From Thiovulum sp. ES (lineage in GTDB: Bacteria > Campylobacterota > Campylobacteria > Campylobacterales > Thiovulaceae), in contig AKKQ01000014.1 of assembly GCA_000276965.1 (NCBI GenBank), positions 1-37,120 on the forward strand: a stretch of DNA of 37,120 nucleotides. Reading direction: 5' to 3'. Positions 1-37,120 of the stretch are shown piece by piece. The notes under the pieces were generated by a model. It saw only the letters and a list, made by a program, of their open reading frames with translations. It made no database searches and had not been told where the DNA came from. The stretch's first letter is position 1, and each line of letters opens with the position of its first letter. A program made the position numbers and the translations under genes.

Positions 1-554
1 CCGATTTCTGTGTAGTTGTAATTTGCGAGACATCCGATAAAAATCGCAACAGTTTTTTCTCCACCATTATCTATAAAATCAGGATATGAATTTAGGAAAG
101 ATTTTTTTGAAATGCTTGGAACACTTCGTTTAATTAGTGGGAGACGAAATGAATTTTTCTCTTCTTCAATTTTAATTCCACAGCTCTGAAAAGCATACCC
201 AGTTTTAAAGAAAATATCCATAATTTTTCGATTTCTCAAAAGCCAGAAAAAGAGTTTTTTCCACCATGCAATTCCAAATTTTTTTCCAATATCTCTCCGA
301 ACATTTTCAATAAGTTGATCCGTTGGCAAATCTTTCGGACAGGCATCTACACAATTTGTGCAGAGAAAACAGCTCTCAAAAATATCTTTTGCATTTTTAT
401 CAAGCTCTAAATTTCCATTTTGATACTCGCCAAGAAGAGCGATAAATCCTCTTGGTGAAGTTGTCTCATCTGGATTTGCATTGTGAATTGTGCAAGTCGG
501 AACACACTTTGCACACTTTAAACATTCATCACTACTAATATTATATTGAAACAT
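1..554 (-). CDS. Fe-S oxidoreductase (GlcF/CCG-domain type), 3' end outside window
   Basis: Translated from the ATG at 554, this gives at least 184 residues and runs off the left edge. Two ferredoxin-type 4Fe-4S motifs are visible near the N-terminus: CLKCAKCVPTC followed later by CFLCTNCVDACP. The last visible part (GCLANYNYTEI) matches the start of a cysteine-rich CCG domain of the GlcF/HdrB type. Such proteins are cytoplasmic or membrane-associated electron-transfer subunits of glycolate, lactate or related oxidoreductases. The substrate cannot be told from this fragment. It is not FrdB, which has a 2Fe-2S domain first. It lies 35 bases downstream of the SNF2 helicase gene on the same strand and may be co-transcribed. 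Confidence 0.8.
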   Translation of the reverse strand, partial: MFQYNISSDECLKCAKCVPTCTIHNANPDETTSPRGFIALLGEYQNGNLELDKNAKDIFESCFLCTNCVDACPKDLPTDQLIENVRRDIGKKFGIAWWKKLFFWLLRNRKIMDIFFKTGYAFQSCGIKIEEEKNSFRLPLIKRSVPSISKKSFLNSYPDFIDNGGEKTVAIFIGCLANYNYTEI

Positions 555-589
555 CTATTCTCTATTTTTACTTAATTCTAGCAAAAACT

Positions 590-3500
590 CTAGCTCTTTT
601 TAAGCGGTGCAAAAAGTTCTGTAATATCTTCTTGAGTAATTTTGAAACTCTCTGCTCCATCTTCCAAAACAGATTTTGACAGCAATTTTTTTCGCTCTTG
701 CAACTCAAGAATCTTCTCTTCGACACTCCCCTCAATAATAAATCGATAGACAAAAACTTTTTTATCTTGCCCAATTCGATAAGCTCGGTCAATTGCTTGA
801 TTTTCAACAGCAGGATTCCACCACGGATCGTAGATAATAATTGTGTCAGCTTCTGTTAAATTTAGACCAACTCCACCAGCTTTTAAGCTAACAAGAAAAA
901 TATCTACTGCACCTCTTTTAAAAAGTTCAATTTGCTCATCTCGATGTCGTGTTTTTCCTGTTAAAAGTGCATAATCAATCCCCTCATCACCCAATCTATC
1001 TTGAATAAGTTCAAGCATTGATGTGAATTGTGAAAAGAGAATAACTTTTCTATTTTCAATAAAGAGTTCTTCAAGAAGATCAAAAAGAGAATCGAGTTTT
1101 GCACTCTCATCAATTTTATCTTTTTCATCAATTTTAAGAAGTCGCGGATCGCAACAGACTTGACGAAGTTTTAAAAGAGCATCGAGAATTTGAATCTGGC
1201 TTTTAGCAAGACCGTGTTCTTGGATCGACTCTTGAACTTTTTTCTCCATTGTTACCCGAATTGATTCATAAAGTTTTGTCTGTTTGTTTCCAAAAGTAAC
1301 ACTCTGCACAATTTCCGTTTTTGGTGGAAGTTCTCTCGCCACTTCACTCTTTTCTCGTCGTAAAATAAATGGTTTGATTCGCCCTTTCAATTTTTTGAGA
1401 CTCTCAAAATCCTCTTCTTTTTCAATTCTGTGTTTAAAAAACCGATTAAAACTCTCTTCAGTGAGAAGGAATCTCGGCATTAGAAAATCAAACAAAGCCC
1501 AAAGTTCACCAAGATGATTCTCCATCGGAGTCCCTGTAAGGCAGAGACGATTTTCACTATTTAAAAGTCGTAAGTTTTTAGAAATTTGAGCTTTTGGGTT
1601 TTTAATTTTTTGAGCTTCATCAAGAATTAAATGATAGAACTCAATTTTTTCAAGCTCTTTTATATCCCGACTTACCAAACCATAAGTTGTAACAAAAATA
1701 TCTGTCTCTGTTCCATTTTCAATCACATCTTTTATGATCGCTTTTCTCTCTCGACTGTGAAGAATTTGCAATTTTAAATCAGGTGTGAATTTTAGATTTT
1801 CTCTTCGCCAGTTTCCTAAAAGTGAAGTTGGAACAACAATTAAAACAGGTCTATCGAGTCGTCCGCTCTCTTTTTCATTTAATAAAAATGAGAGAGTTTG
1901 GATTGTTTTTCCCAATCCCATATCGTCGGCAAGAACTCCACCAAATTTGTATTCACGAAGAAAATTCATCCAGCTCATTCCCTCTCTCTGATACTCTCTT
2001 AAATCTGCATGTAGCCCTTTTGGTGGTTTAATTAGTTCAATTTGCTGGAACTCTTCCAACTGTTTTTTAAGTTTGAAAATATTATAGTGCCGATCCGCTA
2101 GTCGCTTTTCCAACTCTTCTGAAAGTTCTAAATCGTGCAATTCATGATTTGAAATTTCAATTTTGCCACTCTCTTTATTGAAAAGTTTAAGAACCGTATT
2201 GACAATTGGTTGAATTTTCTCTTTATCAACTCTAACAAAATTTCGCTCACCAATAGGAATGTTGATTTTGTCTTCAATATCAGAAAAATCATTTTCCATT
2301 GAACCAAAAAAACTTTGAATAATTGGAGCAAGTTTAAGTTTGTTTCCGTCAATATCAATGAAAAAGTCCATTGAAAACCATTGGCTAGAACTATCTGATT
2401 CTATATCAAAGTCAATATCTTCAGAATCGATCTCTTTGAAGTTTATTTTGCTTTTTTCATCAACTCTAACTTTCCAATTCTCATCTTTGAGTTCATCGAT
2501 TCCATTTTCTGAAAACTTTCTGAAATTTTCGACCTCATCGACATTGTCAAGTTCTAAATCTTTGTTTGGTGTCAAGCCAAACTTCTTGAATCTCTCTAAA
2601 AGCTCTTTTTCAGCCTCAAAGTCTCTCTGAATAATTTCATCGTTTGTTTCAAGAAATTGAGAACTATTTTCGTCATCAACTCTTTTTCCGTTGTAGTCAA
2701 AATTGAGATTTATTTCATTTTCTCTAACATGCAAATATGGAGTTGGTTTGAGAAATTTAATCTCTTTATTTGTTATAGGAGGAATTTTGCCCATGATTTT
2801 TGACATCTTTTTTGAGACTTCTTCTAATTTATCCTCTTTGGCAAAAATCTTCTGTTCAAGCATTTTTTTGAGAGTTTCTCCACTAAACTCAACTCCAACA
2901 ACTTCTCCAACTTCTAAATTCTTTTTGTCTAAATAGATATTTTGTGGCATATTTGGAATTAAAACAGTCTCATCTTCACTAAAATTTACTTTTAAAGAGC
3001 GAATATTTTCACTATTGTGCCACGATAAAACACCTTTTTTAGATTGACCGAGGTTTATTTTTCTCTCCGAGTTTTCAAAAAAGAGTCTATCTTTCTCAAT
3101 TAATTTCTTTAAATTTAAAACTCCAAAATGTCCCTCCAATATAAATTCCGATGTGTGGTGTCTATAATCAAAAAATGCAATCTGTTTCATCAATGACATA
3201 ATTTCCAAATCTTCATCTTTTAAGTTTCTTGAAAGTGTTCTATGATTGCTGATATTAAAAGGTGTCTCTTTTCCTAAACCACCCCGTTTTAAAATCTTTC
3301 TTTTAAAAGTTTTGATTCCAAATTTATTACCTCCGATATTATCAAATAGTCTATATTCAATAACACTATCTATCTCACTCTCTTTTTCTTCGTTTTCTAA
3401 AATATATTCAAGTTCTCCAACAAATCTATCAATTTCTATTTCTGATGTATTATCTTTGATATTTGTTTTTGTGTAGTGTAAAATTAGAGCATATGTGTGT

Positions 3501-3748
3501 TTGCAGTTGTAACCAACTGGACAAGAGCAAGTTCCATCAACATATAATTGATTTCTGTGTTCTCTCACAGTAACGGCTTGTCGATAAACAGCATCATCAC
3601 TTTGACTTACGACTCTCCCTCGAATCACAATCTCTTTTTCACCAATAACAGAAACAATAAAATCTCTCACATTATTGAGAAGCAATTTTCCGTTATGACT
3701 TGCTCTAGCATTGAATTGATTATCCAATTTTGATAGTGTAATTTCCAT
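590..3748 (-). CDS. SNF2-family helicase with N-terminal SWIM zinc finger
   Basis: 1052 residues. A SWIM-type zinc finger (CSCPVGYNCKH) lies near residues 74-86. A long charged middle region follows, then the SNF2 ATPase core: Walker A DDMGLGKT near 606, DEAQ box near 709, motif III TGTPMENH, and the C-terminal helicase lobe with SLKAGGVGLNL, DPWWNPAVENQA (near 976) and the arginine-finger region DRAYRIGQ. This is the Rad54/HepA-like superfamily 2 of dsDNA translocases that remodel protein-DNA or RNA polymerase complexes. SWIM-SNF2 proteins of 1000-1100 residues are common in bacteria, but their exact role is mostly unknown. The protein looks complete. It is divergent to the lipoprotein gene that starts near 3784. 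Confidence 0.93.
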   Translation of the reverse strand: MEITLSKLDNQFNARASHNGKLLLNNVRDFIVSVIGEKEIVIRGRVVSQSDDAVYRQAVTVREHRNQLYVDGTCSCPVGYNCKHTYALILHYTKTNIKDNTSEIEIDRFVGELEYILENEEKESEIDSVIEYRLFDNIGGNKFGIKTFKRKILKRGGLGKETPFNISNHRTLSRNLKDEDLEIMSLMKQIAFFDYRHHTSEFILEGHFGVLNLKKLIEKDRLFFENSERKINLGQSKKGVLSWHNSENIRSLKVNFSEDETVLIPNMPQNIYLDKKNLEVGEVVGVEFSGETLKKMLEQKIFAKEDKLEEVSKKMSKIMGKIPPITNKEIKFLKPTPYLHVRENEINLNFDYNGKRVDDENSSQFLETNDEIIQRDFEAEKELLERFKKFGLTPNKDLELDNVDEVENFRKFSENGIDELKDENWKVRVDEKSKINFKEIDSEDIDFDIESDSSSQWFSMDFFIDIDGNKLKLAPIIQSFFGSMENDFSDIEDKINIPIGERNFVRVDKEKIQPIVNTVLKLFNKESGKIEISNHELHDLELSEELEKRLADRHYNIFKLKKQLEEFQQIELIKPPKGLHADLREYQREGMSWMNFLREYKFGGVLADDMGLGKTIQTLSFLLNEKESGRLDRPVLIVVPTSLLGNWRRENLKFTPDLKLQILHSRERKAIIKDVIENGTETDIFVTTYGLVSRDIKELEKIEFYHLILDEAQKIKNPKAQISKNLRLLNSENRLCLTGTPMENHLGELWALFDFLMPRFLLTEESFNRFFKHRIEKEEDFESLKKLKGRIKPFILRREKSEVARELPPKTEIVQSVTFGNKQTKLYESIRVTMEKKVQESIQEHGLAKSQIQILDALLKLRQVCCDPRLLKIDEKDKIDESAKLDSLFDLLEELFIENRKVILFSQFTSMLELIQDRLGDEGIDYALLTGKTRHRDEQIELFKRGAVDIFLVSLKAGGVGLNLTEADTIIIYDPWWNPAVENQAIDRAYRIGQDKKVFVYRFIIEGSVEEKILELQERKKLLSKSVLEDGAESFKITQEDITELFAPLKKS
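2530..2540. repeat. perfect copy of the CGATGAGGTCG motif
   Basis: One of six perfect 11-mer copies in the window. It lies inside the SNF2 helicase gene and is read there as V-D-E-V-E (codons GAT GAG GTC). See the finding on the motif for the full list of sites. Confidence 0.8.
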
Positions 3749-3783
3749 TCTTTTCCCGTATCTGATACAATTTATTAAAAAGT

Positions 3784-4319
3784 ATGAATATTTTACAAAA
3801 AACTATTTTTTTATTCCACTCTTTTTAACATCGTGCTATTTTCAAGAGTTTGACGGAGTTAGAAAAAACTCAATTCATGAACGAATTTTTGAAAACTCAG
3901 GAAATGGAAAAATCGTAAGCTATAACGGTGATGAGGTCGCCGATATAAAAGTTACCTATTTGAGCGATATTTCAAAAAAATTCTCTAAAGAAGATGTTTT
4001 TCTTTTTTCAATCTATGTTTTTGACAAAGAGAAAAGGGAAAAAATTTTAAAAGCAGTTCGTAAAAATGTCTTACTAAACAGTATGCGAACAACAAAAACC
4101 GAAAAAGTAAATCCCCGCTCAAAAGTCCTGAAACTTATAAGAATTGCAAATCCTTGGTATGAAAATTATCTTCTCTACTTTGAAAAACAGGAAGTTGAAA
4201 ATCTTCAACTTGCGATATTTTTACAAAATTACAGATACACAAAAATAAAGATTTTGAAGGGGAGTGGTGAAAAAAGACTCTATCCGACAATTCTTGAAAA
4301 ACTTCAAGGAGAAAACTAA
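3784..4319 (+). pseudogene. putative lipoprotein, signal peptide out of frame at a T7 tract
   Basis: The long frame (3783-4319) is open and includes a clear lipobox LTSC (Cys codon at 3834), but it has no conventional start codon before a TTG at 3960, which lies after the signal peptide. The ATG at 3784 is one frame off. The two frames meet at a run of seven T in 3806-3812. With eight T the product would read MNILQKTIFFIPLFLTSC and continue in frame for 178 residues, a textbook lipoprotein signal. So this is either a phase-variable gene in the off state, a recent indel, or a sequencing error. The mature part (basic, about 160 residues) is not recognised. Its 3' end overlaps comEC by 56 bases, so the two are probably translationally coupled. 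Confidence 0.65.
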
Positions 4320-5523
4320 AGCCTCTGAAAAATTTGGTCTCGAACTTTTTCCAACAGATCGAGACAGATTTATATTTTTATCACTTATACTAATTTTGGC
4401 GACCTCATCGCTAATTTTTGAGTGGGTGAATTTTGTTGAATTTACAAAATTTAGCAAAGTTGAAAGAGAATTTTTTGTTGAAAGTCAGTTTAAAAAAAAG
4501 GACAAAATAGTTTTAAAACTTAGAGATAAATCTGGTTTTGTTTTTTACAGCAGTCTCAAAGAGAATATAATAGATTTAAGAGGAATGACAATTTTGGGCG
4601 AATTCAAAATAAGAAATCTCTCTTTTTTTGAATATCTTCGGGGAGCTTATTTAGAAAATATTGGAATAAAGTTTAGTCGTGAAAAAGATTTTCGTTTCAA
4701 AATTTCCGCAAAAATCTCAGAGATTCATGAGAGTTCTAAAATTTCAGAATTCTATTCCGCCCTATTTCTAGCAACTTCAATTTCACCAGAACTAAGAAAA
4801 GATTTGACTAGGCTTGGAATAAATCATCTTGTTGTTCTTAGCGGTTTTCATGTCTCTCTCATTCTTCTAATTATAAATTTTATCTCTTTCATTTTTTACA
4901 AACCGATTCAGAGTCGTTTTTTTCCGTATCGAAATTTCTATCGAGACTCAATTATATTTTCGCTTTTTCCAATTTTTCTCTATCTCTATTTTTTAGATTT
5001 TCCGCCATCTTTTCTTCGTGCTGTTGGAATGACAACTTTTGTTCTTTTTCTTCTTGACCGAAATATTCTGCAAAAACCTTTTGAAACTCTCTTTTTTGTT
5101 GCAATTTTTCTTATTGCGATTTCTCCGAGACTATTTTTTTCAATTGGGTTTTGGCTCTCAATTTCTGGTGTTTTCTATATCTTTCTCTATTTGCAGATTT
5201 TTCGCTTGAATAAGTTTTTAAATTTTATATTTTTCAATTTTTGGGTATTTTTTGCAATGATCCCAATTATTCACTACATTTTTCCAGAATTCTATTTCAC
5301 ACAACTATTTTCACCAGTTTGGACAGTTCTTTTTATATTTTTTTATCCGATTGCGATTCTAATTCATCTATTTGGATTTCCACAAATTTTAGACAGTTTT
5401 TTAATAAAGTTTCTAGAAATTGGAGTTTCTGAAACTCCTAAAGTTTTCTACACGGATTTCTATTTTCTCACTTTTTATATTCTCTTTTCCCTGTTTCTCT
5501 TTTTAAAAACTAAGAGTGAATAA
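4264..5523 (+). CDS. comEC: ComEC/Rec2 family DNA-uptake channel protein (short form)
   Basis: 419 residues, starting at GTG 4264 behind the good ribosome-binding site AAGGGGA. The ComEC competence domain is recognisable by GINHLVVLSGFHVSL near residues 184-198, followed by many hydrophobic segments. It is an inner-membrane protein that moves single-stranded DNA into the cytoplasm during natural transformation. The C-terminal metallo-beta-lactamase-like domain of the long ComEC form is absent, as is usual for Campylobacterota ComEC of about 420 residues. It overlaps the upstream lipoprotein frame by 56 bases and the convergent DUF350 gene by 14 bases. Its presence suggests that the organism may be naturally competent, which matters for the repeated GATGAGGT motif. 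Confidence 0.85.
   Translation: MVKKDSIRQFLKNFKEKTKASEKFGLELFPTDRDRFIFLSLILILATSSLIFEWVNFVEFTKFSKVEREFFVESQFKKKDKIVLKLRDKSGFVFYSSLKENIIDLRGMTILGEFKIRNLSFFEYLRGAYLENIGIKFSREKDFRFKISAKISEIHESSKISEFYSALFLATSISPELRKDLTRLGINHLVVLSGFHVSLILLIINFISFIFYKPIQSRFFPYRNFYRDSIIFSLFPIFLYLYFLDFPPSFLRAVGMTTFVLFLLDRNILQKPFETLFFVAIFLIAISPRLFFSIGFWLSISGVFYIFLYLQIFRLNKFLNFIFFNFWVFFAMIPIIHYIFPEFYFTQLFSPVWTVLFIFFYPIAILIHLFGFPQILDSFLIKFLEIGVSETPKVFYTDFYFLTFYILFSLFLFLKTKSE
4400..4410. repeat. perfect copy of the CGATGAGGTCG motif (reverse orientation)
   Basis: Lies inside comEC and is read there as A-T-S-S-L, a different frame and strand from the DEV reading in the SNF2 gene. Confidence 0.8.
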
Positions 5524-6397
5524 TCACAAAATTTAGTGGCAAAGTTTCAATAAGCAGAAATGCCAAAATAAGTTTTACAAGACCACTTTTAAAAGCAACA
5601 TCTAAATTTCCTTCCGCAATGTAATCATCAACACTCTTGTTCCCATCAACAAGCAGACCTGTTACGATGTATGGGATGTATGCAATTGAGAGAATTGAGA
5701 TTGTAAAATAGAGGAGAGTCGCCGAAATAACTTCAAAAGAGATTTCAAAAACTTCACCAACAACATTTCCCAAAAGAAGAGAAATCGCTAAAAAAAGTGA
5801 AAGAAATTCTATTCCAACAGCGATATTTCCGCGACGAATTTCGTTTATGTCATCATATCTTGTATTTAGAGTTGCAATTTTGACAAAGGTGAAAAGTAGA
5901 ATTTGAGAAATTACAAAGTAGGAAATTGCAACAACTAAAAGCCCAATTGTAAATTCGTATCCACTAAAAGAGTTGTAAAGTATAACTCCAGTTCCGATAA
6001 ATCCACCAGATTGAAAAAGTGCAAACGATATATTTTCACGACCAAGTTCATACTCTTTATTTAAGTCTTTTAAGTAGATACTATCTATCAAAATTCGATT
6101 TATATAGAGCATAAAAATAGAGACTACTCCAACTGATGAAATAGAGATGAGGTCGTTCAAAAATCCAAAAGATTCTCCGCTAAATGCAGATAGAAGCACA
6201 AGTAAAACAGAAGTGTAATATCCCGCAGACGAGATTGTTACAGCTTTATTTAATTGGTAATTTGATTTTTGTCTTTTAAAATCAATTGCAAGTTTTCTTG
6301 TTTTTATCGCAAAAAATAGTAAAATTGAAACTATTCCAAATTGCATCGTAAAATCTAGTGCAAATGTTTGAAGTATTGAAAAATCTATTGCTAACAT
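5510..6397 (-). CDS. DUF350-family integral membrane protein
   Basis: 295 residues with about seven to eight hydrophobic segments and an internal repeat typical of double DUF350 proteins. The segment ENISFALFQSGGFIGTGVIL (residues about 120-140) is the recognisable family signature. The function of DUF350 is unknown; its members are small bacterial inner-membrane proteins found singly or in tandem. Here two copies appear fused. The gene is convergent with comEC, overlapping it by 14 bases, and is separated from the cyclic-nucleotide-binding gene upstream by a TGTCGG-stem hairpin. Confidence 0.7.
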   Translation of the reverse strand: MLAIDFSILQTFALDFTMQFGIVSILLFFAIKTRKLAIDFKRQKSNYQLNKAVTISSAGYYTSVLLVLLSAFSGESFGFLNDLISISSVGVVSIFMLYINRILIDSIYLKDLNKEYELGRENISFALFQSGGFIGTGVILYNSFSGYEFTIGLLVVAISYFVISQILLFTFVKIATLNTRYDDINEIRRGNIAVGIEFLSLFLAISLLLGNVVGEVFEISFEVISATLLYFTISILSIAYIPYIVTGLLVDGNKSVDDYIAEGNLDVAFKSGLVKLILAFLLIETLPLNFVIIHS

Positions 6398-6472
6398 TTT
6401 GTATTCCGAAAATTTTTTTTAATACTAGCAATTCTTGGTTTTAAATCAAAGTTAAGAGTTGTGAAGTGGGAG

Positions 6473-6493
6473 TTGTCGGAAAGAATCCGACAA
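6473..6493. terminator. hairpin with TTGTCGGA/TCCGACAA stem
   Basis: An 8-bp perfect stem with the 5-base loop AAGAA, just downstream of the cyclic-nucleotide-binding gene (minus strand). No good T run follows it on that strand, so its role as an intrinsic terminator is plausible but not certain. Two other intergenic hairpins in the window have nearly the same stem. Confidence 0.5.
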
Positions 6494-6506
6494 GTGAGAA
6501 AAAATG

Positions 6507-7223
6507 CTATTTTGCTCCGTAAAGTTTTCGGTTCATATCCTCAACTTTTTCAACTAACATTGTGTTGATATTTTGAAAAAGTTTTGCGAATGCTTCAGCT
6601 TTTGCAGAATCAACCTCATCTTTAATCTCAATTGAAAGAAGAATTGCCACGGGGCTTTTTACAATTGCTGTTGCATTTCGTGCTTTTTTTGTAATGTATG
6701 CCATCTCACCAAAGAAAGTGTTTTTCTTTAAGAGTGCAACTTGTGTATTATCTGGAAGAACAATTGCAACTCCACCCTGAATAATAAAGAATGCCTCTTT
6801 TCCTGTATTTCCAAAAGTAAAGACTTTTTCGCCTCTCTCATGTTTAATAAATTTTGTCTGTTTAATAACTGCTAAAAGTTCGCCTTTTGTAAGTCCGTTA
6901 AAAAGTTCCAATTTACTATCAAGAGCAAGTAAAGTTTGTTGAGCTTTTGTAAGTTTATCAACCTCAACATCATTTTTTACTTTTGTGAATTTCTCTTTTA
7001 ATTCTCGATATTTCTGCTCAAAAATAGCTTTCTCTTTTTTGATTTCAATATCAAGAAATGCATCAAACTTCTCTTTTGTCATAAAAAGAGCAATCTGTTC
7101 GCCAAGTTCCATTTCAATATTTCCAACATTCTCATTATTCAATTTTTGAATAAATTCGTCTGGTTTCTCTTTGAAATTTTCAATTGAGGCTACGATAGTT
7201 TTTAGATTTATAATATCAGCCAT
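6507..7223 (-). CDS. cyclic nucleotide-binding domain protein (Crp-like sensor without DNA-binding domain)
   Basis: 238 residues. The C-terminal half (about 125-215) is a cNMP-binding beta-barrel: GKEAFFIIQGGVAIVL, then FFGEMAYITKKARNATAIV, which matches the phosphate-binding cassette region. The N-terminal 120 residues are charged, probably helical and unlike known domains. There is no helix-turn-helix after the barrel, so this is not a Crp/Fnr transcription factor. It may bind a nucleotide and act on a partner protein. It sits 2 bases behind hisA and is probably in the same transcript. Confidence 0.8.
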   Translation of the reverse strand: MADIINLKTIVASIENFKEKPDEFIQKLNNENVGNIEMELGEQIALFMTKEKFDAFLDIEIKKEKAIFEQKYRELKEKFTKVKNDVEVDKLTKAQQTLLALDSKLELFNGLTKGELLAVIKQTKFIKHERGEKVFTFGNTGKEAFFIIQGGVAIVLPDNTQVALLKKNTFFGEMAYITKKARNATAIVKSPVAILLSIEIKDEVDSAKAEAFAKLFQNINTMLVEKVEDMNRKLYGAK

Positions 7224-7225
7224 TT

Positions 7226-7951
7226 TTATCTCCCAAATTTTTTAAATGCTTCTCGTAAGTCTAACCGACCCTCATAAAATGCTTTTCCAATAATAGCACC
7301 TGCTATATTTCCAGCATTTGCAATATTTTCTAAATCTGAAATTCCAGAAACTCCACCACTTGCAATTGTTGGAATTCCAGAGTGAATTGCAATATCTCGA
7401 GTAAAGTCTAAATTAACTCCTTCTAATGTTCCATCTTTAGAAATATCTGTTGAAATTATCGCATCAACACGAGAATTTTTAAATTTTTGTGCTAAATCAT
7501 TTGCTGAAACTTCGCTAACATCTGCCCAACCATCAACAGCAACCATTCCATTGATCGCATCAATTCCAATTGCAATCTTATAAATTTCACTCATTTTAAT
7601 TGCAAAATCTGGATTGCTCTTTGCGATTGAACCTAGAATAATCCTCTCAATTCCTAAGTCAGAATAGAATTTGATTATTTTCTCATCTCGAATTCCACCA
7701 CCAAGTTCTATTTTTAGTGAAGTGTTTTTTCTGATTTGTTCAATTTGTGAAAGGTTTTTCGGTTCTCCTGCAAATGCTCCGTTTAAATCAACAATATGAA
7801 GCCATTTTGCACCCATTTGTTCAAACTCTTTTGCAACTGCCCACGGCTCTGAACTGTAAATCTTTGCACTGTCCATTAAACCTTTTGTAAGCCGAACAGC
7901 TTGACCATCTTTTAAATCTATTGCGGGAATTAGTTCCAATATATTTTCCAA
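7226..7951 (-). CDS. hisA: HisA, phosphoribosylformimino-5-aminoimidazole carboxamide ribotide isomerase
   Basis: 241 residues, the normal length for this TIM-barrel enzyme of histidine biosynthesis, which isomerises ProFAR to PRFAR. The start [15 protein letters not shown] contains the catalytic Asp of the first strand, and the opposite catalytic Asp lies in [15 protein letters not shown]. Phosphate-binding glycines are seen in ELGGGIRD and ASGGVSG. It is distinguished from HisF by the AIDLKDG start. The gene stands between an outer-membrane protein gene and the cNMP-binding gene with only 2-base gaps; no other his genes are in the window. Confidence 0.95.
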
Positions 7952-7953
7952 AA

Positions 7954-8586
7954 TTAAAATAGTATATTTAAGCCAAAATAGTACGAACTAATACTTTGAA
8001 AAGGTATAACTTCTTCTTCTGAAAAACCGCTCTCACTATTTGTATCATCCATTGTTGAATCGTTTCGGTAGATTTTTCTGTATCCAATTTCAAAAAATGA
8101 ATCATCCGTATCGTGAAGAGGATTCAATCTTGCAGGAAAAATCAAACCAAATTCATAACCGAAAAAGAACTGATATTGAGAAAGATATTCCGTGTAGTGG
8201 TTTGCAACAATCTCTTTTCCGTAGTGGAATTTATCAATTGTTCCAACTCCATTTACATAAAAAAGAGTGTCGTAGAACTTCTCCATTTTAAAAACTGGTC
8301 CAATTGCTAAAGATAGAGTATCTTCATTAAACTTTGTTGGTGTTTGATTTTGACCAACTGAAACCTCGTTTTTGTCAAAAGTAAAATGCTGAATATCGAT
8401 ATAAGCGATCAAATCCTCATTTAAAATACCTGACTTGATTCCAAAAGTTGAAAAAGTCTCATCTGCTAGGACATTTTCGGAGTCTCCCTCCAGTTGTCCA
8501 GACGATGCAATCATACCAATAAAATGGTTATCAACACTAAATAGTGGAGTTAGTAGAACTCCAAAAAGAAAAAGAAGTCTTTTCAA
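7954..8586 (-). CDS. putative outer-membrane beta-barrel protein
   Basis: 210 residues. There is a clear Sec signal peptide (residues 1-17, [17 protein letters not shown]). The body has alternating polar and hydrophobic strands rich in aromatic residues, and the protein ends in YYFGLNILF with a terminal phenylalanine, the usual BAM recognition feature of outer-membrane barrels. No family is recognised. It is the first gene of a tight cluster with hisA and the cNMP-binding gene, which may reflect only co-transcription. Confidence 0.6.
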
Positions 8587-8619
8587 AACAAATCCTATTT
8601 TGGTTTTAATACAAGAAGA

Positions 8620-8648
8620 ATTTTACATCTTTTATTTTTATGTAAAAT
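8620..8648 (-). terminator. hairpin terminator downstream of nadK
   Basis: Inverted repeat ATTTTACAT/ATGTAAAAT with an 11-base AT loop in the gap between nadK (ends 8697 on the minus strand) and the outer-membrane protein gene. Confidence 0.45.
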
Positions 8649-8696
8649 TTTCTATTTAAATTAACTAGAGTAAAATCGACAAAATAGGCTATTTTT

Positions 8697-9545
8697 TCAA
8701 TCTCCCCACTTCAATTTTTCGCGAAGATTCTTAAAAAATGAGAAATCACCTGTTCGTATAATTTGAACAGGTTCTTTATGAACAGAGATATTTACTCGTG
8801 TATGTTCAGGTAAAAATATATTTTTTTGTCCATCAACTTTTATTAAGCCATCTGAACCTTCCATTCCGAGAGATATTTTTAGTTCTGGAGGTAAAATTAT
8901 AGGTCTTTGAGAGAGTGAATGTGGTGCTATTGGAGTTAAAATATAGTCTCTCATTTCTGGATATAGAATTGGACCACCAAGAGATAAGTTGTATGCAGTT
9001 GAACCTGTTGCAGTTGAAATTAGTAGCCCATCGCCATAATAACTATTTAAAAGCTGGGACTTTTCACCAACTGTATAAACATAAATATTTGCAATTCTCA
9101 TTCTTTCACTATTTGTAATCGATAAATCATTTAAAGCTAATTCTCTTTTTTCACCAATCTCAATATTTAAAAGCTGTCTCTTCTCAATTTTATATTCTCC
9201 ATCAACAAGAGTTTTCATAAATGGTTCAATATCACGAACATCTAAATCAACAAGAAAACCTAAGTTACCTGCTTTAATTGATAGTATTGGTTTGTTAAAA
9301 CCGAAACTTTTTCTAACAGTTGAAAGAAGAGTTCCATCTCCACCGAGTGAAACAAGAATATCACTTTTTTCACAAAGCTGACTACACTCAACTCCCTCAA
9401 AAGCACCAATCATATTTGCACTTTTTCTATCAATTAAAACTTCAACTCCAAAAGCTTCAAATTTTTTCTTAATATTCTTAAATGGTTTTAATAATTCTGG
9501 TTTGTTTGGTCGCAGAAAAAAACCAACTGTTTTCACTTTACTCAT
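8697..9545 (-). CDS. nadK: NAD kinase
   Basis: 282 residues, normal for bacterial NAD kinase, which makes NADP from NAD with ATP or polyphosphate. The catalytic GGDGT motif is at residues 68-72 and the conserved ATGSTAYNLSLGGP stretch near 173-187. A hydrophobic start and a complete C-terminus are present. The gene is divergent from mogA, with a 97-base intergenic region likely to hold both promoters. Confidence 0.96.
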   Translation of the reverse strand: MSKVKTVGFFLRPNKPELLKPFKNIKKKFEAFGVEVLIDRKSANMIGAFEGVECSQLCEKSDILVSLGGDGTLLSTVRKSFGFNKPILSIKAGNLGFLVDLDVRDIEPFMKTLVDGEYKIEKRQLLNIEIGEKRELALNDLSITNSERMRIANIYVYTVGEKSQLLNSYYGDGLLISTATGSTAYNLSLGGPILYPEMRDYILTPIAPHSLSQRPIILPPELKISLGMEGSDGLIKVDGQKNIFLPEHTRVNISVHKEPVQIIRTGDFSFFKNLREKLKWGD

Positions 9546-9642
9546 TTAAAATTCCAAATTTTTGTTTATTTTATCGAAGCAAAGTTTTTTTAAAAGAGTG
9601 CTTTTTGTTAGACTTTGAAAAAAGATATGAGGAAAATAGAAA

Positions 9643-10179
9643 ATGGTAAAAATTGGAATTGTTACAGTTTCTGATAGAGCGAGTGCAGGAATTTACGATG
9701 ATATTTCAGGAGAGGCAATTAAGGAGACTTTGAACGATTATTTAAAAACTTCTTGGACTTCAGAATATAGACTTGTGCCAGACGAACAGGATCAAATTGA
9801 AAATGCACTTGTTGAATTGTGCGATGAGGCCGGATGTAATTTGATTGTTACAACTGGTGGAACTGGACCTGCAAAACGAGATATTACACCTGAGGCAACT
9901 TTGAGTGTTTGCCAAAAAGAGATGATTGGTTTCGGCGAATTAATGAGAAGTGCAAGTTTAAAATATGTCCCAACTGCTATTCTTTCACGACAAACTGCGG
10001 GAATTCGTGAGGGAGAAAAAAATAGTGCATTAATTGTAAATCTTCCTGGAAAACCAAAAGCTATCCGTGAAAACCTTGATGCTGTTTTTCCAGCTATTCC
10101 ATACTGTATCGACCTCATCGACGGTTACTATCTTGAGACAAATGAAGATGTTATTAAAGCTTTTAGACCAAAAAAGTAG
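9643..10179 (+). CDS. mogA: MogA, molybdopterin adenylyltransferase
   Basis: 178 residues of the MoCF-binding family. It adenylates molybdopterin before molybdenum insertion in molybdenum cofactor synthesis. The family signature TTGGTGPAKRDITPEAT lies near residues 69-85, followed by GFGELMR. Length and start (VKIGIVTVSDRASAG) fit MogA rather than MoaB. The start is supported by AGGAAAATAG upstream. It is a single gene followed by a transposon remnant. Confidence 0.93.
   Translation: MVKIGIVTVSDRASAGIYDDISGEAIKETLNDYLKTSWTSEYRLVPDEQDQIENALVELCDEAGCNLIVTTGGTGPAKRDITPEATLSVCQKEMIGFGELMRSASLKYVPTAILSRQTAGIREGEKNSALIVNLPGKPKAIRENLDAVFPAIPYCIDLIDGYYLETNEDVIKAFRPKK
10110..10120. repeat. perfect copy of the CGATGAGGTCG motif (reverse orientation)
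   Basis: Inside mogA, read as I-D-L-I-D. Confidence 0.8.
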
Positions 10180-10244
10180 CTAGTTCTTAAAATCAGAGAT
10201 TTTGATTCCGCTTTACCGAACAAACTACAAAAACGATCTTTGTT

Positions 10245-10485
10245 GACATACTCCCCATAGCTAAAGCTAGGGGATTCTGTTTCATCAAGAAAAGCCTAAT
10301 AATTAGGTCTTACTTTCTCTCCACAAGAGTTGATGCCCCAACTCAAATTTATATCCGAGATTTTACCCTTCGCGATATTTTCAATACAAATTATACATAA
10401 AATTATTTCAAGTGGATAAATCCACTATCATAATTTTAAAGCCTTATATCCCCATAGCTAAAGCTAGGGGCTTTACGGCTTGTTT
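10245..10485 (-). mobile_element. remnant of an IS200/IS605-family element (TnpB tail and end hairpins)
   Basis: This fills most of the 342-base gap between mogA and purS. A 21-base palindromic unit (stem CCCC-TAGC/GCTA-GGGG type) occurs twice in direct orientation, at 10253-10273 and 10450-10470. On the minus strand, 10373-10296 encodes ISDINLSWGINSCGEKVRPNY, then a stop, then AFLDETESP. This resembles the C-terminus of TnpB, with its CGE...RP and DETESP pieces. A third small hairpin AGTGGA-TAAA-TCCACT is at 10411-10426, as in the subterminal ends of this family. No transposase is left, so the unit is a decayed or miniature derivative. Confidence 0.65.
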
Positions 10486-10521
10486 TGGTAAAATCTCAAT
10501 TATTTAATAGAGGTTTGTAGA

Positions 10522-10770
10522 ATGAAAGCAATTGTAAATATTTATTTAAAAGAGGGTGTATTAGATTCTCAGGGAAAAGCGGTTCATCATGCTTTAGATT
10601 CTCTTGGATTTAAAGAGAGTGTAAAAGATGTGAGAATTGGAAGACAAATTATTTTGAAATTGGCGACCTCATCAGAGAGTGAAGCAAGAGAAGAAGCTAC
10701 AAAGATGTGTGAAGAGCTTCTTGCAAACACAGTGATTGAAGATTACACAATTGAGTTAGAGAATGAGTAA
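10522..10770 (+). CDS. purS: PurS, phosphoribosylformylglycinamidine synthase subunit
   Basis: 82 residues, the usual PurS length. It bridges PurQ and PurL in the three-protein FGAM synthase of purine synthesis. Recognisable features are the start AIVNIYLKEGVLDSQGKAVHHAL and the downstream DVRIGRQIILKL. The stop overlaps the purQ start by 8 bases, so the two are translationally coupled. purL is not in the window. Confidence 0.95.
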   Translation: MKAIVNIYLKEGVLDSQGKAVHHALDSLGFKESVKDVRIGRQIILKLATSSESEAREEATKMCEELLANTVIEDYTIELENE

Positions 10771-11437
10771 AAGAGTTGGAATTATTCAATTTCCAGGGAC
10801 AAACTGCGAATTGGATACAAAATATGCTTTTGAGAAAGCTGGATTTGAAACAGAAATTATTTGGCACAAAGATAATTTGGGTGATTTTGATTTAATTGTT
10901 CTTCCAGGTGGATTTAGTTATGGAGACTATTTAAGAAGTGGGGCGATTGCTCGTTTTTCTCCAATTATGAAAAATATTGAAAGTTTCGCAAAAAATGGAG
11001 GAAAAGTTCTTGGAATCTGTAACGGTTTCCAAGTTCTTGTTGAATCAAATCTTCTTCCTGGTGCGATGAAGAGAAATGATGATTTACATTTTATTTCAAA
11101 ACATCACAATATTAAAGTTAGAAATAATGAGAATGCTTTTCTTTCAAAAACTGAAAAAGATGAAGTCTTAAATATTCCAATTGCTCATGCTGAAGGAAAT
11201 TTCTATATCGATGAGGTCGGACGAAAAGAGCTTTGGGAAAATGATCAAGTTCTACTAACTTATTGTGATGAGAATGGAAATGATTTAAACCCAAATGGTT
11301 CAGTCGATTCAATTGCGGGAATTTGCAACAGAGAGAAAAATGTTTTTGGACTTATGCCTCACCCAGAAAGAGCCGTAGATTCTATTTTAGGTAGTGAAGA
11401 TGGAATTAAAATGGTTGAAGGATTTTTAAATGTCTAA
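10763..11437 (+). CDS. purQ: PurQ, phosphoribosylformylglycinamidine synthase glutaminase subunit
   Basis: 224 residues of class I glutamine amidotransferase type. It supplies ammonia for FGAM synthase. The nucleophile Cys86 lies in LGICNGFQVL, and the catalytic His and Glu lie in LMPHPERA near the C-terminus. It begins with VGIIQFPGTNCELDT, typical for PurQ. It overlaps purS at its start and the ParA-like gene by 8 bases at its end, so all three are probably one transcript. Confidence 0.96.
   Translation: MSKRVGIIQFPGTNCELDTKYAFEKAGFETEIIWHKDNLGDFDLIVLPGGFSYGDYLRSGAIARFSPIMKNIESFAKNGGKVLGICNGFQVLVESNLLPGAMKRNDDLHFISKHHNIKVRNNENAFLSKTEKDEVLNIPIAHAEGNFYIDEVGRKELWENDQVLLTYCDENGNDLNPNGSVDSIAGICNREKNVFGLMPHPERAVDSILGSEDGIKMVEGFLNV
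11209..11219. repeat. perfect copy of the CGATGAGGTCG motif
   Basis: Inside purQ, read as I-D-E-V-G. Confidence 0.8.
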
Positions 11438-12230
11438 GATTTTAATCTTAAATGCAAAAGGAGGGGTTGGAAAATCAACAATTTCAATGCAAGTTGTTGT
11501 TCCATATCTCTATTTGCGAAATGAAAAAAGTGTTGTAAATTATTACGAATTTGATGACGAAAATGAAGATAGCAAAAGTTTTATAAACTCAAAACTTGTA
11601 AATTCAAACCAAATTAAAGTTGTTGATAGTAACTTACGGGAAATCATTGCAGATATTGTTCTTCGTGATGAAACAATGTGTATTGATGTTGGTGCAAACA
11701 AGACAACAAGTTATTTTGTCCAGTCGCTTATTGATAGCGGTATGATTGATGCAGTTGATTTAATTATTATTCCTCTTGCTGATGGCGAACTTGATGCGAT
11801 AAATGCAGTCGAGCTTTATTACAAAATCAAAGAGTCAAAAGGTGATGTAAAAGTTCTTTTTATTCTCAATCGACATAATGAAACTCGAGATTTATATTCG
11901 CAATTTGATATTTTTCTCGGAGACAAACGAGGCTTTTTTGACACAAAAGGTTTAATTGAAAATGTTGCTGAAGATGACAAAAATTTTGAAACTCTTTCAG
12001 ATAGCGACACAATTAAATATTGCCGAAGTTTTGGAACGACTGTTTGGGAACTTGCAAATCTTGATCGAGACCTTTCAGCACAATTAAGAGAAGCAATCAA
12101 AGATAAAAAAGATAAAAAAGAGATAAAAATGCTAAGTTTTAAAAAAGCTCTTAAAGGTGATTGTGAAATTTTCTTAAAGAAAAGCTTGAGTCCAATTTTT
12201 GAGAAAATAGATTCTCTAATCGGAGAGTAG
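11430..12230 (+). CDS. ParA/MinD-like P-loop ATPase of unknown role
   Basis: 266 residues. The deviant Walker A motif KGGVGKST is at residues 10-17, and a CIDVGANKTT stretch corresponds to the Walker A'/switch region. There is no DNA-binding N-terminal extension and no adjacent parB. The C-terminal 70 residues are very lysine-rich and specific to this protein. It is wedged between purQ and ribBA with overlapping or abutting ends, so it is expressed with metabolic genes. It looks more like plasmid-type partition ATPases than the chromosomal ParA/Soj or MinD. Role unknown. Confidence 0.75.
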   Translation: MSKILILNAKGGVGKSTISMQVVVPYLYLRNEKSVVNYYEFDDENEDSKSFINSKLVNSNQIKVVDSNLREIIADIVLRDETMCIDVGANKTTSYFVQSLIDSGMIDAVDLIIIPLADGELDAINAVELYYKIKESKGDVKVLFILNRHNETRDLYSQFDIFLGDKRGFFDTKGLIENVAEDDKNFETLSDSDTIKYCRSFGTTVWELANLDRDLSAQLREAIKDKKDKKEIKMLSFKKALKGDCEIFLKKSLSPIFEKIDSLIGE

Positions 12231-13262
12231 ATGGGAGCAATTACTAGAGTAAAAGAGGCGATTGAGTCTATAAAAAATGGTGAAATTGTTGTCATGATTG
12301 ACGACGAGGATCGAGAAAACGAGGGTGATCTTGTTTATGCTTCAACTTTTAGCACTGCGGAAAAAGTAAATTTTTTAGCAACTTATGGAAAAGGTTTGAT
12401 TTGTGTTGCTCTTCCTGATAGTGATGCAAAGCGATTAAATCTCTATCCAATGGTTGATAAAAACACCTCATCGTATGAGACTGCTTTTACAGTTTCTGTT
12501 GATGCAAAAGATGCTCTTACAGGAATTTCTGCTGGTGAAAGAGATATGACAATCCAGATTCTTGCAAATCCTCTAGCACAAGCTGATGAACTTGTTAGAC
12601 CAGGGCATATTTTCCCACTTATCGCAAAAGATGGCGGAACTCTTGTTAGAACAGGGCATACAGAGGGTTCTGTTGATTTGTGTCGTCTCTCTGGAGTTGT
12701 TGAAAGTGCTGTTATTTGCGAAATTATGCGAGACGATGGTGAAATGGCTCGGCGAGACGATTTGATGAAATTTAGCAAAGATCACAATCTTAAAATTGTA
12801 TATATCTCTGATATTGTCGAATACAGACTTCAAAATGAGACTCTTGTTACAAAGGTTTCTGAAAATGAAGAAGAGCTTTTTGAGACAAAAGTTTCAAAAT
12901 TTATTTTCAAAGATCATCAAAATCTCGAACACACTGCAATCCGTTTTTATGGAAAACACTCAACAACAAATTTACGAGTTCATCACATTGGTAGTGATGT
13001 TGAACTTTTGACAAATTCCAAAAAATATTCTCTTCTTGAAAAATCTATCGATTACTTAAAAGGGAATGGCGGAATTCTTCTTTTCCTCTCTTCTTCTGAA
13101 AAATCAAAAGAGACAATCAAAGAGTTCGGAATTGGAGCACAAATACTTAAAAATATGGGTGTCAAAAAAATTCATATGCTTTCTGAAAAACGGAATCGAG
13201 ATTTAGAATTTGTTGGGATTCACGGTTTTGGTTTGGAAATTCTTGAGAATATAATTCTTTAA
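12231..13262 (+). CDS. ribB: RibBA: 3,4-dihydroxy-2-butanone 4-phosphate synthase with degenerate GTP cyclohydrolase II domain
   Basis: 343 residues. The N-terminal domain (1-205) is an intact DHBP synthase of riboflavin synthesis: the acidic metal site DDEDRENEGD at 24-33, RPGHIFPL and RTGHTEGSVDLCRL. The C-terminal domain (about 210-343) has the GTP cyclohydrolase II fold pattern (AIRFYG, LRVHH, FGIGAQIL, GFGLEIL) but lacks the three zinc-binding cysteines and the RGRGYD-type active site. It therefore probably cannot hydrolyse GTP, and a separate RibA is expected. A similar degenerate RibBA is known in other Campylobacterota. The gene starts directly behind the ParA-like stop codon. Confidence 0.92.
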   Translation: MGAITRVKEAIESIKNGEIVVMIDDEDRENEGDLVYASTFSTAEKVNFLATYGKGLICVALPDSDAKRLNLYPMVDKNTSSYETAFTVSVDAKDALTGISAGERDMTIQILANPLAQADELVRPGHIFPLIAKDGGTLVRTGHTEGSVDLCRLSGVVESAVICEIMRDDGEMARRDDLMKFSKDHNLKIVYISDIVEYRLQNETLVTKVSENEEELFETKVSKFIFKDHQNLEHTAIRFYGKHSTTNLRVHHIGSDVELLTNSKKYSLLEKSIDYLKGNGGILLFLSSSEKSKETIKEFGIGAQILKNMGVKKIHMLSEKRNRDLEFVGIHGFGLEILENIIL

Positions 13263-13265
13263 ATT

Positions 13266-13579
13266 GAGAGTAGAGTAAGCTGGGTTCTGTTTTAAGCAAC
13301 TATTTATCTAGCCTCTATTTTACAATAGAGATCAAGCGAGAAAATTTTAAGATTGTAGAGCTTATACCAACTTTCTCTTGCTATGGGTTGGGTTTATACA
13401 GCTCCTAAAATCGCTTAAAGGACTGGTAGGCTCTTACCCTACCGTTTCACCATCGCCTTTCGGCAGACTACTCTCTGTTACACTGTCCCTCACCTCACGG
13501 TGGCTATCCGTTAGATAGAACCCTGCTCTACTATAGCCCAGACTTTCCTCTTGTCTCCAAGCAGTTGCCTTCTACTCTC
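13266..13579 (-). ncRNA. rnpB: RNase P RNA (bacterial type A)
   Basis: Catalytic RNA of tRNA 5' maturation. On the minus strand the 5' end GAGAGTAGAAGGCAACTGCT can pair with the 3' end CTACTCTC to form P1. Conserved cores are visible: GAGGAAAGTC with GGGC just after (P4 5' side), GCCACCGTGAGG, GCAGACTACTC-type and GGTGAAACGGTAGGGTAAGAG regions in the middle, and CAGAACCCAGCTTACTC near the 3' end (P4 3' side). It lies between ribBA (convergent) and a small exported protein gene. Confidence 0.95.
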
Positions 13580-13643
13580 TTAAAAATAATTGTATCAAAA
13601 AAATTTTTTGCTTGGTTTTGTTTTCTCGTTTTATAAAAATATA

Positions 13644-14048
13644 TTATTCAGAATTTAATAATTTATGTTTTTTAGGAAATTTTAAAATTTTGACCTCATC
13701 GTCTCTTACCAATTTTACAAAATCTTTTCCAATTTTAGAAATCTTATAATCGTTACAAAATTGATGGAGTGAAAACCATTCCCCAGAAATTTTCGCTCTC
13801 TCGTTAAAAATAGTTTCCAATTTAAGCTTTTTTTCTCTTTTGATTTCTACTTTTGGAATTTTTAAAATTATATTTTCTGTTGTATTCTTTTCTCTAAAAA
13901 ATGGATCTGGAATTTGTAAGTTTATGATGTTTTCTCGTTCGGAAATGAGTTTTTGAATTCTCTTTCTGGTATCTTCTAAAAAGTTATCTCCCCAAATTTG
14001 AGGAGAAAATAAGAGACTAAAAATTATCTTCTGGACTACTTTCCTCAT
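13644..14048 (-). CDS. small exported protein, unknown
   Basis: 134 residues with a plausible N-terminal signal (KVVQKIIFSLLFSPQIWGD). The remainder is basic and rich in Lys, Glu and Ile. No domain is recognised. It overlaps the preceding REC-RHH regulator gene by 32 bases and is the last gene of the lpxD-to-13644 series. The central segment SGEWFSLHQFCNDYKISKI looks folded but is not assignable. Low GC tracts do not set it apart from its neighbours. Confidence 0.5.
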   Translation of the reverse strand: MRKVVQKIIFSLLFSPQIWGDNFLEDTRKRIQKLISERENIINLQIPDPFFREKNTTENIILKIPKVEIKREKKLKLETIFNERAKISGEWFSLHQFCNDYKISKIGKDFVKLVRDDEVKILKFPKKHKLLNSE

Positions 14049-14601
14049 GATAAAATTCTCTTAATGCTCTGATGACAATTGCATTCTTTGAAACACTCTC
14101 ATCTTTTGCTGAATTACTAACTTTCTCATAAATATCAATTGGTAAAGAGATTGAAAAAGTCTTTGTCTCAACTTTTTTTCTCTTTTTTACAATATCAACA
14201 ATCGCAGAAAGAAGCTCAATTGTTTTGCTTGTATCAACTGGTTTTTGAATAAAACTATTTACACCGATTTCAATTGTTTCAGAAATTTTTGTAATATCGT
14301 TACTTGCTGAAATAATTACAATGATTTGTCGCGGTTCAATCTCTCGTATTTTTCGAGAAAGTGCAATTCCGTCCATTCCATCCATAATAATATCAACAAA
14401 AACAACATCAGGCTTATACTCTTTATAAACTTCTAAACCCTCTTTCCCATTAAAACTTGAATAGACATGAGAAAAAAAGTTTGAAAAAGTTGAAGTTAAA
14501 ATCTGATTCGCCTCTTTTTCATCTTCAACAACCATCGCTGTTAATTTTTTCGTCTCTTCAGAAATCTTTATTAAATCGCTATTTCCTGCCATTTTTCTCA
14601 C
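14017..14601 (-). CDS. response regulator: REC domain with C-terminal ribbon-helix-helix
   Basis: 194 residues from GTG 14601; ATG 14592 (191 residues) is also possible. The receiver domain has the acidic pair E26-D27, phosphoacceptor D70 (VVFVDIIMDGMDG), the Ser/Thr switch region near S98-S100 (VIISAS) and K120 (IQKP). After it, residues 148-185 (FSISLPIDIYEKVSNSA... NAIVIRALREFYHE) match a MetJ/Arc/CopG-type ribbon-helix-helix, a DNA-binding fold not usual for output domains. It may be a phosphorylation-controlled repressor. No histidine kinase is adjacent. It overlaps the 72-aa gene upstream by 4 bases (GTGA). Confidence 0.8.
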   Translation of the reverse strand: MRKMAGNSDLIKISEETKKLTAMVVEDEKEANQILTSTFSNFFSHVYSSFNGKEGLEVYKEYKPDVVFVDIIMDGMDGIALSRKIREIEPRQIIVIISASNDITKISETIEIGVNSFIQKPVDTSKTIELLSAIVDIVKKRKKVETKTFSISLPIDIYEKVSNSAKDESVSKNAIVIRALREFYHEESSPEDNF

Positions 14602-14816
14602 TTCTTTATGCTTTCTAAAGCTGAAATCACCTCATCTAAATTTCCATATGGAATATGAACTTTCCAATCTGGCTCTTCATCTGAAAGTGAAATCGCAATT
14701 GAAACAACAGCTTCACTACCTTTTCCATAAGGTTCAGTAATTTCACCAATCTGAATTTTGCCATCTTTTGTTCCAGCTAAAAGGAACTCTTTTGAAATTT
14801 CAATGTTTTTAGACAT
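14598..14816 (-). CDS. 72-residue conserved-looking small protein, unknown
   Basis: 72 residues, acidic, with no membrane segment. A visible pattern is LLAGTKDGKIQIGEITEPYGKGSEAV followed by an amphipathic C-terminal helix. It is coupled on both sides: it begins 3 bases after lpxD and its stop overlaps the response-regulator start. The coding assignment rests on the tight operon packing and the good length fit; the function is not recognised. Confidence 0.6.
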   Translation of the reverse strand: MSKNIEISKEFLLAGTKDGKIQIGEITEPYGKGSEAVVSIAISLSDEEPDWKVHIPYGNLDEVISALESIKK

Positions 14817-14819
14817 ATA

Positions 14820-15779
14820 TTATCCTTTAAAAAATTTTGCAATTTTGGCTTGAAGTTTTAGCCAAGTTTTATGTTCATATGCTGGATAACCAGAGAGATA
14901 TAAACCACTCTTTTTTATGTTTTTTGTAACTCCAGTTTTCCCTGTGATTGTTGTGAATGGTGCAATGCTTAAGTGTCCAGAAACAGCACTTTGTCCGCCC
15001 ATAACTACATTTCTACCAAGCTTACTTGAACCTGCAACACCACTTTGAGAAACAAGAACAGAACCTTCCCCAATTTCACAATTGTGTCCAATCTGAACAA
15101 GATTATCTATTCGACAACCTTTCCGAACAATTGTAGAGTTAAAAACAGCCCGATCAACTGTGCTATTTGCCCCAATTTCAACATCGTCTTCAATAACGAC
15201 ATTTCCATTTTGGTGAATTTTTATATGCTCTCCAAACTCATTTGTTGCAAATCCAAAACCATCACTACCAATAACAGATCCGCTATGAATTATAACACTT
15301 TTTCCTATAACAGATTCTTTGTAAATTGTAACATTTGGATAAATTAAAGAGTTTTCACCAATCTCTACACCGTCGCCAATATATGAGTTGTGCATAATTT
15401 TTGCACCCTTTCCAACAACAACACCAGAACCTAAAAAAACATTTTCGGCAATTTCACAATTTTCACCAACTTCTGGAGAGACCCTATCTTTCTGATCAAT
15501 TTCTACTGGAGATGAGAAAAATCCTGAAATTTTTGCAAGAGCTAAATATGGATTTTCAATAACAATTGGAATTACATTTTCTGGCACAGATTCTAAATTC
15601 TCTCTTGAAATAAGAACCGCAGAAACTTCTGTATTTTTTAAATCTTTAAGATAGTTTGAATTTTGTAAAAAAGAGAGTTCCCCTTTTTTACCACTTTGGA
15701 GAGAATTTAATTTTAAAATTTCAATATCTTCTCCAGAAAACTCAAAATCCAATTTTTTTGCAATTTCTGAAAGTAGCAT
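14820..15779 (-). CDS. lpxD: LpxD, UDP-3-O-acylglucosamine N-acyltransferase
   Basis: 319 residues if started at ATG 15779, which I prefer because GAGGAATTT precedes it closely and the product then begins MLLSEIAKKLDFEF as LpxD normally does. An upstream ATG at 15812 would add 11 residues without a ribosome-binding site. It transfers the second hydroxyacyl chain in lipid A synthesis. The N-terminal domain binds uridine. From about residue 95 on there are many left-handed hexapeptide repeats (for example ENVFLGSGVVVGKGAKI), and the catalytic His lies in LVQIGHNCEIG. This supports a Gram-negative envelope. Confidence 0.95.
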   Translation of the reverse strand: MLLSEIAKKLDFEFSGEDIEILKLNSLQSGKKGELSFLQNSNYLKDLKNTEVSAVLISRENLESVPENVIPIVIENPYLALAKISGFFSSPVEIDQKDRVSPEVGENCEIAENVFLGSGVVVGKGAKIMHNSYIGDGVEIGENSLIYPNVTIYKESVIGKSVIIHSGSVIGSDGFGFATNEFGEHIKIHQNGNVVIEDDVEIGANSTVDRAVFNSTIVRKGCRIDNLVQIGHNCEIGEGSVLVSQSGVAGSSKLGRNVVMGGQSAVSGHLSIAPFTTITGKTGVTKNIKKSGLYLSGYPAYEHKTWLKLQAKIAKFFKG

Positions 15780-15833
15780 AAATTCCTCATGTTTTGAAAA
15801 AAATTCTATCAAATTATTAAAACATATTTGAAA

Positions 15834-16790
15834 TTAGATTTTTGTATTTCTGATGAGGTAGAGCATTTTTCCAATTTCAAGTGTCTTGTCTCCGCTTTTG
15901 CCACTTTTCAGTCGTAAATCCTCTTTTGCAGTTAAATATAGCATTTGAGCAATTTTTTGTAGTGAAAACTTTTTTGCAAAAACTATTTTTTGATTTTCAA
16001 TTTCAGGAGGTAATTTTCGACCGAGAACAGAGAGAGAATCTAAACTTTTTTGCAATTCCAGAGAGGAACGAAATAAATAAATATCATGTAAATTTCTTTG
16101 CAAGATGGATAAAAATTCAATTTGATCAATTTCAAACTCTTCTAAAAGCTGAATACTCTTTTTCCAATCTCCAGTTTTAAAAAAGTGATTTGCAATTTTA
16201 TCGCCTTCGATTTCACCACTTTTTGAAACAACATTTTCAATTCCAATTTCTCGAACATTCTCAATTCCAAGATTTGAAATTTTTTGTAATTCGCCGTAGA
16301 TTTGAGACAAATCGCCACTTTTCAAATAGTATATTTTTTGGATCTCTTCAGGATTTAAAATTACATCTGCTTTTTGACTCTCTTCAAAGATAAATTGAAA
16401 ACTTTCATTGTAATCAGGTTTAAAAAAACGAGCAAAATTATCTCCAAAAGCTTTTTGGACTTCTCGACCATCGCCATAAAAAAGATAAAGTAGAAAATTG
16501 TCAGTTTTTGAAATCAATTTTCGTAACTCTTTCAAGTCTGAATTTGGAATTTTATTTTCAGATTTAAGAACAAGAAGAGTTTTATCGCCAAAAAGCGAAC
16601 CGCCTGAAAGAGTTGAACGAGCCGTTTGAAATTGATACTCAAAAGAGTAAATAACTTCGACCTCATCGGCATTATAATAATTTTTGATTTTCTCATAATA
16701 GTAATCGATGAAAAAGTTTTCACCAAAAAGCATCAAATCTCTTGGCAAATTCCCATCTATCATAATTTTTTCTAAACCCTGTCTATACAT
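15834..16790 (-). CDS. holA: DNA polymerase III delta subunit
   Basis: 318 residues. HolA opens the sliding clamp in the clamp-loader complex. The protein shows the divergent HolA pattern: an N-terminal RecA-like fold (LMLFGENFFIDYYYEKI, then LLVLKSENKIPNSDLKELRKL), a lid region and C-terminal helices (LLEEFEIDQIEFLSILQRNLHDIYLFR). No Walker motif is expected in delta. The start overlaps the end of priA by 8 bases, so the two replication genes are coupled. The family call depends on overall pattern rather than a catalytic motif. Confidence 0.85.
   Translation of the reverse strand: MYRQGLEKIMIDGNLPRDLMLFGENFFIDYYYEKIKNYYNADEVEVIYSFEYQFQTARSTLSGGSLFGDKTLLVLKSENKIPNSDLKELRKLISKTDNFLLYLFYGDGREVQKAFGDNFARFFKPDYNESFQFIFEESQKADVILNPEEIQKIYYLKSGDLSQIYGELQKISNLGIENVREIGIENVVSKSGEIEGDKIANHFFKTGDWKKSIQLLEEFEIDQIEFLSILQRNLHDIYLFRSSLELQKSLDSLSVLGRKLPPEIENQKIVFAKKFSLQKIAQMLYLTAKEDLRLKSGKSGDKTLEIGKMLYLIRNTKI
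16658..16668. repeat. perfect copy of the CGATGAGGTCG motif (reverse orientation)
   Basis: Inside holA; on the coding strand it is read as A-D-E-V-E. Confidence 0.8.
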
Positions 16791-18627
16791 TTTTTATCTC
16801 AATCCATTTATTAAAACTTTTCGGAATTAGTGAAAGTGTTTCGCTTAAAAAAGAGTTTCCTTTTGAAATATCATCTCCCCGCAAAAGAATCTCAAATTTC
16901 CATTTTTTATCAACTTTTTCAACAGAACCGACATCAGAATATAAAATTTCTAAATCTGAAAAAAAGTGAATATAGAGACTCAAGTGATTCAGAATTTCCT
17001 CACCCCGTTTCTGATTGCTATGAGAAATCTCAATTAAATAGATATGTCGAAAAGGTGGAAAACTATTTTTGCGATGCCCCAACTCAAATTTTATAAAATC
17101 TTCATAATCCTTTAAAAAACTTGAATACAAATCTCTGTATTGTGTCTGTAAAATTGTCTCCCCGAATCCACTACGACCGCTTCTTCCAGCAATTTGATAA
17201 ATAAGCGAAATACTGTTTTCAAAAGATTGAAAATCATGCAAATTAATCAAGAAATCAATTCCAACAATAACAGAAAGTGATACATTTGGATAATCATGAC
17301 CTTTTGAAATCATCTGAGTTCCAACAAGAATTTGAGTCTTTCCACTCCTAAAATCGTTTAAAATATTCTGTAGTTCGCCCTCTTTTTTTGTTTTATCACT
17401 ATCAAGATTTGCAATTTCTGTTTTTGGAAAAAACTCTTTTAGGCGATTTGCAATTTCAACTGTTCCTAATTTTGAAGAGCGAATTTCATCACTTCCGCAC
17501 TCATCACATTTTTCTGGAATTTCACCAATAAATCCACAGCGATTGCATTTCAATTTTTCATCTTTTGAGTAGAGAGATAATTTAATTGTGCAATTTGGAC
17601 ACTCGAAATTTTTTCCGCAACTCATACAGGTCAAAGATTTAAAATTTCCACGAATTGGAACAAAAACAATAACTTGCTCACTCTTGTTTATTTTTTCAGA
17701 AATCTTTTGAACAATAGTGGGACTCACTTCATCGTGATATTTGTCAAAAATAAATTTTCGTGGATGTTCTGTTTTTAATCTAAAAGTTGGAAATTTGTGA
17801 TAGCTTCGTAGTGATGGAGTTGCACTACCAAGAATAGTTTTTATGCCTAACTCTTTTCCAAGATAAATCGCCATATCTCGAACTGAAAATTTCACTCCAT
17901 CATTCAAAAAATAGCTACTACTATGTTCTTCATCAACAATTATTAATTTTAAATTTTGGAAGGGAAGAAAGAGTGCAGAAACAGTTCCGACAACAATTTT
18001 AACTTCACCAGAAACTATTTTTTCTTGTATTTCACTTTTTCTTTTAGTAATTTTAGAGTGCCAACTCTCAACAAAATATCCAAAGAAATCTTTTAGTCGT
18101 CTTTCAGTCTGTGGAATAAGATTTATTTCAGGAATTAAAAAAACGACATCACCTCCTTCTTCTAAAATTTTTGAAATTGCTCTTTTGTAAATTCGTGTTT
18201 TTCCTGTTCCTGTATCTCCAAAAAGAAGTGCCGTTTTCTCTTTCCAAATTTCATTAAAAACTTTTTCTTGACTTGAGTTTAAATCTACAATTGAGCGATG
18301 AGGTCGAGGCGAATTATTATAATTTATTGGGTGTCGTGGAAAGAATTTTAAAACTGATGATAGTGAGTTGAAGTAGTAATTTTTTATAAAAATAGCCGTT
18401 TTAAAATATTGAAAAGGTAAATGAGTATCTAAAACCATATTTATTGGTAGAATTTTTGAAATATCAAATTTTATATCTTTTTCTGTAACTTTTCTGTAAA
18501 TAATTCCGTCGTGGAGTTTCCCTAAAATAGGAACTGTTACATATCGATATAGTTCTAAATCTCCATTCCAAAAATAGGTTAAAACAGTGTCTCGATTGAG
18601 CGGAATCACCTCATAATATTGTCTCAA
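16783..18627 (-). CDS. priA: PriA, primosomal replication-restart helicase
   Basis: 614 residues, short compared with E. coli PriA (732) but normal for Campylobacterota. It restarts stalled forks by loading the replicative helicase. Walker A GDTGTGKTR is near residues 135-143 and the DEEH box near 233. Two zinc knuckle sets lie between about 329 and 382 (CMSCGKNFECPNC and CNRCGFIGEIPEKCDEC). The helicase C-terminal motifs GTQMISKGHDYP and QIAGRSGR are present. The N-terminal 3'-DNA-binding domain is divergent. The gene is first in the priA-holA pair and divergent from frdC. Confidence 0.95.
   Translation of the reverse strand: MRQYYEVIPLNRDTVLTYFWNGDLELYRYVTVPILGKLHDGIIYRKVTEKDIKFDISKILPINMVLDTHLPFQYFKTAIFIKNYYFNSLSSVLKFFPRHPINYNNSPRPHRSIVDLNSSQEKVFNEIWKEKTALLFGDTGTGKTRIYKRAISKILEEGGDVVFLIPEINLIPQTERRLKDFFGYFVESWHSKITKRKSEIQEKIVSGEVKIVVGTVSALFLPFQNLKLIIVDEEHSSSYFLNDGVKFSVRDMAIYLGKELGIKTILGSATPSLRSYHKFPTFRLKTEHPRKFIFDKYHDEVSPTIVQKISEKINKSEQVIVFVPIRGNFKSLTCMSCGKNFECPNCTIKLSLYSKDEKLKCNRCGFIGEIPEKCDECGSDEIRSSKLGTVEIANRLKEFFPKTEIANLDSDKTKKEGELQNILNDFRSGKTQILVGTQMISKGHDYPNVSLSVIVGIDFLINLHDFQSFENSISLIYQIAGRSGRSGFGETILQTQYRDLYSSFLKDYEDFIKFELGHRKNSFPPFRHIYLIEISHSNQKRGEEILNHLSLYIHFFSDLEILYSDVGSVEKVDKKWKFEILLRGDDISKGNSFLSETLSLIPKSFNKWIEIKNV
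18296..18306. repeat. perfect copy of the CGATGAGGTCG motif
   Basis: Inside priA. On the coding strand it is read as R-P-H-R, a fourth distinct reading of the same 11 bases. Confidence 0.8.
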
Positions 18628-18739
18628 AAAATCCCTTTTTCACTTAGATCGTCTAACTCCTATCTTTCTTTTTTTAATTAGCTACGAAAAGTTTTATATT
18701 ATTTGTTACGATTTTAAAAAATATAAAAAAGGGATTATC

Positions 18740-19504
18740 TTGGATAACAGTGTTATTGAAGGTGTTGTCGGTCGGCAGATTGATGGGCATAAAAGTAAAA
18801 TTCCAGCTCGACTCGATTTTATTCAGAGTGCGACAGGTCTTTTACTCGCTCTATTTATGTGGGGGCATATGTTCTTTGTCTCCTCTATTCTTGTTAGTGA
18901 AGATTGGATGTATACAATTACAGGAATGTTTGAACTAAAATTTCTTGTTGATGGTGGTTCTCCAATTATCGTAATTCTTGCAGTTGCTGTAATTTCAATT
19001 GCATTTGTAGCTCATGCTTTTGTGGCTGTGCGGAAATTTCCAAAAAAGTATCGACAATATCGTGCTTTTCGTTCTCATATGAAAATGATGAATCACATGG
19101 ACACAAATCTATGGTTTCTTCAAGCGACAACTGGTTTTGCACTTTTCTTTTTAGGTTCAGTTCATCTCTATATTGTTTTTGTAAATCCAATGGACATTGG
19201 ACCATATGCTTCGGCAGATCGGATTTGGTCAGAAATGATGTGGCCTCTCTACATTTTACTCCTAATTGCTGTGGAAATTCACGGAACAATTGGGCTTTAC
19301 CGACTAATTATTAAATGGGGTTGGTTCTTAGGAAAAAATGAGAGAAAAAATCGTTTCAGACTTAAATTTCTGTTCGGTGCAATTTTAGTGTACCTCATCG
19401 TTCATGGTTCAATGACACTTTGGGCATACATGAAAATTGGAATGGAATTACAAGATAGCGGAAAAAGTGGCGAACGATACCACCCAACTGAAAAAATTTT
19501 TTAG
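18740..19504 (+). CDS. frdC: FrdC, dihaem cytochrome b subunit of quinol:fumarate reductase
   Basis: 254 residues from TTG 18740, preceded by AAAAAAGGGA. It anchors fumarate reductase in the inner membrane and passes electrons from menaquinol through two haems b. The sequence aligns along its length with W. succinogenes FrdC. The four haem-ligand histidines appear as H43 (WGHMFF), H92 (AHAFVAVRKFP), H142 (GSVHLYIV) and H181 (EIHGTIGLYR), each one residue earlier than in Wolinella. The glutamates of the quinol site and the E-pathway are also kept (E65 and E179). Five membrane helices are expected. It is followed 9 bases later by frdA. Confidence 0.96.
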   Translation: MDNSVIEGVVGRQIDGHKSKIPARLDFIQSATGLLLALFMWGHMFFVSSILVSEDWMYTITGMFELKFLVDGGSPIIVILAVAVISIAFVAHAFVAVRKFPKKYRQYRAFRSHMKMMNHMDTNLWFLQATTGFALFFLGSVHLYIVFVNPMDIGPYASADRIWSEMMWPLYILLLIAVEIHGTIGLYRLIIKWGWFLGKNERKNRFRLKFLFGAILVYLIVHGSMTLWAYMKIGMELQDSGKSGERYHPTEKIF

Positions 19505-19513
19505 GAGTCTAAT

Positions 19514-21508
19514 TTGAGAATTAAATATAGTGATGTGCTTGTAATTGGTGGTGGTCTAGCTGGGCTACGAACTGCTATTGCAACTCAAAATCGTGGGTTT
19601 GAAACTCGTGTTTTAAGTCTTGTTCCTGTAAAAAGATCACACTCTGCTGCAGCACAAGGTGGAATGCAAGCAAGTCTTGCCAATAATGTTATGGGAAAAG
19701 GCGACAACGAAGATGTCCATTTCGCTGATACTGTAAAAGGTTCAGATTGGGCTTGTGACCAAAATGTAGCTCGAATGTTCACTCATGTCGCTCCAAAAGC
19801 TATTCGTGAATTAGCAGGTTGGGGTGTCCCTTGGAGTCGAGTCCGAAAAGGTGATAAAAGTATTGTCCGAAACGGAGAGCGAGAAACAATCACAGAAGCT
19901 GAAGATTCTCATGGTCTAATCGATTCTCGAGATTTTGGTGGAACAAAAAAGTGGCGAACAAACTTTACTTCTGATGCGACTGGACACACAATGCTTTATG
20001 CTGTTGCAAATGAAACGATGAGAGTCGGAGTTGATATTAAAGAGAAGAAAGAGGCAGTTCAGCTAATTTATAAAGATAATCAGTGTTTTGGTGCTGTTGT
20101 TGTTGATTTGGTTGATGGCTCAATGACTGCTTATGTTGCTCAAGCAACTGTAATTGCGACTGGTGGATACGGGCGAATTTACGAATCAACTACAAATGCA
20201 ATTATTTGTGAGGGAACAGGTCAAGGTATGGCTCTTGAAACTGGAATCGCACAACTCGGAAATATGGAAGCTGTTCAATTTCACCCAACTGCAATTGTTC
20301 CGTCTGGAATTCTTGTTACAGAAGGTTGTCGTGGAGATGGTGGAGTTCTTCGAGATGTTGATGGATACCGATTTATGCCTGATTACGAACCAGAAAAAAA
20401 GGAACTTGCTTCTCGAGATGTTGTTTCAAGAAGAATGTTTGAGCATATCCAAAAAGGTAAAGGTGTCCCTTCTCCATACGGCGATCACCTATGGTTAGAT
20501 ATTTCAATTCTTGGACGAGAACACATCGAAAAAAACTTACGAGATGTTCAGGATATTTGTAAAAGTTTTCTTGGAATTGATCCAGCGGATAAAGGTAAAA
20601 AAGGGTGGATTCCAGTTCGACCAATGCAACACTATTCGATGGGTGGAGTCAAAACAAATTACAAAGGTGAGTCTCCGACTTTAAAAGGACTTTTTGCAGT
20701 TGGTGAAGCAGCAAACTGGGATATGCACGGATTTAATCGACTTGGTGGAAATTCAGTTGCTGAAACTGTTGTATCGGGAATGATTGTTGGTGAATATGTC
20801 GCAGATTTTTGTGAAAGCAATAAATTAGAAATTGATACAGACCACATTGAAGAAACAATTCGAGATTTTGATAGACAAATTGATGAAATTTTGGCAAATC
20901 CTGTTCCAAAAGATGGCGAATTAGACAATTACAAAATCAGGACTGAAATGCGAAAAATCATGATGGAAAAAGTTGGTATTTTCCGAAATGGTGAAGATAT
21001 GCAAAAAGGCTATGACGAACTTGTAGAACTTTACAAGACTCTTCTTAAAACGGGAATTGAAAACAAAAGCAAAAGTGCAAATCCTGAACTTCGAGTTGCT
21101 TATCGAATGAGAAAAATGATGAAACTTGCAATTGTTGCTACAAAAGGTGCTTTGGATCGAAAGGAGAGCCGAGGTGCACACAGTCGAACTGATTTTACAA
21201 AACGAGATGATGCAAATTGGTTAAAACGAACTCTTGCAAATTGGGAAAAAGACTCTTTTGAACCTGCGATTTCATATGAAGATTTAGACATTATGTCGAT
21301 GGAAATTCCTCCAGGTTTCCGTGGTTATGGAGTTAAAGGAAATACAATTGAAAATTCTGTTACAGCAGAACGAGAAGAACAAATCAAAAAAATTCGGGAA
21401 GCAAATCCAGAAATGGATCGACACCAAATCCAAAAAGAGATTATGAATTTTGATTTACCAGAAAAATATAGAGAAAAAAATGAGAGACTCGGTATCGGGA
21501 CTGAGTAA
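19514..21508 (+). CDS. frdA: FrdA, flavoprotein subunit of fumarate reductase
   Basis: 664 residues from TTG 19514, behind TAGGAG. It reduces fumarate to succinate, or works in reverse, at a covalently bound FAD. The nucleotide-binding GGGLAGL is at residues 12-18, and the FAD-linking His is H43 in [11 protein letters not shown], as in W. succinogenes. Active-site stretches [20 protein letters not shown] and [10 protein letters not shown] are intact. It is co-transcribed with frdC. In relatives frdB follows directly, but here a terminator hairpin and the convergent polA follow, so the iron-sulfur subunit must be encoded elsewhere. Confidence 0.96.
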
Positions 21509-21515
21509 TTAAATC

Positions 21516-21537
21516 TGTCGGGGAGGTTTTCCCGACA
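21516..21537. terminator. bidirectional hairpin between frdA and polA
   Basis: Stem TGTCGGG/CCCGACA with an 8-base loop in the 34-base gap between two convergent genes. On the plus strand no long T run follows; on the minus strand an AT-rich tract follows. It could serve both genes. Confidence 0.55.
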
Positions 21538-21542
21538 AAGAA

Positions 21543-24158
21543 TCATTCCCAGCTTTTTCCAAATTTGGAATTTACTTCTAGTGGAACTTTTAATTTATAG
21601 CAATTTTCCATGATTTCCGAAAAACGATTTTTGACCTCATCGAGAATTTCATCTTTGACTTCAAAAATCAATTCATCATGAATTTGTAGTAGCATTTTGA
21701 CATCAAGATTTTTTTCTGAAATTTCAGAATCTATTTGGATCATCGCCTCTTTAATTAAATCAGAAGCTGAACCCTGAAAAATTGTGTTGAAAGACTCCCG
21801 ATATAATTCAGACTCCTCTTTTCCATTTTTTGGAAAATCAAAATATCGAGTTCGTCCAAAAAGTGTCTCTACAAAAAAACTATTTCCCTCTTCAGATAAA
21901 TAATTTTCTGGTTGATTGAACTCTTTAACTCCGCTGTAAATTTCAAAAAAGTTTTCAATAATTTTACTAGCTTCATCTTTTGGAATATCAAGAGTTTTTG
22001 AAAGTTTCATACTTCCCATTCCATATAAAACACCGAAATTCACAGTTTTTGCTGTGCTTCTCTTAATTTTTAGTTTTTCCGCTAAATATCCATGAACATC
22101 AACACCATTTTGAAAATTCTCTACAAGTTGCTCGTCTCCTGAAAAATGTGCCAAAAGTCGTAACTCAATTTGAGAATAATCAAGAGAAAGTAGCGAATAC
22201 CCATCTTTTGCGATAAATGCTCGACGAATTCTGTTCCCAACAGGAATATTTTGTAAATTTGGTTCTCGACTTGAAAGACGACCTGTTGCAGTTCCTGTTT
22301 GCACAAAATTAGTATGAATTCTTGAATCTACACTTTTTTCCATAAGCGGAATGACATAAGTTGAAAGGAGTTTTTTTACTTCTCGATATTTCAAAATATT
22401 TTCTAAAATCGAGACTCGTTCAGGAACTGAGCTATTTTTTTGGAGAAGTAATTTTAAATTTGCTTCGTCCGTGCTTCGCTTTTTTGTCTCTTCCATTCCA
22501 ACAATATCAAAAAGAGTTTCCGCAACTTGCTTCGGTGAATTTAAATTGAATTCTCGCTTTGTGATTCCAAAAATATTTGCTGAAATTTCTTCAATCTCTT
22601 TTTCAAAATCAATTCTCAATTTTTCCAAATATTTTAAATCAACAGAAATTCCTTCTCGTTCCATTTTTGAAAGAATTTTAGTAATTCGATTTTCAAGTTC
22701 AAAAAGTTTCTGGTTTTTATCTGAAAAAATTTCAAAAAGTCTCAAAGTCGCAACTGAATCTTCTACCGCATATTTTCCCGCAACTCCGATTTCAACACTT
22801 GAAAAATTTTCACCTTTTTTGACAATATCTTTGAATTTGATCATTTTGTGTTTCAAAAATTTGTATGATAAATTATCAAGTGAAATAGATTCCCGAGTAT
22901 CGTCAAGCCAAGCCATCACCATCGTGTCGGCATAAAAATCTAAAGCAATTCCAAAATTATTCCAAATAATATTTGAGTCAAATTTCCAATTGTGTCCAAC
23001 TAATTTAAAACGATTGAATTCCGAAATCACATTTTGCAATTCAGAAATTGAAATTTGTTCATGCGAGTCAAAAAAAGATGCTTGATGATTTATCGGAATG
23101 TAATATCCCCGTTCGACCTCATCAGCAAATGAAATACCCACAATTGAATCTGAAAGTGAAGATACTCCTGTTGTCTCTGTGTCAAAAGCTACAATTTTTC
23201 CAGTCTCAATTTTTGACAAAATATCTTTTAATTCGCCAATTTCAGAAATAATTTTGTGTTCAAACTTGAAATTATTTTCGTCTTTATCTTCAAGTTCAGA
23301 ACTTTTTAAAAGTCCCTCTTTTTTCAAAAACTTAATTGGATCAGAAATTTCATATTTTAAAAGCTCTTCAACAATATTTAAAAAAGGTTCTCTTTCACTG
23401 TTTCGGAAATTCTCAATTGAAACATCTAAATCTTTTTTGAGAGTAACAAGCTCTTTCGATTTTATTGCATCTTCTCGACCAGTCTCAAGTTTTTTTGCAT
23501 TTCCTTTTGAAGTTTGATGTAAGTTTGCATAGATATTTTCAAGTGTTCCAAATTCTGAAAGAAGTTTTGAAGCAGTAACTTTTCCAATTCCACGAACACC
23601 AGAAACTCCATCAACTGCATCGCCGACAAGTGCCTGATAATCAATAAATTGTTCTGGATAAACTCCAAATTTATCAAACACTTCATCGCGATCAAATCTC
23701 TGTAATTTATCGGGTTTGTAAATCGTAACATTCTCATTTATCAGTTGATTAAAATCTTTATCCGCTGAAAGAATTGAAACTTTTTGACTGTTTTGTGAAA
23801 ATTTTTCTGAAAGTGTCGCAATAACATCGTCCGCTTCAAATCCATCAACTGAAAAACTTTTGAAACCCATTTTTTCGATGAGGTCTTTTAAAACTTCAAA
23901 TTGCAATCTAAAATCGTCTGGTATTTCTCCACGATCTTTTTTATAATCCGTTGAAAGCTCTTTTCGGAAATTTTTCCCACCACCTTCATAAACAAAAATT
24001 AAATTTGAAATATCTATATTTTTTCTGTAATAAAGTAGAGTTTTGAAAAATCCCGTGATAACTCCTGTCGGAAAATCATCACGATTTTTTAGTGGGGGAA
24101 GAGCATAATAGCTCTTGAAAAGCATTCCAAATGTATCTAGTAGATAAACTTGTTGCAT
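21543..24158 (-). CDS. polA: DNA polymerase I
   Basis: 871 residues. The N-terminal 5' nuclease domain (1-290) has DKDFNQLI and the helix-hairpin-helix GVRGIGKVTASKLL. The 3'-5' exonuclease domain appears catalytically intact: AFDTETTG, GHNWKFD and YAVEDS carry the metal-binding acids. The polymerase domain has motif A SLDYSQIELRLLAHFSGDE, motif B RSTAKTVNFGVLYGMG and motif C LQIHDELIFEV. It serves Okazaki fragment maturation and repair. It is the last gene of fumB-nifX-like-polA, 3 bases after its neighbour. Three GATGAGGTC copies fall in the gene. Confidence 0.97.
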   Translation of the reverse strand: MQQVYLLDTFGMLFKSYYALPPLKNRDDFPTGVITGFFKTLLYYRKNIDISNLIFVYEGGGKNFRKELSTDYKKDRGEIPDDFRLQFEVLKDLIEKMGFKSFSVDGFEADDVIATLSEKFSQNSQKVSILSADKDFNQLINENVTIYKPDKLQRFDRDEVFDKFGVYPEQFIDYQALVGDAVDGVSGVRGIGKVTASKLLSEFGTLENIYANLHQTSKGNAKKLETGREDAIKSKELVTLKKDLDVSIENFRNSEREPFLNIVEELLKYEISDPIKFLKKEGLLKSSELEDKDENNFKFEHKIISEIGELKDILSKIETGKIVAFDTETTGVSSLSDSIVGISFADEVERGYYIPINHQASFFDSHEQISISELQNVISEFNRFKLVGHNWKFDSNIIWNNFGIALDFYADTMVMAWLDDTRESISLDNLSYKFLKHKMIKFKDIVKKGENFSSVEIGVAGKYAVEDSVATLRLFEIFSDKNQKLFELENRITKILSKMEREGISVDLKYLEKLRIDFEKEIEEISANIFGITKREFNLNSPKQVAETLFDIVGMEETKKRSTDEANLKLLLQKNSSVPERVSILENILKYREVKKLLSTYVIPLMEKSVDSRIHTNFVQTGTATGRLSSREPNLQNIPVGNRIRRAFIAKDGYSLLSLDYSQIELRLLAHFSGDEQLVENFQNGVDVHGYLAEKLKIKRSTAKTVNFGVLYGMGSMKLSKTLDIPKDEASKIIENFFEIYSGVKEFNQPENYLSEEGNSFFVETLFGRTRYFDFPKNGKEESELYRESFNTIFQGSASDLIKEAMIQIDSEISEKNLDVKMLLQIHDELIFEVKDEILDEVKNRFSEIMENCYKLKVPLEVNSKFGKSWE

Positions 24159-24161
24159 TTT

Positions 24162-24503
24162 TTAGTGTGAAGTAAATAAATCAGAATCTATTTCTGTTGC
24201 TTTTGGAAAATCCGCAAATCTACTTACAGCTTCTGAAATTGTCATGCGATCTTTTCCGACAAATCTAACATCAATTCCACTTTGAAGTGCCATTTCTAGC
24301 GGTCGTCCGCCAATATGAGACATCAGTAGAGTATCGACTCCATTTTGTAAAAGAAGCTGAACTGCTTTCATTCCGCTTTTTTCAACATTTTCTATAATTT
24401 TGACCTCATCACCATTTACAATTGCAAAAAACTTCACTTTCCCAAAAGTAGGAGCGATTGCAGGATTTTCACCATTTGTTTTTACAGGAATTCCAAAAAT
24501 CAA
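24162..24503 (-). CDS. NifX/NafY-like dinitrogenase iron-molybdenum cofactor-binding family protein
   Basis: 113 residues. The fold pattern of the NifB-C/NifX family is visible: IFGIPVKTNGENPAIAPTFGKVKFFAIV, then a helix, VDTLLMSHIGGRPLEMALQSGIDVRFVG. Stand-alone members occur in many non-nitrogen-fixing bacteria and are thought to handle metal clusters, but the role is uncertain. There are no nif genes in the window. It starts directly after the fumarase beta subunit gene ends, so the pair is probably co-translated. A link to insertion or repair of the fumarase Fe-S cluster is only a guess. Confidence 0.75.
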   Translation of the reverse strand: MIFGIPVKTNGENPAIAPTFGKVKFFAIVNGDEVKIIENVEKSGMKAVQLLLQNGVDTLLMSHIGGRPLEMALQSGIDVRFVGKDRMTISEAVSRFADFPKATEIDSDLFTSH

Positions 24504-25064
24504 TTAATCAACCTTTTGATATTGTTCTCGACCAGCTTGATACAAATCCGCACCATAGCTATCATTAATTACTGTAACAGGAAAATTTTCAACTTCGATT
24601 TTTCGGATCGCTTCTGGCCCAAGCTCTGGATAAGCAATAACTTCAGAACTTTTAATTCTTTTTCCAAGTAATGCACCTGCTCCACCAGTCGCACCAAAAT
24701 AGATTGCACCATGAGTCGAACATGCATCTTTCACTTCTTGATTTCGTCGCCCTTTTCCAATCATTCCTCGTAACCCTTTTTCAATTAGAGTCGGAGAGTA
24801 GCTGTCCATTCGGTAGCTTGTTGTTGGTCCAGCACTACCAATTGGCTCACCTGGTTTTGGCGGAGTTGGTCCTACAAAATAGATAATTGCACCATTCACA
24901 TCAAAAGGCAACTCCTTTCCATCCGCTAATAAATCCACAAGTCTTTTATGTGCAGCGTCTCGTGCTGTGTAAATTGTTCCAGTCAAATTTACAATGTCTC
25001 CAGCTTTTAGCTTTTTCACATCTTCAAGTGAAAGAGGTGGAGTCATATTATAAGTTTTACTCAT
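24504..25064 (-). CDS. class I fumarate hydratase, beta subunit (C-terminal domain type)
   Basis: 186 residues, matching the separate beta chain of two-subunit Fe-S hydro-lyases (fumarase, or less likely L-tartrate dehydratase). The sequences LKAGDIVNLTGTIYTARDAAHKRL, GPTTSYRMDSYSP and GKGRRNQEV are typical, and ATGGAGALLGKRI follows. It needs an alpha subunit that carries the 4Fe-4S cluster; this normally lies just upstream but is not present between here and rppH. It would supply fumarate to the fumarate reductase encoded nearby, as part of a reductive or oxidative TCA cycle. Confidence 0.9.
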   Translation of the reverse strand: MSKTYNMTPPLSLEDVKKLKAGDIVNLTGTIYTARDAAHKRLVDLLADGKELPFDVNGAIIYFVGPTPPKPGEPIGSAGPTTSYRMDSYSPTLIEKGLRGMIGKGRRNQEVKDACSTHGAIYFGATGGAGALLGKRIKSSEVIAYPELGPEAIRKIEVENFPVTVINDSYGADLYQAGREQYQKVD

Positions 25065-25177
25065 TTTAAATCCTTTTTTTCCGAACTATCCGAATTCTAC
25101 CAATTTTTTCACATATCCCTGTTTTTAAATTTTTTTCAAATTGCTACAATAACAATAGATTTCATGAGAGGAGAAGA

Positions 25178-25237
25178 GTGGAATTTTTTATAATTTCTCT
25201 CTTTTTGGTTACAACAAATGGAGGAAAAAAAATATAG
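25178..25237 (+). CDS. possible 19-residue leader peptide overlapping the rppH start
   Basis: GTG 25178 is preceded by AGAGGAGAAGA, the best ribosome-binding site in this gap. It encodes MEFFIISLFLVTTNGGKKI, which ends 20 bases inside rppH. The rppH ATG at 25218 has no purine-rich site of its own, so translation may be coupled through this hydrophobic leader. Confidence 0.35.
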   Translation: MEFFIISLFLVTTNGGKKI

Positions 25238-25688
25238 ACCAAATGTTGCTGTCGTCGTTGTGTCCTCTAAATATCCTGAAAAATGTGAGGTTTTTGTAGC
25301 AAAAAGAAATGATATTCCAGATGCTTGGCAATTTCCACAAGGTGGAATTGATAAAGGAGAGTCTCCAAAAGAGGCTCTTTTACGAGAGTTAGAAGAGGAA
25401 ATTGGGACAAATCAAATTGAGATAGTTGCGAAATATTCGGGCTGGATCACTTATGATTTTCCCGCCAATGTTTCAATGCACCCATTCAGCGGTCAAAAAC
25501 AGCAATATTTTTTAGTTAGATTAAAACGAGGAGCAAAAATCAATATTAAAGATGTAGAACATCCAGAATTCTCAGATTTCAAGTTTGTTGATGCAAATTT
25601 AGTATTGGAAGAGACGAGCCATTTTAAAAGACCAATTTATAAAAAAATCTTAAGTTATTTTAGAAAAGAGGGTTATTTACTGTGTTAA
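25218..25688 (+). CDS. rppH: RppH, RNA 5'-pyrophosphohydrolase (Nudix)
   Basis: 156 residues. The complete Nudix box GGIDKGESPKEALLRELEEEIG lies near residues 42-63. The start MEEKKYRPNVAVVVVSSKYPEKCEVFVAKR closely matches the NudH/RppH proteins of Campylobacterota. It removes pyrophosphate from mRNA 5' ends to start decay; related enzymes also cleave dinucleoside polyphosphates. It overlaps the lysC start by 7 bases, and the rppH-lysC order is also seen in Campylobacter. The start codon lacks a clear ribosome-binding site. Confidence 0.93.
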   Translation: MEEKKYRPNVAVVVVSSKYPEKCEVFVAKRNDIPDAWQFPQGGIDKGESPKEALLRELEEEIGTNQIEIVAKYSGWITYDFPANVSMHPFSGQKQQYFLVRLKRGAKINIKDVEHPEFSDFKFVDANLVLEETSHFKRPIYKKILSYFRKEGYLLC

Positions 25689-26905
25689 TAGTTCAAAAGT
25701 TTGGCGGAACAAGTGTCGGTTCTCTTGAGAGAATTGAAAAAGTTCGAGACCGAGTTATTGAAAGTGTTAAAAAAGGAGACCAAATTGTAGTTGTTGTTTC
25801 TGCGATGAGCGGAGAGACAAACAAACTTGTTTCGTATGCAAAACACTTTTCAAAAAGTCCAGAAGAGAGAGAAGTTGATTTACTACTTTCGAGCGGAGAA
25901 AGAGTTACCTCATCGCTACTCTCAATTGCATTAAATGCTAGTGGAATTCCTGCGATTTCAATGAGCGGTCGAGGTGCAGGAATTGTTACCGACAGCAATC
26001 ACACAAAGGCGAGAATTGAAAGTATTGATTCAAAACCAATTTTAGATCAAGTAAATTCTGGAAAAGTTGTTGTTGTTGCAGGTTTTCAGGGTGTTGATGA
26101 AAATGGAAAAGTTACAACACTTGGAAGAGGTGGCAGTGATTTGTCTGCTGTTGCACTTGCGGGAGCTTTAAAAGCTGATCTTTGTGAAATCTACACCGAT
26201 GTTGATGGAATTTATACAACTGATCCACGAATTGAACCAAAAGCTAAAAAACTTGAGAGAATCAGTTATGATGAAATGCTTGAGTTAGCTAGTCTTGGTG
26301 CAAAAGTTTTACAAAGTCGTTCAGTTGAAATGGCTAAAAAGTCAAATGTCAATCTTGTTACTCGTTCAAGTTTTAATAATAACGAGGGAACTCTTATTAC
26401 AAGTGAGGAGAATATTTTGGAAAAACCTTTAGTTAGCGGAATTGCACTTGATAAAAATCAGGCACGAATCACTCTACTTGAAGTTGCGGATCGAGTTGGT
26501 ATTGCTTCTGATATTTTTGAGGCTCTTGCTCGAAACAATGTAAATGTTGATATGATTGTTCAAACTGTCGGACACTCTTCTAGTAACGAAGACAAAACAA
26601 ATGTGGCATTTACTATTCCTCGCGATGAGGTTGAAAAAGCTAAAACCTCACTTCAAAAATTTATTGATAATGGTGATTTTAATAATATTGAGATTGACGA
26701 TGGAATTGTCAAAGTTTCTATTGTTGGTGTTGGTATGAAATCACACACTGGAGTTGCTGCAAAAGCTTTCCGTGCGATGGCAGGTGAAAATATTAACATC
26801 ATGATGATCAGCACAAGCGAAATTAAGGTTTCAATGATTATTAATGAAAAATATAGCGAACTTGCTGTTCGGACTCTCCACTCTGTCTATGAATTAGAAA
26901 AATAG
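25682..26905 (+). CDS. lysC: aspartate kinase
   Basis: 407 residues from GTG 25682. It phosphorylates aspartate, the first step towards lysine, threonine, methionine and diaminopimelate. The N-terminal kinase domain has KFGGTSVGS, SGERVTSSLL, GRGGSDLSAVALA and YTDVDGIYTTDPR. The C-terminal third carries two ACT domains (VNVDMIVQTVG and NINIMMISTSEIKVS) for feedback control by amino acids. Length and organisation fit the monofunctional Campylobacterota enzyme. The gene ends at a hairpin shared with the convergent rsmI. Confidence 0.96.
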   Translation: MLIVQKFGGTSVGSLERIEKVRDRVIESVKKGDQIVVVVSAMSGETNKLVSYAKHFSKSPEEREVDLLLSSGERVTSSLLSIALNASGIPAISMSGRGAGIVTDSNHTKARIESIDSKPILDQVNSGKVVVVAGFQGVDENGKVTTLGRGGSDLSAVALAGALKADLCEIYTDVDGIYTTDPRIEPKAKKLERISYDEMLELASLGAKVLQSRSVEMAKKSNVNLVTRSSFNNNEGTLITSEENILEKPLVSGIALDKNQARITLLEVADRVGIASDIFEALARNNVNVDMIVQTVGHSSSNEDKTNVAFTIPRDEVEKAKTSLQKFIDNGDFNNIEIDDGIVKVSIVGVGMKSHTGVAAKAFRAMAGENINIMMISTSEIKVSMIINEKYSELAVRTLHSVYELEK

Positions 26906-26910
26906 AATTT

Positions 26911-26929
26911 TGTCGGATTTTTTCCGACA
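26911..26929. terminator. bidirectional hairpin terminator between lysC and rsmI
   Basis: Perfect 7-bp stem TGTCGGA/TCCGACA with a T5 loop in the 26-base gap between convergent genes; a TTTT run follows one base later on the plus strand. Confidence 0.6.
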
Positions 26930-26931
26930 TT

Positions 26932-27744
26932 TTAAATCAATCGATTGTAAATATCTTTTACTTTTTCACCAGTTACTTTTGAGATAAGTTTCGCTTTCTC
27001 TTTTGGCGGAATATCTAATTTTTCAATATCTTCAAGAACAATTCCACCAGAAAAACGATTTTCACCTTCGACAACAACAACCCATTCACCTTTTATATTT
27101 ACACTTTGAAAATCTCTTTGAATCTCTTCAGCAGTTCCCCACCAACGATTTTCATACTTTTTCGTCAATTCTTTACCAACAAAAATTTGGCGATGAGGTG
27201 CAATTTCTGAAAGCTCTAAAAGAAGTTTCTGTAATCGGTGAGGCGACTCGTAAAAAATTGCGGAATATCCACTCCAAATAGTTTTTTCTAATTCAGATTT
27301 TCGAATATTTCCCTTGTGTGGTAAAAAGCCATAAAACAGAAACTCTTTTTCCGAAAAACCACTTAAAAGATGTGCAATTGTTGAGGCGGTTGCTCCTGGA
27401 AGAACTTGAAATTCAATATTTTTATCTCGTGCAAAACGGAGAAGTTCTATCCCAGGATCGCTAACTCCAGGGAGTCCTGCATCACTAACATAAATTGAGT
27501 TCTCTTGAAAAATATCTAAATTTAAATTTTGTAAAACTCGTTTCTCATTGTGGGAGTGAAGTGAAATAAAATCCCTCTCAAAATCTCTAAAAAGCTCACT
27601 GTATCTTTCAGAAAGAAGTTTAAAAAGGGATTTTGTTACTCTTGTATCTTCGCAAAAAACAGTTTTTGCACTTGAAATTACTTCTAGCGAACGAAGAGTA
27701 ATGTCTCCTAAATTTCCAATAGGAGTTGGAACAAATGACAACAA
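26932..27744 (-). CDS. rsmI: RsmI, 16S rRNA 2'-O-ribose C1402 methyltransferase
   Basis: 270 residues if started at TTG 27744 (or 27741), one base after the rpmE stop; the product then begins LLSFVPTPIGNLGDITLRSLEV as the family does. A longer frame up to 27843 would overlap rpmE and has no homology. SAM-dependent tetrapyrrole-methylase fold: DTRVTKSLF, DAGLPGVSDPG, LPGATASTIAHLLSGF, FYESPHRL and GKELTKKYE are all present. It fine-tunes decoding in the ribosomal P site. The rpmE-rsmI order is conserved in Campylobacter. Confidence 0.93.
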   Translation of the reverse strand: MLSFVPTPIGNLGDITLRSLEVISSAKTVFCEDTRVTKSLFKLLSERYSELFRDFERDFISLHSHNEKRVLQNLNLDIFQENSIYVSDAGLPGVSDPGIELLRFARDKNIEFQVLPGATASTIAHLLSGFSEKEFLFYGFLPHKGNIRKSELEKTIWSGYSAIFYESPHRLQKLLLELSEIAPHRQIFVGKELTKKYENRWWGTAEEIQRDFQSVNIKGEWVVVVEGENRFSGGIVLEDIEKLDIPPKEKAKLISKVTGEKVKDIYNRLI

Positions 27745-27745
27745 G

Positions 27746-27949
27746 TTATTTGTTGAAATTATATCGCTTGTTGAATTTGTCGATTCTACCTGTTGTATCA
27801 ACAACTTTTTCTGAACCTGTGTAGAATGGATGACAAGCACCACAAATATCTACTCTGATTTCAGCAGAAAGACTTTTTGTTTTAAATTCATTTCCACAAG
27901 CACAATTTACAGTTGTTTCAATGTAATCTGGGTGAATTCCCTTTTTCAT
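27746..27949 (-). CDS. rpmE: ribosomal protein bL31, zinc-binding type
   Basis: 67 residues, normal for bL31 of the large ribosomal subunit. The four zinc-ligand positions are present as CAC (16-18) and CGAC (36-39), so this is the zinc-containing form rather than the zinc-independent YkgM/RpmE2 type. It starts with [16 protein letters not shown]. It is the last backbone gene before the accessory region. Confidence 0.96.
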
Positions 27950-28025
27950 AAATCTACCTTTTTTATTTTATATAGTCCGAAATTGTAACAAAAAATCAAC
28001 TTAAAACTCAACCACACTATTTTTA

Positions 28026-28224
28026 GGGGACTGACCTAATAGCTCTTAATAAAAGATGAACTATTCGGAGATAAAATCACAAAGTTCTTACAATGGCTCT
28101 TTGACCTATATTTCATCATTTAATTTAAAAATTAGCTCTTTTTGTTATTCTGTTAATCTTTTGCATGGCTTATATTTCTTTATTGTATTCATGGTCAGAA
28201 TTATAACAAGTTAGTCAGCCCCCC
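28026..28224 (-). mobile_element. 199-bp decayed inverted-repeat element (IS remnant or MITE)
   Basis: This lies in the 418-base gene-free stretch 27950-28367. The ends GGGGACTGACCTAA (28026-28039) and TTAGTCAGCCCCCC (28211-28224) form imperfect terminal inverted repeats. The minus strand begins MNTIKKYKPCKRLTE and ends ELLGQSP up to the other end, with several stops between, as expected for a transposase gene reduced by internal deletion. IS family not certain (IS1595-like ends are possible). No convincing target duplication is seen. The rest of the gap holds only AT-rich sequence and the likely promoter of the next gene. Confidence 0.5.
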
Positions 28225-28367
28225 TTTTTTCTCAACAGTAAGAAGTCCTCTTTAATTGCTTGGCACAGAATTGCATTTACATAAAACTATATTGTATATT
28301 TAAAGTAATTGGCTATTGATATTTAAAATTATCATTTTACTTTAATATTATATGGGGATTTATATTT

Positions 28368-29096
28368 ATGAGGAAAGAAGATGAAAAAGCTAACTCTATT
28401 GAGACAATTCACTTAAAATCAAAATTATTAGAACTTAAAACAGAAGATAATGTAGAAATACTTATCGATGTTCAAGCACTCTTAAAATCCCCTGCTGGTT
28501 CTGATGAAGCATATTTTAAAATTACAGATATTGCTAAAAAGTTTGGAAAAGAAGCTAGAGAAATAACAAAGTTAGCATCAATACAAGATTATATTTTCGT
28601 CTTAAAAGAAGAATTTAAAGTAAAACCTAAGATTGTAAAGAGGGGAAAATATCAAGGAGGAACTTGGCTTCATTACAAACTTTTAAAACCATTTTTAAGA
28701 TGGGTTTTGCCTACAAAAGATTATGCAAAATTAGAAGTTAGTGGAAAACTTGATTTTATTTTTTATAAACAAGAAGACTTAAAGTCTGTTTATGTTGTTG
28801 AAACAGAAGACAATAGAATTAAAATTGGAATTTCATCAAATATTAATAAACGATTTTCTGAAATTCAGAATGCCATAGGATTAAAAATTATTAATTCAAT
28901 TTCTTCTGTAAAAGTTGATAATGCCTATTTAATTGAACAAACTCTTTTAACTTATTTTGATGATTTTCGTCAAAATGGTGAATGGTTGAAAGATGTTAAA
29001 TTCAAAAAAGTTTCTCAAAAAATGCTAGAACTTTTTCATCGATATTTTTTAAATGATTTTGAAATAAAGAATAATGAAATTAAAATTTTAAATTGA
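28368..29096 (+). CDS. KilA-N-like domain plus GIY-YIG (T5orf172-like) putative nuclease/DNA-binding protein, copy 1
   Basis: 242 residues. The region about 38-120 (EAYFKITDIAKKF ... KRGKYQGGTWLHYKLLKPFLRWVLP) is a KilA-N-type DNA-binding domain found in phage and large-virus proteins. Residues about 143-210 match the T5orf172/MUG113 branch of GIY-YIG: VYVVETEDNRIKIGISSN, then KRF, IEQTLLTYF and the terminal QNGEWL. Such proteins occur as phage regulators or homing-type endonucleases. A clear paralogue lies at 36468-37115 in the same orientation, so the pair brackets the island. Activity is not proven. Confidence 0.75.
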   Translation: MRKEDEKANSIETIHLKSKLLELKTEDNVEILIDVQALLKSPAGSDEAYFKITDIAKKFGKEAREITKLASIQDYIFVLKEEFKVKPKIVKRGKYQGGTWLHYKLLKPFLRWVLPTKDYAKLEVSGKLDFIFYKQEDLKSVYVVETEDNRIKIGISSNINKRFSEIQNAIGLKIINSISSVKVDNAYLIEQTLLTYFDDFRQNGEWLKDVKFKKVSQKMLELFHRYFLNDFEIKNNEIKILN

Positions 29097-29110
29097 AGTT
29101 GAATAAAGAT

Positions 29111-29437
29111 ATGAATGGCTATATTAAATATGGTGAAATTTACGATTATGAAACTTTGAAAAAGAAGATATTGGGGAAAAAGTAGAAACAAATTTTGAAA
29201 GATAATTTAATAAAAAAGACTTGTAAAGATTTTGGAATAACACAAAAAGAGTTAGCTGAAATGATAGGGCTAACAGATAGAACATTATCAAAGTATGCTA
29301 CGAATGAACATATTCCAAAAAATATTATTAACCATATCAATCTATTAGTAGAAAATAGTTATTACAAAGAGATGTTTGAGAGTTTACAAACCACAATTCA
29401 AAAAGCCCAGAAAATAGTAGAAAATATTAGAAAATAG
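29111..29437 (+). pseudogene. XRE/Cro-type HTH regulator; upstream part separated by an in-frame TAG
   Basis: The frame opens at ATG 29111 (MNGYIKYGEIYDYETLKK), meets TAG at 29183-29185 and continues in the same frame. The part after it, from TTG 29195 (80 residues), has a good helix-turn-helix: ITQKELAEMIGLTDRTLSKYA at about residues 15-35. So either a working regulator starts at TTG 29195, or a longer protein of 108 residues is interrupted by a nonsense mutation. Its 3' end contains three 10-bp repeats next to a promoter-like site for the dynamin-like gene, so it may control the island. Confidence 0.6.
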
Positions 29438-29440
29438 TAG
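29411..29440 (+). repeat. three tandem 10-bp repeats, possible operator
   Basis: AAAATAGTAG, AAAATATTAG and AAAATAGTAG follow one another without gaps at exactly one helical turn. They end 8 bases before the TATAAT box at 29449 and overlap the end of the HTH gene. The spacing suits a binding array for a small regulator; no binding is shown. Confidence 0.45.
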
Positions 29441-29448
29441 ATTTATTC

Positions 29449-29454
29449 TATAAT
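29449..29454 (+). promoter_or_regulatory. probable -10 box (TATAAT) of the GTPase/LRR operon
   Basis: Perfect TATAAT 21 bases before the ATG at 29476, in T-rich surroundings as usual for Campylobacterota sigma-70 promoters, which often lack a -35 box. A good ribosome-binding site (AAAGGG) lies between the box and the start. Confidence 0.45.
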
Positions 29455-29475
29455 TCTTTCAAAAAAAGGGCTTTT

Positions 29476-31817
29476 ATGAGTTACGATGATAAAAAACAGA
29501 AACTTTTGGAAAAAAGTGAAAAGCTAAATGAAGCTATCGAATCAGTTTTTAAGAGTGATAAAGATGGCTTGGTTTTAAAACCTCATCACAAAATAGAAGT
29601 TGAAGAGCTTCAAAAACAGAGTAAAACTATTCTTGGGAAAATTCAAAAAGGTGAATTTGAAATTGCTGTTATTGGTCAAGAAGATAGTGGGAAAAGTTCA
29701 CTTCTGAATGCACTTATCAAAACTGATATTTTTCCATCAAATAGTGGTCGAACAACTTACACATCTACAAAATTGATTTCTGGAAAAGAGGATAAAGCAG
29801 AAGTTAAACTTTATACATTTAATGAATTTGAAGATATTTTTATTTCTCGTTTAGAAGCGATTGGAGTTGATGAAAAACTTGCAAAAGAGAAAGGTTTTAG
29901 GAATTTTTCTCCAAATTTAAACTCTTACAAAAATGAGAAAAACAATACCGACATCAAAGACTTAATTGAAGATGCAGAAGAGACTCTAAATTTTAGAGAT
30001 GAAATTATAGAACTTTTGGAAGAAAAAGGTGGTGAAACCGTATCTTTTGATGAAACAAAACTCAAAGATGTGAAAGAATATATAACTGGAACTGAAAACG
30101 ATAAAAGTAAGCCTCGTGCTACAAAAGAGATAGTTATCTACTCTTCAAAACTCAATGCAATGCCAAACTCTATTATTTATGATGTTCCTGGTTTTAACTC
30201 TCCTACGAAACTTCACAAAGAGCAAACAGCCAAAATGTTGAAAGAGTCAGACTCTATTATTTTTATCACTGATGTTAGTAGTCCAAATTTAAAAGGTGAT
30301 GAACTTCAAACTCTCTCAAAAGGTGATGATATTTACGGAGTTTCTCTAAAAGATAAGGTTTTTGTTTTTGGAAACAAATATGACAGAGCAAACAACGAAA
30401 AAGAAGCTGAAGACAATGAAAAAAAGTTTAAAAAAGATGTTTTAGAAAAGATGTTTTAGAAAAGAGAGCTATCGGAGATGAAAAACGATTTTTTGTTGGT
30501 TCTGCTGGTAAGTATCTTGACGAAAATGGAATTGGAGATATTAAAATTGAGAATATTCCAAATTGGGCAAAATCAAATATTGATGAGTTTCGTAAAGAGA
30601 TAGAGAGTTACTATCAATTTGATCGTTTTGAAGTTTTAAAGCGAAAAATCGAAAATACTCAACAAGAGACTCTAAAAGTTTTTGAAGAGATAAAAAATTC
30701 AATTTCACTTCCTGAAAGAATTTCAAGACGAACTTTAGAACGAAAAATCGAAGATGAAGCAAAAACTAATCTTAGAAAAAAACTTGAAGCAAACCTAAGC
30801 CAAATCAAAGTTGATTTGAAAAGTGAATTTGCAGAAAATCTATATTTCTCAAATGGTTTCACTGAAAAAGTGCCAAGCTACTTTTCTGAAATAGATATGA
30901 GTTTTATTGAAAAACATATTCCAAAATATGAGGATAATTTTGACTCAATAAATCGTAAAATCAGAGAAGATTATCTTCATAACCAATTCTTAGAAGATTT
31001 CTCAAATCTCGTAAAAGAGATAGTTGATAACAGAGTCGATGAGGTGCAAGATAGAGTTTTTAAAGCTTTTGTTTCAGCAATTGGAAATAGTTCAGAAATC
31101 GAAAAAATGGCAAAACAGGTCTTTATTTTTGAACAGCAAAGTGGAAAATTTGACTATCTTTTTGAAAGATTCGGTAGAAAAATGTTAGATTTAATTATCT
31201 ATAATCCTATTATGGGTTCAAAACGGGAAGAGGATTATAAAATTTATAGAGATGAATTTTTATATTTAGATAGCAAATATAAAAAAGATGGTCGAATCCT
31301 AAATATGGTTATTTCTGGAAAAGATGAAGCTCTCTCAAGTGGAAACAGCTTAGAAGTTTTTAAAAATGACTTTAATTCTGCTATTCAGAAACTTTCAGAT
31401 TCTCCAAAAGAGTTTGCTGAAACTTGCTTAAATTCTCTCTTTCCACAACTTGAAGAGTTAGCAAAAATAGATGAGAGTTTTGATGATAAAGAGCTTTTTG
31501 GAAATCGAAGAGGAAATTACTCTCGTGAAGATGTTTTAGAGGAGATAAACAGAGATGTTAAAAACTTTAAAACTGTTTTAATTGAGGCTGTAATCCCAAT
31601 TCTTGATTTAGAAACTGTCTTTATCAAACGAGTTGAAAAAGAGATTTTGGTGATGATTTCAAAACTTGACTCACCTGAAATCAACGATTTTGTTCTCAAC
31701 TCACTCGATATTTATCTTGAAAAAGAGTTAGCAAATATCGATGAAAAAGTCGAAGACTACAAACGAAAAAAAGAGATTTTAGAGACAATCGAAAATTTCT
31801 TAAACTCACAAAATTAA
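29476..31817 (+). pseudogene. dynamin-like GTPase split by a 14-bp tandem duplication
   Basis: The first frame (29476-30459, 327 residues) holds an intact GTPase head: G1 GQEDSGKS at residues 67-74, G2 threonines near 93-94, G3 DVPG at 236-239 and G4 NKYD at 300-303. It stops at TAG 30457. The sequence GATGTTTTAGAAAA is present twice in tandem (30436-30449 and 30450-30463). Removing one copy joins the head in frame to the next open frame up to 31817, giving 775 residues with a long helical stalk, as in bacterial dynamin-like proteins. The second part alone has no start before ATG 30816. Bacterial dynamins act on membranes, some in phage defence. The duplication may be a reversible switch or a knockout. 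Confidence 0.8.
30436..30463 (+). repeat. 14-bp tandem duplication disrupting the GTPase frame
   Basis: Two exact adjacent copies of GATGTTTTAGAAAA; 14 is not a multiple of three, so one copy shifts the frame, and loss of one copy restores it exactly. Confidence 0.9.
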
Positions 31818-31857
31818 AATAAAGGGAGTTTTGCCCCTCTAAGAAAAGGATTAAAAA

Positions 31858-33093
31858 ATGGAAAATTGGGAAATCAGATTAAAAAACTGGGCAGATAAAA
31901 ACGGAGTTACAACAAAGTTTGGAGATTGGCAAAATCTACAAAACTTAACATCGCTTTTTTTGGATAGAAATAATTTAAAAGAGTTCCCATTAAAAGAGTT
32001 GCCTCCTGAAATTGGAAATCTAAAAAACTTAACATCGCTTTATTTTAGAAATAATGATTTAAAAGAGTTGTCACCAGAAATTGGAAATCTACAAAACTTA
32101 ACATCGCTTTATTTAAGCCATAACAATTTAGAAGAGTTGCCTCCTGAAATTGGAAATCTTCAAAACTTAACATCGCTTAGTTTAAGCTTTATCAATTTAA
32201 AAGAGTTACCACCTGAAATTGGAAATCTTCAAAACTTAACAGAACTTGGTTTAAGTGGTAATAATTTAAAAGAGTTGCCACCAGAAATTGGAAATCTTCA
32301 AAACTTAACATCGCTTTTTTTAAGCAATAACAATTTAAAAGAGTTACCACCTGAAATTGGAAATCTTCAAAACTTAACATCGCTTTATTTAGACAATAAC
32401 AATTTAAAAGAGTTACCACCTGAAATTGGAAATCTTCAAAACTTAGAGGTGCTTCGTTTAGACAATAACAATTTAAAAGAGTTGCCACCAGAAATTGGAA
32501 ATCTTCAAAACTTAACAGAGCTTTGGTTAACAGATAAAAAATCAGAAAGAGATAAAGATGAAACGGTTTTTGATTTCTTTATTCGTGCTGGAGGCGATAA
32601 GATTAACATTCAAAAAAAAGTATCTCTTTCTGTAATGCTTCGGTTCTTTAAAAGCAAAGGCTTTTTAAAAAATAATAAAAATAGAGATATAGCTTTACAA
32701 AAGTTTGAAGAAATTTATGAAAATGAGATTTTTATCTACACTGATACTCTTGAAGTTATTCCAAAATATTACAGCAAAATAGTTGAAGTTTTAGAAGATT
32801 CAATTAAGAAAGAGTTTGAAGAGTTAGAAAATAGTTTTGATAAAAATTCCCCTCTGCAAAAAAAGGAGTTTGAAAAAAGGTATCAAACACTTAAAGATCA
32901 CTACACAGAATTTGAGTATCCACTTGAAAGAGAAGAGAATGAAAAAAAAGATAAATTAGAAATGATAGAAGAAGAAAATGAAACTCTAAAATCTGAAAAT
33001 GCCGAACTTCAAGCAAAATTAGACCTCATCGAACAAGAGAAAAAAGAGACTGCTGAAATAGTTGCACGAATTGGAGAGAAGTTTTTCAAATGA
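31858..33093 (+). CDS. cytoplasmic leucine-rich-repeat protein with C-terminal coiled coil
   Basis: 411 residues from ATG 31858, behind AAAAGGA. Residues about 24-225 contain roughly nine 23-residue repeats of the form LQNLTSLxLxxNNLKELPPEIGN, the classic bacterial LRR consensus that forms a curved binding surface. After that comes a unique domain (about 235-330), and finally a coiled coil (about 340-405, rich in Glu and Lys). There is no signal peptide, so it should act in the cytoplasm, perhaps as the sensing part of the neighbouring nuclease-helicase set. Its stop overlaps the first nuclease start as ATGA. Function unknown. Confidence 0.85.
   Translation: MENWEIRLKNWADKNGVTTKFGDWQNLQNLTSLFLDRNNLKEFPLKELPPEIGNLKNLTSLYFRNNDLKELSPEIGNLQNLTSLYLSHNNLEELPPEIGNLQNLTSLSLSFINLKELPPEIGNLQNLTELGLSGNNLKELPPEIGNLQNLTSLFLSNNNLKELPPEIGNLQNLTSLYLDNNNLKELPPEIGNLQNLEVLRLDNNNLKELPPEIGNLQNLTELWLTDKKSERDKDETVFDFFIRAGGDKINIQKKVSLSVMLRFFKSKGFLKNNKNRDIALQKFEEIYENEIFIYTDTLEVIPKYYSKIVEVLEDSIKKEFEELENSFDKNSPLQKKEFEKRYQTLKDHYTEFEYPLEREENEKKDKLEMIEEENETLKSENAELQAKLDLIEQEKKETAEIVARIGEKFFK
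31927..32535 (+). repeat. 69-bp coding repeats of the LRR gene, about nine units
   Basis: Tandem units of 69 bases, many almost identical at DNA level (GAAATTGGAAATCTTCAAAA recurs in most). The near-identity of synonymous positions suggests recent expansion or homogenisation, so repeat number may vary between strains. Confidence 0.85.
33022..33031. repeat. GACCTCATCG copy (10 of 11 motif bases) inside the island
   Basis: The only copy in the accessory region with the extended motif; it is read as D-L-I in the coiled coil of the LRR protein. Other island copies are limited to the 8-base core. Confidence 0.7.
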
Positions 33094-33821
33094 GTGTTCA
33101 AGAATTTTTAGAAAATATAACTTTAGAAGAACTTGAGGAACTTCGACAAAAGAAATTAGAAATGGTGGGTGAAATCCCATCTTTTTCATACTCAAAAATC
33201 AGAAAAGAGGATTTAGAGAATCTTTTTGTTTTGGAACGAAACTTTGACAAAACAGTTTTTAGCTCTTGGTTTGAAAATCATTTAGAAATCTGTGAAGAGA
33301 CAAAAGAGTTTTTAAGAGATTTGCTAAAAAAAGAGTCAGACTTCATTCAAATTTACAAAGAAGAAGATTTAAAAGTTAAATTTTTGAGTCCAATTCTAAA
33401 TCGAGTTGATTTTAAAATTAAATATCAAATTCGGGATTTTTACGAAGAAAACCTACTTTACAAAACTGATAAATTTATTCTAAATGGAACTACTGATTTT
33501 TTGGTTTCAAAAGGTTTTGAACGGGCTGAAAAACCATATTTTTTTATTCAAGAATTCAAAAAAGGTCGAGAATTTTCAGACCCAGAACCTCAACTTTTAG
33601 CTGAATTGATTGCAGGTTTAGAGATTTCCAAAGCTTCTCAAATTCATGGAGCTTATATTATTGGCTCACTCTGGACATTTGTAGTTTTAGAAAAAGTTGA
33701 AATTGAGAAATATCGTTACTCTATTTCTGATGAATTCAATTCAAAAAGAGAGAGTGAACTTTTTGAAATCTATAAAAATCTACTGTTTGTAAAAAATGAG
33801 ATTGAGAAGAGTTTAAAATGA
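33090..33821 (+). CDS. PD-(D/E)XK-like putative nuclease, copy A
   Basis: 243 residues. The first 38 residues (MSVQEFLENI ... SKIR) are identical to copy B. The C-terminal two thirds show a PD-(D/E)XK nuclease pattern: a helix with E91/E92 before LKVKFLSPIL, D136 in NGTTDFLVS, E155-F-K157 in FFIQEFKKG and Q168 in DPEPQLL. The predicted catalytic residues would be D136, E155 and K157. No exact family is recognised. It overlaps the LRR gene (ATGA) and copy B (ATGA), so the three are translated together. It may be the DNA-cutting effector of the set; that is inference. Confidence 0.65.
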   Translation: MSVQEFLENITLEELEELRQKKLEMVGEIPSFSYSKIRKEDLENLFVLERNFDKTVFSSWFENHLEICEETKEFLRDLLKKESDFIQIYKEEDLKVKFLSPILNRVDFKIKYQIRDFYEENLLYKTDKFILNGTTDFLVSKGFERAEKPYFFIQEFKKGREFSDPEPQLLAELIAGLEISKASQIHGAYIIGSLWTFVVLEKVEIEKYRYSISDEFNSKRESELFEIYKNLLFVKNEIEKSLK

Positions 33822-34549
33822 GTGTTCAAGAATTTTTAGAAAATATCACTTTAGAAGAGTTAGAAGAACTTCGACAAAAAAAGCTAGAAATGGTAGGAGA
33901 AATCCCATCTTTTTCCTATTCTAAAATCAGGTTTTCGGACTTAGAGAACTTAGTAAATTTACAACACTCTTTAAAAGGTTTAAGATTTAAATCTTGGTTT
34001 GAAAATAGTCTGAATATTTCAAAAGAGACAGAAGAGTTTTTAGAGAGACTTTTAGTTAGAAATGCAGATTTAATCAAGTATTTTGATGAAGAGGATCTAA
34101 AAGTCCATTTTTTAACTCCTCTTTTTTTGAAAGTAGATTTTTTCTCTCTTGAAAAAGAGCAGAGAGATTTTTACAATGAAAGAGTTACTTATAAAACTGA
34201 TAGATTTATTCTAAATGGAGAGGTAGATTTTGTTTTTTCAAAAGGTATTTTCAAAAGTCAAACCCCATATTTCTTTATTCAGGAATTCAAAGAGGGAAAG
34301 AGTCCATCTGATCCAGAACCCCAACTTTTAGCTGAATTGATAGCAGGTGTAGAGTTAAATAGTTGGAAAGAGATAAAAGGTGCTTATATTGTTGGTGCAA
34401 TTTGGAACTTTGTCATTTTAGAAAAAGTTGGTGAAAACTCATATCAATATTTTGTTTCTGAAAATTTTGACTCAACAAAAATAGAGGATTTGAAAAACAT
34501 CTACAAAAATCTACTATTTATTAAAGATGAGGTGATGAAACTTGACTAA
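33818..34549 (+). CDS. PD-(D/E)XK-like putative nuclease, copy B
   Basis: 243 residues, the same length as copy A. After the identical N-terminal 38 residues the two diverge, but the likely active site is kept: NGEVDFVFSKG, FFIQEFKEG and DPEPQLLAELIAG. The two copies may form a heterodimer or have different specificities. The shared N-terminus could be a docking module for a common partner. The gene starts at ATGA over the stop of copy A and ends overlapping the TTG start of the helicase gene by 8 bases. Confidence 0.65.
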   Translation: MSVQEFLENITLEELEELRQKKLEMVGEIPSFSYSKIRFSDLENLVNLQHSLKGLRFKSWFENSLNISKETEEFLERLLVRNADLIKYFDEEDLKVHFLTPLFLKVDFFSLEKEQRDFYNERVTYKTDRFILNGEVDFVFSKGIFKSQTPYFFIQEFKEGKSPSDPEPQLLAELIAGVELNSWKEIKGAYIVGAIWNFVILEKVGENSYQYFVSENFDSTKIEDLKNIYKNLLFIKDEVMKLD

Positions 34550-36128
34550 AAAAGAGTGTAAAGAGCTGATAGAAAAACTTCCTGATTCTATTTCAGAAAA
34601 TGAAAAAAGAGAAATTCAAAAGATTTTAAAACGAATTAATGAGAGGTTTTTTAACACCTCATCAGAAAATAAAAAGATTGTTTTTGATGAAGATCAATTA
34701 ATAGCGATAAACTCTAAATCTAAAAATATTCTATTGAAGGCTCGTGCTGGAAGTGGAAAAACTGCTGTTCTGGTCGAAAGAGCTAAAAGACTTTTAAATA
34801 ATCGTGAAAAGGTTTTGCTTCTCGCTTTTAATAAAAAAGCCTCTCTCGAAATGAAAAAACGGCTCGGTAACGGTTTTCAGAACTCAAAAACTTTTCACTC
34901 TTTCGCCTCTTCGATTGTAAAATCAAAAGATAATATTCTAATGGATAGAGAACTACTTTTATATATTCAAAATTTTATTCCTAAAAGTCAATTATCTAAA
35001 ATTGGAAATGATGAGATTTCTCAAAAAAAAGAGAGTTTATCTCCTGATTATTTTGTGAAATATATTCGTAATCGTTCAGACTACTCTTTAAGTGGTGATA
35101 AGATTAAATCAAAAGGTGAAAAACTGATTGCTAATTTTCTTTTTGAACACGATAAAAAATCTCTTGAAATTCCAACTATTGATCCTGAAAATAATCGTGA
35201 AGAGTTTGAAAAAATATTAAAATCAAAACTTCAAAAAAGTGGAATTAAATTGAAAAAACTTTCAGATTCAGAAATAGAAAATAGAGTTTTAGCAAATTTT
35301 CCAACTATTTATAAAACCACTGAACGAATAGAAAAATATATCTCAATTGCAAAATCTAAAAACTGGAAACCCGAAAAATTAGATCAAAAAATTCAAAATT
35401 TTTCAGAAGAGAGAGAGTTTTTAAAACTTGCTAACTCTGTTTATAAGAGATATGAAGATAGCAACAAAACAGATTTTAATGATCTCTTAATTCGTGCAAC
35501 TCAAAAAGTCTCAAAACTAAATTTAGATCATATTTTGATTGATGAATTTCAAGATTTTAATCCACTTTTTAATGGTTTAATTCAGAGAGTTTTAGAGTTA
35601 AATCCTAAAATTAATATTTTTGCAGTTGGTGATGATTGGCAAGGAATTAACGGTTTTGCAGGAGCTGATCTAAAATATTTTATAAATTTTAATGAATATT
35701 TCGATAATCCAGAAATCTTAAAAATGAGAAAAAACTATCGTAGCAGAAAAGCAATAGTTGATTTTGGAAATAAAATTATGAGTGCTTCAGAAGATGAGAA
35801 AGCTATTTCGGTTCTTGATGGCGGTGAAATTATAGAAAATAACAAATTTCCAAAAGATAGAGATTTAACTTTTATTACAAGATCAAATTCTGAAAAAAGC
35901 AAATTTCAAGATAAAAATATCACTGAAAAGATAACTGCTCATAAATCCAAAGGCTTACAATTTGATGAGGTGCTTCTTCAAAAAGATAGTTTTGAAAATA
36001 ATAAAACTCACTCTGAAAATAGATTTTTCAAGATTTTTGGCAAAACTGATGATGAAATCAAAGCTGAAGAGAAACGACTTTTTTATGTGGCTATAACAAG
36101 AGCAAAAGATAAATTATATTTGATTTAA
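34542..36128 (+). CDS. short UvrD/Rep-like superfamily 1 helicase
   Basis: 528 residues from TTG 34542. Q-motif region DEDQLIAI (49-56), Walker A ARAGSGKT (67-74), motif Ia LLLAFNKKASLEMKKR, motif II LIDEFQDF (near 333-338), motif III GDDWQGINGFAGAD, motif IV region RKNYRS and motif VI VAITRAKDKLYLI at the very end are all seen. Housekeeping UvrD/Rep is about 670-730 residues; this version is short, with reduced 1B/2B domains, and ends straight after motif VI. It is the last gene of the operon and resembles helicases paired with nucleases in defence loci such as GajB of Gabija, but is not the same arrangement. Confidence 0.85.
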   Translation: MTKKECKELIEKLPDSISENEKREIQKILKRINERFFNTSSENKKIVFDEDQLIAINSKSKNILLKARAGSGKTAVLVERAKRLLNNREKVLLLAFNKKASLEMKKRLGNGFQNSKTFHSFASSIVKSKDNILMDRELLLYIQNFIPKSQLSKIGNDEISQKKESLSPDYFVKYIRNRSDYSLSGDKIKSKGEKLIANFLFEHDKKSLEIPTIDPENNREEFEKILKSKLQKSGIKLKKLSDSEIENRVLANFPTIYKTTERIEKYISIAKSKNWKPEKLDQKIQNFSEEREFLKLANSVYKRYEDSNKTDFNDLLIRATQKVSKLNLDHILIDEFQDFNPLFNGLIQRVLELNPKINIFAVGDDWQGINGFAGADLKYFINFNEYFDNPEILKMRKNYRSRKAIVDFGNKIMSASEDEKAISVLDGGEIIENNKFPKDRDLTFITRSNSEKSKFQDKNITEKITAHKSKGLQFDEVLLQKDSFENNKTHSENRFFKIFGKTDDEIKAEEKRLFYVAITRAKDKLYLI

Positions 36129-36130
36129 GG

Positions 36131-36149
36131 TTTCCCCTTTCGGGGGAAA
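36131..36149 (+). terminator. intrinsic terminator after the helicase gene
   Basis: Perfect 7-bp stem TTTCCCC/GGGGAAA with the loop TTTCG, right after the helicase stop codon. It marks the end of the GTPase-LRR-nuclease-helicase unit. No T run follows on the plus strand. Confidence 0.6.
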
Positions 36150-36153
36150 GAAA

Positions 36154-36345
36154 TTACAAGCTGTAATTTTCGATTTCGTGGAAATTCAAATATTTGTAAA
36201 TATCTGCTTCTTTTCCTGCAATTTTTTCAGGAACGATTTTCAGATATTCCTCTTTTGATGGAAGTCTTCCAAGCATTGAAGCAACTGCTGCTAATTCCGC
36301 TGAACCAAGATAAACTTTCGCACCTTTTAGAACTTCTCCTAATAA
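36154..36345 (-). pseudogene. acnB: 3' fragment of aconitate hydratase B (acnB)
   Basis: The minus strand encodes about 62 codons ending at TAA 36154, including AKVYLGSAELAAVASMLG, KEEYLKIV and YKYLNFHEIENYSL, the typical C-terminus of AcnB. The frame has no start and breaks near 36345. A separate open stretch (LQRLNDVATISEVL) lies just beyond in another frame and is not recognised. So only the tail of the gene is here, as left behind when DNA is inserted or rearranged. It fills most of the 321-base gap 36129-36449; the remainder is AT-rich upstream sequence of the next gene. Confidence 0.7.
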
Positions 36346-36467
36346 ACTAAAACTTCAGAAATAGTTGCAACATCGTTTAGTCGTTGTAATGTGAAATTGC
36401 TTTTTATATTATTCAAAATTTATTTGCATATTAAAATATTTATATTTAAATGATTAAGGAAATAAAA

Positions 36468-37115
36468 ATGTTAGAAATTAAAGATAATTCTAAAAATATT
36501 GAAGAAATTAATTTAAAAACCAAGTTGCTTATTTTAGAAACAAAGAATGGTGAAATTCTTGTTGATGTACAAGCTCTTTTAAAAGCACCAATTGGTAGTG
36601 AAGAAGCATATTTTAGAGCAACAGGAATTGCACAAGCATATAAAAAAGATATTCGAGATTTTTTAAGACTTGATGGAACTATCGAATATATCGATATTTT
36701 AAAAGAAGAATTAAAAGTAGAACCTATGATTATAAAGAGAGGGAAATATCAAGGTGGAACTTGGCTTTATTATAAACTTTTCAAACCTTTTTTAAGATGG
36801 GTTTTACCATTCAAAGATTATGCAAAATTAGAAGTTAGTGGACAACTTGAATTTCAGTTTTCACAAAATAGAGTTTTAAAATCTGTTTATGTTCTTAAAA
36901 CAGAAGATAATCGAATAAAAGTAGGGATTTCTTCAAATGCTGAAAAAAGATTTTCTCAAATTAAAAACTCAACTGGACTAAATCTAATAAACACTATCTA
37001 TTCTGAAAAAGTTGAAAATGCCTATTTAATAGAACAGACTCTTTTAACTTACTTTGATGACTATCGACAAAATGGAGAATGGCTTAACGGAGTTGGTTTT
37101 GAAAGAAGTTGTTGA
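36468..37115 (+). CDS. KilA-N-like plus GIY-YIG (T5orf172-like) protein, copy 2, possibly frameshifted at the end
   Basis: 215 residues from ATG 36468, which has AAGGAA six bases upstream; ATG 36450 would add six residues. It is highly similar to copy 1 at 28368 in both domains (EAYFRATGIAQAY, KRGKYQGGTWLYYKL, VYVLKTEDNRIKVGISSN, YRQNGEWL). It ends about 25 residues earlier than copy 1. If one A near 37100 is removed, the frame would continue as EVVEE, so the stop at 37113-37115 may come from a one-base indel. The window ends five bases later, so this cannot be decided. Confidence 0.7.
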   Translation: MLEIKDNSKNIEEINLKTKLLILETKNGEILVDVQALLKAPIGSEEAYFRATGIAQAYKKDIRDFLRLDGTIEYIDILKEELKVEPMIIKRGKYQGGTWLYYKLFKPFLRWVLPFKDYAKLEVSGQLEFQFSQNRVLKSVYVLKTEDNRIKVGISSNAEKRFSQIKNSTGLNLINTIYSEKVENAYLIEQTLLTYFDDYRQNGEWLNGVGFERSC

Positions 37116-37120
37116 AGAAC

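What the first reader, a model, noticed from the sequence alone, without database searches (positions are those of the whole stretch)
29476..31817. 14-bp tandem duplication exactly breaks a dynamin-like gene; possible reversible switch
GATGTTTTAGAAAA is repeated directly at 30436-30463. One copy less gives a continuous 775-codon gene; with two copies the GTPase head is cut off just after its G4 motif. Both halves remain free of other stops, so the change is recent. Tandem repeats like this can collapse by slippage or RecA-independent recombination, giving on/off switching of a potentially costly defence gene.
Basis: seen in the sequence. Interest (0 to 1): 0.68.

Follow-up and report, generated by a model that had tools for sequence, protein, structure and literature searches.

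The report
Dynamin gene broken by slipped repeat
In this sulfur bacterium a 14-letter DNA stutter has recently cut a dynamin-like gene in two; it looks like an ordinary copying slip that could occasionally undo itself, not a purpose-built on/off switch.

Summary
GATGTTTTAGAAAA is directly repeated at 30436-30463 and puts a TAG at 30457-30459, so a dynamin-family gene splits into a 327-aa head and a 455-codon remainder in the -1 frame. The genome matches Thiovulum sp. strain ES (206 contigs, 2.08 Mb). The closest relative, in Candidatus Thiovulum stygium, is an intact 777-aa gene lacking the extra 14 bp, in the same gene order. The break follows the G4 motif NKYD and removes the G5 region and the whole stalk.

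The duplication lies between copies of AAAAGA spaced 14 bp apart, the signature of a single slippage event. It is very unlikely by chance (shuffles 0.01 versus 1). It is the only exact tandem duplication of unit 10 bp or more that breaks a frame in 455 kb of this genome. None of 43 relatives scanned has one of unit 10 bp or more.

The switch is not supported. There are only two copies, no second allele, no recurrence in relatives, and no other such locus in the scanned fifth of the genome. Spontaneous reversion is plausible, as in E. coli K-12 phnE. I call it a recent, potentially revertible null allele, or possibly an amplification artefact of a single-cell draft.

The parts
29476..30459 (+). 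N-terminal part of the dynamin-like gene: 327 aa, GTPase head with G1 GQEDSGKSS, G3 DVPG and G4 NKYD, ending at TAG 30457-30459
   Evidence: ORF; Pfam Dynamin_N 7.6e-20; 60% identity to the intact Ca. T. stygium relative
30436..30449 (+). copy 1 of the 14-bp direct repeat GATGTTTTAGAAAA
   Evidence: sequence; TRF; period-14 analysis
30450..30463 (+). copy 2 of the 14-bp direct repeat; the intact relative has a single copy of this stretch
   Evidence: DNA alignment with the Ca. T. stygium gene
30432..30465 (+). full extent of the perfect period-14 array; AAAAGA at 30432-30437, 30446-30451 and 30460-30465 is the presumed slippage microhomology
30450..31817 (+). C-terminal part of the dynamin-like gene in the -1 frame (G5 region, stalk and tip, 455 codons). 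Its first in-frame ATG/GTG/TTG is TTG 30816, so it has no obvious start of its own
   Evidence: 66% identity to the intact relative
29195..29437 (+). small HTH_3/Xre-like regulator ORF just upstream (TTG start uncertain); its 3' end holds a 10-bp x 3.3 repeat (29409-29441)
   Evidence: Pfam HTH_3 1.2e-7; TRF
31858..33093 (+). leucine-rich-repeat protein with 69-bp x 7.8 tandem repeats; next gene in the cassette, intact
   Evidence: Pfam LRR; TRF
33090..34549 (+). two adjacent PD-(D/E)xK-like genes, 33090-33821 and 33818-34549 (61% identical to each other); both intact
   Evidence: PADLOC PD_DExK 2.5e-12 and 1.5e-7
34542..36128 (+). UvrD/GajB-like superfamily 1 helicase, 528 aa, intact
   Evidence: Pfam UvrD-helicase 2.1e-32; PADLOC GajB 2.2e-38

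Best explanation
The gene is a single-chain bacterial dynamin-like GTPase of the BDLP/SynDLP/mitofusin type, the second gene of a regulator, dynamin, repeat-protein, nuclease-like pair and helicase cassette. A single replication slippage between two AAAAGA tracts 14 bp apart added one 14-bp copy. That shifted the frame and left a GTPase head without its G5 region or stalk, so the allele is almost certainly null. Shown: the duplication, the frame break, the intact relative without it, and the absence of further lesions. Inferred: slippage as the cause, recency, and loss of function. The same repeat can delete one copy spontaneously, so the allele is probably revertible at some low rate. Nothing indicates that this has been selected as a switch.
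For: The Ca. T. stygium gene is an intact 777 aa without the extra 14 bp, in a matching gene order. AAAAGA microhomology sits at exactly the duplication spacing. It is the only exact tandem duplication of unit 10 bp or more that interrupts a long frame in 455 kb of this genome. The relatives found in genome contigs are nearly all single uninterrupted frames of about 640-950 aa, and none of 43 relatives scanned has an exact tandem repeat of unit 10 bp or more. Both halves show long-term constraint (dN/dS values about 0.29/1.4 and 0.24/0.88), and there are no further stops in 2340 bp, which under neutrality bounds divergence since the break at about 0.02 substitutions per site. In the model of the intact relative, the break falls at the end of helix 310-327, before the last head strand and every stalk helix.
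Against: No sequencing reads or second isolate of the same strain could be examined, so an in-vitro origin is not excluded. Divergence from the only close relative is too deep to date the event independently.
Confidence: 0.72

Rival explanations
1. Artefact: the extra copy arose during whole-genome amplification of single cells, or in assembly, and is not in the living genome.
For: The genome matches Thiovulum sp. strain ES (206 contigs, 2.08 Mb), which from memory was assembled from a few single cells amplified by multiple displacement; that paper was not held. Polymerase slippage at a microhomology could also happen in vitro.
Against: The 34-bp array fits inside even short reads, so assemblers seldom invent it. 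No comparable frame-breaking duplication of unit 10 bp or more turned up in 455 kb of the same draft.
Confidence: 0.15
2. Evolved phase-variation switch: the 14-bp repeat is maintained so that a costly defence gene toggles by slippage.
For: Tandem repeats of this size do collapse: the 8-bp repeat that silences E. coli K-12 phnE reverts readily (PMC6469041, PMC4759930). The locus is repeat-rich (10-bp, 14-bp and 69-bp arrays). Restriction systems are known phase-variable targets (PMC11868660).
Against: Only two copies. None of 43 other dynamin genes scanned has a repeat of unit 10 bp or more. The intact relative lacks even the AAAAGA pair. No similar frame-breaking repeat in 455 kb of the genome.
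Confidence: 0.08
3. Recoding: ribosomes or RNA polymerase slip by -1 around the A-rich stretch and still make the full-length protein from the two-copy gene.
For: The downstream frame is -1 and open from 30432 to the TAG, next to an A6 run.
Against: The only canonical slippery heptamer, A AAA AAG at 30420-30426, lies before a -1-frame TAA at 30429-30431 and so leads to a stop. None of the heptamers between the two stops is canonical. The intact relative needs no recoding.
Confidence: 0.03
4. Functional truncation: the 327-aa head acts alone as a small GTPase or regulator.
For: It keeps G1, G3 and G4 and is an open frame.
Against: It lacks the G5 region, the last head strand and the stalk. No relative in the loci found is naturally cut there.
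Confidence: 0.02

Closest known systems
E. coli K-12 phnE cryptic allele (8-bp repeat frameshift)
   Same: A short tandem duplication shifts the frame of an otherwise intact gene; loss of one copy by slippage restores it (PMC6469041, PMC4759930).
   Different: Different gene and unit length; reversion is proven there and untested here.
Bacterial dynamin-like proteins SynDLP (7zw6), Nostoc BDLP (2j69) and the Campylobacter jejuni DLP1/DLP2 pair (5owv/5oxf)
   Same: GTPase head and long helical stalk; best structural matches to the intact relative (Foldseek E 9.8e-15, 3.1e-12, 2.9e-11).
   Different: 13-18% identity and low full-length TM-scores (up to 0.38). No second dynamin gene lies next to it here, unlike the C. 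jejuni pair and several Firmicutes relatives.
LeoA/LeoBC (PADLOC dynamin-like defence proteins)
   Same: Weak match to the GTPase head (E 3.4e-10).
   Different: Head only; the intact relative no longer matches these models and the operon partners differ.
B. subtilis DynA
   Same: A bacterial dynamin with a reported anti-phage effect (PMC8844932); DynA model hit 4.7e-10 to the intact relative.
   Different: Far below that model's cut-off; DynA is a fused double dynamin (my knowledge); no phage role has been tested for this gene.
Simple-sequence contingency loci (for example C. jejuni, Neisseria)
   Same: Slippage-driven frame change.
   Different: Those have many copies of short units and recur across strains; this has two copies of 14 bp in one genome.

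Membership tests
Bacterial dynamin-like protein (BDLP/SynDLP type) | Dynamin-type GTPase domain with G1, G3 and G4 | tested here: met
   Dynamin_N 7.6e-20; motifs GQEDSGKSS, DVPG, NKYD
Bacterial dynamin-like protein (BDLP/SynDLP type) | Helical stalk joined to the head in one chain | tested here: not met
   Present in the intact relative (model) but out of frame in the window: it descends from a member but is a broken one
Bacterial dynamin-like protein (BDLP/SynDLP type) | GTP hydrolysis and membrane binding | not testable with these tools
   needs biochemistry
Phase-variable (contingency) locus | Repeat whose copy number sets the reading frame | tested here: met
   14 bp is not a multiple of 3; one copy more breaks the frame
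Phase-variable (contingency) locus | Both phases seen in the same strain or population | not tested
   no reads or second isolate available
Phase-variable (contingency) locus | Repeat conserved or recurrent at the locus in relatives | tested here: not met
   absent in Ca. T. stygium and, at unit 10 bp or more, in all other family members scanned
LeoABC-type dynamin defence | Full-length match to Leo models with Leo partner genes | tested here: not met
   head-only weak hits, none from the intact relative; neighbours are LRR, PD-DExK and helicase genes
Gabija | GajA OLD-family nuclease with GajB helicase | tested here: not met
   a GajB-like helicase is present but no GajA match among the eight cassette and flanking proteins scanned

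The most novel reading that the evidence does not exclude
The cassette of Xre-like regulator, dynamin, repeat protein, two PD-(D/E)xK proteins and helicase is an undescribed defence island of Thiovulum, and its dynamin is toggled by gain and loss of a 14-bp tandem copy in natural populations.
Probability: 0.06. Interest if true: 0.6.

Novelty: new member of a known kind. Interest (0 to 1): 0.24.

Why it matters
If it is simply a recent null allele, it is a clean example of slippage at a 6-bp microhomology silencing an accessory gene, and a caution against reading every frameshifting repeat as a switch. If both alleles coexist in Thiovulum populations, it would be a non-pathogen case of phase variation in a dynamin and possible defence gene. 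Existing Thiovulum metagenome reads could test that.

Tried and rejected
Chance match: rejected by shuffles. Programmed frameshifting: no usable slippery site between the two relevant stops. Independent translation of the C part: no ATG/GTG/TTG in frame before TTG 30816. Genome-wide use of such repeats: only this one among those of unit 10 bp or more in 455 kb breaks a long frame. More alleles of the same gene: none in viral contigs, phages or plasmids; in 399 genomes of the order only the Ca. T. stygium copy is close. The genome-contig scan gave 42 loci, all distant apart from that one. Papers on reversible microhomology duplications and on amplification chimeras gave nothing directly usable. 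The original strain ES paper is not held. An early comparison call failed on a wrong frame and was redone.

Full report
Observation. GATGTTTTAGAAAA stands twice in tandem at 30436-30463, TRF reports the array, and the perfect period-14 match runs over 30432-30465. Dinucleotide shuffles of the window give 0.01 exact tandem runs of this kind against one observed. The first ORF, 29476-30459, has 327 codons and stops at TAG 30457-30459. The rest is open in the -1 frame from 30432 to 31817.

What genome it is. The window is a whole contig of a 2,080,587-bp, 206-contig assembly. Its nearest relatives are Candidatus Thiovulum imperiosus and Candidatus Thiovulum stygium. Published counts for Thiovulum sp. 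strain ES are 206 contigs and 2.08 Mb (PMC9938260), so I identify it as strain ES. From memory, that draft came from amplified single cells; the paper itself was not held.

What the gene is. The first part matches Pfam Dynamin_N at 7.6e-20, with G1 GQEDSGKSS, G3 DVPG and G4 NKYD. Ca. T. stygium has an intact 777-aa relative, 60% identical to the first part and 66% to the second. Its DNA lacks the extra 14 bases at precisely this place. A scan of genome contigs found 42 loci, almost all with single uninterrupted frames of about 640-950 aa. A model of the intact relative (mean pLDDT 83, pTM 0.56) has a GTPase head and a long helical stalk. Its best solved matches are SynDLP, Nostoc BDLP and the C. 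jejuni DLP pair. On that model the break falls at the end of helix 310-327, before the last strand of the head and the whole stalk. The 327-aa product therefore keeps G1, G3 and G4 but lacks the G5 region and the stalk, and is very unlikely to work as a dynamin (inference).

How the break arose. AAAAGA occurs at 30432, 30446 and 30460, so before the event two copies stood 14 bp apart. One slippage between them yields exactly the present sequence. The relative in Ca. T. stygium lacks this AAAAGA pair, so the predisposition belongs to this lineage. Both halves evolved under constraint (N: dN 0.29, dS 1.38; C: dN 0.24, dS 0.88) and carry no further stop. If the gene has been neutral since the break, fewer than about 0.02 substitutions per site have accumulated.

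Is it a switch? Physical reversibility is plausible. The 8-bp repeat in E. coli K-12 phnE silences a gene and is lost by slippage at useful frequency (PMC6469041, PMC4759930). In Xenorhabdus, however, lrp null mutations, among them tandem duplications of 26-116 bp, did not behave as phase variation (PMC6786866). Here there are only two copies. Across 44 dynamin genes scanned (115 kb) only the window has a repeat of unit 10 bp or more. In 455 kb of this genome, the dynamin repeat is the only exact duplication of unit 10 bp or more whose presence splits a long open frame. No second allele could be looked for without reads. I therefore rate an evolved switch as unlikely and a revertible null allele as most likely. 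An amplification artefact remains possible.

Recoding was checked. A -1 shift would be needed after the -1-frame TAA at 30429-30431 and before the TAG at 30457. The only canonical heptamer, at 30420-30426, precedes that TAA, and none of the heptamers between the stops is canonical. The second part has no ATG, GTG or TTG in frame before 30816.

Setting. Upstream is a small HTH_3 regulator. Downstream are an LRR protein, two PD-(D/E)xK-like proteins and a UvrD/GajB-like helicase. Ca. T. stygium keeps the order dynamin, repeat protein, PD-(D/E)xK pair, helicase, and close matches along the whole helicase were found only in these two loci. In Ca. T. stygium the helicase is split over three frame segments. 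That assembly is mainly long-read with 12X Illumina polishing, so residual indel errors there are possible. The cassette looks like an accessory, perhaps defence, module, but no known system was matched in full: Leo hits are weak and to the head only, and no GajA match appeared among the proteins scanned. Its function is not established.

Verdict. A real, very likely recent slippage duplication that breaks a dynamin-like gene. It is ordinary in kind, well explained by a known mechanism, with a modest chance of being an artefact and a small chance of being a true switch.

Noticed in passing
33090-34549: Two adjacent PD-(D/E)xK-like genes belong to a family present in many copies in Thiovulum and some relatives (dozens in one genome, G015), often next to unrelated partner genes; the first has no match in Pfam above cut-off or in NCBIfam.
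   Followed up: partly
31858-33093; L016 9626-10868: The LRR gene carries 69-bp x 7.8 near-identical repeats. At the same position Ca. T. stygium has genes with quite different tandem repeats (27-bp, and about 60-70 bp), one of which shares a C-terminal tail with the LRR protein, suggesting swapped repeat modules.
   Followed up: partly
L016 12369-14055: The cassette helicase of Ca. T. stygium is split over three frame segments, and its second PD-(D/E)xK copy lacks a standard start codon; decay or long-read indel errors.
   Followed up: partly
28368-29096 and 36450-37115: Two KilA-N/T5orf172 proteins, 65% identical, flank the cassette; the second lies at the contig end.
   Followed up: partly
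29409-29441: A 10-bp x 3.3 repeat (AGAAAATAGT) spans the end of the small regulator ORF, about 35 bp before the dynamin start.
   Followed up: no
L017 8328-12051: A second, intact 758-aa dynamin-like gene of the same genome sits beside a ZorA-like MotA/ExbB protein (PADLOC ZorA2, 1.6e-60).
   Followed up: no
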